From positions 62,001 to 126,000 of the forward strand of contig DASTZZ010000055.1 in the NCBI GenBank assembly GCA_035764005.1: a stretch of DNA of 64,000 bases, read 5' to 3'. The notes beneath the pieces were generated by a model that had not been told where the DNA came from, searched no databases, and saw only the letters and a list, made by a program, of their open reading frames with translations. Origin of the DNA: Terriglobales bacterium. GTDB taxonomy: Bacteria; Acidobacteriota; Terriglobia; Terriglobales; Acidobacteriaceae. The position numbers and the translations under genes were made by a program. Shown here one piece after another: positions 1 to 64,000 of this stretch; the stretch's first letter is position 1, and each line of letters starts with the position of its first letter.

Positions 1-395
1 TCTTTGCATGGACCAGTGGAAAGTGTTTTTGGAAAGAACTTGCCCATCTCCGCGAGCATGGGCAGCATCTTCAATTTTTCCAGAAAGCCCTCGGGCGATT
101 TCATGTTGAGCAGCTCGCGGATGCGTCCTGCGATTTCGTCGAGCGAGTCCACTTCGAGCGCCATCTGCATTCGCCGCTCGGAACCGAATTGGTTGATCAA
201 CAGCTTCGACCCGGGATGTCCTTTAACGTTTTCAAACAAAAGAGCAGGGCCGCCTGGTCTCGCGCCCTTGGATTTGGATACGCGGTCGGCAATTTCCGTA
301 ATTTCGAGGATCGGATCCGCTTCGACCCGAATGCGCTTCAGTTCGCCGGCACGATCAAGGGCGGAAATCCAGTCACGCAGGTCTTTGTAGGACAA
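1..395 (-). CDS. ubiD: UbiD family decarboxylase, N-terminal part (3' end lies outside the window)
   Basis: The minus strand reads a typical UbiD amino terminus: SYKDLRDWISALDRAGELKR, then ADPILEITEIADR and GGPALLFENVKGHPGSKLLINQFGS-type segments, which form the N-terminal domain of 4-hydroxy-3-polyprenylbenzoate decarboxylases. These prenylated-FMN enzymes decarboxylate aromatic acids in quinone synthesis (ubiquinone, or futalosine-route menaquinone). The catalytic domain lies beyond the window edge, so active-site residues cannot be checked. The start is TTG at 395-393. An in-frame TAG lies only three codons upstream (407-405), and AGGAGC (406-401) sits five bases before the TTG, so this start is well fixed. 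The Shine-Dalgarno sequence is part of an AGCTTAG-type repeat. A UbiA-type prenyltransferase lies at 13.2 kb and may act in the same pathway. Confidence 0.9.
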   Translation of the reverse strand, partial: MSYKDLRDWISALDRAGELKRIRVEADPILEITEIADRVSKSKGARPGGPALLFENVKGHPGSKLLINQFGSERRMQMALEVDSLDEIAGRIRELLNMKSPEGFLEKLKMLPMLAEMGKFFPKTLSTGPCK

Positions 396-398
396 AAG

Positions 399-526
399 AA
401 GCTCCTAAGCTGCTGAGCTCCTAAGCTGCTGAGCCTCAGCGCTGGAATGAGAAGAAGAAGCTCGATTATACGAATGAGTGCTTTCAGGCTTAGAAGCTTA
501 GGAGCTTAGCAGCTTAGAAGCTGCCG
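399..526. repeat. AGCTTAG-type imperfect inverted repeat
   Basis: Two clusters of the same short word face each other. The left one (399-434) has CTAAGCTGCTGAGC twice; the right one (487-526) has GCTTAGAAGCTTAGGAGC followed by TTAGCAGCTTAGAAGC. The right cluster is close to the reverse complement of the left, so the pair could form a long hairpin upstream of ubiD. Shorter copies of the same word occur near 1690, 2200, 8098 and 45436. Nothing suggests coding. Confidence 0.6.
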
Positions 527-601
527 GTTCAGCGTCCAACCACAATCCAGCAGCACACATCCTACATTTCGAAATCATTACAGCGAGGTGTTGCGCGCCC
601 G

Positions 602-1687
602 ATGTCCACGAAGATCAATCGCGAAGCAGAGTACCTGAATGCACTTTTCACCCTTACTCTGAGCCCGATTCAGGGTTCCAGGGCGACCGATCTGGTGGCA
701 TCGCTCACCCCGCAGGAGCAGGCTGAGTTTCTGTCACTGGCTGACTCGCACCACGTGATAGTGCGAGCGCTCAACACCGTCCTCGACTTCGCTACCCGCA
801 GTGGAAACACTCGACTGGCAGGCTGGGCAGCCACCGAGTTGGAAAAGGAACACAAAAGGATTTCAACCGCGCTGGTTTACCTGCAGGAAATTTGCAATGA
901 ACTGGAAGCGGCGAATTGCCCTACGACGGTGATGAAATCGCTCGACCATTATCCCGATCTCGGCAACGATCTCGACCTGTACAGCACCGCTGATGAGAGA
1001 TCGATTTGCAACGTGATGACTAGCAAATTCAATGCTCATATCGAGCCGCGAAGCTGGGGTGACCGCCTCGCCAACAAATGGAACTTCGCTGTGCCTGGGC
1101 TGAAGGAATCGGTGGAAATTCACGTCCAGCGGCTGGGACAGACAGGTGAACATACCGCGCTTGCGCGCAGGTTTGTCACGCGGCGAGTGCTAAAAGTCGT
1201 CGAAGAGAAGACCTACAACGTGCCTGCTCCGGAAGAGCGGATCGTCGTGGCGACACTGCAGCGGATGTATCGGCACTTCTACTTCCGCGTTTGCGACATT
1301 GTGAACTCGGCCGCGATCGTCGAATCGGGCGAGTTGAATTTCGACGAACTCAAGCGGTCAACGGAAGCGGCGGGTATTTGGCCCGGCGTCGCGACTTATC
1401 TTGCTATCGTTTCAGACCACGTGAAGCAATTTCGCGGAATTCCGCTGGCATTACCCAATTTCGTTGTCACAGCGGCCCGCTTTGGCGGCAATGAGATCAA
1501 GCCTCGCGCGCGGTTCTTGCGCGTTCCGGTGCTTCCCCACGGGGCGGCGTTGTACACGCATCAAGTTACGCACACCGCCATGCGCGGCGATGTCCCCGGA
1601 ACTTTTCGTCTCGGACTCCTGCCGTATCTGGCCTCCGCTGCGGCGGTTGCGTTCAAGATCACCGGCAGCGATAAGGGAGTCTGGTAA
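602..1687 (+). CDS. Nucleotidyltransferase-like protein (NTP_transf_5 type), function unknown
   Basis: A 361-residue soluble protein. Residues around 110-130 read VMKSLDHYPDLGNDLDLY, which resembles the lysine plus DxDLxx core of the uncharacterised nucleotidyltransferase family (NTP_transf_5), whose members often sit in surface-polysaccharide or peptide-modification loci. The N-terminal third is helical and hydrophilic. There is no signal peptide or membrane segment. The start is ATG at 602, about 20 bases after a possible GCGAGG signal. It stands alone between ubiD and UDP-glucose dehydrogenase, so context adds little beyond a loose cell-envelope link. The family assignment rests on one motif and is tentative; substrate and reaction are unknown. 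Confidence 0.6.
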   Translation: MSTKINREAEYLNALFTLTLSPIQGSRATDLVASLTPQEQAEFLSLADSHHVIVRALNTVLDFATRSGNTRLAGWAATELEKEHKRISTALVYLQEICNELEAANCPTTVMKSLDHYPDLGNDLDLYSTADERSICNVMTSKFNAHIEPRSWGDRLANKWNFAVPGLKESVEIHVQRLGQTGEHTALARRFVTRRVLKVVEEKTYNVPAPEERIVVATLQRMYRHFYFRVCDIVNSAAIVESGELNFDELKRSTEAAGIWPGVATYLAIVSDHVKQFRGIPLALPNFVVTAARFGGNEIKPRARFLRVPVLPHGAALYTHQVTHTAMRGDVPGTFRLGLLPYLASAAAVAFKITGSDKGVW

Positions 1688-1689
1688 GC

Positions 1690-1821
1690 CTAGAGCTTAG
1701 GCTCGCGATGCGGACGTGTGCGGCTCTTTCTCCGACTCGTGCTCGTCTTCCGCTCACCGCCCTTCTTGCGTGCGCTGCTATGCTTCGCCTTCTTTGTTCT
1801 TGCGCCTTTCTCTGCCGGCAT
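1690..1821 (-). CDS. Very basic 43-residue protein
   Basis: The minus strand encodes MPAEKGARTKKAKHSSARKK followed by a second Arg/Lys-rich half ending TRPHREPKL. About 40 percent of residues are Lys or Arg, and there are no hydrophobic segments. The ATG at 1821-1819 is preceded by GGAGG (1832-1828) six bases upstream, the strongest ribosome binding site in this part of the window, which argues for a real gene. A longer reading back to 1899 lacks such a site. The composition resembles small nucleic-acid-binding or ribosome-associated peptides, but no family is recognised. Confidence 0.5.
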   Translation of the reverse strand: MPAEKGARTKKAKHSSARKKGGERKTSTSRRKSRTRPHREPKL

Positions 1822-2021
1822 TTTTGGCCTCCGGATTTCTCTTCCGATGCGCGGGACTAAGGTGGTTCTGTCTTCCACTCCTGAGTGACGTACCGTCAAG
1901 TGGTTGGGTCCAAGCTTCTGATAACAGTGCTGTTACGTGCAACTCGGGTCAGCCTGGGCGGCATCTATTGCCAATGTCGCCGGGTACTCTCCCCTAAGCT
2001 GCCACGGCCCAGGAAAAAACG

Positions 2022-2207
2022 ATGGCCAAGAAATGGTGGAAGAATCACGAGGAACGGGAAAGAAATCCTCGTTTCTTAACCGGGAATATGCTCACCAGGG
2101 CCGAGCGCGAGAACCACGAAGGCGCTCGCATTAATCGCTGGCTGGAGCTAGCGGATAAGCTGCTGGGCAATTCTGATGACGACGATCCGGAGCCTTCAGC
2201 AGCTTAG
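2022..2207 (+). CDS. Small hypothetical protein, 61 residues
   Basis: The product is hydrophilic and begins MAKKWWKNHEERERNPRFL, continues with a possible amphipathic helix (INRWLELADKLLG) and ends with an acidic tail (DDDDPEPSAA). AGGA lies ten bases upstream of the ATG. No family is recognised. It is given moderate-to-low confidence because it is short and isolated. The 200 bases before it (1822-2021) hold no other gene that can be supported. Confidence 0.4.
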   Translation: MAKKWWKNHEERERNPRFLTGNMLTRAERENHEGARINRWLELADKLLGNSDDDDPEPSAA

Positions 2208-2243
2208 AAAACGTGGCGTCGGGCGACCGGGCCCAAATTTAGG

Positions 2244-3728
2244 CTAAGCGACTCGCCTCAGACCTGCGATGGCCGTATTCACCGGCATCGCGTCCGGTCT
2301 TCCAATGCTGGAGTACATCAATCCGGCTTTGGCCATTTGCTCGGGACGGTAGAGGTTCCGTCCATCGACCACTACGGGATGACGCAGCTCTTTGTGCAGG
2401 CGTTTCAAATCGAGATTCGCGAACTCCTCCCAATCCGTGAGTATCAACACGGCATCAGCATTGTGCGCTGCATCGTAGGCGTCTTCGGAAAATCGAATTG
2501 CCGATGAGCCAAGCACCGCTTTCGCTTGTTCCATCGCTGCGGGATCAAATGCAGAGATGCGGCAGCCTTCATGCACAAGGCACTCGATAATCGCGATGGC
2601 CGGCGATTCCCGGACATCGTCAGTCCCACCCTTGAATGCCAAACCGAGGACGGCGAGGTTCTTTCCGCGCAAGTTCCACAACGCCCGCCGCACTTTCCGC
2701 AGAAAGCGCTTACGCTGCTGCTGATTGATCGCGCGTACTTCCTCAAGAAGACGGAATTCGTATCCCACTTCCGCTGCCACTGCCTGGAATGCTGAGACGT
2801 CTTTGGGGAAGCACGAACCACCATATCCGATTCCTGGACGCAGGAACCTTGCTCCAATGCGTGAGTCCGTCCCGATCCCATCGGTTACCTGCTGAACATC
2901 GGCTCCAACCTGCTCGCAAATGTTCGCGACGGCGTTCACAAATGAAATCTTCATCGCCAAAAAGGCGTTTGACGCATGCTTGATGAGCTCCGCACTCTTT
3001 GCGCTGGTCAGAATGAGTCTTGCAGGAATGTTGGCTCTCGCCGGACTCGGGATCGCGAGCTTGTCTTCGTAGTAGCGGCCGGATGTAAGAGGCTCGTAAA
3101 TTCGCCGCAGCATCTGCGCCGCCCGCTCGCTATCGGCGCCGATGACGATTCGGTCTGGATATAGAAAATCCGTCACCGCAGTTCCTTCGCGCAGGAACTC
3201 CGGATTCGAAACCACGCTGAACATCTCCTCCGCGGTGCCGTTCAGCACCATTGCTCGTCGAATCCATTCGTTGGTGTACACCGGCACGGTGCTCTTCTCA
3301 ACGACAACTTTGTAGCTATCAATCGCCTCGGCGATTTCACAGGCCACCTGCTCGACGTAGGAAAGATCTGCCTCGCCGTCCTCGGTTGGAGGCGTACCCA
3401 CTGCGATAAAAATGGCATCAGAGGCGCGAACGGCGGAGGCCAAATCTTGAGTGAACGAGAGCCTCGTGCCGGAATGCCTGGTGATCAACTCAGGCAGGAA
3501 CTCTTCGTGGATTGGAACTTTCCCATTCCGGAGCGCGGCGATTTTCTTCTCGTCGCTGTCGACCAGGATGACTCGATGTCCAATTTCGGCAAAGCAAGCG
3601 CCGGCTACCAGGCCAACGTATCCTGAGCCCACAATGGCAATATTGAGAGATTCTTTTGGTCTGTCGCTATGATTTGTGTGCACTTGTTTGTCGATGCGAA
3701 GGTAAGTAGCGTTAGTTGCACTTTTCAT
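2244..3728 (-). CDS. ugd: UDP-glucose 6-dehydrogenase
   Basis: It oxidises UDP-glucose to UDP-glucuronate with two NAD+, supplying sugars for exopolysaccharide or lipid A modification. The N-terminal Rossmann motif NIAIVGSGYVGLVAG is followed by the VGTPP segment, the VVVEKSTVP strand, the NPEFLREG loop, and the catalytic-cysteine motif GYGGSCFPKDVSAF. The C-terminal domain contains FKGGTDDVRESPA. At about 494 residues it is slightly longer than the usual 430-450. The ATG at 3728 gives some 27 residues before the Rossmann strand; a GTG ten codons further in is a possible alternative. The frame stays open upstream to 4553, but that region lies over bshA and does not look like protein. It is divergent from bshA. 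Confidence 0.93.
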   Translation of the reverse strand: MKSATNATYLRIDKQVHTNHSDRPKESLNIAIVGSGYVGLVAGACFAEIGHRVILVDSDEKKIAALRNGKVPIHEEFLPELITRHSGTRLSFTQDLASAVRASDAIFIAVGTPPTEDGEADLSYVEQVACEIAEAIDSYKVVVEKSTVPVYTNEWIRRAMVLNGTAEEMFSVVSNPEFLREGTAVTDFLYPDRIVIGADSERAAQMLRRIYEPLTSGRYYEDKLAIPSPARANIPARLILTSAKSAELIKHASNAFLAMKISFVNAVANICEQVGADVQQVTDGIGTDSRIGARFLRPGIGYGGSCFPKDVSAFQAVAAEVGYEFRLLEEVRAINQQQRKRFLRKVRRALWNLRGKNLAVLGLAFKGGTDDVRESPAIAIIECLVHEGCRISAFDPAAMEQAKAVLGSSAIRFSEDAYDAAHNADAVLILTDWEEFANLDLKRLHKELRHPVVVDGRNLYRPEQMAKAGLMYSSIGRPDAMPVNTAIAGLRRVA

Positions 3729-3881
3729 AGAGTGCGCGAGTGCCGAAGCGCGCCAAGGATGTGACGCAGATTTATCCCACAACAAAAAGCACGTATCGGC
3801 GACTCGAGATCCAGCTCCGACCAGATTTCCTGCAGCGTAAATCGGGCACGCACATCCAATTCCGGTATCCTGCTCCAGCAA

Positions 3882-5024
3882 ATGAAAATAGGAATCACAT
3901 GCTATCCCACTTACGGCGGCAGTGGAGTGGTCGCGACCGAGCTCGGCATCGAACTGGCGAATCGCGGGCATGAGGTTCACTTCATCTCCTACTCGCAGCC
4001 TTTTCGTCTCACGGCGCCTCACGACAATATTCGCTATCACGAGGTGACGGTCTCGCAATATCCCTTGTTTGAGTACCCTCCGTACGACTTGGCACTCGCT
4101 ACTCGCATGGCGGAAGTAGCCGAGATCTATGATCTTGACCTGCTGCACGTGCACTACGCCATTCCCCATTCGGTCAGCGCAATGCTGGCGCGGCAAATGC
4201 TTGCTAAGGCAACTTTCGCTCGGCACTTGCCTTACGTCACTACTCTGCATGGGACCGACATCACGCTGGTCGGACAAGACCCTTCTTACTTGCCGGTCAC
4301 GCGGTTCTCGATCGAGGAGAGCGATGGTGTTACTGCCATCTCCGACTACTTGCGCGAGAGAACGATTCAAGAGTTCGCAGTACGCAAGCCGATCGAGGTA
4401 ATTCATAACTTCGTTAACTGCGATCTTTACAAGCGACCAAAAGACATCAGCGCCGAGCGATCCGTGTTTGCCGAACCTGAGGAGAAGCTGCTCGTCCATC
4501 TCTCGAATTTTCGCCCGGTAAAGCGAATTGGAGATGTAATCGAAATCTTTCATCGCGTGCAGGAGAAGGTTCCCTCACGGCTAATCATGATTGGCGATGG
4601 TCCCGAGCGCTCGGCGGCGGAATGGCAGGTCCGGCGTCTCGGACTGTTGAATCGCGTGTACTTTTTAGGAAAGCAGGGCAATGTCCACGAGAAGCTTGCC
4701 ATCTCGGATTTGATGCTTCTCCCGAGTCAGCTCGAGTCCTTCGGTCTGGCTGCTCTCGAAGCCATGGCATGCGAAGTACCAACCATCGGCACCAACGAAG
4801 GCGGAATGCCGGAGGTAGTCGAGCACGGCAAGAACGGATTTCTTGCTCCTGTCGGAGACGTGGAGCAGATGGCCGCGTATGCAATTGAAGTTCTTTCCGA
4901 CGAGAAGCGCTTGCACGAAATGGGCAAGCTGGCGCGATTCGAGGCGCAATCGCGCTTCTGCGCCTCCAGGATTATTCCCGAGTATGAAAAGTTCTATCGA
5001 CTAGTGCTGGAACGCGCCTCGTAA
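3882..5024 (+). CDS. bshA: N-acetyl-alpha-D-glucosaminyl L-malate synthase BshA
   Basis: A GT4-family GT-B glycosyltransferase that makes GlcNAc-malate, the first step of bacillithiol synthesis. The start MKIGITCYPTYGGSGVVATE is the BshA signature, followed by HEVHFISYSQPFRL and DLLHVHYAIPHS. The C-terminal nucleotide-sugar site is visible as NFRPVKR, GDGPER, LLPSQLESFGLAALEAMACE and GTNEGGMPEVV. Length (380 residues) matches the family. The downstream enzymes BshB and BshC are not in this window. The last 31 bases overlap the end of the convergent histidine kinase gene. Confidence 0.95.
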   Translation: MKIGITCYPTYGGSGVVATELGIELANRGHEVHFISYSQPFRLTAPHDNIRYHEVTVSQYPLFEYPPYDLALATRMAEVAEIYDLDLLHVHYAIPHSVSAMLARQMLAKATFARHLPYVTTLHGTDITLVGQDPSYLPVTRFSIEESDGVTAISDYLRERTIQEFAVRKPIEVIHNFVNCDLYKRPKDISAERSVFAEPEEKLLVHLSNFRPVKRIGDVIEIFHRVQEKVPSRLIMIGDGPERSAAEWQVRRLGLLNRVYFLGKQGNVHEKLAISDLMLLPSQLESFGLAALEAMACEVPTIGTNEGGMPEVVEHGKNGFLAPVGDVEQMAAYAIEVLSDEKRLHEMGKLARFEAQSRFCASRIIPEYEKFYRLVLERAS

Positions 5025-6385
5025 ATTGCCGAAGCGGCAGAGAACTCTCGCTCCGTCTGAAGTAATGGAACTTCGATTGAAATCCGGGTTCCTATTCCGG
5101 GACTGCTCTGGACGGTCATGTGAGCGTTCGCTCCGTACAGCACGCGCAGACGCTCGGCGACGTTGTACATTCCTATACCCTCGACGTGAGCCTCAGTCTC
5201 GTCGCCGTCACGGGCAAATCTTCTTCTCTCGCCAAACTTGCCGTTGCTCGTAGTCATGCCAACGCCGTTGTCTTCAATGTCGATGCGCAAACGATGTTCC
5301 GGCTGAAAACGGCTGCGCAGGACGATGCTGCCACCGTCGATCTTCGGCGCCAATCCGTGCTTGATCGCGTTCTCGATAATTGGCTGCAGCATCATGCTGG
5401 GGACGATTACATCGAGCGTCTGCGGCTCAAGATCTTTAATCACGCGCAGCTTCTCTGAGCCGAAACGCGCAACTTCGATGTCGAGATAGTTGTCGATGAA
5501 GTCGATCTCATCCCGCAATAGCACAAAAGCATCGTGCTTCTTGAGAAGAGAGCGAAGAATATTCGCCAGCTTCACAATCAACTCGCGTGCCTGCTCCGGC
5601 CTCACTCGCACCAGAGAAGAGATGGAATTCAGCGTATTAAAAAGAAAGTGCGGGTTGATCTGACTCTGCAGGGCATCGAGTCGAGCCTGCAGCAGAAGAC
5701 GTTCCTGCTCTTCAAGCTTCAATTCGATGCGAGTTGCGTTCCAGACCTTTATGGGAATAGCGACTGCGGCAATGGTTCCCGCATAGATGGCCACTTCCAC
5801 CCACAGATTGTTGCTGCTCAGGAAAAAGACGTGATTGGGAAAGGCGCGCCCAACTTGCTCCCGCAGAAATTGCAGCAGCAGAATTCCTACAAAGAACGCA
5901 ACCTGCCAGTCATGGCGCGGACGTGGAAAGTTTCGTCGAACCCAGCGATAGATGCTGAGATCAACCATTGGAGAAAACGACCAGATGTCCTCACGGTTCG
6001 CGGCGAACTCTCGAAAAGCTCCGGCGACGTACCCAGCTAGAGCGTTCATAGGAAAGGAAAGAAACTCATGCACCCACAACTCTGGAACGGCACATAGTGC
6101 TGCAAGTCCTACCCCCGCCAACCGCCCGCCCATCACCCCCACGATGATCGCGCTCTCAAACGCCACATCGGCAGCGGAGAAGTTCGGGACCATCGCGCGC
6201 ACCCATACGCCTAAGGCAACTGGTACGCCAACGAAGAGGACGATGTTGATCTGCTGGCGCGCGCTGCGCACCTCATTGCGAAATAAAACCGACTTGAAGT
6301 AGCGAGACCGCACCACGGCGCTGGCGATGGCCGCGACTACGCCAAGCCGAATCAGCAGCGTAATGAGGATCAGCTTCTCATCCAC
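4994..6385 (-). CDS. LytS/YehU-type sensor histidine kinase
   Basis: Residues 1-210 hold about six hydrophobic segments resembling the 5TM-LYT sensor domain. Then follow the His_kinase box with QSQINPHFLFNTLNSISSLV, where the histidine of NPHFLFN is the phosphorylation site, and an HATPase domain with N box (IENAIKHGL), DNGVGM and GIGMYNVAERL. The length (463 residues) is normal. Members signal to LytTR response regulators, often in control of cell wall or metabolite uptake. No partner response regulator is seen nearby, so the kinase is an orphan here. It converges on and overlaps bshA by 31 bases. Confidence 0.9.
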   Translation of the reverse strand: MDEKLILITLLIRLGVVAAIASAVVRSRYFKSVLFRNEVRSARQQINIVLFVGVPVALGVWVRAMVPNFSAADVAFESAIIVGVMGGRLAGVGLAALCAVPELWVHEFLSFPMNALAGYVAGAFREFAANREDIWSFSPMVDLSIYRWVRRNFPRPRHDWQVAFFVGILLLQFLREQVGRAFPNHVFFLSSNNLWVEVAIYAGTIAAVAIPIKVWNATRIELKLEEQERLLLQARLDALQSQINPHFLFNTLNSISSLVRVRPEQARELIVKLANILRSLLKKHDAFVLLRDEIDFIDNYLDIEVARFGSEKLRVIKDLEPQTLDVIVPSMMLQPIIENAIKHGLAPKIDGGSIVLRSRFQPEHRLRIDIEDNGVGMTTSNGKFGERRRFARDGDETEAHVEGIGMYNVAERLRVLYGANAHMTVQSSPGIGTRISIEVPLLQTEREFSAASAIYEARSSTSR

Positions 6386-6425
6386 GCCCTAAGCCTAGCA
6401 GGAATCGATCGCTATAATTCGAGAG

Positions 6426-7058
6426 ATGGGCACCTCTCCTACTCGAATTCAGGCGACCAAGCGCGCTGAAGCTGACTTTCCCACTCAGTTCGGCAACTTC
6501 CGCATTCTGGGATTCGAGGGGAGCCAGCGCGATCCTGAGACCTGCCGCCCGGAAGCCGCTGTGGCGGTCGTGATGGGAGACATTCAATCTGCGCCTCCTC
6601 TCGTGCGCATTCACTCGCAATGTCTGACTGGAGACGTGTTCCACTCTCTCCGCTGTGACTGTCGGCAACAACTTGAACTCGCTCTGCGGATGATCGCCGA
6701 TGCTGGAGCAGGAATTCTGCTTTATGAACAGAAGGAAGGCCGGGGCATCGGACTCATCGCTAAGCTGCAGGCATACGAGCTTCAGGACCAGGGACTCGAT
6801 ACCGTCGAAGCCAACGAGAAACTCGGCTTCAAAGCCGATCATCGCGAGTTCGAACTGCCTGCGGCTATTCTCAGGGCAATGGATGTGAGTGAAATAAGAC
6901 TAATTTCCAACAATCCTCAGAAGGTATCCGCACTTGAAGCTGCCGGCGTGCATGTAATCGAGCGGGTTCCCTGCGAGCCGGAGACGAGCGCACATTCTGC
7001 CGCATATCTGAGAACAAAACGAGAGAAGCTGGGTCATTTACTCGGAAGCAGTGAGTAA
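6426..7058 (+). CDS. ribA: GTP cyclohydrolase II
   Basis: It converts GTP to the diaminopyrimidine precursor, formate and pyrophosphate, the first step of riboflavin synthesis. The zinc site VRIHSQCLTGDVFHSLRCDC gives Cys66, Cys77 and Cys79. The catalytic stretch YEQKEGRGIGL and the C-terminal LISNNPQKVSALEAAGV are both intact. This is a stand-alone enzyme (210 residues), not fused to DHBP synthase, and no FMN riboswitch or other rib gene lies next to it. It is divergent from the histidine kinase, with 40 bases between the start codons. Confidence 0.95.
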   Translation: MGTSPTRIQATKRAEADFPTQFGNFRILGFEGSQRDPETCRPEAAVAVVMGDIQSAPPLVRIHSQCLTGDVFHSLRCDCRQQLELALRMIADAGAGILLYEQKEGRGIGLIAKLQAYELQDQGLDTVEANEKLGFKADHREFELPAAILRAMDVSEIRLISNNPQKVSALEAAGVHVIERVPCEPETSAHSAAYLRTKREKLGHLLGSSE

Positions 7059-7105
7059 ATGCTTGTGATGACATCTGTGCGCCACAGTGCGTCATCACAC
7101 CATCC

Positions 7106-8008
7106 ATGCCTTTGAGCCGCAAACGGCGCCTGACTCTTGTGCGTGAGGCGGAAGCCTCGGGCCGCACTCTGGAAATCTACCAGGAGATCAAGGCTGCGCT
7201 CGGCGTTCCTCATGTGAACGTCATCTTTCAGGCGTATGGCGCCTATCCCGCAGCTCTGGATGCGATCTGGAACGCTTTGCGTCCGTGCCTCGAAACGCAA
7301 GAATTCTTTCGTTGCGCAGAGCGACTGCGGGGTGAGGCGTACACCCGGACACACAATTACTTCACGGTACCTGACCTTTGCGCGAGCATCCAGCAAGTAC
7401 ATTTTTCAACCGGGGCTCAGCACGAACTCACCGACTTGGTCGAGCTGTTGCACTACAACAACCCTCTCCTGCTTTTGATTGCCGCCGCTCAGTTGCAAGC
7501 ATTCGAGGATGGACCGCCAATGGCGAAAACTGCAGAGCGCAATGCGGAGCATCCCGTCTTCACTCACAAGCCGATCAAGATTTCGGAAGAAGAGGCGTCG
7601 GCGCCAATCCGAAAGATTTTTGACGATATCAAACGCACGCTGGGAGTCACAGTCGTGAACACCGACTACCAGGCTTTCGCGCGCTTTCCCGATTTCCTCA
7701 ACATGTATTGGGGTGCGCTCAAACCGACAGTCTCGTCCCCACTCTACAGCGAAAATCGACGTGCGCTGCACGACTCGGCTCTAACGCTTGCGGGCGATCT
7801 TCCGAATGCTCCGCAACTCACAGTCGAGCGCATGCAGGAATCAGGCCTCAGCGCCGAGGAGATTAGCGCCGCCATTCACATCACCGAAGAATTTCTCGAT
7901 CTCCTGTCCGGTCTTGTCCTGAACATCGCCTTTGCCAAGATCTCCCTGGAGGGCGGCAACACCGGGAAGACAGGCCCGCAAACAGAGTTCCCAAAACGGG
8001 CAGCTTGA
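7106..8008 (+). CDS. DehI-type haloacid dehalogenase homologue
   Basis: DehI enzymes hydrolyse both D- and L-2-haloacids without a covalent intermediate. They are built from two tandem repeats, and both are visible here: TLEIYQEIKAALGVPHVNVIFQAYGAYP (residues about 21-48) and APIRKIFDDIKRTLGVTVVNTDYQAFARFP (about 167-196). The second repeat keeps an aspartate (Asp187 in VNTDYQAFARFP) at the place of the DehI catalytic Asp; the first repeat lacks it, as expected. Length (300 residues) fits. It starts 48 bases after ribA and may be co-transcribed with it. Substrate is unproven; many distant homologues may not be dehalogenases. Confidence 0.75.
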   Translation: MPLSRKRRLTLVREAEASGRTLEIYQEIKAALGVPHVNVIFQAYGAYPAALDAIWNALRPCLETQEFFRCAERLRGEAYTRTHNYFTVPDLCASIQQVHFSTGAQHELTDLVELLHYNNPLLLLIAAAQLQAFEDGPPMAKTAERNAEHPVFTHKPIKISEEEASAPIRKIFDDIKRTLGVTVVNTDYQAFARFPDFLNMYWGALKPTVSSPLYSENRRALHDSALTLAGDLPNAPQLTVERMQESGLSAEEISAAIHITEEFLDLLSGLVLNIAFAKISLEGGNTGKTGPQTEFPKRAA

Positions 8009-8108
8009 GGCGGTGTTGAATCGTCAAGGCACTCACCTCACGCAATCCGTTTGAAGCGGCCGGGTCTCCATGTACCAGCCCGAAGGACGGAATGTCTTAG
8101 CTCAGAAG

Positions 8109-8684
8109 CTACGTTTTTCTCAACAGCTCACCGATCATCTTTGCTAAACCAACATCGATTCCGTTTCTGACCCTGGAAAATGCATGAATGTGCTTTGGAC
8201 ACTTAACAGCGCTGCTCGAGCGCGCCTCCGCACTCACGAGCAGCGCGTTGGCTCGCGCGAGTTGTTCGCTGGCCGCAGCCTTGATTTCGTCGCTGCCGGG
8301 ATCCATAACCAGCAAGAATAGATCTGGCGCGAGCAGTTCCGCACCGGCGGTTGATTCTACAATCGCATTGTCATTTGCGGAGAATTCCGCTTTTAAGGCG
8401 ACGCAAGCCGCGGCCAGACTTTCTGATTCAGTCGAGACCAACATGGATCGCACGGCTCCGGCTTCCAAATATCGCGCTGTATCCACGTGTGAATCGCTGG
8501 CGCTCTGCTCCCAGATTGTCCAGCCCGATTCGGACGCAATTGAGAGGCATTCTTGCGGTTGGTGAGAATGTGAGGTGATCTTCGCTGCCGTCCAGTGGGC
8601 ACTGACAAAATGGCGGATGATCTCGCAGACCAGCGTCGTCTTTCCCACATGCTTTGCCTGGCCGCCAACTACGATCAGCGCCAT
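8109..8684 (-). CDS. MobB-like P-loop NTPase, last gene of the lipid A cluster
   Basis: The N-terminus MALIVVGGQAKHVGKTTLVC is a P-loop (GGQAKHVGKTT) like that of MobB and other SIMIBI GTPases. Later strands are present (NAIVESTAGAEL; LFLLVMDPG, which could be a switch region). At 191 residues it is MobB-sized, but molybdenum-cofactor genes are absent nearby. The start at 8684 lies seven bases after the lpxD stop codon, indicating translational coupling in an lpxL-like/lpxD/NTPase operon. Longer readings that begin inside lpxD are less likely. A role in lipid A is suggested only by position. Confidence 0.7.
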   Translation of the reverse strand: MALIVVGGQAKHVGKTTLVCEIIRHFVSAHWTAAKITSHSHQPQECLSIASESGWTIWEQSASDSHVDTARYLEAGAVRSMLVSTESESLAAACVALKAEFSANDNAIVESTAGAELLAPDLFLLVMDPGSDEIKAAASEQLARANALLVSAEARSSSAVKCPKHIHAFSRVRNGIDVGLAKMIGELLRKT

Positions 8685-8691
8685 GAAGCAG

Positions 8692-9696
8692 CTACTTTGT
8701 TCCTTTGCGGGACAGACGCGCGAGCGTGGCAAGCTCCTTCAGATATTCCTTCAGCGGACGCGCTGGCGTGCCCCAAAAGACGATTCCCTTCCCGCGTAAC
8801 ACTTTGCCGTTCAGAACGCCGCTTTGCCCGCCCAGAATCGTTCCACCTTCGACTTCAGCATGCTCGCCTATGCCTACCTGACCTCCGATCATTGCTCCAG
8901 GACCAATTCGGGAACTTCCGGAAATTCCAGTCTGCGCAGCAATGACAGCATTCTCGCCAATCTCGACGTTGTGCCCTAAGTGAACCATGTTGTCGATCTT
9001 GGCGCCACGGCGGATCACCGTCTGATCGAGCGAGCCGCGATCTATGGTGCAGTTCGCGCCAATCTCGACGTCATCTTCGATCAACAGTCCTCCGATTTGG
9101 GGAAACAGTTGATGTCGGCCATGCTCATCCTGAACGTAGCCGAAGCCCGTCGATCCAAGCACAGTACCGGCTTGTATGATGACGCGATCACCTAACCTGG
9201 CGTGAGCATAAATCGTCACGTTAGGGTCAATGCGGCAGTGACTCCCAATGTGCGCATTTTTCCCAATCACGGAATTTGCGCCGACGGTCGTGTAGTCGCC
9301 GACGCGAGCGCCTTCTTCAATCACCGCTCCAGGACCAATAAACGTGTGCTCGCCAATCTGCGCGGCCACATGAATTTGGGCGCTCTCATCGTGACCTTCC
9401 ACCGCGGCCTGGTGGTAAAGCTCGGCGGCGATACGCGCAAATAGAAGCTTGGGATTGTCGGCAATCAGGAATGGCTTGTCGCGGCGCGGCGTGTTCGCAA
9501 ACCGACCCGTGACGACCGCCGTCGCGTGCGAGTCCAGCGCCTGCTCAAATTTATCCTCATCATAAGCAAAGACGAGATCGCCCTCGCGAGCCGCGCTGAT
9601 GCTCGCGAGACCGCTAACCAGAGTTGTGGCATCGCCTTGCAACTGTGCGCCAAAGCGTGCGGCGAGATCTCCAATCTTGTAGCTGTGGCCCTTCAT
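8692..9696 (-). CDS. lpxD: UDP-3-O-acylglucosamine N-acyltransferase
   Basis: It transfers a 3-hydroxyacyl chain from ACP to the amine of UDP-3-O-acyl-glucosamine in lipid A synthesis. The N-terminal uridine-binding domain (residues 1-100) is followed by a long run of hexapeptide repeats forming a left-handed beta-helix (GEHTFIGPGAVIEEGARVG and so on). The catalytic histidine segment is DNMVHLGHNVEIGENAVIAAQ. Length (334 residues) is typical. The ATG overlaps the stop of the upstream acyltransferase gene by four bases (ATGA). The other lipid A genes (lpxA, lpxC, fabZ) are not in the window. Confidence 0.96.
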   Translation of the reverse strand: MKGHSYKIGDLAARFGAQLQGDATTLVSGLASISAAREGDLVFAYDEDKFEQALDSHATAVVTGRFANTPRRDKPFLIADNPKLLFARIAAELYHQAAVEGHDESAQIHVAAQIGEHTFIGPGAVIEEGARVGDYTTVGANSVIGKNAHIGSHCRIDPNVTIYAHARLGDRVIIQAGTVLGSTGFGYVQDEHGRHQLFPQIGGLLIEDDVEIGANCTIDRGSLDQTVIRRGAKIDNMVHLGHNVEIGENAVIAAQTGISGSSRIGPGAMIGGQVGIGEHAEVEGGTILGGQSGVLNGKVLRGKGIVFWGTPARPLKEYLKELATLARLSRKGTK

Positions 9697-10601
9697 GAAG
9701 CCTTATAAATTGGAGGCTCGCCCGGTGGCCGTGTTTTCCAGCGGCGATGCACCCACAACCATTGCTCCGGATATTTTGCGGCGTACTCCTCGATCACCCG
9801 CGTAAATAGTGCGGTATTTGCTACTGCATCCGCATCGTCGTCGCCGGTGGAAACGAGCGTTAACGCCGGATCGAAGCGCACGCGATATTTCCTCAACTGC
9901 CTATCCCAAATCGTGAATGCCGGAACCACGGCAGCACCAGACCGCAACGCTACTCGCGCCATTCCCGAAGCGGTACAGGCTGGCACACCGAAGAAATCGA
10001 CGAAGACTCCTTGGGGAGGAGTAATGTTGGTGTCCATTAAGATACCAACCGTCTCGCCCGCTTTCATGGCTGCCAGAAGCCCGCGCGCGAAGTCCTCTTT
10101 TGCGAAGGTCTCATTGCCGTGGAGCGTTCGATATTGATCGACGAGCGCATCCACTTTGCGGTTGTCCAGCCGGCGCACGACGATCTTGATGGGATTCCCG
10201 AAAATGGAGTGAACGAAGGACCCGATTTCCCATCCTCCAATGTGCGCGGTGAGCAGGAGCACTCCGCAGCCGCCAGCTCGCGCAGCTTCGTAGTTTTCGA
10301 AGCCATCATACGTGGCCACCTTGCGCGCGTTCTCTGATGTATATCGCGGAAACATGCAGAACTCGGCGAGCTGTCGTCCTAAGCCTTGAAAGAGCTGGAA
10401 GACGATTCGCCTTCGCTGCTTCTCGGTCATTTGCGGAAATGCGATCTGAAGATTGCGAAGTCCGACTTTTCGCAGCCTGGACATTACCGCATACGCGAGG
10501 AATCCAAGGAATTTGCCGACTCCGATGGCGATCGGGCTCGGCAGCGCGCCGACGGTGTGAACAAATGCCCAGACCAGTACGTATTCGAGGTTCTCCCGCA
10601 T
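9693..10601 (-). CDS. LpxL/HtrB-type lipid A late acyltransferase
   Basis: A 302-residue inner-membrane acyltransferase. An N-terminal hydrophobic segment (residues 1-40) is followed by the HX4E catalytic motif in TAHIGGWEIGS. Then come GETVGILMDTN and FFGVPACTASGMARVALRSGA, all typical of the LpxL/LpxM family that adds secondary acyl chains to lipid A. It is first in an operon with lpxD (four-base overlap) and a P-loop NTPase gene, which supports the lipid A role. Whether it is closer to LpxL or LpxM cannot be told from sequence alone. Confidence 0.88.
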   Translation of the reverse strand: MRENLEYVLVWAFVHTVGALPSPIAIGVGKFLGFLAYAVMSRLRKVGLRNLQIAFPQMTEKQRRRIVFQLFQGLGRQLAEFCMFPRYTSENARKVATYDGFENYEAARAGGCGVLLLTAHIGGWEIGSFVHSIFGNPIKIVVRRLDNRKVDALVDQYRTLHGNETFAKEDFARGLLAAMKAGETVGILMDTNITPPQGVFVDFFGVPACTASGMARVALRSGAAVVPAFTIWDRQLRKYRVRFDPALTLVSTGDDDADAVANTALFTRVIEEYAAKYPEQWLWVHRRWKTRPPGEPPIYKAS

Positions 10602-10727
10602 GCGAATCGCGACGCTATCATTCGACTGCGAAGACTTGCAACGTACTGCAGAACCCGCTGCGGTAGCGGCGGGCGCTCTTCTCTTACGCCGAGGACACAG
10701 CCTGTTCCATTCTAGATAATCGCTAAA

Positions 10728-11447
10728 TTAACGCGATGCTTTAGCCTCGCCGAAGTCCTTTCGTACAGCGGATAGGAATCCTTCAGAACCCGCCGGGGGA
10801 CGCACAGTTCCGCCTAGGATGGTGCGGAAGTTCATGTCGCGTCCATAGAAAGTCCGTGTGTCACCGCCGTTCTGCTCAATCCATGCACCCTTCAGTGAGA
10901 TTCCCGCGAAGATGCCTCTGGAGCGAGAGTAAGTAAGAATCTCGGTTTGCAGCGCGATGTTCGTTTCCGCGGCGGCGGTACGTCCTACTGGACCAGCTGA
11001 TGCCGAGGCGTCGGCGCCAATCTTCACTTTATGCGCCAGCAAAGAATGCACCCCGTTCTCGTTCATGAAAAGCATCACCAGATCGACTGCCTCGCCGCCG
11101 ATTTGCAGTCCAAAGCTCCCACCGCCGAGGCGATAAAAAGCCGGAGCGCTCCACCCGTGCGCGGTGCGACACGTCACCACCCCCTGGCCGTACTCGCCGC
11201 CGAACCCAAAACCCGCCTTCATCAGCGACGGAATCACGCCGACACATTCAGCATGCGCCAATATCTCCTGCGGAATGCCTTTGTCCGGAGCCGCGGTTAC
11301 CTGGTTCAAAATCGTTCCCGCTTTATCCAGACGCTCCTGCAGCTTGGCCCGGTCGCCTTCGTCTTTGGCATAGCTAAGGCCAGGGAAACAGAAAACTACT
11401 AACAACAGAGCCGTAGATGTAAGGAGGAGTTTTTTGATCAAGTTCAT
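10728..11447 (-). CDS. SYLF (Ysc84) domain secreted lipid-binding protein
   Basis: A signal peptide (MNLIKKLLLTSTALLLVVFC, then GLSYA) is followed by a SYLF domain: LAHAECVGVIPSLMKAGFGFGG, GVVTCRTAHGWSAPAFYRLGGGSFGLQIGGEAVDLVMLFMNENG and IGADASASAGPVGRTA. SYLF proteins bind phosphoinositides in eukaryotes; bacterial ones are periplasmic and of unknown role. The start at 11447 places the signal peptide at the N-terminus; an upstream reading to 11516 adds 23 charged residues. A paralogue lies at 51904-52680. The 296 bases before the next gene (11448-11743) show nothing beyond possible promoters. Confidence 0.88.
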   Translation of the reverse strand: MNLIKKLLLTSTALLLVVFCFPGLSYAKDEGDRAKLQERLDKAGTILNQVTAAPDKGIPQEILAHAECVGVIPSLMKAGFGFGGEYGQGVVTCRTAHGWSAPAFYRLGGGSFGLQIGGEAVDLVMLFMNENGVHSLLAHKVKIGADASASAGPVGRTAAAETNIALQTEILTYSRSRGIFAGISLKGAWIEQNGGDTRTFYGRDMNFRTILGGTVRPPAGSEGFLSAVRKDFGEAKASR

Positions 11448-11743
11448 TCCTTTGCTTGCAATGTCGGTTTCTGTGCGTACCTCCGCAGTGGTGGTTGGGT
11501 CAATTCTCGAATCCATCCGCTACCGCCGACGGTACTGACATGCTTCCAGACCGAGGCGTGGACCACAAGCACCACAGGTTCTGATCCGCTACGCAACGGT
11601 ACTAGTCCGATAGTAACGCGAGTAGGTAATGCACGAAAGTGCTATGCCGAGTTCGTCCTGCTGTTGGGCCTTTCGTGATATGCCTTACAAGGTAAATAAG
11701 GTGTGTAATCGAGGCACCGAATCTCAATTCGGGAAGAGGCAAG

Positions 11744-13174
11744 ATGACGCAGCGAAGCGATTTTTCAGCACTCGAGGCCGATCAGCCGATCGGCGGTGTC
11801 TCCGATAGCGCTGCGTTAGCCCATGCTACGCGCAGCAAGCGGGTGGTCCGCATTGCCGTTTCACTGCCTGTAGAGATACGCGATCAGTTTGGTGGAAAAG
11901 ACCAGCCGCGCACCCAGTTCGTCACGCTCCGCGGTTGCGTGTTGAGCACCACGCTATCAATGCGTGCCGGCAACAAGCTGACTCTCCAGAATCTGAAGAA
12001 TGGCCGCACGGCAGAATGCCACGCGATTGGAGTGGAGCCGGGGTTGAACGGCACGCACCAGGTTGAAATCGAATTCACCAGTGCTCAGCCGGAATTCTGG
12101 CCGGTGCAGTTTCCCTCAGAAGACCCGAAGCCTTCAGTCGCGAGTACCGCGCCGCAAATCAGCAATCCCAATTCACAGTCGCGCCAGGCGAGTGCAGTTT
12201 CGGATAAGGACATCCTCGTCCTTGCAGATTCCGTCGCACGAGATTTCAATGGGGGACGCGCCCATTCTCCCGAACGAATCGCAACAAAAGTCGCGACGGC
12301 CGATTCCGTCGCGCAATTCCGTGCAGCCAATCGCGCTGCTCATAAGCGTGAGCAGCGCAAGAAGGCTGTCTACTCAGCAATATTTTTCGCCGCAGTCTCC
12401 GGAGCCGCTGTAGGCGCGCGCTACTGGTTTGCAAATAAGCCACAGCTGCTTGAGGCTACACCTGCCCCGGAAGTTCGCAAGATCGCGCAGAAGATCGCTC
12501 GGGCGATACCGGCAAAGCAATCGAATGTCACCCAGGCAAGCGCGGTAGACGCGACGGATGCACCGGAATCTGTATCTTCCGACGCTTCGGTTTCAGCTCG
12601 GCCTGGCGTGGCAGGCTCCAGTGCGTCCGACGTAAATGCCCAATTGCCCCAAGTCCCTGCCCAGCCCGCCGCTGAATCAATACAAACTGAAGCTGTAGGC
12701 GTGGCGCCTGAAACGCCAGTGGCAGTGCGACATGGTTCTTCCTACGCAGCGGCCCGCAAAAGCAAAGTCGAAGATGCAAGCGATGAGCCGATTGCTCTGC
12801 CTCTGCGCGTAACCGAAAGCGCCAGCGTCGCCAAACCGGAAGCGCTGAAAGACGTGGTCGCCGACGTGCCGGCTCATGCCGCAGTTTTGGCCGCAGAAGT
12901 TCCGAAGAAGGCCGTTCCCGCGCACTTGATCCGTTCCGTTCCGGCACAGTACCCCTCAATGGCCCGCCAGCTCCATGTGGAAGGCGAGGTTCTGCTTAAT
13001 GTGAACGTCGATCCCACGGGCGCAGTCAGCAACATCACAGTTGTTTCAGGACCGCCGTTACTTCGAGCTGCCGCAACCGACTGTGTGAAACGCTGGAAAT
13101 ATCAGCCGGCGATGCTGGGCGACAAGCCGGTTGCCAGCACGGAAATCGTGAAACTGGACTTTCACTGGCGCTAG
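11744..13174 (+). CDS. PilZ-like domain fused to a TonB C-terminal domain
   Basis: Three regions can be seen. Residues about 30-125 (RSKRVVRIAVSLPVEIRDQF through HQVEIEFTSAQPEFW) look like the PilZ-like beta-barrel common in acidobacterial proteins. A membrane segment lies at about 207-228 (VYSAIFFAAVSGAAVGARYW). A long Ala/Pro/Glu-rich periplasmic linker then leads to a TonB C-terminal domain (about 385-476) with QYPSMARQLHVEGEVLLNVNVD and CVKRWKYQPAML. The order implies a cytoplasmic sensor-like domain tied to a periplasmic TonB end. The PilZ RxxxR and DxSxxG c-di-GMP motifs are not clearly intact, so binding is doubtful. The start follows GAAGAGG. Confidence 0.8.
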   Translation: MTQRSDFSALEADQPIGGVSDSAALAHATRSKRVVRIAVSLPVEIRDQFGGKDQPRTQFVTLRGCVLSTTLSMRAGNKLTLQNLKNGRTAECHAIGVEPGLNGTHQVEIEFTSAQPEFWPVQFPSEDPKPSVASTAPQISNPNSQSRQASAVSDKDILVLADSVARDFNGGRAHSPERIATKVATADSVAQFRAANRAAHKREQRKKAVYSAIFFAAVSGAAVGARYWFANKPQLLEATPAPEVRKIAQKIARAIPAKQSNVTQASAVDATDAPESVSSDASVSARPGVAGSSASDVNAQLPQVPAQPAAESIQTEAVGVAPETPVAVRHGSSYAAARKSKVEDASDEPIALPLRVTESASVAKPEALKDVVADVPAHAAVLAAEVPKKAVPAHLIRSVPAQYPSMARQLHVEGEVLLNVNVDPTGAVSNITVVSGPPLLRAAATDCVKRWKYQPAMLGDKPVASTEIVKLDFHWR

Positions 13175-13228
13175 AGTCTGCGCAATTTCTCCACAAATCT
13201 TTCTTGACCTCTCCAATGGTTAAAATGG

Positions 13229-14104
13229 ATGCGCATGTCCACGCTGCACAACGTGCGTGTCTCGCTGGAGATGATCAAATGGGAGCACTCGATCTTTGCG
13301 CTTCCCTTCGCCCTCTGCAGCGCGATGCTGGCCAGCAATGGATGGCCGCCTGTGTGGCAGCTTCTGTGGATCATCGTCGCGATGGTCGCTGCGCGTTCGG
13401 CCGCGATGGCTTTTAATCGCTATGCCGATACAGAGATTGACGGCGCAAATCCGCGAACCAGCCAACGCGCTCTGCCGGCAGGAATTCTGAATAAAAACTT
13501 CGTCGCGGCGTTTGTTGTGATTGCCAGTGCCGTTTTTGTCCTTTCAGCGGCAATGCTCAATCGTCTAACGCTGATTCTTTCTCCAGTGGCGTTGGCGATT
13601 GTTTTCCTCTACTCGTATACGAAGCGATTCACGAGATGGTCACACCTGGTATTGGGATTCGCTCTGGGCATCGCTCCCGCCGCTGCATGGATTGCGATTC
13701 GCGGCTCGCTTGATCCGCGCATCCTTCTGCTCACGGGAGCAGTGATGTTCTGGGTGGGCGGCTTCGATGTGCTTTATGCATGTCAGGACTGTGAGTTCGA
13801 CACCAGCTTTGGGCTGCACTCGGTGCCGCGCCATTATGGAATCGCGAATGCGCTTCTGCTGGCGCGAATGATGCATGCGATCATGCTCGCGTTCCTATTC
13901 GCGGTAGTTTTTGTCTTTGGGCTGGGCAAGCTGGCTATCGCCGGAGTAATAGTCGTTGCCCTTCTGATTGGGTACGAGCACTCGCTTGTCTCGGCAAAAG
14001 ATCTCTCGAAACTGAACGCCGCATTCTTCACCATGAACGGCATCATCTCTGTCGTGCTGTTTCTTTTCGTTGCTGCCGACCTGCTTCTTCCACGCTTTCG
14101 GTAA
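13229..14104 (+). CDS. UbiA-family prenyltransferase (4-hydroxybenzoate/MqnP type)
   Basis: An integral membrane protein of 291 residues with about eight hydrophobic helices. The first Asp-rich prenyl-diphosphate site is NRYADTEIDGANPRTSQRALPAG, and the second is CQDCEFDTSFGLHSVP. The opening IKWEHSIFALPFALC is typical of the UbiA/MqnP branch, which attaches a polyprenyl tail to 4-hydroxybenzoate or to a futalosine-route naphthoate. With UbiD at the window start this points to quinone synthesis. The start could be ATG at 13229 or 13235. It is followed directly by the HyuA gene. Confidence 0.88.
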   Translation: MRMSTLHNVRVSLEMIKWEHSIFALPFALCSAMLASNGWPPVWQLLWIIVAMVAARSAAMAFNRYADTEIDGANPRTSQRALPAGILNKNFVAAFVVIASAVFVLSAAMLNRLTLILSPVALAIVFLYSYTKRFTRWSHLVLGFALGIAPAAAWIAIRGSLDPRILLLTGAVMFWVGGFDVLYACQDCEFDTSFGLHSVPRHYGIANALLLARMMHAIMLAFLFAVVFVFGLGKLAIAGVIVVALLIGYEHSLVSAKDLSKLNAAFFTMNGIISVVLFLFVAADLLLPRFR

Positions 14105-14133
14105 AATCCGTTTTCGGAATTGCGGAGATCAGC

Positions 14134-16188
14134 CTGGCTTCCTCTCGAAACAAGCAAGCTTCGCCGGTACGCATCGCCGTGGATACGGGCGGCACTTTTA
14201 CCGATTGCGTCTGGATCGAAAATGGCCGCCTCAGAATCCTGAAAGTGTTTTCCACGCCTCACGATCCATCCGAGGCCATCGCAGCGGCAGTAGAGAAAAT
14301 CGCAGACGGTTGCGAATGTGAGGTCGTCCTGCTCCACGGTACAACGGTAGGAACCAACGCGCTGCTGCAACGGAAAGGCGCACGAACTGCGTTGATAACG
14401 ACGGCTGGATTTGAAGATGCGATCGAAATTGGGCGGCAGGCTCGTCCCAAACTCTACGATCTAAACGTCACAAGGATTGAGCCTCTGGTCGCTCGCGAGC
14501 TGCGCTTCGGCGTTCAAGAACGCACCCGGCCCGATGGGACAGCGGAGCGCGCTCCGTCATCGGGCGAACTGACTACGCTTTTGCGAACCATTCGAGAGCG
14601 CAGTCCTGAGTCAGTCGCTGTATGTCTGCTGTTCTCGTTTGCGAATCCCGAAAATGAACTCGCGGTCGCGCGCCAGCTGCGGCAACTTACGATGCCGCTT
14701 TCGCTGTCGCACGAGATCCTTCCCGAATTTCGCGAGTACGAGCGCATGAGCACCGTAACGGTAAACGCCTACTTGCAGCCGCTCATGCAGCGTTATTTGG
14801 AGAGTCTGCAGTCGCGCCTCTCCACGGAACGAGAGACACGGATATTCGTGATGCAATCCAGTGGAGGGATTACCGCGCTACGCACCGCCGCGGCGCAGCC
14901 GGTGCGAACTGTCCTCTCCGGTCCTGCGGGAGGGGCCGTCGGAGCGCTGGAAATGGGACGAGCCGCAGGATTCGAAAACATCGTTTCGTTCGATATGGGA
15001 GGCACTTCCACCGACGTTGCTCTGCTTGCGGGCAAACTCAATCTCACTTCAGAGGCCGAAGTTGCCGGCCTCCCTGTCCGCGTGCCCATGCTCAACATCC
15101 ACACTGTCGGCGCGGGAGGTGGATCGCTGGCGCGCGTTGATGCCGGCGGCGCGCTGCGGGTAGGTCCGGAATCGGCCGGAGCCGATCCTGGCCCGATCTG
15201 CTACGGCAAAGGCACACAACCAACCGTCACCGACGCCAACCTGTTGCTGGGCCGCTTGCGTGCAGAAAACTTTCTCGGCGGAGAGTTTCGTCTCGATGTC
15301 AAGCGTACGCGCGCTTTATTCACAAAATGGATTTCCCAGAATGGTCTCGAATGGTCTCCGGAGCAATTGGCCTCTGGCATCATTCGCGTGGTTAACGCCA
15401 CCATGGAAAAAGCCATTCGCGTGGTTTCCATCGAACAGGGTTATGATCCGCGCGAATTCTCGCTGCTCGCCTTCGGAGGTGCAGGCGCCCTTCATGCATG
15501 CGAGCTGGCGGCGGCGCTATCGATGCCGCGCGTCATCGTTCCGCCGGCGCCGGGAGCCCTTTCCGCTTATGGAATTCTGGTCAGTGATGTCGTCAAAGAC
15601 TTTTCCCGCACTGCCCCCATGCTGCTTAGCGTGGGCGAGTTTCAGAGCTCTGCGAAGGAAATCGGCGAAATCTTCAACGAGCTAAAACGAGCCGCGCTGC
15701 GAGAGTACTCACATGAGGAATGGAAGGGCCCTCCGCGTCTGGAATACTCCATTGATATGCGCTACCAAGGCCAGGGATACGAATTGCAGATTCCATGGAA
15801 GAAATCTGCTTCGCTGCTCGAGGACTTCCATCAAGCGCATCAGCGCCGATTTGGATATCACCATCCAGCAAAGAAAATAGAAGCGGTTACGCTTCGCCTC
15901 CGCGCCACGGTCGCGCAAAGTTCACCTACCCTGATGCGTTCGGAAACGGGAAAGCAGAGGAAGAAAGAAGGGCGTGCTTCAGTGATGTTTGCAGGGAAAG
16001 CCTTTAAAGCAAGAGTGCTCACCCGCGAGCACCTGAAAACGGGATTCACTTCTTCAGGACCATTGATTGTGGCGGAGTACACGGCTACTACGGTCGTACC
16101 ACCGGGTTGGAAACTATCAATTCATCGTTCCGGTGCGCTCGTACTTGAACTTGTAACGCGCACAAAAAGAAAAAGACGCTCAAATTGA
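14134..16188 (+). CDS. Hydantoinase/oxoprolinase A subunit (HyuA family), orphan
   Basis: An ATP-dependent amidohydrolase subunit of the HyuA/acetophenone-carboxylase family. Hydant_A_N begins RIAVDTGGTFTDCVWIENG, includes HGTTVGTNALLQRKGAR, and passes to Hydantoinase_A with SGPAGGAVGALEMG, DMGGTSTDVAL and GPESAGADPGPICYG. The only ATG/GTG starts would cut off the first beta strand (GTG at 14179). A CTG at 14134 sits six bases after GGAG (14124-14127) and gives a full-length 684-residue protein, so I place the start there. No HyuB partner follows; the gene ends at a terminator. Substrate unknown. Confidence 0.85.
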   Translation: MASSRNKQASPVRIAVDTGGTFTDCVWIENGRLRILKVFSTPHDPSEAIAAAVEKIADGCECEVVLLHGTTVGTNALLQRKGARTALITTAGFEDAIEIGRQARPKLYDLNVTRIEPLVARELRFGVQERTRPDGTAERAPSSGELTTLLRTIRERSPESVAVCLLFSFANPENELAVARQLRQLTMPLSLSHEILPEFREYERMSTVTVNAYLQPLMQRYLESLQSRLSTERETRIFVMQSSGGITALRTAAAQPVRTVLSGPAGGAVGALEMGRAAGFENIVSFDMGGTSTDVALLAGKLNLTSEAEVAGLPVRVPMLNIHTVGAGGGSLARVDAGGALRVGPESAGADPGPICYGKGTQPTVTDANLLLGRLRAENFLGGEFRLDVKRTRALFTKWISQNGLEWSPEQLASGIIRVVNATMEKAIRVVSIEQGYDPREFSLLAFGGAGALHACELAAALSMPRVIVPPAPGALSAYGILVSDVVKDFSRTAPMLLSVGEFQSSAKEIGEIFNELKRAALREYSHEEWKGPPRLEYSIDMRYQGQGYELQIPWKKSASLLEDFHQAHQRRFGYHHPAKKIEAVTLRLRATVAQSSPTLMRSETGKQRKKEGRASVMFAGKAFKARVLTREHLKTGFTSSGPLIVAEYTATTVVPPGWKLSIHRSGALVLELVTRTKRKRRSN

Positions 16189-16198
16189 GCGTCTTTTT
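16170..16198. terminator. Bidirectional rho-independent terminator between HyuA and csbD
   Basis: AAAAAGACGCTCAA (16170-16183) faces TTGAGCGTCTTTTT (16185-16198) with one base between them. The core GACGCTC/GAGCGTC stem has A-runs before and T-runs after, so it can stop transcription from both sides. It overlaps the HyuA stop codon (16186-16188) and lies 18 bases from the end of csbD. Confidence 0.88.
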
Positions 16199-16216
16199 GT
16201 ATTGGCGAACTCCGAC

Positions 16217-16432
16217 TCAGGCAGCGTTCCGCTCTCTGTCCTTTTTGTCCATGTCGTCCTTCACATTGCGGGCGCTGTCTTTTACTTTGCCCCATGCGTT
16301 CTCGGCGCGGCCTTTGATTTCGTCAACAGTGCCTTGGCCTTGAGCCTGCGTGTCGCCGGTCCATTCGCCGGCCTGACGTTTTGCGCGTCCTGCGATCTCG
16401 TCCATCTTGCCTTTGATTCGGTTCTTGTCCAC
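16217..16432 (-). CDS. CsbD family stress protein
   Basis: A 71-residue hydrophilic protein beginning MDKNRIKGKMDEIAGRAKRQ, the CsbD signature, with a second amphipathic repeat (TVDEIKGRAENAWGKVKDSA). CsbD proteins are small, abundant general-stress proteins of unknown mechanism. It reads in the same direction as the small membrane protein gene upstream (16505-16657), a pairing common among stress genes. Confidence 0.92.
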   Translation of the reverse strand: MDKNRIKGKMDEIAGRAKRQAGEWTGDTQAQGQGTVDEIKGRAENAWGKVKDSARNVKDDMDKKDRERNAA

Positions 16433-16504
16433 GATTGCCTCCTCGCTTCTGTTGGAACTCTTTTGTTGGATTGCAGTTTTTCAGCTATCCGGGTTCGTAC
16501 CGTC

Positions 16505-16657
16505 CTAAAGTGCGGTTCGTCGTCCGGTGAGCAACTGGAAAATCAGTGCGATCACCGCCAGCACGAGCAGCAGATGAATGAATCCGCCGAGCGTGTAGCT
16601 GCTGACAACTCCGATCAACCAGAGCACTAGCAGAATGACAAATAGGGTCCAGAGCAT
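16505..16657 (-). CDS. Lmo0937-family small membrane protein
   Basis: The minus strand encodes 50 residues starting MLWTLFVILLVLWLIGVVSS, then YTLGGFIHLLLVLAVIALIF and QLLTGRRTAL. It has two membrane helices split by a Tyr-Thr-Leu-Gly-Gly turn, the pattern of the Lmo0937 family (short inner-membrane proteins linked to stress). GGGAGG lies seven bases upstream of the ATG at 16657. Its neighbour csbD is also a stress-family gene. Confidence 0.85.
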   Translation of the reverse strand: MLWTLFVILLVLWLIGVVSSYTLGGFIHLLLVLAVIALIFQLLTGRRTAL

Positions 16658-16741
16658 GGGCCCACCTCCCAAAGAGTGTTGCGACTAACTCTGCCAAATA
16701 TGACGGTCAATGGCAGGGGATGGTTGTAGAGGATCGAGAGC

Positions 16742-16955
16742 GGCTGGACTGTGGCTGCCGGCTTTCGGCCACCGGCTTCTGGCTAGGTCATTGGATCTGC
16801 AGCGATTTCTTCTCGCAATCTGAATTCCCGGAGTAGAACCAGAGCTGCCGCTCGCGTGTCCGACAGCTCTCTGGAATAGAAGGCTCCGTTATCATTGTGA
16901 ACTGTCGTGAGCAGCCGAAAATGAAGCCGAAAGCCGGTAGCCGGTAGCCGGAAGC
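16742..16955. repeat. CCGGTAGCCGG-type repeats flanking a 120-base spacer
   Basis: Words related to GCCGGTAGCCGGAAGCC occur as CCGGCTTTCGGCCACCGGCT (minus orientation, near 16758-16777) and as AAGCCGGTAGCCGGTAGCCG (plus orientation, near 16931-16950). The two face each other and could pair. The intervening sequence has no convincing gene. The 300 bases from 16658 to 16958 otherwise hold only the pheA upstream region. Confidence 0.45.
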
Positions 16956-16958
16956 CCA

Positions 16959-17765
16959 ATGAAAATAGCCATTCAAGGTGAGCGAGGTTCATTCAGTCAC
17001 GAAGCGGCGCTGCGGATGGCGCCCTCGTGCACTGTGGCGCCATGCGCGCGTTCTGCGGAAGTTTTCGACTCCGTGCTCAAGAAGCGCGCCAACGCTGCTG
17101 TAATTCCGATCGAGAACACGCTTGCCGGACCTGTCACTGAGCACTTCGACCTGCTGCTTGAGCATCCATTGTTCATCCACGCCGAGCATCGGCTGCGCAT
17201 CCGCCACAACGTGATTGCTGCGCCTGGAGTGAAGCTTTCACAGCTTCGCCGCGTCCTCTCTCATCCAGTCGCTCTCGACCAGTGCCGCGGATTCTTCCGC
17301 GCGCACCCTGAAGTTCAGCAAATCCCGTTCTATGACACTGCTGGAAGTGTGAAGCACGTGATTGCCGAAAACGCGAAAGATGCTGCGGGAATCGCGAGTC
17401 GCCAGGCAGCTGTCGAGTACAAGGGCAAAATTCTCAAAGCAGGAATCGAAGACGATCCGAAAAACTTCACGCGTTTTCTGCTGATCGTTCCGAAAGAGCG
17501 CTGGGAACAGAATGCCAACAAAACTTCCATTGCGTTTTCTGTCCCGGACCAGCCCGGAGCGCTGTTTAAAGCCCTCGCCGTCTTCGCGCTTCGCGACATC
17601 TCACTGAGCAAGATCGAGTCACGGCCGGTCAAAGGACATCCATGGCAGTACGTCTTCTACGCCGATCTGAAGTGCGGACAGACTCAAGCTTCTCAGAACG
17701 CTTTGCGCCACCTGCGAGAGATCTGCCCCATGGTGAAGGTTTTAGGCGTCTACCGCGCCGGCTGA
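16959..17765 (+). CDS. pheA: Prephenate dehydratase
   Basis: It converts prephenate to phenylpyruvate in phenylalanine synthesis. The periplasmic-binding-like catalytic fold begins KIAIQGERGSFSHEAALRM and contains PIENTLAGPVTEHFDLL and DDPKNFTRFLLI, whose TRF motif holds the catalytic threonine. A C-terminal ACT domain (about residues 185-268) includes PGALFKALAVFALRDISLSKIESRP, the ESRP phenylalanine-binding motif for feedback control. There is no chorismate mutase domain, so this is the monofunctional form (268 residues). It lies 3 kb upstream of the DAHP synthase gene. Confidence 0.95.
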   Translation: MKIAIQGERGSFSHEAALRMAPSCTVAPCARSAEVFDSVLKKRANAAVIPIENTLAGPVTEHFDLLLEHPLFIHAEHRLRIRHNVIAAPGVKLSQLRRVLSHPVALDQCRGFFRAHPEVQQIPFYDTAGSVKHVIAENAKDAAGIASRQAAVEYKGKILKAGIEDDPKNFTRFLLIVPKERWEQNANKTSIAFSVPDQPGALFKALAVFALRDISLSKIESRPVKGHPWQYVFYADLKCGQTQASQNALRHLREICPMVKVLGVYRAG

Positions 17766-17865
17766 GCCTTGGTCCACAAGCTTGCCGGAGCAAACCTGAG
17801 CAATTCCACCGCAAACCTGCAAGACGCTTGAGTAGTACAATTCCACGCTCGAATCCTTTTCAGAG

Positions 17866-17894
17866 TTGAGTCATCTATTATCAAGATTTATAAG
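17866..17894 (+). promoter_or_regulatory. Candidate promoter of lon
   Basis: TTGAGT (17866-17871), a 17-base spacer and TATAAG (17889-17894) form a sigma-70-like promoter. Transcription would begin only a few bases before the ATG at 17903, giving a nearly leaderless message. The AAGG in the same stretch could instead be a Shine-Dalgarno site, so the two readings compete. Confidence 0.35.
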
Positions 17895-17902
17895 GCACTC
17901 AT

Positions 17903-20341
17903 ATGGCAGAACGTAAGACTGAGCCGACTCCGCAAGCACAGCCGGCTGAACAGAAAGTAGAAATAAGCGAACGCAGTCTCCCAGTACTCCCGGTGCGTGA
18001 CACCGTGCTGTTTCCGCACGCTGTGTTGCCTCTCACAGTGGGGAGGGAGAGTTCTGTTCAACTCATCAACCAACTCGGGGAAGAAAAAAACATCGTGGTA
18101 GTCGCGCAGCGCGAAGCGCGCGTCGATTCGCCACAGCCAACCGACCTCTACACCGTAGGCACGCTCGCCACCGTTCACAAAGTGGTGAAGATGCCCAACC
18201 AGAGCTTGTTCGTCTTTACTGAAGGCGTGGAGCGGATTCACGTTCGCGAATACCAGCAACTGACGCCATTCATGCGCGCAATTGTCGATCCTATCGCCGA
18301 AGGCAAGAGCGAAGGCGGACCAGAGATCGAGGCACTGCAGCGCAACGTCCTCACATTGTTCCAGCAGATCGTAACCGGCTCGCCAACGCTCTCAGACGAA
18401 CTGCAGACCGTCGCGATCAACATCGAAGAGCCCGGACGATTAGTGGACTTCATCGCCTCTTCCTTGCCCTCCCTCTCTACGACGGACAAGCAGGAGATCC
18501 TCGAGATTACCGACGTCAAGTCGCGGCTGCAGAAGATCAACAAGCATCTGGCGAAGGAACTCGAGGTTCAGCAGTTGCGCAACAAGATCCAGACAGAAGT
18601 CCAGGATCAGGTGCAGCAGTCGCAGCGCGAGTACTACCTGCGCGAGCAACTGAAGGCCATTCAGAAAGAACTCGGCGAGCAGGACGAAACGCAGCGCGAC
18701 ACCGAAGAGCTGAAGAAGAAGATCGAAGATGCCGGCATGCCGGAGGATGTGAAAAAAGAAGCGATGAAGGAGCTGACCCGCTTGGGTCGCATGTCCCCCA
18801 TGGCCGCCGACTATTCGGTTACGCGCAGCTACATCGAGTGGCTTGCGGTACTGCCCTGGGGCAAGTCCTCGGGTAGCGACGTTGACATTGCGAAGGCCAA
18901 AGAAATCCTCGACGAAGATCACTACGATCTGCAGAAGGTGAAGGACCGTATTCTCGATTATCTGTCGGTCCGTCGGCTCAAACCCGGAATGAAGGGGCCG
19001 ATCCTCTGCTTCGTCGGACCTCCGGGAGTAGGAAAAACTTCTCTCGGACGCAGCATTGCGCGTTCGCTCGGACGCAAGTTCGCGCGTATCTCGCTGGGCG
19101 GCATGCATGACGAAGCCGAGCTTCGCGGACATCGCCGGACTTATATCGGCGCGCTACCTGGACAAATCATTCAGAACCTACGGCGCGTCGAGACCAATGA
19201 TCCCGTCTTCATGATGGACGAGGTAGACAAGCTCGGACGTGACTTCCGCGGCGATCCGGCATCGGCGCTGCTCGAAGTGCTCGATCCCGAGCAGAACGCC
19301 ACGTTCCGTGACAACTACCTCGATGTGCCGTTCGACTTGTCGAAGGTGCTGTTCATCTGCACAGCGAACATGCTTGATCCCATTCCGGAACCGCTGCGCG
19401 ACCGCATGGAAATCATCGAGCTGCAGGGGTACATCGAAGACGAGAAGGTACACATCGCCTATCGTTATCTGATCCCGCGGCAGATCGAAGAGAACGGCAT
19501 TAAACCCGACCAGATCGAGTTCTCCGAAGAAGTTGTGCGCTACATCATCCGGCACTACACGCGCGAAGCCGGCGTGCGCAACCTGGAGCGCAACATTGGA
19601 ACGATGTGCCGTAAACAAGCGCGCCGTATCGCTGAAGGTAAGACCGAGAAGCTAGTATTGACGAAAGACATCGTTCAGGAATTCCTGGGCGGTATCAAGG
19701 TTCGTGTCGATACAGAAATTGCCGAGCGCACCAAGCGTGCGGGAGTCGCAGTGGGACTCGCATGGACTCCGGCCGGTGGCGACGTGCTCTTCATCGAAGC
19801 CAACAAGATGAAGGGCAAAGGCAGCTTCAGCATGACTGGCCAGCTTGGCCAGGTGATGCAGGAGTCAATGCAGGCCGCACTCACTTGGGTACGCTCGAAC
19901 GCCAAGCATCTGGGCCTGGATGAAGAATTCCTCAAAGAACTTGACATCCACATCCACGTGCCCGCAGGCGCTGTTCCCAAAGACGGACCTTCAGCAGGTG
20001 TGACGATGGCCACGGCTCTTGTCTCGCTGCTGACTGGCACGCAGGTGCGTCCACTAACGGCGATGACAGGAGAGATCACGCTGAGCGGCAACGTGCTTCC
20101 CGTGGGCGGAATCAAGGAGAAGGTTCTCGCAGCGAAGCGCGCCGGGGTTCGCGATGTAATTCTACCGGCCGAAAACCGGCAGAACGTCGAAGAGGACCTC
20201 ACGCCTCAACAACTCGAAGGCGTGCAGATTCACTATGTCAACAGCATCGACGAAGCTCTCAGCATCGCGCTGCCGCACGATGAAACCGAAGCCAAGCACG
20301 ACGCTGAAGAACGTGAGCAAGTGCTGCAACACGTCGGATAA
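17903..20341 (+). CDS. lon: ATP-dependent protease Lon
   Basis: A cytoplasmic AAA+ protease that degrades damaged and regulatory proteins. It has an N-terminal LAN domain (LPVLPVRDTVLFPHAVLPL), a coiled-coil middle (residues about 200-270, EVQDQVQQSQREYYLREQLK), Walker A GPPGVGKTSLGRSIARSLGR (about 372), Walker B VFMMDEVDKLG, and a serine-lysine protease domain with Ser697 in PKDGPSAGV and Lys740 in GIKEKVLAAKRAG. At 812 residues it is full length. It stands alone and is followed by a hairpin terminator. Confidence 0.98.
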   Translation: MAERKTEPTPQAQPAEQKVEISERSLPVLPVRDTVLFPHAVLPLTVGRESSVQLINQLGEEKNIVVVAQREARVDSPQPTDLYTVGTLATVHKVVKMPNQSLFVFTEGVERIHVREYQQLTPFMRAIVDPIAEGKSEGGPEIEALQRNVLTLFQQIVTGSPTLSDELQTVAINIEEPGRLVDFIASSLPSLSTTDKQEILEITDVKSRLQKINKHLAKELEVQQLRNKIQTEVQDQVQQSQREYYLREQLKAIQKELGEQDETQRDTEELKKKIEDAGMPEDVKKEAMKELTRLGRMSPMAADYSVTRSYIEWLAVLPWGKSSGSDVDIAKAKEILDEDHYDLQKVKDRILDYLSVRRLKPGMKGPILCFVGPPGVGKTSLGRSIARSLGRKFARISLGGMHDEAELRGHRRTYIGALPGQIIQNLRRVETNDPVFMMDEVDKLGRDFRGDPASALLEVLDPEQNATFRDNYLDVPFDLSKVLFICTANMLDPIPEPLRDRMEIIELQGYIEDEKVHIAYRYLIPRQIEENGIKPDQIEFSEEVVRYIIRHYTREAGVRNLERNIGTMCRKQARRIAEGKTEKLVLTKDIVQEFLGGIKVRVDTEIAERTKRAGVAVGLAWTPAGGDVLFIEANKMKGKGSFSMTGQLGQVMQESMQAALTWVRSNAKHLGLDEEFLKELDIHIHVPAGAVPKDGPSAGVTMATALVSLLTGTQVRPLTAMTGEITLSGNVLPVGGIKEKVLAAKRAGVRDVILPAENRQNVEEDLTPQQLEGVQIHYVNSIDEALSIALPHDETEAKHDAEEREQVLQHVG

Positions 20342-20359
20342 ATCACTAATGCAGTTTCT

Positions 20360-20384
20360 AAGCCGGCCCGGTGGTCGGCTTTCT
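20360..20384 (+). terminator. Terminator of lon
   Basis: AAGCCGGCC (20360-20368) can pair with GGTCGGCTT (20373-20381) around a CGGT tetraloop, with one G-U pair. It lies 18 bases after the lon stop codon. The T-run that follows is short (TCTGT), so strength is uncertain. Confidence 0.55.
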
Positions 20385-20522
20385 GTACTATGCACATCGA
20401 ATTGCCACCTTAACGAATGGGCGCATTACGCTAGTCCGAAAGATTGAATGTTTTAGTCCACACGTTCAAACCGTGGGGTTTGGGTTAACTCTCCCGGGGC
20501 TGTTCACTGATCGGGAACAAAA

Positions 20523-20552
20523 TTGACATTTCCGCCCCAATTCACCTATAGT
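20523..20552 (+). promoter_or_regulatory. Candidate promoter of the aroF leader
   Basis: A perfect TTGACA (20523-20528) and TATAGT (20547-20552) are separated by 18 bases. The expected start of transcription (about 20559) is only some six bases before the leader-peptide ATG at 20565, and no Shine-Dalgarno sequence precedes that ATG. Confidence 0.55.
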
Positions 20553-20564
20553 TTTGACACCGCG

Positions 20565-20663
20565 ATGCAAGAGAATCGATTTACGAGCTTCTTTACCTAC
20601 CGCTACTGGTACTTTACGAGTAGCGGCAGCGGGGAAGCGCGTGCATGCGGACGAAATTCATAA
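20565..20663 (+). CDS. Aromatic-rich leader peptide of the aroF attenuator
   Basis: A 32-codon reading frame, too short for routine gene finding. Residues 6-17 read FTSFFTYRYWYF: eight aromatic residues (four Phe, three Tyr, one Trp) out of twelve. Residues 18-32 are a Ser/Gly/Arg-rich tail ending in TAA. The aromatic codons lie at the foot of, and inside, hairpin 1:2 (20600-20626), so ribosome stalling for lack of any charged aromatic tRNA would free the downstream antiterminator. This is the design of trpL and pheL, but tuned to all three aromatic amino acids, as suits a DAHP synthase. There is no SD; the mRNA may be leaderless. Confidence 0.85.
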   Translation: MQENRFTSFFTYRYWYFTSSGSGEARACGRNS

Positions 20664-20725
20664 CGTAATCGTTTAGCAATCACAGAAGCACCCGAAGCCG
20701 CGACTCACAAAGTCGCGGCTTTTGC
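20600..20725 (+). promoter_or_regulatory. Transcription attenuator of the DAHP synthase gene
   Basis: Three mutually exclusive structures are visible. Hairpin 1:2 pairs CCGCTAC (20600-20606) with GTAGCGG (20620-20626). Antiterminator 2:3 pairs GCGGC-AG-CGGG (20623-20633) with CCCG-AA-GCCGC (20691-20701), a 9-bp stem with one 2x2 internal loop. Terminator 3:4 occupies 20695-20721. Segment 2 shares bases 20623-20626 with hairpin 1:2, and segment 3 shares 20695-20701 with the terminator, so only alternate pairs can form. Stalling on the aromatic codons blocks segment 1 and favours read-through. Confidence 0.85.
20695..20725 (+). terminator. Attenuator terminator upstream of aroF
   Basis: AAGCCGCGACT (20695-20705) pairs perfectly with AGTCGCGGCTT (20711-20721) over an 11-bp stem with a CACAA loop, followed by TTTGCTTTCT. 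It ends about 30 bases before the DAHP synthase start codon and 32 bases after the leader-peptide stop. Confidence 0.88.
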
Positions 20726-20752
20726 TTTCTGCGATCCCAAAGGAGACCGAAA

Positions 20753-21784
20753 GTGATCATCAACATGGTAGAAGGCGCAACCGAAGTCGAGATTCAGCAC
20801 ATTATCGACAGTGTGGTGCTGTGCGGCTATCAGCCGCACGTAATTCGCGGAACAGAGCGCACCATCGTCGCCGCCGTAGGCAGCGGCGGCAATCGTGCTC
20901 AACTCGAGGCGCTGAAGAGCGCGCCGGGCGTGGAAGATGCAATTGCGATCGCGCATCCATTTAAGCTCGTGAGCCGGCAAGTGAGGAAGGAATCGAGTGT
21001 GGTGGATGTCGCGGGTGTGAAGGTAGGCGGCGAGCACATTGTGATCATCGCTGGGCCATGTTCAGTCGAGTCGCGCGAGCAGATGTTGGAAACCGCGGTA
21101 GGTGTGAAAAAGGCCGGCGCTCGGATGCTGCGCGGCGGAGCATATAAGCCGCGTACGTCTCCTTACGACTTCCAGGGACTCGGCGTAGAAGCGCTGAAGA
21201 TCCTTGCCGAGGCGCGCAAAGTAACCGGCCTTCCCATCGTCACCGAAGTGATGAGCACCGAAGATGTTGACCTCATCTCGGAGTACGCCGATGTCCTGCA
21301 GGTGGGTGCCCGCAATATGCAAAATTTTGCACTACTACGCCGCTTGGCCAAAGCAGAACGGCCCATCCTGTTGAAGCGTGGGCCTTCCGCCACAGTGAAA
21401 GAATGGCTACTCGCTGCAGAATATCTGCTGGCTGGTGGAAACTCGCAGGTAATCCTCTGCGAGCGTGGCATCAAGACTTTCGAAACCGAACTGCGCAATA
21501 CCTTCGATCTGGCAGCGATCGCGTTGGCGAAAGAACTGTCGCATCTGCCGGTAATCGCCGATCCATCGCACGGAACCGGGCGCCGCAGCTTAGTGTGCGC
21601 GACATCAAAGGCGGCAATCGCCGTTGGGGCAGATGGCCTGATTGTGGAGGTCCATCCCTGCCCTGAGCGAGCGCTCTCTGACGGACCACAATCGCTCACG
21701 TTGGCAGGATTCTCTGCGATGATCGAAAGCCTGTCGCAACCGCTACGCCGAGTGGCAGAGTTGGAAATGGCAGCTACGGCTTAG
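20753..21784 (+). CDS. aroF: 3-deoxy-7-phosphoheptulonate (DAHP) synthase, type I-beta
   Basis: It condenses phosphoenolpyruvate and erythrose-4-phosphate, the entry step of the shikimate pathway. Residues 1-70 form the ferredoxin-like regulatory domain found in Thermotoga-type enzymes ([20 protein letters not shown]). The catalytic barrel carries [63 protein letters not shown] and [16 protein letters not shown]. The GTG at 20753 follows GGAG (20742-20745) at seven bases and is preferred to the ATG four codons later. Expression is likely set by the upstream leader-peptide attenuator, in addition to any allosteric control by the N-terminal domain. Confidence 0.96.
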
Positions 21785-22015
21785 ATATCCCGTAACATCA
21801 CGGCGGTTACGCGGAGACTCTGCGGGTTCAGATCTCTTGGCCCGCACTCCGCGTTAAGGCCGCGATGCGTCGCGTAGGGTTTTGCGCACGGCCAGTAACT
21901 ATCAAATGGCCCGCCGAACGAGAAATTCACTTGCTTTCGGCGGTTCAGCTACTTACTATGTTGAGGCCCACTTCCCCCCGTCGAAGCCCTTTTCAAAGTC
22001 ACTACAGGTACGTCT

Positions 22016-23092
22016 ATGCGCATCCATCAGCTTGGGTGTCGGTACGTTTGCACGCAATCTCCCGACGGGGAGCTTCGGTATCTGCGCGCAACGCGACTCT
22101 CTTCTCTTCGTCTGTTCTGGATCTTCCGCAATTTCGCTGATCTGCATCAGCACGTCCTAAGTCCGCGTCAACTTCAGCTGATTCTGAATTGCCAAGCACT
22201 GGACAACAATACCAGCATTAGTCCCGAAGAGTTGATCGGAACGATTGAACTTTCGGCAGGACCAACGAAGGGATTCGAAACGAAATCGCGTCCGCCGATT
22301 AGAGCGATGCAACCAGTAGCTCACGCGCCCATACGAAGCCGATCATTTGCGATTAGCGCAATTGCCACCGCAGCCGCAATCATCTTTGCAGCCGTGACGT
22401 TCTCAGTTGCTCAGGCGCACTGGAACGGCGATCTTGGCGAGATGGGTTCCAGATCGAAACAGATCGCCAAGTCCCTCCTCCCGCGAGTACATGGTGCGCT
22501 GAGATTTCGAATCGTAGAACCTGAACAGGCCAAAGCACAGAAGCCGTTCTCGAACACAGAACAGGTCGGCTCCTTGCCCTCTCCCAATGCCGTGTGGGCA
22601 AAAGGCGAAACCCAAGTGGGCGTGATGGATGGAAAAGCGCTAACGCCTGGCGGAGCCACTCTTCAATCCGCCGCTTACAAATACAGTTCGGCAAGCGAGT
22701 CCGCAGTGACTCCGGATGTTGGGGCCACTTTCCCGCACTCTTTACCGAAACACAGTTCCGCCTGGGTACATCATTCCGATCCAGTTCCTCAGATCCTTCC
22801 GCCGGCGGGACCGCCTGAAAGCCATCCCGTGCTGGATGACTTCTCCTCGGTTGTGCGGGACACAGAAGTACTCCTCCGCGCGATCGTTTCGCCCGAAGGA
22901 CGAGTCAAGGAAGTAAAGCTGCTACACGGCGACGCAACGCTCGGGCGCGAGGCTGCCCGGATTGTGAGATCCTGGCGCTACGCTTCCCGAACCGGGAACA
23001 CAGACTGTGAGAGCAGAGTTCGTTTCAAATTCACGAGCGATGTGACGACCGTGTCGTTTCTCGATTCCGGGTTGCCAGTCCAGAACCGGTAG
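22016..23092 (+). CDS. TonB-family protein
   Basis: A 358-residue protein with one membrane segment at about residues 103-124 (RSFAISAIATAAAIIFAAVTF), a long low-complexity periplasmic linker, and a C-terminal TonB-like domain: LLRAIVSPEGRVKEVKLLHG, then LGREAARIVRSWRYA. TonB proteins carry inner-membrane energy to outer-membrane transporters; TonB-C homologues without ExbB/ExbD nearby, as here, often have other roles. The N-terminal 100 residues are not recognised, and the exact start is uncertain because no clear ribosome binding site stands before 22016. The 230 bases before it hold nothing supported. Confidence 0.7.
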   Translation: MRIHQLGCRYVCTQSPDGELRYLRATRLSSLRLFWIFRNFADLHQHVLSPRQLQLILNCQALDNNTSISPEELIGTIELSAGPTKGFETKSRPPIRAMQPVAHAPIRSRSFAISAIATAAAIIFAAVTFSVAQAHWNGDLGEMGSRSKQIAKSLLPRVHGALRFRIVEPEQAKAQKPFSNTEQVGSLPSPNAVWAKGETQVGVMDGKALTPGGATLQSAAYKYSSASESAVTPDVGATFPHSLPKHSSAWVHHSDPVPQILPPAGPPESHPVLDDFSSVVRDTEVLLRAIVSPEGRVKEVKLLHGDATLGREAARIVRSWRYASRTGNTDCESRVRFKFTSDVTTVSFLDSGLPVQNR

Positions 23093-23141
23093 ACTGTACA
23101 CTAACAACCATCAGGAGAGAACAGCTGTAGCCCGGGGAACG

Positions 23142-23378
23142 TCAATCCTTCTCCCACTCCTCCAGCGGAATCGCCGGAGTAATGATGTCTCCAATGATTT
23201 TTACTTTTCCTCGCATGAATCCAAATATGTCATCGGGTCGTGAGTTGATGGGTACGAGCTTTGCTAGAGGCTTTCCGCGTTTGGTGATAATTACAGGCTC
23301 GCATTTCGAATGCACCTCATCTATCACGGCGAGGCACTTAGTCTTAAAGACTCTCGCAGGCATTGTTCTTGTCTTCAT
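23142..23378 (-). CDS. Phd/YefM (VapB-like) antitoxin, without a toxin gene
   Basis: A 78-residue antitoxin beginning MKTRTMPARVFKTKCLAVID, with VIITKRGKPLAKLVP, the Phd/YefM DNA-binding fold. The C-terminal toxin-binding tail is GKVKIIGDIITPAIPLEEWEKD. No PIN or RelE gene follows on the minus strand (only 49 bases to the TonB gene), so the antitoxin is an orphan. It closely resembles the vapB antitoxin at 27537. Confidence 0.85.
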   Translation of the reverse strand: MKTRTMPARVFKTKCLAVIDEVHSKCEPVIITKRGKPLAKLVPINSRPDDIFGFMRGKVKIIGDIITPAIPLEEWEKD

Positions 23379-23563
23379 CAGTTCACCGCGGCAGTATGAC
23401 CATACCTGAGAACAATTGAAAGCACGTTCTCGCTACTGTAGAGCGATTTGGAAATACGCGCACGCTTTTTCGCGCAGTCATCTCTGGGCGCAACGATGAA
23501 GTGTCGATTTTGCACGCTCTTGGGCTGCGCTCTGCCTAGTAGAGCAAGTACCAGAATGGCCCT

Positions 23564-24694
23564 TCAATGGGTCCGAGCGGCAGCCGCCTGCCGAATAGTC
23601 TTTTTTCGAACGGTCAATCGCTCTATTAGGTCAGTCTTTACGTCATATCCGCGTCCAGGTTTGTCGGAGATCGTAATAGTGCCTTTTGCAGACACGACTA
23701 CTTCGGGATCAATGATGTCTTCTTTCCAGTATCGCTTTGAAGCCGACACATCTCCGGGCAAAGAGAAGTTTGGCAGGGTGGACAGCGCGACGTTATGCGA
23801 GCGGCCGATACCGCTCTCCAGCATGCCACCGCACCAAACTGGAATGTTGTTTATCTGCGCGACATCCTGAACGGCAATCGCTTCGCTGAATCCGCCAACT
23901 CGTCCGACTTTGATGTTGATGATCCCGCAGGAACCCAGTTCGATTGCAGCGCGCGCGCTGCGCGCGTGATGGATTGCTTCATCAAGACAGATTCGCGTTT
24001 TCAGTGCTTTCTGCAGGCGAGCGTGGAAGTAAAAATCATCGTTCCACAACGGCTGCTCGATCATCAGCAGATTGAAGCGATCGAACTGTTTCAGGTGGTC
24101 AAGATCTTCGAGCGTGTAAGCCGAGTTGGCATCGCAACTAAGCAGGATCTGCGGCCAGCGCTCGCGAACACGCTCGAAGATCTTGATGTCCCATCCGGGC
24201 TTGCATTTCACTTTGATCCGCTGATAGCCGGATGCCAGTTCGGACTCAATCTTGTCCATAAGCTGCTCGTGCGTATCCTGAATTCCCAGCGACACGCCGC
24301 AGGCAATCTCTTTTCGAGTCCCGCCGAGCAATTTCCATAATGGGACATTCTTGATCTGCGCCTCTGCATCCCATACCGCGTTTTCAAGCGCTGCCTTGGC
24401 CATGCGATGGCCGCGCACTCGTCGAAGCAGCGCAGGGACATCGCGTCCGGACGCGATCTCGCGATTCAGCAGTGCAGGAGCCAATTCTTCTGAAATCGCA
24501 TACCACGCAGTTCCAATGGACTCTTCGCTGTAAAAGGGATGCTCACCGGCAACGCATTCGCCCCACGCCGTAATGCCGTCGAGCTGCAGCTCAACCAGCA
24601 TCACGCGCCGTTCCGTAGTGCGGCCGAAGCTGGTCTCGAAGAAATGCACCAGCGGCATGTGCAGCTCGCGAATCGTGATGCTTTCTATCTGCAT
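23564..24694 (-). CDS. N-succinylamino acid racemase / o-succinylbenzoate synthase (enolase superfamily)
   Basis: A 376-residue MLE-subgroup enolase-superfamily enzyme. The catalytic KxK is in YQRIKVKCKPGWD. The metal ligands are D in LSCDANSAY, E in LLMIEQPLW and D in RICLDEAIHH, and the second lysine is in IINIKVGRVGG. This set fits OSBS/NSAR (menaquinone synthesis, or racemisation of N-succinyl amino acids). It overlaps a GNAT gene by ten bases; this partner is known from Geobacillus, where the acetyltransferase-like enzyme succinylates D-amino acids and NSAR inverts them. No other menaquinone gene lies beside it, so NSAR is favoured. Confidence 0.85.
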   Translation of the reverse strand: MQIESITIRELHMPLVHFFETSFGRTTERRVMLVELQLDGITAWGECVAGEHPFYSEESIGTAWYAISEELAPALLNREIASGRDVPALLRRVRGHRMAKAALENAVWDAEAQIKNVPLWKLLGGTRKEIACGVSLGIQDTHEQLMDKIESELASGYQRIKVKCKPGWDIKIFERVRERWPQILLSCDANSAYTLEDLDHLKQFDRFNLLMIEQPLWNDDFYFHARLQKALKTRICLDEAIHHARSARAAIELGSCGIINIKVGRVGGFSEAIAVQDVAQINNIPVWCGGMLESGIGRSHNVALSTLPNFSLPGDVSASKRYWKEDIIDPEVVVSAKGTITISDKPGRGYDVKTDLIERLTVRKKTIRQAAAARTH

Positions 24695-25515
24695 GACGGC
24701 TCCGCTTCCCGTTCCGGGGCCGTACTGAATTCAAATTTCTCCCGCGGCTGAGCGAGTAAGAAGGTTCCATTCCCCACCGGATCGCGGCGGTAGCCAAGAA
24801 CAGCCAGCCCGCTGGAAAACGCATTGAGAAATTGCTGTCGATTCGCGAGCTGTACCTCGCGTGCTCGATCGCGATTCGCCGGATCGGCTTTCCATGCATA
24901 AATCTCCGCGGGTACAGTGATGGTCTTTTCTGGATCGACTTGGAGACGAATTCCATCCTCCAGAAGGTCACTCACTCGCTTCGACTTGAGCCACCACTCG
25001 GCAACGCAACGGTCCGTCGGCAATCCGCCTTGAAGCGGAGAAGACGAAGTTCCATATTGGTTGAGCGTGTACCGCCGCACGACAGCGCCCAGCTTCTCGA
25101 TGTTCAGATAAGCATTCTTGATTTCCAGCGGATCGAAGGTCCACTCCATCAACTCGAAGCCTCGCGTGATCGCTTCATCGCGCTGCGCCAGCTTGAGACG
25201 CCGTCCCAGTCCGAGATTGCGATACTGCTCCCGCACGGCCAGCATGTGCGAATGGAGATAGGCATTCCCGTTTCGCGCCCCGGGAATTGAAAGCGCGAAT
25301 CCAACCAGAGTGGAATTGTCGAAAGCTCCGATGATTTGCCCGCCAATCTTGCCGGCCACGACAAACATCCGTACCGGAATCAGATCGGCATCGGAAAAGC
25401 TCCAAACTTCCTTTTGCAAATTGACGCACGCCTGAAATTCGGCGATCTCCCTGCAGTGGCGCAGCTCGATCGAATCTGCGGACTGAGGATTGGGCGCGGA
25501 AGCAGTTTTGCTCAC
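24685..25515 (-). CDS. GNAT acyltransferase (COG3375 type), likely D-amino acid N-succinyltransferase
   Basis: The GNAT fold is visible in residues about 10-170: IELRHCREIAEFQACVNLQK, HSHMLAVREQYRNLGLGRRL (the acyl-CoA-binding R/Q-x-x-G-x-G/R loop) and the beta strand with WTFDPLEIKNAYLNIEKLGA, which is characteristic of COG3375. Start GTG at 25515 overlaps the mazG stop by four bases (GTGA) and follows GAGGAGG; a longer reading exists but has no such signal. Its stop overlaps the NSAR/OSBS start. The role is inferred from the known GNAT-NSAR pair, which converts D- to L-amino acids together with a desuccinylase not seen here. Confidence 0.78.
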   Translation of the reverse strand: MSKTASAPNPQSADSIELRHCREIAEFQACVNLQKEVWSFSDADLIPVRMFVVAGKIGGQIIGAFDNSTLVGFALSIPGARNGNAYLHSHMLAVREQYRNLGLGRRLKLAQRDEAITRGFELMEWTFDPLEIKNAYLNIEKLGAVVRRYTLNQYGTSSSPLQGGLPTDRCVAEWWLKSKRVSDLLEDGIRLQVDPEKTITVPAEIYAWKADPANRDRAREVQLANRQQFLNAFSSGLAVLGYRRDPVGNGTFLLAQPREKFEFSTAPEREAEPSCR

Positions 25516-26384
25516 TGCTTCACCTCCTCGCCAATCTTCGAGTTCTGCCACAGCTCTTCCATTTGTTCGATGTTCATTTCTTCCAATTTTTTCCCTTGAG
25601 ATTTTGCCGCTGATTCCATCGCCTCAAAGCGTCGCCGAAATTTGCGTATAGTTCGCCGCAATGCCGATTCCGGATCCACGTCAAGAAATCGTGCCAGGTT
25701 GACAAGCACGAAAAACAAGTCCCCCAGCTCTCCTTCGACGTATTCGTGCAACGCCGGCGCAATCGGAGTCGCTCGCGATCCGGCATCGCCACCACCTGGC
25801 CGAATCGGCTCTGGGATTTGATCGACGTTCTCCTTTAGCTCGGCAACTTCTTCCTGCAGCTTATCGAAGATGCCGGAAATATCCGGCCAGTCAAAGCCCA
25901 CCGATGCCGCCTTGCGGCTGATCTTGCCCGCTTCAAGCAGCGCCGGCATCGAGCGCGAAACGCTGCTCAAAAGAGGTTTATCGTCCGGCTCTTCTGTTGC
26001 CTTCGCGGCCTTCTCAGCTTTCTTTAGCGCTTCCCAATTTCGAACAACTTCCTTCGCTGTTTCGGCCTTCACGTCCCCAAAAACATGCGGATGTCGGTCC
26101 ACTAATTTATTTGAAAGCCGATCGAGAACATCGTTGATGGAAAAATGGCCGGCTTCCCGCGCCATCTCTGAGTAGAAGAGAACCTGTAAAAGAAGATCGC
26201 CTAATTCACCCGGCAGCTCCTGCCAGTCGCGATTCTCAATGGCCTCAAACACCTCATACGTCTCTTCGAGCGTGTAGGGCTTGATCGAATCGAAGGTCTG
26301 CTCGCGGTCCCACGGGCAGCCTCCCGGCGCGCGCAGACGAGCCATGATGTTCACGGCTCGCTCAAACTTCTCACCAGTGGACAT
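25512..26384 (-). CDS. mazG: Nucleoside triphosphate pyrophosphohydrolase MazG
   Basis: It hydrolyses NTPs and dNTPs to monophosphates, a house-cleaning role. The first MazG domain holds GGCPWDREQTFDSIKPYTLEE and the metal-binding ELPGELGDLLLQVLFYSEMA. A second domain holds VEGELGDLFFVLVNLARFL, the EExxE-like repeat of the two-domain form. At 290 residues it is typical. It leads an operon with the GNAT and NSAR genes and is divergent from yjbQ. Confidence 0.93.
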   Translation of the reverse strand: MSTGEKFERAVNIMARLRAPGGCPWDREQTFDSIKPYTLEETYEVFEAIENRDWQELPGELGDLLLQVLFYSEMAREAGHFSINDVLDRLSNKLVDRHPHVFGDVKAETAKEVVRNWEALKKAEKAAKATEEPDDKPLLSSVSRSMPALLEAGKISRKAASVGFDWPDISGIFDKLQEEVAELKENVDQIPEPIRPGGGDAGSRATPIAPALHEYVEGELGDLFFVLVNLARFLDVDPESALRRTIRKFRRRFEAMESAAKSQGKKLEEMNIEQMEELWQNSKIGEEVKQ

Positions 26385-26448
26385 GAAGCTAATCTAAATG
26401 ACGCGCCTGCGATTGTCAGCGTTACTGCCGGTGCGCTCGCGACTCGCT

Positions 26449-26874
26449 ATGCTGTTGGCCGTGAAGGCACACACGGAATATCTGAAGTTCAACACCAAGA
26501 AGCATCGCGACTACATTCACATCACACCACAGGTCGAAGCGGCAGTACGCAAAAGCGGCGTGCAGGAAGGACTGGCGTTCGTCTCGGCAATGCACATCAC
26601 CGCTGCCGTTTATGTGAATGACAACGAGTCCGGGCTCATCCAGGACATCGATGAGTGGCTGGAGAAGCTTGCCCCTTTTCGCCAGAACTACCGTCACCAT
26701 CAGACAGGCGAGGACAACGGCGACTCACATCTCAAGAGCCTTCTTCTGCATCAGTCTGTGACGCTTCCGATCACCAAAGGCAAACTTGATCTCGGAACAT
26801 GGCAGCGGGTCTTCTACGCAGAGTTCGACGGACAGCGCGAAAAGCGGGTGATCGTGAAGATCATCGGTGAATGA
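26449..26874 (+). CDS. YjbQ/UPF0047 family protein
   Basis: About 141 residues with [43 protein letters not shown], the acidic [23 protein letters not shown] and the C-terminal [19 protein letters not shown], all conserved in UPF0047. E. coli YjbQ has weak thiamine-phosphate synthase activity, but the real role is unclear. A longer reading from 26398 would add 17 residues that the family lacks; ATG 26449 or GTG 26461 fits better. Its stop overlaps the next start by four bases (ATGA). Confidence 0.85.
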
Positions 26875-27452
26875 ATTCCGTGCCGGATTCGGATTACAAT
26901 TCGCTGTCTAACACGCCGGCAAGGCAAATGATTTCTTCAACTTTCGCGCGCGCTTGCTGGTGGCTCCCGATCGCGCTGCTAGCTGCAACAGCTCTAAGCG
27001 CACAACAGAATCCACCCGCTTCACGGAACTTCTCGGAGCGATTGGCCTTTGGAAAATCGATGTACGTGAAGAACGCGCACGGCGGAAATATCGCCTTCGA
27101 GGCGATCAGCACGGATTTGCAAAACTGGGGCAGATTCACAATTACGGATGCTCCCGACAGAGCCGACTTCGTGGCGGAAGTCACATGCTACGAGTCCGGC
27201 TCGGTAAGCCTCGGCGGCAACACATCAGCTCCATACGACCGGTCGGCCCAATCAGGTGTACGCAAAGATTTCTCTTCATCATCAGTGACCCTGAAGGTAT
27301 ACGAGACAAAGACGAATCGAGAACTTTGGACAGGATCGGAAAAGATCAAGTCAGCCTTCAAGAAAAAGACCGAGCAGGACAACGTGGTCGCTGCGGCCGA
27401 GAAGTTATTTGTACGCTTTCATGATGCAGTCGAGCCGACAGACACACCCTGA
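26871..27452 (+). CDS. Secreted protein of unknown function
   Basis: 193 residues with an N-terminal hydrophobic signal segment ([20 protein letters not shown], residues about 26-45). The mature part has [20 protein letters not shown], a stretch suggesting a beta fold similar to small secreted acidobacterial proteins, and [20 protein letters not shown]. The start overlaps the yjbQ stop (ATGA). An internal ATG at 26928 would place the signal peptide right at the N-terminus and is a possible start. The family is not recognised. Confidence 0.55.
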
Positions 27453-27484
27453 CTTTTCAAATATTCCCAAGCGTTTTTCATAAA

Positions 27485-27522
27485 TAGACATTTTTATTGA
27501 CCAGTCATAAAATATAGTCAAT
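27485..27522 (+). promoter_or_regulatory. Promoter and candidate operator of vapBC
   Basis: TAGACA (27485-27490) and TAAAAT (27508-27513) are spaced by exactly 17 bases. An inverted repeat ATTGAC (27496-27501) and GTCAAT (27517-27522) brackets the -10 box and is a plausible autoregulatory operator for the VapB antitoxin encoded 15 bases downstream. The region is markedly AT-rich compared with its surroundings. Confidence 0.55.
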
Positions 27523-27536
27523 AATGAAACCTATCT

Positions 27537-27755
27537 ATGAAAACCATGAATGCCTCCAAATTCAAGGAACAATGCCTGGCGGTTTTAGAAAACCTTGATC
27601 CGGATGGAGTCGTCATCACAAAACATGGAAAACCGGTCGCGAGGGTGATCCCGGAAAGTTCAAATTGTGCTGATTTGATCGGCAGCATGAAAGGAAAAAT
27701 AAAGATTCATGGCGACATCTTCTCGACCAGTCTCAATTGGGATGCTGAGTCTTGA
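27537..27755 (+). CDS. vapB: VapB-type (Phd/YefM) antitoxin
   Basis: 72 residues beginning MKTMNASKFKEQCLAVLENL, with GVVITKHGKPVARVIPE, the Phd/YefM fold. The C-terminal tail MKGKIKIHGDIF resembles toxin-binding tails, including that of the orphan antitoxin at 23142. It overlaps the vapC start by 14 bases, typical for toxin-antitoxin pairs. Confidence 0.92.
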   Translation: MKTMNASKFKEQCLAVLENLDPDGVVITKHGKPVARVIPESSNCADLIGSMKGKIKIHGDIFSTSLNWDAES

Positions 27756-28104
27756 CACTCACGTCCTTGTCCATGCGCTCGATGGAATGCTCAATGCCGC
27801 CGAACGCAAGTTGCTTTCCCGCAATGCTTGGACAATTTCAGTTATCGTTCTTTGGGAAATCACAAAGTTGGCGCAACTCGGAAAAATCACTCTCGATCCG
27901 GCTTCACCCGAATTTACGCGCGCTCTAGCGCGCATCCACGTATGGCCTCTTGATTTAACCATTTGTCGAAAGAGTACCGAGCTCGATTTTCGCAGCGATG
28001 CGGCAGATGAAATCATTGCTGCTACGAGCATCGTTCACCAGGTTCCGTTGGTCACGAGAGATTCCCGTATTCGGAAGTCTAAGCTAGTGCCGCTGGCAAT
28101 CTAA
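27742..28104 (+). CDS. vapC: PIN-domain toxin VapC
   Basis: A 120-residue PIN-domain ribonuclease. The acidic residues expected for metal binding are present: Asp5 in LSLDTHVLVHAL, Glu in ISVIVLWEITKL, Asp in SDAADEIIAATS and Asp in PLVTRDSRIRKS. The start at 27742 gives the normal N-terminus; an upstream reading inside vapB adds eleven spurious residues. Translation is coupled to vapB. Confidence 0.92.
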   Translation: MLSLDTHVLVHALDGMLNAAERKLLSRNAWTISVIVLWEITKLAQLGKITLDPASPEFTRALARIHVWPLDLTICRKSTELDFRSDAADEIIAATSIVHQVPLVTRDSRIRKSKLVPLAI

Positions 28105-28145
28105 TTCCAGAACTCTCATCACTCACCTTTCCACCGCAATGCGAG

Positions 28146-30377
28146 TCACCTCACGTCCGCAGAGCGATCTCCTTCGTAGTGCATGATGTGGTAGTAAGCC
28201 TCCCAGCCGTCCCAAAGAATCGGAGGCGAGATGTGCGTCTCTGGATCGGCGAGAAAATTGGCGAACGTCTGGACCATCTGGTGCGTGCGGTAGATTCCTG
28301 TGAGCCAGTCTCCGCGATACCAATTTTTCCACTTTCCGTATTCGCCAGCAGCTTCTGCGCGTTCAAGTTCGTCAAACGCGGCGAGCGCCTGCTTTACGTC
28401 TTCTTGAGCCTCTTGCCTGCGTCCAGCATCGGCTTCCTGGATGGATTTTGAGATAAGCAGCATGATGCGATTGCTCTGCCGATTGATCATAATCATCGCC
28501 AGCACCTCGCTCTGGTAGAAGTCGCGCCGATCTGGCGCGACCAGTGGCTCAGTCGCTAGTGCCTTCTTCCAAACCGCGTCCCACCGAGGCTGGGCATCGC
28601 CGCATTGCTGAAGTCCTCGGGCAACGGCCTGCTTCAACCATTCTTTTGGAGGTGTGGGGTTGGGACCAAATCCGAATCCGGCGCTCATGACACGCGGTGG
28701 TTCCCATTTCGGAGCTTGGCTCGGAATCGCGTAGAGCGGCGAGTCGATCATGTACGTCAGCAGCATGCGGCGGACCTCGGTGTGATAAAGCTGATCGCCG
28801 TACTCGCGGGCGGGCTCGCCAAAATGCGCGGGAGCTTTGAAATACTCCTTGTAGAGCTCAGCTAACTGCGGGGCAGCGCGCTTTCCGAACTCTTCCTCGG
28901 ACCAGCTCTTATAGAAATTGTCGCTCGCCGAAGCGCTGTCGCTCGGCAGTCCCTTCCATACCGCGTCCATCACGGCGCGTATTGACATCGTGACCGGGCG
29001 AATATCGCTGGTGTTTACCAGGTAATAGTGTGTCGCACCGGCTTTGATGTAGCGTCCCAATTCGGAAAAGCTGCGCTCGATGGGAACCATCTCTGTGAGC
29101 TGATTGGCGCGGCCGTTCATCATGGCGACGTGATCGTAAATTCCCTGCCCTGAGGCCACCTCACCTTTGTCCTGGATGTATCCATAGCCGTCGTCGGCCC
29201 AGACCGTGGAGACTTCCGGCGGAATCTTCAGATCGCCGGATTGCACCAGACGCGCGCCCTCCTGCCAGAGATTGGTCACGAATTCCGCATTGGGGCGGGC
29301 CTCGCGCACAATGCGCATCTGGGCAGCGATGGCTTTGCTGATCAGCGCTCCCAAAGCCTTGTTGTTGTCGCGCACGCTGGGATCCATCGACGCATAAGTG
29401 ACGTCGGACAATCCGCGCAAACCTACCGACCAGAGGACCTCTTGATTCGGCTCGTACAAATTCACCGCGTCCTTCCACGCGCGTTCGAGAATTTCGGGAT
29501 GCTCCGTGTAGTTGTACGGAACGTCTTTGGGCCAGCGAGCAACGTTGAGCCCAAGTGGAATCGCGTGATGCTGAGTGACGATCAATCCGCGCGCGCCGGC
29601 GGCCCTTACCTGCGGATCGTCAGGAAAGATCCACGTGCCGGGCGCAACCATGTTGCCTTTGAGGCGAAGAGTCGTCTCAAAGATCTTGTCCCAAACCTCG
29701 AGCGAGATGCCCGTCTTGTCCTTCTTCTCTCCCGGAGCCCAGCCGGTTAGCAGGTCTTCATCGTTGATGAAGAAGCCGCGGTATTTGAATTTCGGCGCGG
29801 CGAATTTTTCGTTCAACGTGGAAGGGATTGTAATCGACGCGCGGCGCGTGGGCTCATGATCGGTCCAGTAATAAAGAGGATCCACGCCAAGATACTTTTG
29901 CGAAAACTCATACACGGCATAGATGGTGCCGCGCATATCAGCGCCGGCAAGCACGATTGCATGTGACTTTCGACTGTTCCAATTCGGATTCGCGACCGAA
30001 ATAGAAAACGATTCTGCCCCGCTCAACGCCTCGGGCCGAACTGCCTCGGGAAGGTCGTTGATTGAACCGATGACGATCGTCGCCGGACCAGCTAGTTCCG
30101 TCTTGGAGACGATCCTGGGCTTCTTGCCAAAGACTTTGGCGAAATCGGACCGGAGATCTTCAGTCGCCTTCTGCAGCGGACCGGGACTGTTTTCAGAGAG
30201 CAGGATCACGGCGGAACTGTCTACCCGAAGTGTGTTGGCTGCGGTCGCGCGACCCGCGGAGTTGGTCGTTTTTTGCGCTGTGCCGAAGACTGAAATTACG
30301 CAGAACGGAACCAGGACTGCAGTTCGCACGACTTTTGGAAACGGCGCTCGCGAAAAAGTGCAACCTCTTGCGCTCAT
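28146..30377 (-). CDS. GH115 family glycoside hydrolase (xylan alpha-1,2-glucuronidase)
   Basis: A 743-residue secreted enzyme with an N-terminal hydrophobic signal (KVVRTAVLVPFCVISVFG). A GH115-like N-terminal domain is followed by KFKYRGFFINDEDLLTGWAP, TLRLKGNMVAPGTWIF, HHAIPLGLN and WADDGYGYIQ, all characteristic of GH115 enzymes, which remove 4-O-methyl-glucuronic acid from xylan. It is shorter than many full-length GH115 enzymes (about 800-980), mainly at the C-terminus, where the extra beta domain seems to be missing. No other polysaccharide-degrading gene adjoins it. Confidence 0.85.
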   Translation of the reverse strand: MSARGCTFSRAPFPKVVRTAVLVPFCVISVFGTAQKTTNSAGRATAANTLRVDSSAVILLSENSPGPLQKATEDLRSDFAKVFGKKPRIVSKTELAGPATIVIGSINDLPEAVRPEALSGAESFSISVANPNWNSRKSHAIVLAGADMRGTIYAVYEFSQKYLGVDPLYYWTDHEPTRRASITIPSTLNEKFAAPKFKYRGFFINDEDLLTGWAPGEKKDKTGISLEVWDKIFETTLRLKGNMVAPGTWIFPDDPQVRAAGARGLIVTQHHAIPLGLNVARWPKDVPYNYTEHPEILERAWKDAVNLYEPNQEVLWSVGLRGLSDVTYASMDPSVRDNNKALGALISKAIAAQMRIVREARPNAEFVTNLWQEGARLVQSGDLKIPPEVSTVWADDGYGYIQDKGEVASGQGIYDHVAMMNGRANQLTEMVPIERSFSELGRYIKAGATHYYLVNTSDIRPVTMSIRAVMDAVWKGLPSDSASASDNFYKSWSEEEFGKRAAPQLAELYKEYFKAPAHFGEPAREYGDQLYHTEVRRMLLTYMIDSPLYAIPSQAPKWEPPRVMSAGFGFGPNPTPPKEWLKQAVARGLQQCGDAQPRWDAVWKKALATEPLVAPDRRDFYQSEVLAMIMINRQSNRIMLLISKSIQEADAGRRQEAQEDVKQALAAFDELERAEAAGEYGKWKNWYRGDWLTGIYRTHQMVQTFANFLADPETHISPPILWDGWEAYYHIMHYEGDRSADVR

Positions 30378-30513
30378 TTATGAGTCCTCGCGTGTAGCTG
30401 GGTGTGGTACGTAGAAAACAGCGAATTAGTTTAGCACTCGAACAAAATCTTTTTGTTTTTCAGCATTTCAGAGCAGCACTATTCAGGTTGTTTTTCGGAA
30501 TTTTCTCAATCTG

Positions 30514-30694
30514 CTGTCATCCTGAGCCCCTCTTTTGGGCGAAGGATCTCCCGCGATGCTTGCAGTAGAAAAGCATGAGCGAGGCTCTCGGCCCACACGC
30601 TCAGGGATCGGTGGTCGAAGAGCCATACCGGCTGCATTGGACTCCGACAGATCGCCGGAGATCCTTCGCCCAAAGGCGGGGCTCAGGATGACAG
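30514..30694. repeat. Palindromic intergenic repeat, family 1 (TGTCATCCTGAGC), copy A
   Basis: The left arm CTGTCATCCTGAGCCCC (30514-30530), GGGCGAAGGATCTCC and the right arm GGAGATCCTTCGCCC and GGGGCTCAGGATGACAG (ending 30694) are almost perfect reverse complements over about 38 bases. They enclose about 100 unpaired bases. A further copy of this family is at 40274-40450 and a decayed one at 55873-56016. It fills most of the 412-base gap between the GH115 gene and ldcA; there is no gene inside it. Confidence 0.88.
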
Positions 30695-30789
30695 GTATCA
30701 AGGGGTCGCGATAGATGGGAGTTCACTCGCGTCCAGATGTGCTCAACTTCCCTGCATGAGAGTCGACATCGGCTAAGATTGAGAATTCT

Positions 30790-31770
30790 GTGACTGCTGC
30801 GCGCAAATCATTATTGCGTCCACCCACTCTGAGCTCTGGAGACACGATCGGCATCATCGCTCCTGCCGGAGCGGTGGATCGTGCGGAATTTGCGGCGGGA
30901 GAAGCTCGCCTTCGGGAGCTTGGGTTCAAACTGGTCTACTCGGAAGCAATTTTTCAGCGCGACATGTACTTTGCAGGAGACGCGCGGCGACGCGTGGATG
31001 AACTGCACGAGATGTTTCGCGCGCCGGAAGTGAAGGCCATCCTCTGCGCTCGCGGCGGCTATGGCACCAATCACCTATTGCCGCATCTGGATTTTGAGTT
31101 GATCGCGAGCCATTCGAAAATATTCTGCGGCTATAGCGACGTAACTACGCTCACGGCTCTGTTTTTTCAGCGCATAGGGTTAATCGGCTTTCACGGTCCG
31201 ATGTTGGCAAAAGATTTCGCCAAGGCCAATGGAGTGCATATTCAATCCTTTCTCCGTGCCGTTTCCGGAACCCAGCCGTGGAGTCTCGACGCCGCCGACT
31301 CCCCGGCATTGCAACCGCTCCGTCCCGGCACTGCAGAGGGACGCCTCTATGGCGGCTGTCTCTCTCTTCTCGTTGCTTCGCTGGGCACACCGTATGAGAT
31401 CGAAACCGACGACGCAATCCTGTTCATCGAGGACGTCGGCGAGTGGCCCTATCGCATCGACCGCATGTTGATGCATCTTAAGTGCGCGGGCAAACTGGAT
31501 GGCGTACGCGGAATTGTGTTTGGCGAAATGAAGGATTGTGAACCGCCCGCAGGCGCCGATTACACGCTTCAGCAGGTGATCACGAGAGTTCTCGACGACA
31601 TGAACATTCCTATTGCTTTCGGCCTGCGCTCCGGACACGTGAGCGCGGGAAACATCACCCTGCCCGTCGGCGTGCGCGCACGACTGACTGTGAGTGATGC
31701 AGTGCAACTCGACATTCTCGAATCGGCAACTACGCCACAGGCAGTCGAAAGCAAGGCAGGCAGGAATTGA
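30790..31770 (+). CDS. ldcA: LD-carboxypeptidase (S66 family)
   Basis: It removes the terminal D-Ala from murein tetrapeptides in the cytoplasm during cell-wall recycling. The S66 fold starts GDTIGIIAPAGAVDR; the nucleophile serine is in IFCGYSDVTTLT, the glutamate in AILFIEDVGEWPYRIDRML and the histidine in FGLRSGHVSAGN. It starts with GTG at 30790 and overlaps the Mpl start by four bases. That pairing supports the recycling role. Confidence 0.92.
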   Translation: MTAARKSLLRPPTLSSGDTIGIIAPAGAVDRAEFAAGEARLRELGFKLVYSEAIFQRDMYFAGDARRRVDELHEMFRAPEVKAILCARGGYGTNHLLPHLDFELIASHSKIFCGYSDVTTLTALFFQRIGLIGFHGPMLAKDFAKANGVHIQSFLRAVSGTQPWSLDAADSPALQPLRPGTAEGRLYGGCLSLLVASLGTPYEIETDDAILFIEDVGEWPYRIDRMLMHLKCAGKLDGVRGIVFGEMKDCEPPAGADYTLQQVITRVLDDMNIPIAFGLRSGHVSAGNITLPVGVRARLTVSDAVQLDILESATTPQAVESKAGRN

Positions 31771-33176
31771 GCGAGCATCAGCGCGTCCATCTGATCGGCA
31801 TCTGCGGCACGGCGATGGCCGCGCTTGCCGGCCTGCTGAAGCAAAGAGGATTTCACGTAACCGGCTCCGATGCGGCGGCGTATCCGCCCATGTCGGACCT
31901 GCTGCGCAGCATGAACATTTCGGTTTCCGAGCCTTACTCAGAGGCGAATCTCAAGCCGCGTCCCGATCTGGTAATCGTCGGCAATGCGATTTCGCGCGGC
32001 AATGTTGAACTAGAGCACGTACTCGACCACCACATTCCGTTTCGATCTCTGCCGCAAATTTTGCATGAAAGCTTTCTCCGCGGACGTGAACCGATCGTGG
32101 TCGCCGGCACCCACGGCAAAACCACGACCACATCGATGCTGTCGTGGATCTTTCAGACTGCTGGGCTGAATCCTTCATTCCTAATTGGCGGTGTGGCGGA
32201 AAATTTCGGCACCAGCTTTGCCCTGCGCCAGAGCAAGCACTTCATTCTTGAAGGCGACGAGTACGACACGGCATTCTTCGACAAGGGGCCGAAATTCCTG
32301 CACTATTTTCCTGACGCCGTGATCCTTACTTCGGTCGAATTCGATCACGCAGACATTTACAAGGACCTCGACGCGGTAAAAACATCGTTCAAACGCCTCG
32401 TGAATCTGATCCCGCGTAGCGGCTACCTGGTCGCGTATGACGAGTCGGCGAATGTGGACGACTGCATCGCTCGCGCCTTCTGCAAAGTCGAGCGCTACGG
32501 AAAAAAGCAGGGATCCGCCTGGTGCATTCGGGAAGTGAAATTCTCTCCGACCGAAACTACCTGGACGGTCGAGCGCGAAGGCCAACCATGGGCCGAGCTG
32601 CGCATGACACTCGCTGGCGAGTACAACATCCTCAATGCGACGGCAGCGGCGGCCATGGCGGCGCGATATGAAATTCCCATTCTGGCAATTCAGGAAGCGC
32701 TCGCCACGTTCAAGAGCGTGAAACGCAGACTGGAAGTTAAGGCGGAGGTGGCGGGAGTGACCATTATCGACGATTTCGCGCATCATCCCACGGCCATCGC
32801 GGAAACCCTCAAGGCATTGCGCACGCGCTACAAAGGTCGGCGCCTTTGGGCCATTCTCGAGCCGCGCTCCAACACGCTTCGCCGCAACATATTCTTCAAA
32901 GAACTCGTGAGCAGCTTGAGCAAGGCCGATGAAATCGTGATAGCAAGTGTTTTCAAAGCCGAAGCTATTCCCGAAGGTGAGCGCCTCTCGAGTTCAGCGC
33001 TGGTGAAGGAGCTGAAGCGCCAGGGCCACTCAGCGCGCGAATGCAAAGATGCCGACGCAATCGTGGAATCGATCAGTCCTGAGCTGCGCGAGGGCGATGT
33101 TGTCGCCATTCTCTCCAACGGCGGCTTTGGTGGAATTTATGAGAAACTTCCTGCGCGCATCGCCACGTCCGCATGA
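31767..33176 (+). CDS. mpl: UDP-N-acetylmuramate:murein tripeptide ligase Mpl
   Basis: It joins recycled L-Ala-gamma-D-Glu-meso-DAP to UDP-MurNAc. The Mur-ligase N-domain begins VHLIGICGTAMAALAGLLKQ. Then come the ATP loop VAGTHGKTTTTSML, the middle-domain EGDEYDTAFFDKGPKFLHY and the C-domain IIDDFAHHPTAIAETLKALR and EPRSNTLRRNIF. The start is TTG at 31767, overlapping the ldcA stop. LdcA makes the tripeptide that Mpl uses, so the pair is functionally coupled. Confidence 0.93.
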   Translation: MSEHQRVHLIGICGTAMAALAGLLKQRGFHVTGSDAAAYPPMSDLLRSMNISVSEPYSEANLKPRPDLVIVGNAISRGNVELEHVLDHHIPFRSLPQILHESFLRGREPIVVAGTHGKTTTTSMLSWIFQTAGLNPSFLIGGVAENFGTSFALRQSKHFILEGDEYDTAFFDKGPKFLHYFPDAVILTSVEFDHADIYKDLDAVKTSFKRLVNLIPRSGYLVAYDESANVDDCIARAFCKVERYGKKQGSAWCIREVKFSPTETTWTVEREGQPWAELRMTLAGEYNILNATAAAAMAARYEIPILAIQEALATFKSVKRRLEVKAEVAGVTIIDDFAHHPTAIAETLKALRTRYKGRRLWAILEPRSNTLRRNIFFKELVSSLSKADEIVIASVFKAEAIPEGERLSSSALVKELKRQGHSARECKDADAIVESISPELREGDVVAILSNGGFGGIYEKLPARIATSA

Positions 33177-33208
33177 AGATGAACAGCAATTGCGATTCAA
33201 TTGAGCTA

Positions 33209-33369
33209 TTGTCATCCCTCGCTCCGCCACCGCGCTCTCTCCTCTTGAAGAAATTGGTTTTGCGGAGCGGGGGATCTGCTTTTTCCCAATGCAGTACAGC
33301 AGATCCCCCGCGCAGCAAAACAAACTATCAAAGCCCCCAGCACATTCGCAGCTGCGCGAGGGATGACAA
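33209..33369. repeat. Palindromic intergenic repeat, family 2 (TGTCATCCCTCGC)
   Basis: Outer arms TTGTCATCCCTCGC (33209-33222) and GCGAGGGATGACAA (ending 33369) are reverse complements. Inside, GCGGGGGATCTGCT (33267-33280) pairs perfectly with AGCAGATCCCCCGC (33298-33311). It occupies the space between mpl and the M61 protease gene. A degenerate copy lies at 54548. Confidence 0.85.
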
Positions 33370-33435
33370 TTCTATAAAGGGGCGTTCGCTAACCCGACGC
33401 CAGCAAAACTCGCCTATCGCCCGCAGAGTCCCAAG

Positions 33436-35304
33436 ATGGGCCTCAACCGCTTGAAAGCAATGGTTCATCGCATATCTCATTTCCTTCGGCAATCTTCTCT
33501 CCTGAGCATTCTGGTCTTAACCTTGCTCTCGCCTGCCTTATGCCAGAACGAATCCAAACTCGACTACACAGTCACCTTTGCAGACGCGGTCCATCATCGT
33601 GTGCACGTCAGCATGACCTTCGATCCTGAAGGCGCAGGCGATGCCATTCAACTTCCAGTTTGGAACGCGCTGTACCAGGTACGCGACTTTGCGAAAGACG
33701 TGATCTCAGTAAAGGCTTCGACGCAATCCGGGGAGACGCTTCCTCTTCATCAGGTCGATAAAACCACTTGGGAGTTTCGTCCGAAGCCAGGATGGGTTGT
33801 GATCGATTACGACATCGTGCTCGACGAGGCTGGTCCGTTCGGCGCCCAGTTCAACCAGCATCACGCTTTTCTGAACTTTGCCGAGTTGCTGATGTATCCA
33901 ACAAACGGTCGCGAACTTCCCATTTCGGTTCGCCTGCAGCAAATTCCAGCGCAATGGAAGCTCGCGACGCCGCTGCCGTGGGATGAGCTGCCTGCCGGAC
34001 CTGGCATTCCATCCGGCTACTTACTACGTGCCGCTAATTACGATCGATTAGTGGATAGTCCTGCAGAGTTGAGCAACTTTGCAGAGAGCGATTTCACGCA
34101 GGATGGGGCAAAGTACCGCGTCGTCATCGACGCCGATCCGGCTGATTACACCATGCTTCCGATTGTGAATTTTCTAAAAAAGATCACCGCGGCCGAGACC
34201 TGGTGGATGAACGATCGGCCATTCGACACCTACACCTTCATCTATCACTTCCCGCATGGACCTGCCGGCGGCGGCATGGAGCACGCGTACGGTACCGCCA
34301 TCGACCACTCAGCAAACGATCTCCAGGACTTGAAAAGTCTCGAATCGACCAGTGCGCATGAATTCTTTCATCTCTGGAATGTGAAGCGGATCCGTCCACA
34401 ATCGCTCGAGCCGATCGATTACACGCGCGAGAACTATACCCGCGCGCTGTGGTTCAGCGAAGGGGTCACAAGTACCGTGGGCGATCTCGCATTACTCAAG
34501 GCAGGCCTGCTCGATTCGACCGAGTATTTGCGTCGCCTGGCCAGAGGAATCACCGTCCTACAGTCTCGGCCGGCGCACCTAACGCAGTCGGCAGAGCAGT
34601 CGAGTCTGGATACCTGGCTGGATAAATATCCGGACTACCGCACGCCGGAGCGCAGCATCAGCTACTACAACAAAGGAGAGCTTCTGGGTGTGCTGCTCGA
34701 TCTGAAGATTCGCGAGGACTCGCATGGCGCGCATTCACTGCGCGATCTTTTTCAGGGGATGAATCGCGATTATGCGAAGCAAGGCAAGTTCTTTCCCGAT
34801 TCGGAAGGAGTGCGTGCTGAAGCGGAAAAACTCACCGGAAGCGATCTGCGCGAATTCTTCGAACAATACGTGGCGGGCACGACCGAACTGCCGTATGAGG
34901 ATCTATTCAAGACAGTCGGGTTTGTCCTCGCCAAACAAAACCAAACCGTTGCCGATCCCGGCTTCACGGCGAATCGCAACTTTCGCGGGCCGCTGGTGAT
35001 CGAAGAGGTTTATGGCGACGAAGCACGAAAAGCCGGGCTGCAAGAGAGTGATGAAATCGTCAGCATCGATGGGCGCACGCCCCTGCGAGGACTCGACCAG
35101 CAATTCGAAAATTCCAAACCCGGAGCCACGGCGCGAATCGTCGTAATGCATCATGGAGGGCGAAGAGAAGTTTCACTGGTTTTGATCCAGCGGCAGATCG
35201 AAGCGTACGTTTTCCGTGATCTGCCGGGCGCGACTGCCGCGCAGTTCGCGCGCCGCGATGCCTGGTTGCATTCCGAAGATCAGCCCGCCCGCTCTGCTCC
35301 ATGA
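33436..35304 (+). CDS. M61 family (glycyl aminopeptidase-like) metalloprotease with PDZ domain
   Basis: A 622-residue exported protease. The signal segment is at about residues 17-35 (RQSSLLSILVLTLLSPALC). The zinc site HEFFHLWNVKRIRP starts at His308, with the third ligand glutamate in WFSEGVTSTVGD. A C-terminal PDZ domain follows (ARKAGLQESDEIVSIDGRTP). M61 proteases are periplasmic or membrane-associated; substrates are mostly unknown. Its stop overlaps the plsC start by four bases. Confidence 0.92.
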   Translation: MGLNRLKAMVHRISHFLRQSSLLSILVLTLLSPALCQNESKLDYTVTFADAVHHRVHVSMTFDPEGAGDAIQLPVWNALYQVRDFAKDVISVKASTQSGETLPLHQVDKTTWEFRPKPGWVVIDYDIVLDEAGPFGAQFNQHHAFLNFAELLMYPTNGRELPISVRLQQIPAQWKLATPLPWDELPAGPGIPSGYLLRAANYDRLVDSPAELSNFAESDFTQDGAKYRVVIDADPADYTMLPIVNFLKKITAAETWWMNDRPFDTYTFIYHFPHGPAGGGMEHAYGTAIDHSANDLQDLKSLESTSAHEFFHLWNVKRIRPQSLEPIDYTRENYTRALWFSEGVTSTVGDLALLKAGLLDSTEYLRRLARGITVLQSRPAHLTQSAEQSSLDTWLDKYPDYRTPERSISYYNKGELLGVLLDLKIREDSHGAHSLRDLFQGMNRDYAKQGKFFPDSEGVRAEAEKLTGSDLREFFEQYVAGTTELPYEDLFKTVGFVLAKQNQTVADPGFTANRNFRGPLVIEEVYGDEARKAGLQESDEIVSIDGRTPLRGLDQQFENSKPGATARIVVMHHGGRREVSLVLIQRQIEAYVFRDLPGATAAQFARRDAWLHSEDQPARSAP

Positions 35305-36038
35305 TCGCACTGATCCGCACGATTGCCGCTGTGCTCTTCACCTGCGTTTTCACATTTCTTGGAGCGCTGATCGGCTTCCCGGCAACATGGCTCACCGGCA
35401 GTGCCGACACGCTCTTCGCGATCGCCATGTGGATCACGCGCACCGGCCTGAGCATCGCCGGAGTACGGATTGCGGTCGAAGGTCTGGAGCAGATCGATGC
35501 CGACGCAACTTACATCTTCATGTGCAATCACGTTTCGAATCTCGATCCTCCGATTCTCATTCCGAAGCTGCCGCGCCGAACCTCAGTATTGGTAAAGCAA
35601 GAACTGTTTAAAATCCCCATTCTTGGACGAGCCATGCTCATGGCCGACCTGGTTCCGGTGGACCGGCGCAATCGTGAGGCTGCGGTGAACAGCATGAGAG
35701 AGGCTGAGCAGGTGATGGCTCGCGGTTTGAACATGACAGTGTTTCCGGAGGGAACGCGCTCGCGCGACGGCCGCCTGCTGCCGTTCAAGAAAGGCCCGTT
35801 CTATCTTGCAATGGACAGCGGCGTTCCTATCGTTCCCGTAACGATACTCGGCTCTGAATTGCTCATGCCGAAAGGAAGCAGCACAATCCATCCTGGATTG
35901 GTGAGCTTGAAATTCCATTCTCCGATTTCCCCGAGGCAGTTCGCAGAAAAAGAAGAATTGATAGCCGCAGTAAGGCGAGGGATCGCGTCGGGACTACCTC
36001 CCGCTTTGCGCGAAGCGGATCTTGATACTTCTGCGTAA
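35301..36038 (+). CDS. plsC: 1-acyl-sn-glycerol-3-phosphate acyltransferase PlsC
   Basis: It adds the second acyl chain to lysophosphatidic acid in phospholipid synthesis. The N-terminal membrane helix is followed by motif I NHVSNLDPPIL (HX4D), the loop with GRAMLMADLVPVDR, motif III FPEGTRSRDGRLLPFKKG and motif IV VPIVPVTILG. Length 245 residues is normal. It overlaps the M61 gene start-to-stop, and its last 45 bases overlap the end of a convergent dehydrogenase gene. Confidence 0.94.
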   Translation: MIALIRTIAAVLFTCVFTFLGALIGFPATWLTGSADTLFAIAMWITRTGLSIAGVRIAVEGLEQIDADATYIFMCNHVSNLDPPILIPKLPRRTSVLVKQELFKIPILGRAMLMADLVPVDRRNREAAVNSMREAEQVMARGLNMTVFPEGTRSRDGRLLPFKKGPFYLAMDSGVPIVPVTILGSELLMPKGSSTIHPGLVSLKFHSPISPRQFAEKEELIAAVRRGIASGLPPALREADLDTSA

Positions 36039-37196
36039 CATCTCGCGCAAGAAAATGTCTGCTGGAACGTCTATCTCCTGCCGAATCCCGCCGCGCTTCC
36101 CGATCACGCCGCTCACCATCATCTGCAGCACTATCGAGGCCGGCCATGCTGTGGTGCGCATCATCGAGGTCAGCCCGCTCCGGCGATCATATTCATCGAC
36201 CATGGTGTAGGAGAGCACCCGTTTCCCTACATGAGCTTCAATGCGCATGATCGTGACGTCCGGCTCTTCGCCTGAAAGTTTTTCGAGAAACAGATGAGAA
36301 GTCAGCTCGCGCGGAGTCACTTCGCCCGAGTCGAGCCTGCGCTTTTCGCCGGAGAAAAATCCAAAGTCGTAAAGACCGCGAATCAGTTTGTAGTGGTCGG
36401 GATACCGTAGCGTCTTCTCGAAGCACTCACCGACTTCGCCCTGGAAGGTCTCCGGCATCGTGGAAGTTCCACCGGAGGTGTGAAATGCGACCAGCGGCTG
36501 AAAGCCCCGCAGGCGAAACTCCTCCGGCTCAGTCAACGGCTCGATCTCTACGATTTTGCCTTTCTTCAGCACGCGGGCCGGCTCAACATATTCATTGATT
36601 AAGCCTTCGACCGAGAACACAAGCTGATATTGAAATGGAGGTCGAGGAGTCTTGGGCAGTCCTCCGACATAGAGCTTCAACGCATCGATTGTCGGGGGCT
36701 TCCCCCGCCGCGCGCTGCTGCGATCGGGCTTCTGCTCGATGCGCAGACGCCGCACCAGATCGCCTGCCAGAATGCTGGCCATGCCTGGCGAGAGACCGCA
36801 ATCAGGAGCGAGTCCGATACCATTTTTTTCCGCTTCAGCACTCATCATTAACGTTTTGCGGACAACGGTGTTGTTGCCACCCAGATCCGCGAAGTGACAG
36901 CCTGCTCCAACGGCAGCGCGAGCAAGTGCAATATTGAAAAAGTACGGAACAGCCGAGAGAGCGCCGTCGTGGCCGCGCATCAGAGCCGCAGCAACGCTCT
37001 CGTCGGCAGCATCGATTGCGACTGGCCGAACCGCAGCGCCTTTTTTCCCATGCGTCTTTGCGATGAACTTCGCCGCCTCCTGAGCTTTTTCCAGATCGGC
37101 ATCCGCCAACGTGACGAGTTCGACTTCGTGCGAACGCGCCATGTCGAAGGCCGCCGCCGATCCCATCATTCCAGCCCCGATTACCAGTAGCTTCAT
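35994..37196 (-). CDS. Saccharopine dehydrogenase-like NADP-binding protein
   Basis: A 400-residue cytoplasmic protein with a Rossmann N-terminus (KLLVIGAGMMGSAAAFDMAR) and the family segment VGAGCHFADLGGNNTVVRK, followed by LAPDCGLSPGMASILAGDLV and a C-terminal substrate domain. Homologues include lysine dehydrogenases and saccharopine reductases; the exact substrate cannot be told. The gene converges with plsC and shares 45 bases with it. Confidence 0.82.
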   Translation of the reverse strand: MKLLVIGAGMMGSAAAFDMARSHEVELVTLADADLEKAQEAAKFIAKTHGKKGAAVRPVAIDAADESVAAALMRGHDGALSAVPYFFNIALARAAVGAGCHFADLGGNNTVVRKTLMMSAEAEKNGIGLAPDCGLSPGMASILAGDLVRRLRIEQKPDRSSARRGKPPTIDALKLYVGGLPKTPRPPFQYQLVFSVEGLINEYVEPARVLKKGKIVEIEPLTEPEEFRLRGFQPLVAFHTSGGTSTMPETFQGEVGECFEKTLRYPDHYKLIRGLYDFGFFSGEKRRLDSGEVTPRELTSHLFLEKLSGEEPDVTIMRIEAHVGKRVLSYTMVDEYDRRSGLTSMMRTTAWPASIVLQMMVSGVIGKRGGIRQEIDVPADIFLREMLRRSIKIRFAQSGR

Positions 37197-37293
37197 CCGA
37201 TGTTCGCTCCCGAACTGAACCGGTTATATGAATTCTTGGCAGAAGAAACTACGGAGTGTAAACGAGGAGGGGCTTACTGCAAAGTCTTGTGAT

Positions 37294-37458
37294 TCAGCCG
37301 ATGCCAAGCTCGTCGGCAGCTTCGAGAGGCGTGCCACAGCGGCGGCAGATGACTGCCGAGCAATCTCCACAGGTAAGCGGATCGGTAACTTCGACGGCAC
37401 ACTGTGGACAGTACAGAACGTGCTTGCCGTTCGACGACGCTGGAGGTGTAGCGGACAC
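37294..37458 (-). CDS. Small zinc-ribbon protein
   Basis: The minus strand encodes 54 residues reading HVLYCPQCAVEVTDPLTCGD, then CSAVICRRCGTPLEAADELG. Three CxxC pairs (CPQC, CGDC, CRRC) form a zinc ribbon of a kind often seen in small adaptor-like proteins. GTG at 37458 is the probable start; there is no strong ribosome site. It lies 47 bases after the cupin gene and is probably co-transcribed with it. Confidence 0.7.
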   Translation of the reverse strand: MSATPPASSNGKHVLYCPQCAVEVTDPLTCGDCSAVICRRCGTPLEAADELGIG

Positions 37459-37505
37459 GTCCAGCAGCGTATCACACGAAGAAATGAGCGCGGCGGTGCG
37501 GATGG

Positions 37506-37886
37506 CTACTCGTCGCCGGTCGGAATGATTCCAGCATTCTCGACCATCAGAATCACGGTTCGCTGCGGAGCGCGAGTGCGGTGCAGCACCCCTTTGGGAA
37601 CAACAAAGCCCTGTCCAGGGGAGAGCTCGACATCGCGTGCTTCGAGATCGATCAGCAACTTGCCATCGACAACATAAAAGAATTCATCATCGTCGTCGTG
37701 CTTGTGCCAGTGATACTCGCCTTCGATTACTCCCAGGCGCACCACCGAAGCATTCACTGCACACAAGGTTTGGTTGTACCACTTGTGCGGCGCGTTTGCG
37801 GCAAGTGAATTGATGTCGATTACTTCGAGGGCTTCGTACAGGACATTCAGACGGGTGTCGTAGGGAAACTGCCGCGCGGTGCTCAT
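37506..37886 (-). CDS. Cupin-domain protein
   Basis: A 126-residue beta-barrel protein with cupin motif 1 GEYHWHKHDDDDEFFYVVDG (metal-binding His, His, Glu) and motif 2 PGQGFVVPKGVLHRTRAPQ. Small single-domain cupins bind a divalent metal and have many functions; none is indicated here. The start at 37886 is preferred, giving the usual N-terminus (MSTARQFPYDTRLNVLYEAL); a longer reading begins at 37931. Confidence 0.85.
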   Translation of the reverse strand: MSTARQFPYDTRLNVLYEALEVIDINSLAANAPHKWYNQTLCAVNASVVRLGVIEGEYHWHKHDDDDEFFYVVDGKLLIDLEARDVELSPGQGFVVPKGVLHRTRAPQRTVILMVENAGIIPTGDE

Positions 37887-37961
37887 GAGTGAAATGATAT
37901 GCGCACTCTCAACGAGCAGCGATTTATTCATCCCAGCTCACAAGCCCGACAGAACTTGAAC

Positions 37962-38564
37962 CTACTTCTCGACGATGACCAACTGTCCGTTTTCCACCCT
38001 GAGATCACTCACAAACTCGGGCAGCTTAAGTTGCTCGTGCGTGGCCGGATCGGAAAGCTTCTTTTGAACCTGCTCTTGAACTATGGATATCGGAACAGGC
38101 ATGCTCCCGATCTCGAAGCTTGTAGGAATAAAATCAACGTACCCGTCTTTGCTGCCTATGCGTCCGCTCAAGGTGACGACGACATCCTTCCCCGCGACTT
38201 GCGTTGTGAACTGGCTCTTGACCTGATCGCCATCGAATACAACCTGCTGATCTTTCAGCGGCACCTGATCGGTCGAGATTCCCGCTTGGGACCTCAGCGC
38301 GGCTGTCTGTGCGGGCTGCGGATTCGAAGCGGCGAATGCTGCGGAGACTTCGTCGGAAGTAATTCGCGTCTCCACACCAGTCTGCCCGCTCTGGTGCGCT
38401 TGCTCGAGATCGCTCAGCTTACTTTGGAACGAGTTCGCATTCGCGATGACTTGTGCAGCGGGGGCTTGGCGTGACACCAGTCGTTTCGGATGTTGCAGCA
38501 TGAGGCCGATGGTAATCACGGCTGCAGCGAGAATGAACCAGCGAACAACCCGGTAGATCTTCAA
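37962..38564 (-). CDS. Membrane-anchored hypothetical protein
   Basis: 200 residues with an N-terminal membrane helix (VVRWFILAAAVITIGLMLQH) and an extracytoplasmic domain. It includes GVETRITSDEVSAAFAASNP, QVAGKDVVVTLSGRIG and a C-terminal LKLPEFVSDLRVENGQLVIV. The pattern is faintly like DUF2140/YpmS or lipid-binding proteins, but no clear family match is seen. Confidence 0.65.
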   Translation of the reverse strand: MKIYRVVRWFILAAAVITIGLMLQHPKRLVSRQAPAAQVIANANSFQSKLSDLEQAHQSGQTGVETRITSDEVSAAFAASNPQPAQTAALRSQAGISTDQVPLKDQQVVFDGDQVKSQFTTQVAGKDVVVTLSGRIGSKDGYVDFIPTSFEIGSMPVPISIVQEQVQKKLSDPATHEQLKLPEFVSDLRVENGQLVIVEK

Positions 38565-38733
38565 ACGAGGCTCCAGGCAAAACTGTGGAGCCTACAACAT
38601 CACAGAACGGACCGAGCGAGTAGATTACCTTCGGGCAGTTCAGTTATAGAGCAGATACAGGGCCTGCAAATGAGTTCCAAGCGACCGCGCACTTACTTGA
38701 AAACAGAGCGCCGCCACAGATGCTGGCCGCCGG

Positions 38734-39096
38734 CTATGCGGCCTGCGGCAATTTCCCTTCCGGCGTGAGCTTATCCACGAGCGCAGGAAGAATGTGCGCA
38801 AGAGCAACGCTGGCGATTGCAGGAGGAATGCCGACGCGATTGGCGATGTCCTGGAGCCGGTCCTGTCCAATCAATCCCTGAACCTGCTGCGGAGCGATCG
38901 GCTGGTTCGGCCCACTTCCAATCCAGGACTGCACAATTCCACCCAGCCCTTGTGAGTGCGCGTTGTTCAGCATTGAGGAGAGTCCCGCATGATTGGCAAA
39001 CATGTCCATCGCGGTCTGCACCAGGCTCGCGTGCTGCTGCTGGTTGACCTCGGAGTGCTGCTCGACTGCTCCCATTACCGCGTCGAAGATGCTCAT
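38734..39096 (-). CDS. YidB family (DUF937) protein
   Basis: 120 residues with [20 protein letters not shown], then [20 protein letters not shown] and [20 protein letters not shown], the DUF937/YidB pattern. The homologous E. coli YidB has no settled function. It is divergent from purQ. Confidence 0.88.
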
Positions 39097-39188
39097 GTGT
39101 TCGCTCCTCCTGCTTGGAATTCAGATGGAGAGATGGACTGCAAATCATCGCCGGTTGTCCCGCCTGCACTGCTAAACTGGATTTACCC

Positions 39189-39884
39189 ATGAAATTCGGC
39201 GTACTCGTCTTCCCCGGATCGAACTGCGATCACGACGCCTACTACTCGATCGAATCGGCTGCTAAGCAGCCAGTCACATTCTTGTGGCACGCCAGCCATG
39301 ATCTTGAGAACTGCGACGCCATCATCGTGCCTGGCGGTTTTGCCTACGGTGACTACCTGCGTACGGGCGCCATTGCGAAGTTTGCTCCCATCATGCAAGA
39401 AGTGAGCCGCTTCGCTGCGAGTGGCGGACTCGTGCTCGGCATCTGCAATGGCTTCCAGATTCTCTGCGAAGCTGGAATGCTGCCGGGGGCGCTGCTGCGC
39501 AATGCAGAACTCAAATACATCTGCAAGCCGGTGAACCTTCGCGTGGAAAACGCTGACACGCCTTTCACCAACACCTGCCGCGAAGGCGAGGTGCTGGAAA
39601 TCCCCATCGGCCACATGGAAGGCAATTATTTTTGCGATGCGGAAACCCTGGCTCAGCTCAAGCGCGATCGCCGAGTCATTTTCCGTTACTCCACCGCCGA
39701 TGGAAAAATTACGCCGGAAGCCAATCCCAACGGCTCACTCGATAATATCGCCGGCATCTGCAACGTAGGACGCAATGTGCTCGGCATGATGCCCCATCCA
39801 GACCGCAGCGCCGATCCCATTCTGGGAATGAGCGACGGCGTGCGCATCTTCCAGTCGATGGTCGGCGCTCTCGCGCACAGATAA
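39189..39884 (+). CDS. purQ: Phosphoribosylformylglycinamidine synthase subunit PurQ
   Basis: The glutaminase subunit that feeds ammonia to PurL in purine synthesis. The class I amidotransferase signature is [20 protein letters not shown] with the nucleophile Cys; the N-terminal [14 protein letters not shown] and the C-terminal GMMPHPDRS (catalytic His) are intact. The ATG at 39189 gives the standard N-terminus. purS and purL are not in the window. Confidence 0.96.
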
Positions 39885-39887
39885 CCT

Positions 39888-40196
39888 ATGGACCGCGTTG
39901 CCATGCTGCAGGAAGTCCTTGCGCACAATCCGAAAGACACGTTCGCGCGTTATGGGCTGGCGATGGAGTACGTCAATCTAGGAGACACATCGACTGCTCT
40001 GGCGGAATTCCGAACCCTTCTCGAAGCCAATCCCGACTACGCCGCCGGCTATCAAATGGCGGCACAAACCTTGATGAAAGCCGGTCGCGATGAGGAAGCG
40101 CGGAAGATGCTTGAGGACGGCATCGCCTGCGCCATCCGCATCCGGAACCAGCACGCACGGTCGGAGATGGAAGCGATGCTGGATGAGCTGCGCTGA
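39888..40196 (+). CDS. TPR-repeat small protein
   Basis: 102 residues with two or three TPR-like helical hairpins (AMLQEVLAHNPKDTFARYGL; TALAEFRTLLEANPDYAAGY; AQTLMKAGRDEEARKMLEDG). It starts three bases after the purQ stop and is probably co-transcribed with it. It is likely a protein-interaction scaffold; partner unknown. Confidence 0.8.
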   Translation: MDRVAMLQEVLAHNPKDTFARYGLAMEYVNLGDTSTALAEFRTLLEANPDYAAGYQMAAQTLMKAGRDEEARKMLEDGIACAIRIRNQHARSEMEAMLDELR

Positions 40197-40273
40197 TCGA
40201 GCGCATGCATTATCTGCGTTTCGACCGCACTCCGCCTGCATTTATTCACGTCGATCCTACGATGCTCTCTAGG

Positions 40274-40450
40274 TCTGTCATCCTGAGGCCCTGTTTTGGC
40301 CGAAGGATCTCCCGCAATGCTTCAAACTTGAATGCTGTCGCGTGGCTCTGACCACAATCATGAGTTCTAGGTGGAGGAGCCTGGCGAGGGCATTTCAGTC
40401 TGAGACATTGCGGGAGATCCTTCGCGCGAAAGAGGCGCTCAGGATGACAG
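40274..40450. repeat. Palindromic intergenic repeat, family 1, copy B
   Basis: Left arm CTGTCATCCTGAG (40274-40286) with CGAAGGATCTCCCGCAATG; right arm CATTGCGGGAGATCCTTCG and CTCAGGATGACAG (ending 40450). The arms match those of the copy at 30514-30694. It fills the space between the TPR gene and the next minus-strand gene. Confidence 0.86.
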
Positions 40451-40489
40451 GAGCTGAGAACATCGCGAAATATCGTGAAGAGTGCAGCC

Positions 40490-41323
40490 TTAAGGCTGAA
40501 TTCGCGCTAATTCTTTTCGATAGAGTTCGTTCTGCGGAAATTCCTGAGAGAGTCCGGCCAGGAGCTGGCGAGCAGTGTTTCGATCTTTGTCGCGCAACGC
40601 CGCAACAGCGAGCAGCAGGCGTGCGTAAGGGGCGAGATAGTGCCCTTTTGTAGCCGTCAGCCGAAGTTTCTGCAATCCCTCTTCCCTATCCGTCTGCGCG
40701 CCGCCGAGTCGAAGAATCCAGCGGACCGGCGCCGAATTCAGACTTAGCAAATAGTTCTCAACGCCGACGGCCAAATACGCGTCGTAGCATGAGGGATCGG
40801 CTGCCAGAAGGCGTTCCGCAATGGAACGCGAACTCTTCATGTAGCTCAGTGCGGAGAGATTCTTCTTGTCGATGAGCGCGACGTAGTCGCCTTCCAGCCC
40901 ATTCGACATCACCAAAGCGAGCAAAGCGCGAGAATCCTGCGGCTTTGCCGCCAGAGTCCTATTCGCAACTTCCCTCGCCTTGGTCAGTTCCGCCTGGAAC
41001 GCAACCCGGATGGCGGGATCTGGCGAGAGCTTTGGACGCTTCTCGAATTTCTGATCGTCGATGAACAGATCCGATTCGAGAATCTTCAGCCGATTGAACT
41101 CAGAAAAAAGATATGCAGCTGCATTGGACGCGTGGCCGAGTGGATCATCCGGATAACTCTGTTCCCACTCTGAAAACGTGTGGTGAGCGCCTGCGAAATC
41201 CAGGTTGTACATCTGTTGGAATCCGCTGTTCAGATCGGACGGAATGTCGGTCGCGAATAACGAACAGCCTAAGAGCAGATAACAGAGAGCGGCTGCGAGT
41301 TTCCATTTCGAAGAGGCGATCAT
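40490..41323 (-). CDS. Secreted TPR-like protein of unknown function
   Basis: 277 residues with a signal peptide (SKWKLAAALCYLLLGCSLFA) and helical repeats: FQQMYNLDFAGAHHTFSEWE, LAPYARLLLAVAALRDKDRN. The pattern is TPR-like with degenerate repeats. It faces the family 1 palindromic repeat at its 3' end. Confidence 0.72.
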   Translation of the reverse strand: MIASSKWKLAAALCYLLLGCSLFATDIPSDLNSGFQQMYNLDFAGAHHTFSEWEQSYPDDPLGHASNAAAYLFSEFNRLKILESDLFIDDQKFEKRPKLSPDPAIRVAFQAELTKAREVANRTLAAKPQDSRALLALVMSNGLEGDYVALIDKKNLSALSYMKSSRSIAERLLAADPSCYDAYLAVGVENYLLSLNSAPVRWILRLGGAQTDREEGLQKLRLTATKGHYLAPYARLLLAVAALRDKDRNTARQLLAGLSQEFPQNELYRKELARIQP

Positions 41324-41477
41324 TACGGTGTTCGCGCCTTAGAAGGCTAACGTGAACTTATGCCCGATTACCACAGTGTGAACCACCGAAGACAAAGAAA
41401 GTTGTGCTGAAGCGGTCAGAAGGTTGGGAGCGGTGGGGCATCGCCGCCCCACCTCACTCATTACTCTCGCGTGGAGT

Positions 41478-42212
41478 TTATCGGGGCGTAGTCGAACTCG
41501 TCCCGCTAGGACAGTTGGTCGAAGTGGCTCCAGCCGTGGTCGAAGTCGTTCCGGCCGATGAAGTCGTTCCATTTTGGGTATTCGTCGTCGTGCCGCTGGT
41601 CGCAGGAGTCTGAGCACAATTCGTCGTGGTTCCTGCTGCGCCCGGTGTTCCGGTTGAGCCCATCGTTGATCCGGTGGTGCTGGTCGTGCCCGTGCTGCCG
41701 GTCGCGCCTACCGAGCTGCCGGTAGATCCCGTTGTTCCAGTCGTGCCCATAGTGCCGGTCGAGCCTGCGCTCGCGCCGGTCGATCCCGTAGTGCCAGTCG
41801 TCGAATTCGGTGTGGTCGCTGCGCCCGAGCTGGGTAAATTTGCAGCCCCGGAGCTCGGAAGATTTGCGGCTCCTGAACTGGGCAGAGAAGCTGCTCCCGA
41901 GCTTCCTGTGGTCGTGCTCTGAGTAGTGCCGATTCCGCTTGAATTAGTCGTTGAAGTTGTACTCGGGTTAGTAGTCGTCGATCGTCCTACCGTGCTACCC
42001 GGAGTTGTCCCGGCTGTCGTACCCGTCGTACCGACGGTTCCTCCCACTTGAGTATTTTGCGAATTCATTGTGCCGGTTGCGTTTGCTGTTGTTCCCGCGC
42101 CTGTGTTGGTGCTGCTGCCGCCGATACCAGAGCCTGTGGAGCCGGCTGTTTGCGCGCCGGCCCAGGCAAAGGCTGCCAGCATAGTTGGAGCTAGAAGCCA
42201 TGTTCGTTTCAT
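41478..42212 (-). CDS. Gly/Ser/Thr/Ala-rich low-complexity secreted protein
   Basis: 244 residues: a signal peptide (RTWLLAPTMLAAFAWAGAQT) followed almost only by Gly, Ser, Thr, Ala and Asn. Tandem copies of SSGAANLP (8 residues) stand near the middle. Two Cys residues occur near the C-terminus. It resembles surface or spacer proteins; no domain is recognised. The repetitive DNA may be prone to slippage. Confidence 0.7.
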   Translation of the reverse strand: MKRTWLLAPTMLAAFAWAGAQTAGSTGSGIGGSSTNTGAGTTANATGTMNSQNTQVGGTVGTTGTTAGTTPGSTVGRSTTTNPSTTSTTNSSGIGTTQSTTTGSSGAASLPSSGAANLPSSGAANLPSSGAATTPNSTTGTTGSTGASAGSTGTMGTTGTTGSTGSSVGATGSTGTTSTTGSTMGSTGTPGAAGTTTNCAQTPATSGTTTNTQNGTTSSAGTTSTTAGATSTNCPSGTSSTTPR

Positions 42213-42409
42213 TCTTGATCCCTCTGCGTTTTGAATTCGGCATCTCTGCCGTGTGAAGGAAAAGTTCTATCGTTCGGTTCGATTCCCGGCCTTTCGCGCA
42301 CGATGCTTCCGGGTGAGCTCACAACGGCAGCCCGAGCCAGAGCTGCGCCGCAGCAGCGAATACTCTGGGCCAAGACAAACACTGCGCTTCTCTCTTCATC
42401 AGAGATGTT

Positions 42410-45382
42410 GTGTCTACCATTGGCCTCTCAGGTTGGCCGTATCGCTGCGCCGCTCTCTTCGACGTGGTGCTCTGTGCCACCTTTCTCTTTCCCCAATCTG
42501 GGCCGACCGCGACTCCAGCTCAACAGCCCAAGACCTCACCGCAGGTTCAGGAGATTCTGCCTTCGTATGAAGGACAACAGGTCTCGTCAGTAGAACTCGC
42601 CGGCCATCCCGAAATCGACATGGGACCATTCCTTCCGCTGCTCGTGCAAAAACAGGACGAGCCCTTCTCGAAGGAAAAAGTCGATGCCACGGTCGCTGCG
42701 ATCAAGAGCACGCATCGCTTTGACAATGTTCAGGTGCAGGTGCGGCCAGAGCCGGAAGGCATTCGCGTGCTGTTCATCCTCGAGCCGGCCGTGTACTTCG
42801 GAATCTATGAATTCCCAGGAGCACAACGAGTGTTTCCCTATGCGCGTTTGCTGCAGATTTCCGACTATCCGCCGCGCGGTCCGTACACTCCCGTCGACGT
42901 CGTCAATGCACAGCACGCGCTCCAACGTTTCCTGCAGAGGGAGGGCTACTTCCGCGCGCAGATCAAGCCGCGGATTCAGACTGATAAAACACATGGTCTC
43001 GCGAACGTCTATTTCGATACCACACTGGGGAAGAAAGCGAAGTTCGGTTCGGTCACTCTAAAAGGAGCGACTCCGGAAGACGACGCCAAACTCAAAGGTG
43101 CAATCCATTCCCTGTGGTCGCGGCTGTGGAACCGAGCGATTCGTCCCGGAAAAACCTACTCGCTCAAAACGTTGCAGAACGCCACCAATTACATGCAGAC
43201 GAAGTTGATGAAAGACGATCATCTCGATGCGAAGGTGAAGCTCATCTCTGCTAACTACAATCCTGAAACTAACCGCGCGGATTTGACTTTCAATGTACAG
43301 GCTGGGCCGTTCTATCACGTGAAGGTCCAGGGTGCACACATCTGGAGCTGGACCAAAAAGAACCTGCTGCCTGTGTATCAGGAAGTAGGAATCGATCCCG
43401 AGATCATCCAGGAAGGACGCACGAATCTCGTCTCGTACTTCCAGTCGAAGGGTTACTTTGACGCGAAGGTCAACGTCAACACGCAGCAGCAGGCGAACGG
43501 TGAGACGATTGTTTACGCCATCCAAAAGGGACCGCGGCACAAGGTTGCCGATGTAGACATCGCCGGCAACACCACGATTGATGAAGATCAACTCGTACCA
43601 CATTTAGCCGTAAAGAAAGCTCACTTCCTGTCGCACGGCAAATATAGCGAGAACCTGGTCCATACCAGCGTCAAGAATCTGGAGCGCCTCTATCAGGCGG
43701 ATGGCTTTAGCGACGTGAAGGTCACGCCGGAAGTGCATAACCAAAATGGGAATATTGACGTCACCTTCCGCGTCGTCGAAGGTGAGCGCGACATCGTCGA
43801 AGCCATGCACATTCAAGGCAACGACAGCCAGCCGGTCTCGAATCTCGCGCCGAAGGGACTGAACCTCGGTCCGGGCAAACCATATTCGCAAAAGCTGGTG
43901 CAGGAAGACCGCAACACGATGATGGCCTCGTATCTGAAGCTCGGATACCTGAATGCCACCTTTCGGCAAACCGCTAAGCCGGTCGATAAAGACAAGCATC
44001 ACCTCGAAGTCACCTACCTGATCGAAGAAGGTCCGCAAGTCCGCACGGCAACGATCGTGACACTCGGACGCGGCGAGACGCGGCAGTCGCTCATCAGTCG
44101 TGTAGCTCCGCTCTCCAAGGGCGCTCCGCTGCGCGAGGACCAGATGCTCGCTAACGAAAGCCAACTTTATAACCTCGGCGTGTTTGATTGGGCCGAAATC
44201 GACCCTCGTCGGCGCATCACTACGCAGACACAGGAAGACGTGCTGGTGAAAGTGCACGAAGCCAAGAAGAACGATCTGACATACGGTTTCGGCTTTGACG
44301 TGATCAATCGTGGCGGCAGCATTCCCAGCGGTACAGTTGCGGTTCCTGGTCTTCCCGCAGTGGGACTGAGCAAGAACTTCAAAACCAGCCAGAAGACGTA
44401 CTATGGACCACGCGCTCTGGTTGAGTACACCCGCAAAGATCTCTGGGGACGCGCTGAGACACTGAGCTTCACCGCTCTGGGAGCGCGCCTCGATCAACGC
44501 GGGCAAATTACGTTCACCGATCCCTACTTCAAGGGTACAAATTGGTCGGCGAGCGCAAACATCGGCGGCGAGCACGACGCGCAGAATCCCATCTTCACAT
44601 CCGTGATCGGAAACTTCGGATTGCAACTACAGCGCGCGCTCAACGAAGACAAAACCATGAACATGTTCCTGCGCTACAACTACTCGCAGACCGGCATCAC
44701 CGATCTGGTCATTCCCGGATTGGTACCGCCGGAGGACATGCACGTTCGCCTTTCCACCCTGTCCGCAACTTTCGTCCGCGATACGCGCGATTTTCAGCTC
44801 GATGCCCACAAAGGCATCTACGAGACGTTTGAAGCCGATTTCAATCCTTCAGCACTAGGTTCGAACTTTAATTTCGGACGCTTCCTTGCCCAGACTGCCT
44901 ACTACAAGAAGATTCCGGATAACATCGTCTGGGCAAACAGTGTCCGCGTCGGGTTCGCAACTGCATTCAGCGGCCACGTACCACTAAGCCAATCGTTCTT
45001 CAGTGGCGGCGCGAATACGCTGCGTGGATTCCCCCTGAACGGCGCCGGGCCGCAGCGCTACATTCCGGTTTGCTCGGTCGGCGAAACCAGCGGCTGCCCG
45101 CAAATTGCGGTTCCAAACGGCGGCAATCAACTTTTTCTAGTCAATTCGGAATTTCGCATTCCGGTTCCGCTCAAGCAGGGACTCGGCGTGGTTCCCTTCT
45201 ATGACGGCGGAAACGTCTTTCGCACGATCGGATTCCATGGCCAATACACGAACACAGTTGGCCTGGGCTTCCGCTATGCAACCCCAGTGGGTCCGGTGCG
45301 TATCGACTTTGGCTACAACTTGAATGCTCCTCAAGGACTCAAACCATTCCAGTACTTCATCACGATCGGACAGGCGTTCTGA
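42410..45382 (+). CDS. BamA/TamA-type outer-membrane assembly protein
   Basis: A 990-residue Omp85 protein. The N-terminal two-thirds holds about six POTRA-like repeats (for example VSSVELAGHPEIDMGPFLPL, KHKVADVDIAGNTTIDEDQL-type segments, RDIVEAMHIQGNDSQPVSNL). The C-terminal barrel carries FFSGGANTLRGFPLNGAG, the conserved L6 R-G-F motif, and ends in ITIGQAF with a terminal Phe. It is clearly longer than TamA (about 570) and BamA (about 800). A TamB gene follows after 67 bases, so it probably works in that pathway. The GTG start is uncertain. Confidence 0.9.
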   Translation: MSTIGLSGWPYRCAALFDVVLCATFLFPQSGPTATPAQQPKTSPQVQEILPSYEGQQVSSVELAGHPEIDMGPFLPLLVQKQDEPFSKEKVDATVAAIKSTHRFDNVQVQVRPEPEGIRVLFILEPAVYFGIYEFPGAQRVFPYARLLQISDYPPRGPYTPVDVVNAQHALQRFLQREGYFRAQIKPRIQTDKTHGLANVYFDTTLGKKAKFGSVTLKGATPEDDAKLKGAIHSLWSRLWNRAIRPGKTYSLKTLQNATNYMQTKLMKDDHLDAKVKLISANYNPETNRADLTFNVQAGPFYHVKVQGAHIWSWTKKNLLPVYQEVGIDPEIIQEGRTNLVSYFQSKGYFDAKVNVNTQQQANGETIVYAIQKGPRHKVADVDIAGNTTIDEDQLVPHLAVKKAHFLSHGKYSENLVHTSVKNLERLYQADGFSDVKVTPEVHNQNGNIDVTFRVVEGERDIVEAMHIQGNDSQPVSNLAPKGLNLGPGKPYSQKLVQEDRNTMMASYLKLGYLNATFRQTAKPVDKDKHHLEVTYLIEEGPQVRTATIVTLGRGETRQSLISRVAPLSKGAPLREDQMLANESQLYNLGVFDWAEIDPRRRITTQTQEDVLVKVHEAKKNDLTYGFGFDVINRGGSIPSGTVAVPGLPAVGLSKNFKTSQKTYYGPRALVEYTRKDLWGRAETLSFTALGARLDQRGQITFTDPYFKGTNWSASANIGGEHDAQNPIFTSVIGNFGLQLQRALNEDKTMNMFLRYNYSQTGITDLVIPGLVPPEDMHVRLSTLSATFVRDTRDFQLDAHKGIYETFEADFNPSALGSNFNFGRFLAQTAYYKKIPDNIVWANSVRVGFATAFSGHVPLSQSFFSGGANTLRGFPLNGAGPQRYIPVCSVGETSGCPQIAVPNGGNQLFLVNSEFRIPVPLKQGLGVVPFYDGGNVFRTIGFHGQYTNTVGLGFRYATPVGPVRIDFGYNLNAPQGLKPFQYFITIGQAF

Positions 45383-45449
45383 GGAGCTTTGCGGTGGCGT
45401 GCCGCGACACGCACGAGCACGTCTTCGAAAGTATTTAGGAGCTTAGGCT

Positions 45450-48400
45450 GTGAGCGCAGCACCGAATTTACCTCCGTATTACAACGAACCTCCTGAGGAG
45501 CCACGCCAGTTCGAAGAGCCAGCTCCACGTCGGCACGGACGATGGAAGAAAATCGTGGGCTGGGTAATTGGCATCATCCTTCTTCTGATCATTGCTGCGG
45601 GTGTCACGATTTATGTCCTGCTGCACAATGAATCATTCCATCAGTACGTACTGAAGAAAGCCGAGGCGCAAGCGGCTGCTGCGTTGGGATCACAGGTCCA
45701 TGCGAAGGATTTCGCTCTGCACTTCCACGGGATTTCGCCCAGCCTGGATCTTTACAACGTCGTAGTAGACGGAGCGAATCCATATCCGACGCCGCCGCTG
45801 CTCACCGTCGATCACATTCATCTCGGTGTCCGCGTCGTCTCTATTCTCAGCAAGACCTGGTACATGGACGATGTGACGATCAACCATCCGGTGGTCCGCG
45901 TCTTCATCGACGCGCACGGCACAGACAATCTGCCGCAGACCAAGAGCAACAGCCAGAAGAAGAGCAACACCAACATCTTCGATCTCGGAGTGCGTCATGC
46001 GCTCTTAGATAACGGCGAGATCTACTACAACAATCGTAAGAGCGTGATGAACGCCGACTTGCACGATCTCACGTTCCAATCTGGATTCGATCCGTCGCAG
46101 AAGCGCTACTCAGGAAACATCAGCTACAAAGACGGACACCTTAAGCTCGAAAACTTCAATCCGATTCCACACGATCTAAGCGCGAAATTCGACCTCACGC
46201 CGCAAGCGTTCAAACTCACAGACGCCACTCTCACCAGCGGTGATTCGCATTTCATCCTCAATGCGACGCTCACCGACTTTGCCCATCCGCACGTGAATGC
46301 GACCTATCAGGCCGTCCTCGACTCCGGCCAATTCCGCCGGACGTTGAAGAACGCGTCCCTTCCGATCGGCGTTCTGAGCGCAAATGGATCGCTGGAATAT
46401 CAGGCAAAACCTGATACGCCGATGCTCGCCGTGATCGTGGTTGATGGAGGCCTGAACAGCCGCGAACTCCAGATCGTTACGCCGACCATGCGCACCAACA
46501 TCCGCGACCTCGGCGCGCGGTATACGCTGCGCAACGGCAACCTCGAAGTAAAAGACATGCGCGCCGGCCTGCTCGGCGGAGAACTCACGGGCAATCTGGT
46601 CATGCGCGATCTCACCGGCAAGTCGCAGTCGCATCTGGTCGCTGCACTGCACGGAATCTCCGTTGCGGATTTGAAGACGATGATGAACTCTCCATCGCTG
46701 CGCCAGGTAAAGATGAATGGCAAAGTCGACGCTAACGCCGACGCGACCTGGGGACGCACCTTCAACGAGATGAAGGCCAAAGCCGACGCCACCGTGAACG
46801 CGAGCCTTGCGCCCGCAAAGGGAAACGGCGCGGCGGTTCCATTGAATGGCGCCATTCACGGCGCGTATTCAAATGCAACCAAGATCCTCGCACTCTCGAA
46901 CAGCTTCATCCGCCTTCCGCAAACATCGGTGAACCTGAACGGAACGGTGAGCAACCGATCGGCGCTGCAAATCCATTTGCAATCGAATGATCTGCATGAA
47001 CTGGAGAATATCGCCGACGAATTTCGTGCGCCAGGTTCGCAGGCCTTCGGCCTATATGGCACGGCCAACTTCAATGGTACGGTCAGCGGCTCGACGGCAG
47101 CACCGCATATTGCCGGCCAATTCAACGCCAACAACCTTCGCGTGCACGGCACGCAATGGAAGCTGCTGCGCACCAGGATCAATGCCAGCCCCTCCGGCGC
47201 GAGTCTTACCAACGGCGAGCTTGATTCTGCCGATCGCGGCCGCATTACTTTCAACCTAAGCACCGGGCTGCGCAAATGGGCTTTCACGAATACCAGTCCC
47301 ATTCAGGTGGGACTCAACGCCAACAATCTGAATGTCGGCGAGCTGGCCAAAGCCGGAGGCGTGACTACGCCGATCAAAGGAACACTGGCAGCAAATGTAA
47401 ATGTGCATGGCACGGAGCTGAACCCGATTGGACAAGGCGCAGTCAGCTTGACCAACGCTCAAATTTCCGGCGAGCCGATCAACGCATTGAACCTGAACTT
47501 CAACGGCACAGGCGAGGTCGTGAATGCCAAGTTGAGTGCTCGCATTCCCGCCGGTTCTGCGAACGGCAACCTTGTCTATTATCCGAAGTCACAGAACTAT
47601 GACTTCCAACTCCAGGCGCCCGGAATTCAGCTCGCCCAATTGCAGACAGTGAAGCAGCGCGGCATGAATCTGACAGGCGTGTTGAGCCTGATCGCCAGCG
47701 GACGCGGTACGGTTCAGAATCCACAGCTTACAGCTTCTCTGCATATTCCCAAGTTGGTCATCGATAAACAGGCGATCAACGGCATCGCGCTGAACGCGAA
47801 CGTCGCCAATCACGTTGGCGCCTTCGATCTGAGCTCGCAGGTTCTCAACACGTCCATTCGCGGACGCGGCACGGTTAACCTCACCGGCGACTACTACGCG
47901 AATGCCACGCTCGATACCCAAGCCATTCCCTTGGGCGCTATCGTCGCGGCCTACGCGCCGGCGCAGGCAGGCAAAATCAACGGCCAAACCGAACTCCACG
48001 CAACACTGAAGGGACCTCTGAAGGACAAAGCTCGCGTCGAGGCTCATGCGACCATTCCCATTCTGAACGTGAACTACGCCAATACAGTGCAGATCGGTGC
48101 GGCGAGTCCCATCCATGTTGATTATGTCAATGGCGTGCTTGCCCTTCAGCGCGTTCAGCTACGCGGGACAGATACCAACCTGCAGTTCCAGGCGACGGTG
48201 CCGGTCATCGAACGCAATGCTCCCGTGTCGCTGCTCGCACTGGGCACCATCGATTTGAAGCTGATTCAGCTGTTTGACCCTGATCTCGTCACCTCCGGGC
48301 AGCTTCGCCTGAACGTCAATTCCTATGGCCAGCGCGCCAATCCCAATGTTCAAGGGCAGATCGAAGTGATCAATGCCGGATTCGCCAGCGGAGATCTGCC

Positions 48401-49484
48401 ACTAGGGTTGGAGAATGGAAACGGCGTATTGACGTTGACGAAAGATCGCCTGAACATAACCAGCTTCAAAGGTGAAGTCGGCGGTGGCCAGGTCACCGCG
48501 AGTGGTGGAGTTGTCTACCGGCCATCGCTCGCTTTTAATCTAGCGCTGGGCGGGCGCGGAATTCGCCTGCTGTATCCCCAGGGAGTTCGTACCAGACTGG
48601 GAATGAACCTCGCGCTTACCGGGAACCTCGACTCCGCGCTGCTTAACGGAGACGTGCGCATCAACCAGCTTTCGTTTGCGCCCGATTTCGATCTGATGAC
48701 CTTCATCGGTCAATTCTCCGGAGATACAGTTCCGGCTCCCTCGCAAGGGTTCGCCGACAAGTTGAAGCTCAACCTTGCCGTGAACGCCACGAACGGCATC
48801 AGTCTCGTCAGTCGGACGCTCAGCCTCGATGGAACCGCGAACCTGGAAGTAAATGGCACCGCTGCGAATCCGGTGATTCTTGGGCGGGTGGTGCTCTCAG
48901 GCGGCGATCTCATTTTTCAAGGGAATCGTTACCTGCTCCAGAATGGGACAATTGATTTCGTGAATCCCTACGAGACGCAGCCGGTCGTCAACGTCGCCGT
49001 AAACACGACAATCCAGGAATACAACATCATGATGCACTTCGATGGCCCTGTGGACCGCTTGCACACGAATTACACTTCTGTGCCCTCGCTGCCGCCATCG
49101 GACATCATCAACCTGATCGCTTTTGGCAAAACCACAGAAGCTTCGGCGGCCAATCCAACTCCGCCCGGAAGCATGGGCGCCGAGTCGCTGGTCGCGTCTC
49201 AAGTCGCAAGCCAGGTGACCAGCCGGCTGCAAAAAATCGCCGGCATTTCGCAACTTTCCATTGATCCCGAATTGGGAGGCAATCAGCAGAACCCCGGCGC
49301 ACGGGTGGCCATTCAGCAGCGCGTTACCGGCAATTTGTTTGTCACGTTTGCAACCGATGTCACGCAGACGCAAAACACGACCATCAAGCTCGAATACCAC
49401 ATCAGCCCGAGGGTCTCGTTCAGCGGAACCCGTGATGAGAACGGCGGATTCGGTTTCGATACCAAGTTCCACAAGAGCTGGTGA
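45450..49484 (+). CDS. tamB: Translocation and assembly module protein TamB
   Basis: A 1344-residue inner-membrane-anchored protein: one helix at about residues 35-57 (VGWVIGIILLLIIAAGVTIY), long repetitive beta-sheet periplasmic repeats, and a DUF490-type C-terminus with LVASQVASQVTSRLQKIAGI and ARVAIQQRVTGNLFVTFATD. TamB-like proteins bridge the periplasm and take part in outer-membrane protein insertion and lipid transport. The GTG at 45450 follows TTTAGGAGCTTAGGCT, which contains an AGGAG site. Confidence 0.93.
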   Translation: MSAAPNLPPYYNEPPEEPRQFEEPAPRRHGRWKKIVGWVIGIILLLIIAAGVTIYVLLHNESFHQYVLKKAEAQAAAALGSQVHAKDFALHFHGISPSLDLYNVVVDGANPYPTPPLLTVDHIHLGVRVVSILSKTWYMDDVTINHPVVRVFIDAHGTDNLPQTKSNSQKKSNTNIFDLGVRHALLDNGEIYYNNRKSVMNADLHDLTFQSGFDPSQKRYSGNISYKDGHLKLENFNPIPHDLSAKFDLTPQAFKLTDATLTSGDSHFILNATLTDFAHPHVNATYQAVLDSGQFRRTLKNASLPIGVLSANGSLEYQAKPDTPMLAVIVVDGGLNSRELQIVTPTMRTNIRDLGARYTLRNGNLEVKDMRAGLLGGELTGNLVMRDLTGKSQSHLVAALHGISVADLKTMMNSPSLRQVKMNGKVDANADATWGRTFNEMKAKADATVNASLAPAKGNGAAVPLNGAIHGAYSNATKILALSNSFIRLPQTSVNLNGTVSNRSALQIHLQSNDLHELENIADEFRAPGSQAFGLYGTANFNGTVSGSTAAPHIAGQFNANNLRVHGTQWKLLRTRINASPSGASLTNGELDSADRGRITFNLSTGLRKWAFTNTSPIQVGLNANNLNVGELAKAGGVTTPIKGTLAANVNVHGTELNPIGQGAVSLTNAQISGEPINALNLNFNGTGEVVNAKLSARIPAGSANGNLVYYPKSQNYDFQLQAPGIQLAQLQTVKQRGMNLTGVLSLIASGRGTVQNPQLTASLHIPKLVIDKQAINGIALNANVANHVGAFDLSSQVLNTSIRGRGTVNLTGDYYANATLDTQAIPLGAIVAAYAPAQAGKINGQTELHATLKGPLKDKARVEAHATIPILNVNYANTVQIGAASPIHVDYVNGVLALQRVQLRGTDTNLQFQATVPVIERNAPVSLLALGTIDLKLIQLFDPDLVTSGQLRLNVNSYGQRANPNVQGQIEVINAGFASGDLPLGLENGNGVLTLTKDRLNITSFKGEVGGGQVTASGGVVYRPSLAFNLALGGRGIRLLYPQGVRTRLGMNLALTGNLDSALLNGDVRINQLSFAPDFDLMTFIGQFSGDTVPAPSQGFADKLKLNLAVNATNGISLVSRTLSLDGTANLEVNGTAANPVILGRVVLSGGDLIFQGNRYLLQNGTIDFVNPYETQPVVNVAVNTTIQEYNIMMHFDGPVDRLHTNYTSVPSLPPSDIINLIAFGKTTEASAANPTPPGSMGAESLVASQVASQVTSRLQKIAGISQLSIDPELGGNQQNPGARVAIQQRVTGNLFVTFATDVTQTQNTTIKLEYHISPRVSFSGTRDENGGFGFDTKFHKSW

Positions 49485-49578
49485 GAGCCGTGTGGTACCA
49501 AGCAGGATGTCCCGCGGTTTCACCTCAGCAGAGCGCTTCTGCTAGATTCTTGAGGCGAAATTTTCGCCGGAGAACGAC

Positions 49579-51369
49579 TTGAACAGGGCGCCCCTTCCTG
49601 CAGACTGCATTCTGCGTAAACCATCTCGCGCCAAAACGCTTTGCATTCTGATCGCAGCTTTCACAGCTGCTTGTGGCGGGGGAAGCAGCTCCAGCACCAA
49701 CAATCCTCCTCCACCTCCTTCTCAGAACATCACGGTTTCGATATCTCCGCCCGGAGCCACAGTCGCCCCGGGTGGATCGGTACAATTCACAGCCACAGTG
49801 ACCGGCACAACCAATACCGCCGTCAGTTGGAGCGCAGGAGGAATTGAGGGGGGAAACGGCACGATCGGAACGATCAGTGCCTCCGGTGTGTACACTGCTC
49901 CAAATACCGTGCCAAACCCCTCCGCAGTAAACATTACTGCGGTTTCTGTCGCCGACAGCACTAAATCGGCGAGCGCGACTGCCAATATCCTGGTGCATCA
50001 CATCAATCAGGATTTTCAGAACCCGCCGATTAAGCTCGGGACGAGCGGCGGCAACGCGACCGACAAAACCACGACCACGGACAAGAGCACCGGAAAAACA
50101 GAAGTCTTCTGCTGCTCCGGAACGCTCGGCTCATTGGTTTCGCGAGGCGGAGATTTCTTTCTTTTGAGTAACAATCACGTTCTCGACAAATCAGATCAGG
50201 GCTCTCCTGGTGATCCGATCTCCCAGCCAGGGCTGGCAGATACCAATTGCGGGCAGAAGCAGAACACGATCGTCGGCAATCTGACCCAGGCAGCGCCTCT
50301 TAAGACCAGCAACATCGATGCAGCGATTGGGCAAGTGGTTACGAACGAGGTGGATCAATCCGGAGCGATTCTCGACCTGCTGGGAGCAGGCCAACCTGCT
50401 CCCCCGTCCAAGACAATCGCCACGCCAGCGGTAGGGCAACCGGTCGCAAAGAGTGGCGATGCCACTGGCGTGACTTGCTCGAGCGTTAACGCAGTCTCTT
50501 TGAACGTGCGAGTGGATTATTCGACTCAGTGCCAGGGTGGCTCGACTTTCAACGTCACGTTTACAAACCAGATCGGGATCCAAGGTAGCACCTTCAGCAA
50601 TAGCGGCGATTCCGGATCCCTTGTCATCACCTCTGACAAGGCTCAACCAGTGGGACTCCTCTATGCGGGAAGTAGTACCGGCACAGTTGCAAACCCCATC
50701 AATGACGTTCTCGCAGCTTTCAAGGATTCAGCCGGCAATGCGCCGCAAATTGTTGGTGGATCAGATCACCCGGTGTCCTGCCCTGCTTCGCCGCAAGCTG
50801 AGGTACTCGCGACTGAGAAGGCCCTTTATCAAACTAATGTTCCGAACTCGCAGCTCGCCAGAGCTTCTGCAGCAACGGAACGTCACGCACTTGAACTCAT
50901 GCAGGATCCTGCGGTTGTTGACGTCGGGGTAGGCCAGAGCGAGGACGCCTCGAAGGAGCCAGCCGTAGTGGTCTTTGTAAAAGGTCGGCCGGGCATTCCC
51001 GTTCCGGCACAGCTTGACGGAATACGTACAAAACTTATCTACACGGCTGACTTCAGTGCGCAACAATCCAGAACTGTGCAGAGGCTCAATGCGCTACCCG
51101 AACTCTCAGCCGACGAAGTACTTCGTGCCAAAACAGTGAAAGACCGACACGCCGACAGCATGATGTCTAATCCTGCGATTCTCGGTGTAGGAGTAGGAGC
51201 AAGCCAGGACAGCCCGGGAGAATCAGCCATTGTTGTATTCGTGGAGCAAGGCAAGCACGTCACCGTGCCGGTGGAAATCGACGGAGTGCGCACTCGCATC
51301 ATAGAAACCGATCGCTTCCGCACCTTCAATTGGGGCAAGCGGACGCGGAATTCCTGTTCGAGAAGATAA
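49579..51369 (+). CDS. Lipoprotein with a trypsin-like protease domain and two C-terminal repeats
   Basis: 596 residues. A signal peptide ends in a lipobox-like FTAAC (Cys32), followed by a Pro-rich stretch and an Ig-like (Big) domain. Then comes a serine protease fold with His200 (LLSNNHVLDKSD), Asp247 (SNIDAAIGQ) and Ser345 (SNSGDSGSLVI). The C-terminus holds two copies of one module: PAVVDVGVGQSEDASKEPAV and PAILGVGVGASQDSPGESAI, each followed by IPVPAQLDGIRTKLI-like sequence. The TTG start follows GGAG at seven bases. The protease resembles the Nal1-like bacterial trypsins. Confidence 0.8.
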   Translation: MNRAPLPADCILRKPSRAKTLCILIAAFTAACGGGSSSSTNNPPPPPSQNITVSISPPGATVAPGGSVQFTATVTGTTNTAVSWSAGGIEGGNGTIGTISASGVYTAPNTVPNPSAVNITAVSVADSTKSASATANILVHHINQDFQNPPIKLGTSGGNATDKTTTTDKSTGKTEVFCCSGTLGSLVSRGGDFFLLSNNHVLDKSDQGSPGDPISQPGLADTNCGQKQNTIVGNLTQAAPLKTSNIDAAIGQVVTNEVDQSGAILDLLGAGQPAPPSKTIATPAVGQPVAKSGDATGVTCSSVNAVSLNVRVDYSTQCQGGSTFNVTFTNQIGIQGSTFSNSGDSGSLVITSDKAQPVGLLYAGSSTGTVANPINDVLAAFKDSAGNAPQIVGGSDHPVSCPASPQAEVLATEKALYQTNVPNSQLARASAATERHALELMQDPAVVDVGVGQSEDASKEPAVVVFVKGRPGIPVPAQLDGIRTKLIYTADFSAQQSRTVQRLNALPELSADEVLRAKTVKDRHADSMMSNPAILGVGVGASQDSPGESAIVVFVEQGKHVTVPVEIDGVRTRIIETDRFRTFNWGKRTRNSCSRR

Positions 51370-51384
51370 TCGCCGCAGGTCGTT

Positions 51385-51907
51385 ATGTCACAAGCTGAAA
51401 TTGCCGGTGGGAGAGTCAGCCCCAAGGCCGAGGTCCCTCGAATCGGGTACCGGCTCCGCGATTTTATGCTCAGGAGCACTGCAGGAGCGGAGGTTCGTCT
51501 TTCCGACTATCGCGCTCGTTCGAACCTCATCCTGATTTTTGGGATGATTGCAGCGCAGCATTCCGCTCTGATTCGCGATGTTGCTGCTCAGTATCAACGA
51601 ATTCGCGAGCAACAAGCTGAAGTTCTCTTGATTAGTCCCACCATGGTCGAGGAACCGCAGCGCCCAGTTCAGCTTCCCTTCCCTGTTCTGCTGGACGCCG
51701 CGACAGATCTATGCTGAATACGGTTTTCTTGTAGACGATGATCCCATTTCCGGAATTTTTATCGCGGACAGTTTCGGGGAAATTGCAGCCTCTTACGTGG
51801 CATCTGAGACTGCAAATGCCACGTCGGCTTCGATTCTGAAGTGGCTGGAGTTCATCAACAGCCAGTGCCCGGAATGTGAGCCTCCGGAGTGGCCCTTGGA
51901 AGATTAA
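51385..51907 (+). pseudogene. Redoxin-like gene broken by a +1 frameshift
   Basis: Frame 1 (51385-51717) gives a thioredoxin-fold start: VPRIGYRLRDFMLRSTAGAE, then VRLSDYRARSNLILIFGMIA. It ends early with a TGA. The next frame picks up at about 51706 with IYAEYGFLVDDDPISGIFIA and runs to a TAA at 51907, with a C-terminal CPECEPPEWPLED, a tail seen in AhpC/TSA-like redoxins. One extra base near GACAGATCTATG would explain the break. The peroxidatic-cysteine region (GMIAAQHSAL) also lacks a cysteine. It follows the protease gene closely. Confidence 0.7.
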
Positions 51908-52680
51908 GGTTCCGTCGAGCCGGGCGCCCTCGGCCGGGTGTTGCGCCGTTTGGTGATGGCGTGATTTCGCATTTCGCGATTGGTAGCTGCTTGCGGCGAA
52001 TACTTGTTCAACAGGCCAATCATGTGGGCGGCGCCGTCAGGCATAGCTACCTTCGAATTTACGAGGATGTCGGCGGCTTTGATCTCGCGGCCGTAGAGGT
52101 CCCTGTTCACTTCGGGGTCCTGGTACAGGCGAGCGCCATCGAGCGCGATGTCTGTAAACGTTCCGCGCGAGCGCGCGTAGGAGTAGATCTCAGAATGCAG
52201 CGCGCTTGTGCGTGGCGAGCCTGTATCCCCGAGAGGTCCGGCAGATACGGAAGTATCTGCACCGAGGGAGAACTGATCGGCCAGCAGCTTCTCAGTTCCG
52301 CGCTGATGGACAAACAAGAGGACTACATCGACGGACTCCGAACCTATGTGGAAGCCCGAGTTCCCGCCTGCGATTTTGAATGAAGAGACGGGTCCCCACG
52401 AGCCTTTCATACTCCGGCGGCAGGTTACAAACCCATATCCGAAACGGCCACCGAAGCCGAACGCGCCTTTCTTCAAAGACGGAACCACGGCGATGCAACG
52501 CGCATGGTCGAGCATGCCTTTGGGGATTCCCTTATCTGACGCGTTGAGCATGTCCTGCAGCACCTGGCCGGAGCGCTCAAAACGATCCATCTCTTTCGAC
52601 GACACGCCGGCAAACGCAGACGCAGTCCAAAGTGCGACCAACGCGACAGCAGCAGCAACGCTGATGGAATGCAGCTTCAT
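51904..52680 (-). CDS. SYLF (Ysc84) domain secreted lipid-binding protein
   Basis: 258 residues with a signal peptide (KLHSISVAAAVALVALWTAS). A SYLF domain follows: LDHARCIAVVPSLKKGAFGF, then GGNSGFHIGSESVDVVLLFV and LGADTSVSAGPLGDTG. The positively charged C-terminus (EMRNHAITKRRNTRPRAPGS) is unlike the paralogue at 10728. The stop overlaps the end of the frameshifted redoxin. Confidence 0.88.
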   Translation of the reverse strand: MKLHSISVAAAVALVALWTASAFAGVSSKEMDRFERSGQVLQDMLNASDKGIPKGMLDHARCIAVVPSLKKGAFGFGGRFGYGFVTCRRSMKGSWGPVSSFKIAGGNSGFHIGSESVDVVLLFVHQRGTEKLLADQFSLGADTSVSAGPLGDTGSPRTSALHSEIYSYARSRGTFTDIALDGARLYQDPEVNRDLYGREIKAADILVNSKVAMPDGAAHMIGLLNKYSPQAATNREMRNHAITKRRNTRPRAPGSTEP

Positions 52681-52881
52681 CGGTAGTTCCCCAGAGGGCG
52701 CAGGTATCGATTAGAAGCAGCTTCCCCTGAAGAGCCCAGGCAGGCAAGGGTACTGAAGGCCAAGACCAACAGAACCAGCGGGGTAGCCGCTGGGTCGGAG
52801 GTGGCGAATAGCCACCTCCGAGCACGGCCATAAAGGTGAGAACACGACCCGCAGTTGCGAGCGATGATACTATCCAGCGGC

Positions 52882-53220
52882 TTACAACAGTTTGATCAAC
52901 TTGACCTTCAGCGTGTCACCGTTAACGTCGCCGGTCACATCCACGCGCAAATGATCATTCTTGCTGGATGATTTGAGCTGCTCGACAACTTGCTTATTGC
53001 CGACCGAGTCGAGCTTCAGCACTTTCTGGTCGGGCGTCACGATAGCGAATCCACCGCTCTGGCATTGCAGGGCGCAGCCTTTGGTGTGCGAGTCCGGATT
53101 TGCTGCGAGCTTCTTGGCGCACATCGTGTCGAGAATTGGGGCGTCTTTGAACGTTTGTTCCGCGCAGACCGCCGGAAGCGTAAACATCGCCAGTACTGCC
53201 AGGAATGCTAGTCTTCGCAT
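52882..53220 (-). CDS. Small secreted protein of unknown function
   Basis: 112 residues with a signal peptide (RRLAFLAVLAMFTLPAVCA). The mature domain holds three cysteines, in DTMCAKKL and KGCALQCQSGG, then FAIVTPDQKVLKLDSVGNKQ and a C-terminal VDVTGDVNGDTLKVKLIKLL. This kind of domain is common in acidobacterial secreted proteins; no function is known. About 40 bases separate it from the DoxX-like gene upstream, suggesting co-transcription. The 200 bases between it and the SYLF gene hold nothing supported. Confidence 0.75.
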   Translation of the reverse strand: MRRLAFLAVLAMFTLPAVCAEQTFKDAPILDTMCAKKLAANPDSHTKGCALQCQSGGFAIVTPDQKVLKLDSVGNKQVVEQLKSSSKNDHLRVDVTGDVNGDTLKVKLIKLL

Positions 53221-53261
53221 TTAAGCTTTCTCCACTCCAGTTTGGGATTATTTCAAAAGTC

Positions 53262-53690
53262 TCAGGCCGTGGCCGCATAGCGGTCGTTGGCGTTGCCTGA
53301 TTTTAGAGCATCCTCTCGCGCCGCCGAAATCTGTGCGAGGGCGAACGCGGAAATGGCAAGCTCTACGTCACGCACGGCAAGATCATAGAACATGCCGGTG
53401 GTCAGCAGATTCGCCACGATTCCAATGAGCCACAGACTTACAACATAACTGCCAATCTTCGTCCAGCGACTCAATACCACGAGGCCAGCGATGATCTCGA
53501 CCACGCCGACGATGTGCATGAACGTCGCCGGGCTGAGCGGCACAACTTTGGTCGCCAGCGGGCTGAGATACATCTCCCAGTTGACGATCACATTGAAGAA
53601 CTTGTCCACTCCTGCGATGATGGGGCCGACTCCAAAGCCAATTCGAAGCACCCACCACGCCAGATTGATCCGAGCATCAAACTTTTGCAT
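53262..53690 (-). CDS. DoxX-like small membrane protein
   Basis: 142 residues with four hydrophobic helices (WWVLRIGFGVGPIIAGVDKF; FMHIVGVVEIIAGLVVLSRW; GSYVVSLWLIGIVANLLTTG; LAISAFALAQISAAREDA). The layout matches the DoxX/DUF417-type family. The ATG at 53690 has GGAGG five bases upstream and is preferred to a longer reading. It is divergent from the ECF sigma factor gene. Confidence 0.78.
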   Translation of the reverse strand: MQKFDARINLAWWVLRIGFGVGPIIAGVDKFFNVIVNWEMYLSPLATKVVPLSPATFMHIVGVVEIIAGLVVLSRWTKIGSYVVSLWLIGIVANLLTTGMFYDLAVRDVELAISAFALAQISAAREDALKSGNANDRYAATA

Positions 53691-53819
53691 TTGATCCTCC
53701 CCGTCCTGTGCAATTGAGCGGCAAAGCTGCCTTTGGTTACAACTGATTGGGGAAACCTTTGGTAACGTGGAAAACAGCGTAACCTTTTTGAGGGAAGCCA
53801 CTCTATCCCATAGACCGCC

Positions 53820-54521
53820 ATGTCAACCAGCATGTTACCCCCGACAATCGGCTCCGACGCCCTCAAGGACGAGCAGATAATCGAACGCGTCCTCTCGGGC
53901 GAGACGGCGCTTTATGAGTTGATCATGCGTCGCTACAACCAGCGTCTTTATCGCACTGTGCGTGCCATTCTGCGGAATGACGATGAAGTAGAAGACGTGA
54001 TGCAGGACGCGTATGTCCGCGCCTATCGCCACCTCGGCGACTTTGCCGGACGCTCGCAGTTCTCCACCTGGCTGACGCGTATCGCGGTCCACGAAGCATT
54101 CGCGCGCCTCAGGCACGGCAAGCGGACGCAGCAATTCGACGATGAGTCCACCGGCGGAGGAGCCGACATGATTCCCGCAACCACCATCGATCCCGAACAC
54201 CACAGTTCCAATGCAGAGCTGGGAGCATTGCTCGAGGAAGCCATTCTCAGCCTGCCGGAGAACCTCCGCACCGTACTAATGCTTCGTGATGTGGAAGAAC
54301 TCAGCACAATCGAAACCGCCGAAGCTCTCAGCATCTCGGAGGAAAACGTCAAAACCCGCCTCCATCGCGGCCGCGCGCTGGTGCGCAAAAAGCTCTATGC
54401 ACGCGTGGGCTCCAACGCTCCTGCGACTTTCTCCTTCATGGGTGTGCGCTGTGATCGGGTGGTACGGCGCGTATTCGAAATGCTCGAAGAAGCAGGCCTC
54501 TCGCAAAAGCTGCTTCACTGA
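53820..54521 (+). CDS. ECF-type RNA polymerase sigma factor
   Basis: A 233-residue sigma-70-family protein. Region 2 is visible as LYELIMRRYNQRLYRTVRAI and EVEDVMQDAYVRAYRHLGDF, and region 4 as SLPENLRTVLMLRDVEELST with the helix-turn-helix SISEENVKTRLHRGRALVRK. It is longer than most ECFs because of a C-terminal extension (VRCDRVVRRVFEMLEEAGLS). No anti-sigma gene follows. It is divergent from the DoxX-like gene, which may be one of its targets. Confidence 0.92.
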   Translation: MSTSMLPPTIGSDALKDEQIIERVLSGETALYELIMRRYNQRLYRTVRAILRNDDEVEDVMQDAYVRAYRHLGDFAGRSQFSTWLTRIAVHEAFARLRHGKRTQQFDDESTGGGADMIPATTIDPEHHSSNAELGALLEEAILSLPENLRTVLMLRDVEELSTIETAEALSISEENVKTRLHRGRALVRKKLYARVGSNAPATFSFMGVRCDRVVRRVFEMLEEAGLSQKLLH

Positions 54522-54547
54522 AAACGAAAACGTCCTCTCCTAAAACA

Positions 54548-54677
54548 CTGTCATCCCTCGCTCCGCCGCGATATCGTCTTGACGCCAAGAATTGCAGTTG
54601 CGCAGCGGGGGACCTGCTTTCTCAGGTCGTCGATAAATTGATTCCCGCGTAGCACAACAAAGCTGCGAACCCATCTC
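54548..54677. repeat. Degenerate palindromic intergenic repeat, family 2
   Basis: The left arm CTGTCATCCCTCGCTCCGCC (54548-54567) and the inner GCAGCGGGGGACCTGCTTTC are present; the right outer arm is missing. It matches the copy at 33209-33369 over its first half. It occupies most of the gap before the enolase-superfamily gene. Confidence 0.7.
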
Positions 54678-54723
54678 ACAACTCAACCGCGCACACGTGA
54701 ATCTTTCTCTTTGAGAGAGATTC

Positions 54724-55818
54724 ATGAAGAGCAGCTTTCCCATAAAAAGTGTTCGCGTCTCCGTCTTCACTGTTCCGACCGACCTGCCCGAAGCTGACGG
54801 CACATTCTCATGGAACAAAACGACAATGGTGCTGGTCGAGGTCGCGGCAGGCAATCAAACCGGTCTGGGATACACGTACGGAGACGAAGCCGTCGCATCG
54901 CTGATCCACAAACCATTTTCCAAACTGCTCGAAGGCAAAGACGCCTTCTCCATCGGCGAGAGCTGGAGCGCGATGCTCTGGAAGATTCGCAACCTCGGTC
55001 GTCCTGGAGTGGCGTCGATGGCGATCTCCGCAGTTGACGCGGCACTCTGGGACCTGAAAGCGAAACTGCTCGGTCTTGCTCTGGTCGTGCTATTGGGCAA
55101 GTGTCGCGACCGCGTTCCCATTTACGGAAGCGGCGGGTTCACGTCCTACAGCATCGCGCAGTTGCAGCGCCAGCTAGGAGGATGGGCCGCACAAGGCATT
55201 CGCATGGTGAAGATGAAAGTGGGCACGCATCCTGAGCAGGATCCCGACCGGGTGCGCGCCGCCCGCGAGGCGATCGGCCCCGACGTTCAACTATTCGTCG
55301 ATGCGAATGGCGCCTACTCTCGCAAGCAAGCTCTTGAGATGGCCGAGCGCTTCGCCGAATACGACGTGCGCTGGTTCGAAGAGCCGGTTTCCTCGGACGA
55401 TCTCGCAGGTCTGCGCCTGATTCGCGATCGCGCGCCGGTGCGCATGGAAATTGCCGCAGGCGAGTACGGATACGACCAGTACTACTTCCGCCACATGCTC
55501 GAATCCGAAGCAGTTGACGTGCTGCAAGCCGACGCCACGCGTTGCGAAGGCGTCAGCGGATTCCTGCGCGCCAGCACCATTGCTCAGAGCTTCCACATTC
55601 CCTTTTCGGCACACACGTCACCGTCGATCCATTGTCATCCGTCCTGCGCGCTGACCGAGTTCCGCCACATCGAGTACTTCCACGATCACGCGCGCATTGA
55701 ACAAATGTTCTTCGACGGCGCTGCGAAGCCGGTGAATGGATGCCTTGTTCCTGATCTGACGCGGCCCGGAATGGGATTGGAATTGAAGAGGAAGGACGCA
55801 CAGAAGTACGCCGCGTGA
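54724..55818 (+). CDS. Enolase-superfamily sugar-acid dehydratase or racemase
   Basis: 364 residues of the mandelate racemase/muconate lactonizing type. KxK lies in IRMVKMKVGTHPEQD. The metal ligands are D in LFVDANGAY, E in WFEEPVSSDD and E in EIAAGEYGYD, and the histidine is in FSAHTSPSIHCHPSC. This His-bearing pattern puts it nearer the MR subgroup than the OSBS/NSAR enzyme at 23564. The substrate cannot be told. Confidence 0.88.
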   Translation: MKSSFPIKSVRVSVFTVPTDLPEADGTFSWNKTTMVLVEVAAGNQTGLGYTYGDEAVASLIHKPFSKLLEGKDAFSIGESWSAMLWKIRNLGRPGVASMAISAVDAALWDLKAKLLGLALVVLLGKCRDRVPIYGSGGFTSYSIAQLQRQLGGWAAQGIRMVKMKVGTHPEQDPDRVRAAREAIGPDVQLFVDANGAYSRKQALEMAERFAEYDVRWFEEPVSSDDLAGLRLIRDRAPVRMEIAAGEYGYDQYYFRHMLESEAVDVLQADATRCEGVSGFLRASTIAQSFHIPFSAHTSPSIHCHPSCALTEFRHIEYFHDHARIEQMFFDGAAKPVNGCLVPDLTRPGMGLELKRKDAQKYAA

Positions 55819-55872
55819 TGTTCTGCTGTATTCGAAATGCCTCGTGTTAACGTGACTGTGCTCGATCGTTAT

Positions 55873-56016
55873 TGCACACAAAACACAACGTGCTTCGGCG
55901 AAACTCACGCCTCAGCATGACACGGTTTTTCAAGTGCGGTTTTTTCCACCATTGTCGAATTTCAACAAAACCATGTCATCCTGAGCCCTGATGTTGGGCG
56001 AAGGACCTTGTGTTTG
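55873..56016. repeat. Decayed family 1 repeat in inverted order
   Basis: A right-arm-like sequence (GTGCTTCGGCGAAACTCACG then CTCAGCATGACA, ending about 55922) is followed by a left-arm-like TGTCATCCTGAGCCCTGATG and GGGCGAAGGACCTTGTG (55974-56014). The order is reversed relative to the copies at 30514 and 40274, so the two halves may come from two adjacent elements. The gap from 55819 to 56101 holds nothing else supported. Confidence 0.6.
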
Positions 56017-56101
56017 TCGTTGGTGTTGCTTTTGCGGTTTCAAACCGCGCCGTCAGACCAGACGCACGCCTTCACCATCCGCTCGGATGACCAAGAGACC
56101 C

Positions 56102-56848
56102 CTACGGCGTCGCGTTCCTGTGAATCTCCACCGTTGACCACGTCTTGTCAGCCGCATGGCATACGGTCTCCAGCTTGCAATCCACGCACTTAGGTTTGCG
56201 CGCTATGCAGAGAGCCCGACCATGCCAGATCACGCGATGGGAAAAGTCGATCCACTGGTCGCGTGGGATCACACGCATGAGATCCTGCTCGATTTTGACG
56301 GGCTCGTTGTTCGCCGTGAGCTCCAGCCGGCGGGAAATGCGGTGAACATGCGTATCCACAACCACGCCCTCAGCTTTCCCAAACCAGGAACCAAGAACGA
56401 CATTCGCTGTCTTGCGCGCAGCTCCGGGCACAGTTAACAGCTTGTCCATTTCATCGGGCACCTTGCCGCCGAATTCGTTCACGATCTTCTGCGCTGCGCC
56501 GACGATCGACTTCGACTTATTACGAAAGAATCCGGTGGAGCGAATCTCGGGCTCAAGTTGTTCCGGTTTTAATGCCGCGAAATCTTTCGGAGTTGGATAT
56601 TTCTTGAACAGACCAGGCGTGACCATATTGACGCGCGCGTCGGTACACTGCGCGGAAAGAATCGTGGCGACCAAAAGCTCCCATGCATTCGAGTGATGCA
56701 GCGCGCACTTGGCATTCGGATACATCTCAGCGAGCCGATCCAGGATTTGTTTGACTCGCTCAGAAGATGTTGGATTGAATTTAGCCTTTTTCGGCTTCGT
56801 CGGAGCTTTCGGCGAGGCCTTCACTGCAGTGGCGGATTTTCCGGGCAT
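56102..56848 (-). CDS. nth: Endonuclease III
   Basis: A base-excision-repair glycosylase and AP lyase for oxidised pyrimidines. The N-terminal 25 residues are a Lys/Pro-rich extension. The HhH motif LLTVPGAARKTANVVL carries the catalytic lysine; the catalytic Asp is in GVVVDTHVHRISRRL. The 4Fe-4S cluster loop CIARKPKCVDCKLETVC has the classic C-x6-C-x2-C-x5-C spacing. Length 248 is slightly long due to the N-terminal tail. Confidence 0.96.
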   Translation of the reverse strand: MPGKSATAVKASPKAPTKPKKAKFNPTSSERVKQILDRLAEMYPNAKCALHHSNAWELLVATILSAQCTDARVNMVTPGLFKKYPTPKDFAALKPEQLEPEIRSTGFFRNKSKSIVGAAQKIVNEFGGKVPDEMDKLLTVPGAARKTANVVLGSWFGKAEGVVVDTHVHRISRRLELTANNEPVKIEQDLMRVIPRDQWIDFSHRVIWHGRALCIARKPKCVDCKLETVCHAADKTWSTVEIHRNATP

Positions 56849-56875
56849 TTCGCAACCGATTCTATCCGATGCCCA

Positions 56876-58348
56876 TCAGCGTTCCCTGGCGAAGTCGATG
56901 TAGCCGCGGCGGACATCGGTATTTACAAGCTTCACGCGGAGTCTGTCGCCAACATCAACTCCCTGGCGACCGTTCACCAGCATGCCTTCCACGTGCGGCT
57001 TCATGATCCGCACAAATGTCCCGTGTTCGTTCGCGCCGGTGACAATCGCATCGAATGTCTGGCCGATATTGTGCGCCAGCGCGACTGCTGCGATTCGTTT
57101 TTGCATGTCGCGCTGCGCTTTACGTGCGGCATCCTGCTTCTCTGTGCAGTTGGTCGCGATGGCCGTGAGCTGGTCGTCGGAATATGGAGGAGGCGCGCCC
57201 GCGAGAATGGATTTGATAATGCGTTGCGTGACTACGTCTGCGAACCGTCGATTCGGCGCCGTCGAATGTGTGTAATCCTGGACAGCAAGCCCAAAATGAC
57301 CCTGCCCAACTTCTCCAGGACGCTCCACCGCGTATTCCCCTGGGCCCATGAGTTTCACCATTGCCAGTGAAACGTCGGCAAAGCGGTCGGGATCGGCCGC
57401 TTTGCGCTGCATCAGAAAATCATTCAGAGCCTTCGCGTCCGGCTGCGCAGGCAAATGTCCGCCGTGCTGCGCCGCCAGCGCGACAATTCGATCCCAACGC
57501 TCAGGTGTTTTTACAACACGACGGATCGAGGAAACCTTCTTTGCTTCGAACATGCGCGCCACAGATTCGTTGGCGCCGATCATGAGTTCTTCGATCAGCT
57601 CACTTGCTCGATTCTTCTCGCGATCAGCGATGCTCATCACCTGATCGCCAGACATGATCGGCTGAAGCTCGATGCTCTCGATGTTCAGCGCACCATGAAG
57701 ATGCCGCTGCTGCTTGAGCTTCTCAGCAGCTTCGGACTGCAGCTTGATTTGAGCTTGCAGTTCCGTCGACGATGCCACTTTGGAACTGCTATCCCCGGTG
57801 CCCTCCAGCCATTTGCCTACCGCACTGTACATGAGCTGAGCCTTGTTGCGCACGACTGCGCGATAGATGTCGTAGCTCTCGATGTTGCCGTCGTTGCTGA
57901 CGACGAATTCGGTCACGACCGACAGCTTGTCAGCGCCTTCGAGCAACGAGCTAAGTCCGGTCGAGAGCTCCTCCGGCAGCATGGGAAACACACGGACTCC
58001 GGTGTAAACCGTCGTTGTCTCGCGAGCTGCATGACCATCGATGGGAGAGTTGCGCGTAGCGAACACGTCCACATCCGCGATTCCGACCAGTAATCGCGTG
58101 CGACCGCTGCCTAAATCTTCGGCGTATTCGATTTGGTCGAGGTCTTTGGAATCGTCATTGTCGATCGACGACCAAAGCAATGAACGCAGATCGCGGACTT
58201 TTCCGTCAGGCGCCACCGCCAGCGGATGCGCCTTGATTTGTGCAACCTGCTGCTGCACCTCGGGAGGAAATTGCGGATCGAATCCGCGCGCGCGGACAAC
58301 TTGCTCGGCGAGAGCACGAAGATCTACTTCCGAAGAGGACTGGTTCAT
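56876..58348 (-). CDS. RNB-domain ribonuclease (RNase II/R family), lacking N-terminal cold-shock domains
   Basis: A 3'-5' exoribonuclease-like protein of 490 residues. The RNB domain begins near residue 55 with DLRSLLWSSIDNDDSKDLDQ, which carries the Asp metal-ligand cluster, and continues with VGIADVDVFATRNSPIDGHA and FPMLPEELSTGLSSLLEGAD. A further active-site segment is YTHSTAPNRRFADVVTQR. One S1 domain closes the protein (FDAIVTGANEHGTFVRIMKP). The usual N-terminal CSD/HTH domains are absent. Start at 58348 (MNQSSS) is one of three nearby in-frame ATGs. Confidence 0.88.
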   Translation of the reverse strand: MNQSSSEVDLRALAEQVVRARGFDPQFPPEVQQQVAQIKAHPLAVAPDGKVRDLRSLLWSSIDNDDSKDLDQIEYAEDLGSGRTRLLVGIADVDVFATRNSPIDGHAARETTTVYTGVRVFPMLPEELSTGLSSLLEGADKLSVVTEFVVSNDGNIESYDIYRAVVRNKAQLMYSAVGKWLEGTGDSSSKVASSTELQAQIKLQSEAAEKLKQQRHLHGALNIESIELQPIMSGDQVMSIADREKNRASELIEELMIGANESVARMFEAKKVSSIRRVVKTPERWDRIVALAAQHGGHLPAQPDAKALNDFLMQRKAADPDRFADVSLAMVKLMGPGEYAVERPGEVGQGHFGLAVQDYTHSTAPNRRFADVVTQRIIKSILAGAPPPYSDDQLTAIATNCTEKQDAARKAQRDMQKRIAAVALAHNIGQTFDAIVTGANEHGTFVRIMKPHVEGMLVNGRQGVDVGDRLRVKLVNTDVRRGYIDFARER

Positions 58349-58391
58349 GCGCCATCGCATTGTAAATGGCAAGGTAATTACAATCGTGGCA

Positions 58392-59258
58392 ATGAACGCG
58401 AATAGTTACCGCAATGCTGACTCTCTAATCTCGACCGAAGAGCTGGCGCGCAGCATGGGATCGAAGAACGTGAAGATCGTCGAAGCCGGATTCGACATGC
58501 CCGGCTCGAAGCCGCCGCTGGCGCGAGAAAAATATCTGCAGGCGCACATTCCCGGAGCCGTGTTCTTTGATATCGATGAGATCGCCGATAAGAGCACTTC
58601 CCTGCCCCACATGATTCCTTCCGCCGAAGAATTTGGCGAGGCTGTTGGCAAACTGGGGATCGGAAGCGAAGATCGCGTTATTGTCTATGATCGCGATGGA
58701 TTAAAGTTCGCTCCACGCGCGTGGTGGACATTCCGCACATTCGGTCACGAGAAGGTTGCGGTTCTAAATGGCGGCTTGCCCAAATGGCAGGCTGAAGGAC
58801 GTCCGGTCGAGAGCGGCGCGCCGAAGGTGACGCCGAAATCCTTTACAGCAAAGCTGAATCCCAAATTGGTCCGCAGCAAAGCGGATGTGTTCAAGATCAT
58901 CCAACAGCATCGAGAGCAGCTCATAGACGCGCGTTCGAAGGGGCGCTTCGACGGCACTGCTCCTGAGATTTGGCAAGGACGGCGATCCGGGCACATTCCT
59001 GGAAGCCTGAATCTCCCTTCTGAGCAGCTCGCGGACGCCAACAGTCATGCCGTGCTCCCCGAAGCAGAAATTAGGCAAAAATTCCAGAGTGCAGGCCTCG
59101 ATCTCAACAAACCAGTGGTCGCGAGCTGCGGGTCCGGAGTCACTGCATGCGTGCTCGCATTCGGGCTGCACCTGCTCGGAAAGTCCGATGTGGCCGTCTA
59201 TGACGGCTCCTGGGCAGAGTGGGGGCTGCCGGGAGATACGCCGGTGGAAACGAGCTGA
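58392..59258 (+). CDS. sseA: 3-mercaptopyruvate/thiosulfate sulfurtransferase (SseA type)
   Basis: 288 residues with two rhodanese domains. The first is inactive-like (FAPRAWWTFRTFGHEKVAVL); the second bears the active-site Cys246 in the loop CGSGVTAC, the SseA-type CG[S/T]GVT signature. Start ATG at 58392 fits the usual length; a longer reading into the RNB gene region is an artefact. It is divergent from the RNB nuclease gene. Confidence 0.9.
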   Translation: MNANSYRNADSLISTEELARSMGSKNVKIVEAGFDMPGSKPPLAREKYLQAHIPGAVFFDIDEIADKSTSLPHMIPSAEEFGEAVGKLGIGSEDRVIVYDRDGLKFAPRAWWTFRTFGHEKVAVLNGGLPKWQAEGRPVESGAPKVTPKSFTAKLNPKLVRSKADVFKIIQQHREQLIDARSKGRFDGTAPEIWQGRRSGHIPGSLNLPSEQLADANSHAVLPEAEIRQKFQSAGLDLNKPVVASCGSGVTACVLAFGLHLLGKSDVAVYDGSWAEWGLPGDTPVETS

Positions 59259-59282
59259 ATTCCGTTAGGTCTCTCAGTTCGG

Positions 59283-59612
59283 TCATGGAAAGATTGGAGG
59301 ATCTATTGAAACCTCCCCGCCAACCCCGAGAACAATATAGCCCTGTCGTCCGTCCGGGAGAGAAATGTCGACGGTAGCGCAGTCCTTCCAATATCTAATT
59401 CGTCGCACCCGTGCGATGGTTCCTGCCTCCACTGTAGTCAGCCGCTCCGAACGATCACACTGATTGGTTCCGTTGCCTCCGAAGATAGTCACCGCTGAGT
59501 CAAACGTGACAGTGTGTCGGCGATCAGAGCGAACATCGTTAGCCCACAAAACTAAAATCGCTAGTGCGACCACAAGGAGAGCAGTGCCTAGACTGAATAC
59601 GAGTTTCTTCAC
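59283..59612 (-). CDS. Membrane-anchored small hypothetical protein
   Basis: 109 residues with an N-terminal signal-anchor (KKLVFSLGTALLVVALAILV) and a small extracytoplasmic domain with an SH3-like stretch (TTVEAGTIARVRRIRYWKDC; DISLPDGRQGYIVLGVGG). Two cysteines may form a disulfide. No family is recognised. Confidence 0.55.
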   Translation of the reverse strand: MKKLVFSLGTALLVVALAILVLWANDVRSDRRHTVTFDSAVTIFGGNGTNQCDRSERLTTVEAGTIARVRRIRYWKDCATVDISLPDGRQGYIVLGVGGEVSIDPPIFP

Positions 59613-59778
59613 TTCTCAGTAATCCCGATGCAGGCTCTTTCGTCTTTATACTACTTAAGTGAATTCCCGGATGTGCTGCATCTTCTGCAGCGTTCATACG
59701 AGTCGTCGCGGTGCTCACGCTCCGTGTTCGGAACAATAGAGCGTCCGGTTCCAAGCACTTTCACGCTACGATAGAAGC

Positions 59779-60033
59779 ATGGATTTGACGGTCTACACTG
59801 CGTTCTGGTGCCGCGACTGCCGCGAGGCCAAGAACTTTCTGAAAAAGCACAACATTCCCTTTCGCGAGATTGACATTGAAAACACTCCAGGTGCCGCCGA
59901 CGAAGTGTTACGCAACGTCGGTAAGCGCGCCATTCCGCAGTTTGTAATCGATGGCAAGTGGGTGCAGCCTTACCGGCCCGGACAAGGTTTCCTTTACAAA
60001 GAGATGAGCGCACTGCTCGGAGTCTCGGAGTAG
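59779..60033 (+). CDS. Glutaredoxin-family protein
   Basis: 84 residues with the CxxC active site (FWCRDC, Cys11-Cys14), the strand IPFREIDIENTP and the TxP-like cis-Pro motif AIPQFVIDGKWVQPYRPG. Acts as a thiol-disulfide oxidoreductase. In a bacillithiol organism this could be a bacilliredoxin-like partner, but that is inference. Confidence 0.85.
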   Translation: MDLTVYTAFWCRDCREAKNFLKKHNIPFREIDIENTPGAADEVLRNVGKRAIPQFVIDGKWVQPYRPGQGFLYKEMSALLGVSE

Positions 60034-60058
60034 GAGTTCTATTCCGGCACTTGCGTCA

Positions 60059-60796
60059 ATGACCGCACAAAGTACTAGCTCAAGCGATGTTGCGAGGCAA
60101 GTCGCTGAGAATATCTCCCACATTCGTGGACGGATTGCAGAAGCGGCAAAGCGTGCTGACCGCGATTCAGCCGGCATTACTCTGATGGCGGTGACAAAAA
60201 CTCAACCGGCAGACAAGATCATCGCCGCCTATGAAGCCGGCATCCGCTCTTTCGGTGAAAACCGCGTTCAGGAGTTCGCGGCCAAGCGTGAGCCATTATC
60301 CGATCTGCCCGACGCGACGTTTGCTCTGATCGGCCAGCTTCAGTCGAACAAAGTGAACAAAGCGATCGAGCTGTTCTCTGCCATTCACTCGGTCGATTCG
60401 CTTCGACTGGCTGAACGCATCAACGCTGCGATTGAGCGCTCCGAGAGAGAGCCTTTGCCTGTCGCAATCGAAATCAACACCGGAGATCCCGCAAAAGCCG
60501 GGCTCTCGCCCGATTCTCCCGAATTGGAACAGATTCTCATCTCTGCCCCGCGCCTGGCGCATCTCCGGATCACGGGTCTAATGACCATTCCACCTTTCAC
60601 CGAAAACCCCGAAGGAGCGCGTCCCTACTTTCGCCGACTTCGCGAGCTGCGTGACACCATCGCAAGCCGTCGGCTGTCGGGAATTTCAACGGAACTGCTC
60701 TCGATGGGTATGTCGCACGACTTCGAAGTAGCGATCGAAGAAGGCTCGACGTGCGTTCGTGTGGGCACGGCGATTTTCGGCGAGCGCAAACCATAG
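60059..60796 (+). CDS. PLP homeostasis protein YggS/PROSC
   Basis: 245 residues with the PLP-binding Lys47 in ITLMAVTKTQPADKI, then GENRVQEFAAKR, FALIGQLQSNKVNKAI (usually H in place of the Leu-Ile start), GLMTIPPFTENPEGARPYFR and LSMGMSHDFEVAIEEGSTCV. YggS buffers pyridoxal phosphate in the cell. It follows the glutaredoxin gene by 25 bases and probably shares its transcript. Confidence 0.93.
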   Translation: MTAQSTSSSDVARQVAENISHIRGRIAEAAKRADRDSAGITLMAVTKTQPADKIIAAYEAGIRSFGENRVQEFAAKREPLSDLPDATFALIGQLQSNKVNKAIELFSAIHSVDSLRLAERINAAIERSEREPLPVAIEINTGDPAKAGLSPDSPELEQILISAPRLAHLRITGLMTIPPFTENPEGARPYFRRLRELRDTIASRRLSGISTELLSMGMSHDFEVAIEEGSTCVRVGTAIFGERKP

Positions 60797-60931
60797 CAAA
60801 AACACGACACGGATCACGCGGATTAGACGGATTTTACGGATAGTTCGCTGAAAATCGAGGATTGCAGCTACTATCTTGCTTTGCGATCCGTGGAATCCGT
60901 AGCATCCGTGTGATCCGTGTCGTGTTTTTGC
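60796..60931. repeat. ATCCGTG inverted repeat with a perfect 22-base stem
   Basis: A perfect 22-base inverted repeat (60796-60817 and 60910-60931) starts GCAAAAACACGACACGGATC and encloses about 92 bases. Both arms and the sides of the spacer are made of several ATCCGTG/CACGGAT words. It begins at the last base of the yggS stop and may double as a terminator. Confidence 0.85.
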
Positions 60932-60962
60932 TGGAACACTCTCATCAGTCTGAGGATTTGCC

Positions 60963-62237
60963 TTGTCCTTTTCTGAGCGCCTGCAACAAGTCCGCACCGG
61001 ATTTGAACGCCCATTTTGGGTCGCGAATATCACTGAGTTGTTCGAGCGACTCTCCTATTACGCCGCCTTCGCATCACTGGCACGATACCTCCACGAGGCG
61101 CTGAGATTCCCCGTCGAGCAAGCCAGCAGCCTAACCGGATTGTTTGGAGGCCTGGTTTGGTTTCTCGCAGCTTTTGGCGGAGCGGTGGCAGATCGCCTCG
61201 GATTCCGCCGCGCGCTCTCGGTCGCATACCTGATCCTGAGCTGTTCGTATTTCCTGCTCGGCTCAATTGCTGCGCCGTGGCTCGGGCCTGTCCGCGACCA
61301 CGTTCCTCTGGTGGCGCTGGTCACATTCATCCTGATGCTTCCCGCTTTGGGAATCGCGCTGGTAAAGCCTTCGGTAGTGGGAACAACGGCCCGCGCTTCC
61401 AACGAAAACGTCCGCTCAATCGGATACGCGATTTACTACACGCTGGTGAACATCGGCGGGGCCGCCGGACCGTACGTCGCTTCGTGGGTGCATCAGCGCA
61501 TGAACGTGGAGAACGTATTTCGCGTTGCAGCTCTCAGCGTCTTCCTCATGTTTTTTGCCGTTCTGCTGTTCTTCCGCGAACCGCGCAAACCGGGAGAAGT
61601 GCAAACCACAAGCCTGGGACAGGTTGTGCGCAACTTTGGAACGGTGCTCATGAATCCCCGCTTCATGCTGTTCCTGCTGATCTTCACCGGCTATTGGATT
61701 TTTTACTGGCAGGAGTTCATCATCCTGCCGATTTACGTTCATGACTACATCAACCCCAATACCGATACGGAACTCATGCTGGTCACCGGACCTGTGATCG
61801 TGATTGCTTTTACTGTGCTGGTGAATGTCATCACGCAGAAGATTCCGGCTTTCAGCGCGATCATTTTGGGAACAGTGATCTCGGGCGGAGCATGGATTGT
61901 GCTGGTCGTGTCTCGCTCCGTCTTTGCGGCTTATCTCACTCTGGTACTGGTGGCGATCGGCGAAATCACGCAGTCTCCGCGATATTACGAATACATCTCC
62001 AGACTGGCGCCGTCCGGACAGCAGGGCACGTATATGGGATTTGCTTTCCTGCCCATCGGCATCGGCTCTCTCATCGCCGGCGTATTCGGCGGCAGGCTGA
62101 TTCATCATTACGGCGAACTGGTGCATCGGCCGCAGCAGATGTGGTGGGCAGTTGCCGGAGTGGGCCTTGCAACCGCTCTGCTGCTTTGGATCTATGACCG
62201 CGTCTTCGCTCCAGCAGCAGCTTCCACGACAGCCTGA
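60963..62237 (+). CDS. MFS transporter, POT (peptide transporter)-like
   Basis: 424 residues with about 12 membrane helices. The N-terminus FWVANITELFERLSYYAAFA resembles the ExxERFxYYG motif of proton-dependent oligopeptide transporters. The loop DRLGFRRALSVAYLI is an MFS A-like motif. Starts with TTG at 60963. Substrate is uncertain; POT-like sequence suggests small peptides. Confidence 0.82.
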   Translation: MSFSERLQQVRTGFERPFWVANITELFERLSYYAAFASLARYLHEALRFPVEQASSLTGLFGGLVWFLAAFGGAVADRLGFRRALSVAYLILSCSYFLLGSIAAPWLGPVRDHVPLVALVTFILMLPALGIALVKPSVVGTTARASNENVRSIGYAIYYTLVNIGGAAGPYVASWVHQRMNVENVFRVAALSVFLMFFAVLLFFREPRKPGEVQTTSLGQVVRNFGTVLMNPRFMLFLLIFTGYWIFYWQEFIILPIYVHDYINPNTDTELMLVTGPVIVIAFTVLVNVITQKIPAFSAIILGTVISGGAWIVLVVSRSVFAAYLTLVLVAIGEITQSPRYYEYISRLAPSGQQGTYMGFAFLPIGIGSLIAGVFGGRLIHHYGELVHRPQQMWWAVAGVGLATALLLWIYDRVFAPAAASTTA

Positions 62238-62276
62238 GCATTGCGATGCGCGACCATCGAATGCAGGAGTGCCTCC

Positions 62277-62747
62277 ATGAATCAACGTCCTCCGCTTCCG
62301 CCATTCACGTTAGAAAGTGCCAAGCAGAAAGTGCGCTCTGCCGAAGACGCGTGGAACACTCGCGATCCGGAGCGCGTGGCCTCCGCCTACACAGAAGACA
62401 GCCGCTGGCGCAATCGCGCTGAGTTCTTTCGCGGACGCACCGCGATTGTCGAATTCCTGAAACGGAAATGGGCGAAGGAGCTCGACTATCGACTGATCAA
62501 GGAGCTTTGGGCCTTTCACGAAAACCGCATTGCCGTGCGCTTCCAGTACGAATGGCATGACGATTCGGGGAGCTGGTTTCGTGCGCACGGCAATGAGCAG
62601 TGGGAATTCGATGAGAACGGACTCATGCGGCGTCGCGAAGCCAGCATCAACGACGTTCCGATCCAAGCGGAGGACCGAAAGTTCTTGTGGCAGCCGCTAG
62701 GACCGCGTCCGGCGAACCATCCTGGATTGACCGAACTGGGCTTGTGA
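62277..62747 (+). CDS. NTF2-fold protein (DUF1348, SnoaL-like)
   Basis: 156 residues of the DUF1348 family: [60 protein letters not shown] and [20 protein letters not shown]. Such proteins have a cone-like NTF2 fold; function unknown. Start at 62277 (MNQRPP) fits the family; a longer reading from 62241 adds twelve residues. Confidence 0.88.
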
Positions 62748-62898
62748 TCTGACACTTTTTGTCATTTTGCATGGCTTCGGCGCGAGTTGCCCGCCAATTC
62801 TCAGCATCTCTGCATGCGCAAGGCAACGGCAGCACGCAACTTTTGTATCCCACGAGTAGCCAGAACGAAATCATCTCTTCTTTGGATTTGGACGCTCT

Positions 62899-64000
62899 GT
62901 GGGACGAATACTCGCATTAGCGCAGTTTCTGTTGCTTCTAGGGACTGCTTTTTCCCAAAACGGCCCACAGTCTCTCGCGTCTCCCACAGTTCAAGATTCG
63001 ATGCATCAGGCCGTGGCCTCCCTGAGCTTTCAAGGGGTGAATCCATTCACTAAGCCATGGCTGATGGACTTCGATTTCCTATCCGCCAACCAGCAAGCGG
63101 CAGAAATCGAGACACAGGCAAATTCCAAACCGGCTCCTTTACCGCAAACCAAGTACAAACTCGAGCCCGATCCGTTCAATTCAGACCTGCACCAGAATTC
63201 GATAAATCAGGATGCTCCGGCCACCGTGGCTTCGGCGTCTCCGACTCCCGACACCGCCGAACGTATTGCGACACAGGCAGCCGAGCATGAGCAGCCGCGC
63301 GAGCACAAAGCAAAGAAGCAGGATGCAAAGTACGACATCACACGAATCGGCCATCGCGGCATCGGCTCTAACCTGAACTTCTTCTCGATCGATCGTGAAG
63401 AGGCTCTCGGCCGCGAGCTATCGCAGGAAGTAGAGCAACAGGCGAAGCTGATTAAAGATCCTGTGATCACCGAATACGTAAACCGCGTGGGACAAACGCT
63501 GGTACGGCATTCCGACGCGAAGGTGCCGTTCGTGATCAAAGTTGTCGACGACGAGCAGGTCAACGCCTTCGCTCTTCCCGGCGGCTTTTTCTACGTGAAC
63601 AGCGGCGTGCTGCTGGCAGCAGATAACGAAGCCGAACTCGCCGGCGTTATGGCGCACGAGATCGCTCATGTGGCCGCGCGTCACGCCACCCGCAATGCAA
63701 CTAAGCAGGAGATTTGGAATTTTGCGTCGCTGCCTCTCATCTTCATTGGAGGCCCGGTAACCATGGCGATCCGGCAGGTCGCCGGCTTTGCTGTGCCAAT
63801 GTCATTCCTGAAATTCAGCCGCGACGCTGAGCGCGAAGCCGATTTCCTCGGCGTGCAGTACGAGTATGCCGCCGGGTACGATCCCACGGCGTTCGTCGAC
63901 TTCTTCGAGAGGATCGACGCGCGCGAAAAGCAAAAACACGGTTTCATCGCCCGCGCCTTTTCCACTCATCCCATGAACGACGATCGTATTCGCCGCGCCG
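62899..64000 (+). CDS. M48 family metalloprotease, N-terminal part (cut by window end)
   Basis: An exported peptidase of the BepA/Oma1-like M48 type. The signal peptide is GRILALAQFLLLLGTAFSQ, followed by a Pro/Ala-rich spacer and the segment RELSQEVEQQAKLIKDPVIT. The zinc site is HEIAHVAARHATRN, with His253 first, and the third ligand is in FSRDAEREADFLGVQYE. Most of the catalytic region is present; the C-terminal part (often TPR) lies beyond the window. The GTG at 62899 is the best start, directly before the signal peptide. Such proteases degrade misassembled outer-membrane proteins. Confidence 0.88.
   Translation, partial: MGRILALAQFLLLLGTAFSQNGPQSLASPTVQDSMHQAVASLSFQGVNPFTKPWLMDFDFLSANQQAAEIETQANSKPAPLPQTKYKLEPDPFNSDLHQNSINQDAPATVASASPTPDTAERIATQAAEHEQPREHKAKKQDAKYDITRIGHRGIGSNLNFFSIDREEALGRELSQEVEQQAKLIKDPVITEYVNRVGQTLVRHSDAKVPFVIKVVDDEQVNAFALPGGFFYVNSGVLLAADNEAELAGVMAHEIAHVAARHATRNATKQEIWNFASLPLIFIGGPVTMAIRQVAGFAVPMSFLKFSRDAEREADFLGVQYEYAAGYDPTAFVDFFERIDAREKQKHGFIARAFSTHPMNDDRIRRA

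Follow-up and report, generated by a model that had tools for sequence, protein, structure and literature searches.

Intergenic palindromes of a Terriglobales genome as probable gene-less derivatives of a small mobile unit with a GIY-YIG nuclease gene

What are the two long palindromes that lie between genes in a 64,000-nt stretch of the genome of a Terriglobales bacterium (GenBank assembly GCA_035764005.1, contig DASTZZ010000055.1, positions 62,001 to 126,000; hereafter the window), and what could have moved them? A preliminary description had placed two copies, at 30514–30694 and 40274–40450, in intergenic gaps, and had proposed a dispersed REP-like palindrome or a non-autonomous mobile element. 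Both copies were found at these places, each as an exact unit bounded by TGTC...GACA (Table 1), and both are intergenic: copy 1 sits between divergent ORFs (28146–30377, minus strand, and 30790–31770, plus strand) and copy 2 between convergent ORFs (39888–40196, plus strand, and 40490–41323, minus strand), with a mechanically called 103-aa GTG ORF (40342–40653) overlapping copy 2. Our analysis supports the reading of a dispersed REP-like element, most likely a non-autonomous mobile one, and points to a small GIY-YIG nuclease gene as its partner.

Structure and spread of the repeats

Both copies are head-to-head REP dimers of a REPIN-like kind, in which two inward-facing hairpin REPs flank a partly conserved centre. 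Folded as single strands, they are far more stable than dinucleotide shuffles (z of -8.6 for copy 1 and -10.0 for copy 2), and an entire unit can alternatively form a single long hairpin. The arms follow the layout TGTC-ATCCT-GAG-[inner stem-loop]-CGA-AGGAT-CTCC, where the GAG/CGA step would form tandem G.A pairs. Comparison of 14 dimers from the window's genome (those with both arms recognised around hits of TGTCATCCTGAG and the strict arm pattern, tags-inside pairs and single arms being left out) indicated that 25 of 28 arms have a self-complementary inner stem (four or more nested pairs), as against 23% of shuffled cores, and that the same inner stem occurs in both arms of only 4 of the 14. 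Since the inner stems are self-complementary yet mostly differ between the arms of one dimer, each arm is kept as a hairpin of its own. The shared arms of the preliminary description stand (in copy 1 they span 44 nt and are 93% complementary), whereas its free centre of about 100 bases does not, for the centre mostly retains GGCTC...GAGCC and the tail pair CTCC...GGAG in the 14 dimers.

Table 1 Repeat features of the window.
Feature	Coordinates	Strand	Remarks
REPIN-like unit 1, TGTC...GACA, 179 nt	30515..30693		Ends of the same kind as those of duplicated GIY-YIG units
Unit 1, left REP arm: tag TGTC, stem ATCCT/AGGAT, GAG/CGA step, inner stem GCCC/GGGC	30515..30547	+	
Unit 1, right REP arm, facing inward	30661..30693	-	
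Unit 1, tails and centre	30548..30660		Against inner ends of own-genome GIY-YIG element L179: right z 5.0, left z 0
REPIN-like unit 2, TGTC...GACA, 174 nt	40276..40449		
Unit 2, left REP arm, inner stem GGCC/GGCC	40276..40308	+	
Unit 2, right REP arm, inner stem GCGC/GCGC, unlike left arm	40417..40449	-	
Unit 2, tails and centre	40309..40416		Against inner ends of L179: left z 4.3, right z 9.7
REP arm, sister subfamily TGTCATGCTGAGGCG...CGCCGAAGCAC	55890..55922	-	Tags-inside pair with arm 55974..56006
REP arm TGTCATCCTGAGCCCTGATGTTGGGCGAAGGAC	55974..56006	+	Tags-inside partner of arm 55890..55922
Unit of second TGTC family (TGTCATCCCTCG...GGGGGAT), 66-nt arms	33210..33368		Similar arm type brackets GIY-YIG gene L348 in a same-genus genome
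Lone arm of second TGTC family (TGTCATCCCTCG...GGGGGAT)	54549..54613	+	

An inverted repeat of another type, 47 nt long and 87% complementary, lies at 60795–60932 of the window. The genome-wide search that the preliminary description had called for returned 39 exact sites of TGTCATCCTGAG in the 5.10 Mb genome and none in the reversed control; 17 full arms are recognised there by the strict pattern and 43 by a looser one. A larger second REP family, TGTCATTCCGAR...GAGGAATCC, has 150 arms in the same genome and brackets two of its four small GIY-YIG genes (L175 and L177). A contig scan for TGTCATCCTGAGN{8,18}CGAAGGATCTC found at least 120 stretches across genomes, and the matches listed include Omnitrophota, Armatimonadetes, Clostridia, Gastranaerophilales, Sulfurihydrogenibium, Acidobacteria, Patescibacteria, Verrucomicrobiota, Fibrobacter, Synergistaceae, Caldisericaceae, Bacteroidia, Gemmatimonadetes, Anaerolineae, Spirochaetales, a gammaproteobacterium and others.

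A small nuclease gene between the arms

Ten spans between arms were inspected; two of them, one in the window's own genome and one in an Omnitrophota record, hold a small GIY-YIG nuclease gene, and the rest hold ordinary genes. The product is a stand-alone protein of about 95 aa that matches Pfam GIY-YIG (PF01541), while no NCBIfam model scored above its cut-off (four proteins in each case). PF01541 has six matches in the own genome: four small ones, which are armed on both sides, and UvrC and one other, which carry no arms. The REPs flanking the four small genes belong to three subfamilies. Two of the four genes (L177 and L179) are interrupted, L179 by a frameshift.

The association was then counted in 50 genomes chosen for their REPs; PF01541 matches occur in 39 of them, and strong ones (E below 1e-15) in 30. 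We examined 90 loci among the 124 matches listed, covering those with E below 1e-12 apart from a gene at a contig end (G007:C126:10030), and one stretch (L212) was dropped, its scored neighbour gene being L184, which was already counted. Of the 58 strong genes (4 own and 54 from the REP-chosen genomes), 44 have a REP within 400 bp on each side, in 38 cases facing inward, and 54 have one on at least one side, the remaining four having none; leaving aside the own four, 40/54 are armed on both sides. Weak matches, which belong to other subfamilies, are bracketed in 1/35 cases (Fisher 5e-13 against strong genes), the sole positive (L239) being a frameshifted gene. The corresponding counts are 0/42 for Y1_Tnp genes (Fisher 3e-16) and 0/94 for shuffled sequence, and for 300-bp stretches placed at random in the window the rate of bracketing is 0.4%. 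L204 and L206 represent one locus in two related genomes, and counting it once changes the result to 43/57.

These counts come from a test with a 5-bp stem. A stricter hairpin test with a 6-bp stem, which misses the window's family by design, scored 14/59 strong, 0/35 weak and 0/42 Y1_Tnp genes, and an exact-tag test scored 32/58 strong and 1/35 weak genes. By the automatic test 14 of the 58 strong genes lack an arm on one side or on both. Among the strong genes that the exact-tag test scored as negative, several were seen by eye to carry other REP families, such as TGTCATTCCCGCGAAAGCGGGAATCC (L196 and L216), CGTCATCCCGGACTTGTTCCGGGATC (L223) and CGTCATTGCGAGG...GACGAAGCAATCC (L230).

Because the 50 genomes had been selected for REPs, the test was repeated on relatives of the host that had not been. 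It covered thirty gene loci among 100 relatives; two of these had been counted before, and the 28 new ones all have an arm on at least one side, 24 of them on both (19 inward). Across these 100 relatives (host included) the number of arms ranges from 0 to 167, the highest count of the window's pattern being that of a same-genus genome (G051), and at least two such arms occur in 32/46 relatives with a strong GIY-YIG gene versus 11/54 without one (Fisher 8e-7), a correlation that is weak within the same family alone (p 0.10). Fourteen relatives with the gene have fewer than two arms of the window's type, and these may carry other REP families, as several loci show. Eight relatives have 5–43 REP arms and no strong GIY-YIG gene, and a strong gene is likewise absent from 20 of the 50 REP-bearing genomes; draft assemblies and decay could be the cause. 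In the draft genome of Sulfurihydrogenibium yellowstonense (G006) we observed REP arms (L060, L105, L118 and L127) and found no GIY-YIG gene of this subfamily, which is possibly a counter-example and possibly a remnant.

The gene also occurs on plasmids and phage contigs. A tblastn search with one GIY-YIG protein returned 35 plasmid records, including ones from Azospirillum lipoferum 4B, Sinorhizobium meliloti, Novosphingobium aromaticivorans and Neisseria, all of which are species or genera named for CGTC-tagged REPs in Di Nocera et al. 2013 (PMC3733652). The flanks of 17 of the 35 records were read: a tag search by program detects inward tags on both sides in 9, and inspection by eye, with variant tags allowed, raises this to 14, L323, L325 and L326 being those without them. 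The GIY-YIG gene is thus found among CGTC-type REPs in species or genera of the published list. On plasmid AZO_p3 of A. lipoferum 4B a GIY-YIG element (L312) lies between sufB and sufC. By eye, four phage-contig copies close to the query have such REPs on at least one side and four distant ones do not.

The alignment of 74 stop-free rows (71 distinct) argues that the gene has been kept as a nuclease, since the positions that we take to be the catalytic ones of GIY-YIG enzymes are nearly invariant (Y9 96%, Y20 97%, R30 100%, H34 100%, E68 99% and N87 100%). An AlphaFold model of the L054 protein from a 10-sequence alignment reached a pLDDT of 94.5 (a single-sequence fold was poor, at 55.9). Its nearest folds by VIA-align are, tied, Slx1 (Z 7.7 over 92 residues) and UPF0213 (Z 7.0, 31% identity); Foldseek ranks UPF0213 first and Slx1 after it, and UPF0213 is also the nearest solved relative by sequence. 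The Z scores by themselves are not convincing, but Pfam puts the protein in the same domain family. As Slx1 is a nuclease of branched DNA, it is plausible by analogy that the small protein recognises hairpins or cruciforms.

The unit, its alleles and its targets

Among nine pairs of similar GIY-YIG copies, four are clean from tag to tag, three are nearly so and two are not. In the clean pairs similarity runs from TGTC to GACA, or at most 3 nt beyond, within unrelated surroundings; three of these pairs lie within genomes (L202/L232, L190/L231, with a unit length of 369–380 nt, and L199/L217), and the fourth joins the degraded L179 of the own genome to the intact L369 of G051 (69.5% over 559/546 nt). 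Similarity starts about 22 bases outside the tag in L196/L216, about 8 outside in L366/L367 and two bases inside in L374/L375, whereas L367/L368 share a larger region and L373/L380 have no tag-bounded unit. The REPINs share more than arms with the gene-bearing element: their right inner end matches that of L179 in 12/14 (z 4.6–9.7) and their left inner end in 5/14 (z 3.1–11.5), with mismatched-end controls reaching z 3.0 at most. Copy 2 of the window matches at both inner ends and copy 1 at the right end only. The window repeats and their cognate GIY-YIG element thus have common inner ends, as deletion derivatives would.

Comparison of alleles shows presence and absence at one site. At a site between fnrL and a response regulator gene, three aligned Sphingobium plasmids hold the element, while TomTYG64 has only CCGTCACCCCGGGTCAAGCCCGGGGTGACGG, TomTYG74 a similar palindrome and TomTYG72 another sequence; Sinorhizobium K101 has a solo palindrome where S. 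meliloti Ak57 holds the element. Such gene-less alleles, which keep a solo palindrome, fit insertion with duplication of the core and deletion between cores equally well. For the window copies themselves, no clean empty site was found in five same-genus relatives (74–80% identical upstream of copy 2, with the downstream match on another contig).

The target-site duplications that the preliminary description had suggested looking for did not emerge: direct flank repeats of at least 4 nt occur in 2 of 246 distinct units versus 1.4 expected, no clear excess, and none of at least 3 nt were seen in 28 hand-picked units. Two units share direct flank repeats of 7 nt, against none in controls. When aligned in inverted register, the flanks are complementary at 3.9 of 12 positions compared with 3.15 in permuted flanks (246 units). 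Permutation between genomes could mix base composition, and a same-locus control was therefore added, which gave 3.95 in register versus 3.05 out of register, the highest of 18 controls being 3.23 (242 units). Examples are CTCTTAAGCC/unit/GGCTTAAGAG (L036) and TTAGATT/unit/AATCTAA (L369). We read this complementarity as a preference for palindromic targets; longer ends that went unrecognised would also give it.

Possible origins and relation to known systems

We consider it quite probable that the window repeats, REPIN-like and non-autonomous, derive from a small mobile unit that carries a gene for a GIY-YIG nuclease of about 95 aa and is moved via its hairpins. Such a unit would consist, in order, of TGTC, a hairpin (the REP), the gene, a second hairpin and GACA. 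The predicted nuclease would recognise the extruded REP hairpins at both ends and cut beside the TGTC tags, and the unit would then be copied or moved to a new place, preferably one that is already palindromic, without target-site duplication. What moves could be either gene-bearing or gene-less, the latter being served in trans. Since L179, the cognate copy of the nuclease gene, is frameshifted, the family in the window's genome may now be stationary or may rely on other copies.

The nuclease could instead be a latecomer, a homing-type gene that invaded REP palindromes as its targets while something else spread the REPs. GIY-YIG is a classic homing-endonuclease fold, and the gene-less alleles of Sphingobium TomTYG64 and Sinorhizobium K101, which keep a solo double-tagged palindrome, look as if the gene had split a REP. 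Duplicated units, however, take in both whole arms, REPINs and the gene-bearing element have common subterminal sequence beyond the arms, and the other candidate mobiliser, Y1_Tnp, is nowhere bracketed among the 42 genes scored; we judge this account unlikely. A host function, in which selection maintains the repeats as regulatory or RNA-level hairpins (terminators or mRNA stabilisers, for instance) and the tie to the nuclease is a side effect, would suit their intergenic position, their strong folding and the self-complementary inner stems of 25/28 arms. It is very improbable given that copy 1 lies between divergent gene starts rather than at a 3' end, that copy number varies from 0 to 167 among 100 relatives, and that the bracketed gene is duplicated along with the repeats.

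Least credible to us is that these are classical REP/BIME elements mobilised in trans by a Y1 tyrosine transposase (RAYT), the partner that the preliminary description had named. The own genome does have 12 Y1_Tnp genes, and RAYTs of other bacteria go with hairpin REPs that bear a 4-nt tag (PMC3733652, PMC6006769). The tag here is TGTC, not GTAG or GTGG, and these REPs bracket none of the 12 own Y1_Tnp genes and none of the 30 taken from REP-bearing genomes, so that Y1_Tnp was rejected as the flanked partner. A RAYT that acts in trans with no REPs beside its own gene would still fit these counts. Fourteen of these 42 genes do have inverted repeats, of another type; an inverted repeat alone is thus no marker of association, and the TGTC/CGTC type is. 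Five own Y1 transposase genes (L013, L014, L015, L017 and L018) are strongly alike over about 700 alignment columns, four of the five having inverted repeats of another type, and recall the TIRYT genes that PMC3733652 describes in Acidobacteria.

The reading that we prefer for the window, a nuclease-bearing unit with gene-less derivatives, extends to a broader one towards which we lean slightly: that hairpin-ended mobile elements whose sole gene encodes an Slx1-like GIY-YIG nuclease of about 95 aa occur throughout bacteria, that they move themselves and their gene-less REP/REPIN progeny by structure-specific cutting of cruciform or single-stranded hairpins and insert into other palindromes, and that they supply the missing enzyme of CGTC/TGTC REPs, having arisen independently of RAYT/REPIN. 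If so, units of under 400 nt would rank with the smallest autonomous mobile elements. REPs are a common class of non-coding repeat in bacteria, and one nuclease family tied to CGTC/TGTC REPs across phyla names a candidate enzyme for them; the link would offer an explanation for many intergenic hairpins and would parallel RAYT/REPIN with an unrelated nuclease.

A search of the open-access literature found no paper that links GIY-YIG to REPs (broader queries were judged by title and the start of the abstract among the matches listed). GIY-YIG was not found there together with 'repetitive extragenic palindromic', the word GIY-YIG is absent from PMC3733652, PMC6006769 and PMC12306157, and a search by motif letters brought up no repeat paper by title among the matches listed. 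In PMC9465073 both kinds of gene stand in one table, with no link drawn between them there.

Several known systems resemble the unit in part. IS200/IS605 elements, like it, have hairpin ends and a small nuclease gene and insert without target-site duplication; the GIY-YIG unit differs in that it has no HUH nuclease, ends in inverted REPs and can be shorter than 400 nt. With Slx1 and UPF0213 the protein shares its predicted fold, and Slx1 processes branched DNA; unlike them, the protein has no second domain and is part of a repeat-bounded element. The REPINs of Bertels and Rainey (2011) are reportedly non-autonomous intergenic elements made of two inverted REPs around a spacer, on which a nuclease encoded at another locus acts. 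The window units are likewise inverted REP pairs forming a long palindrome, but their tag is TGTC rather than GTAG or GTGG and the partner gene is GIY-YIG, not HUH/Y1.

The closest likeness is to the CGTC-tagged REP superfamily, whose members, according to PMC3733652, apparently have no dedicated transposase, often bear TGTC or CCTC as their tag, have a stem starting with AT, form mostly head-to-head dimers and occur in several phyla, dRS3 of Neisseria among them. The window arms have the tag TGTC, a stem (ATCCT/AGGAT) that starts with complementary AT, and 14 head-to-head dimers; a sister subfamily includes tags-inside pairs as well, and TGTCATTCCCGCGAAAGCGGGAATCC REPs bracket the same nuclease gene in L196 and L216. 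By the same account, CGTC-tagged REPs have a single stem of 8–9 bp with a loop of 4–5 and a short tail, mostly CCA, whereas the window arms have a 5-bp stem, the GAG/CGA step, a variable inner stem and the tail CTCCCG. We therefore file the window arms as a relative of the CGTC-tagged REP superfamily that lies outside the four families described.
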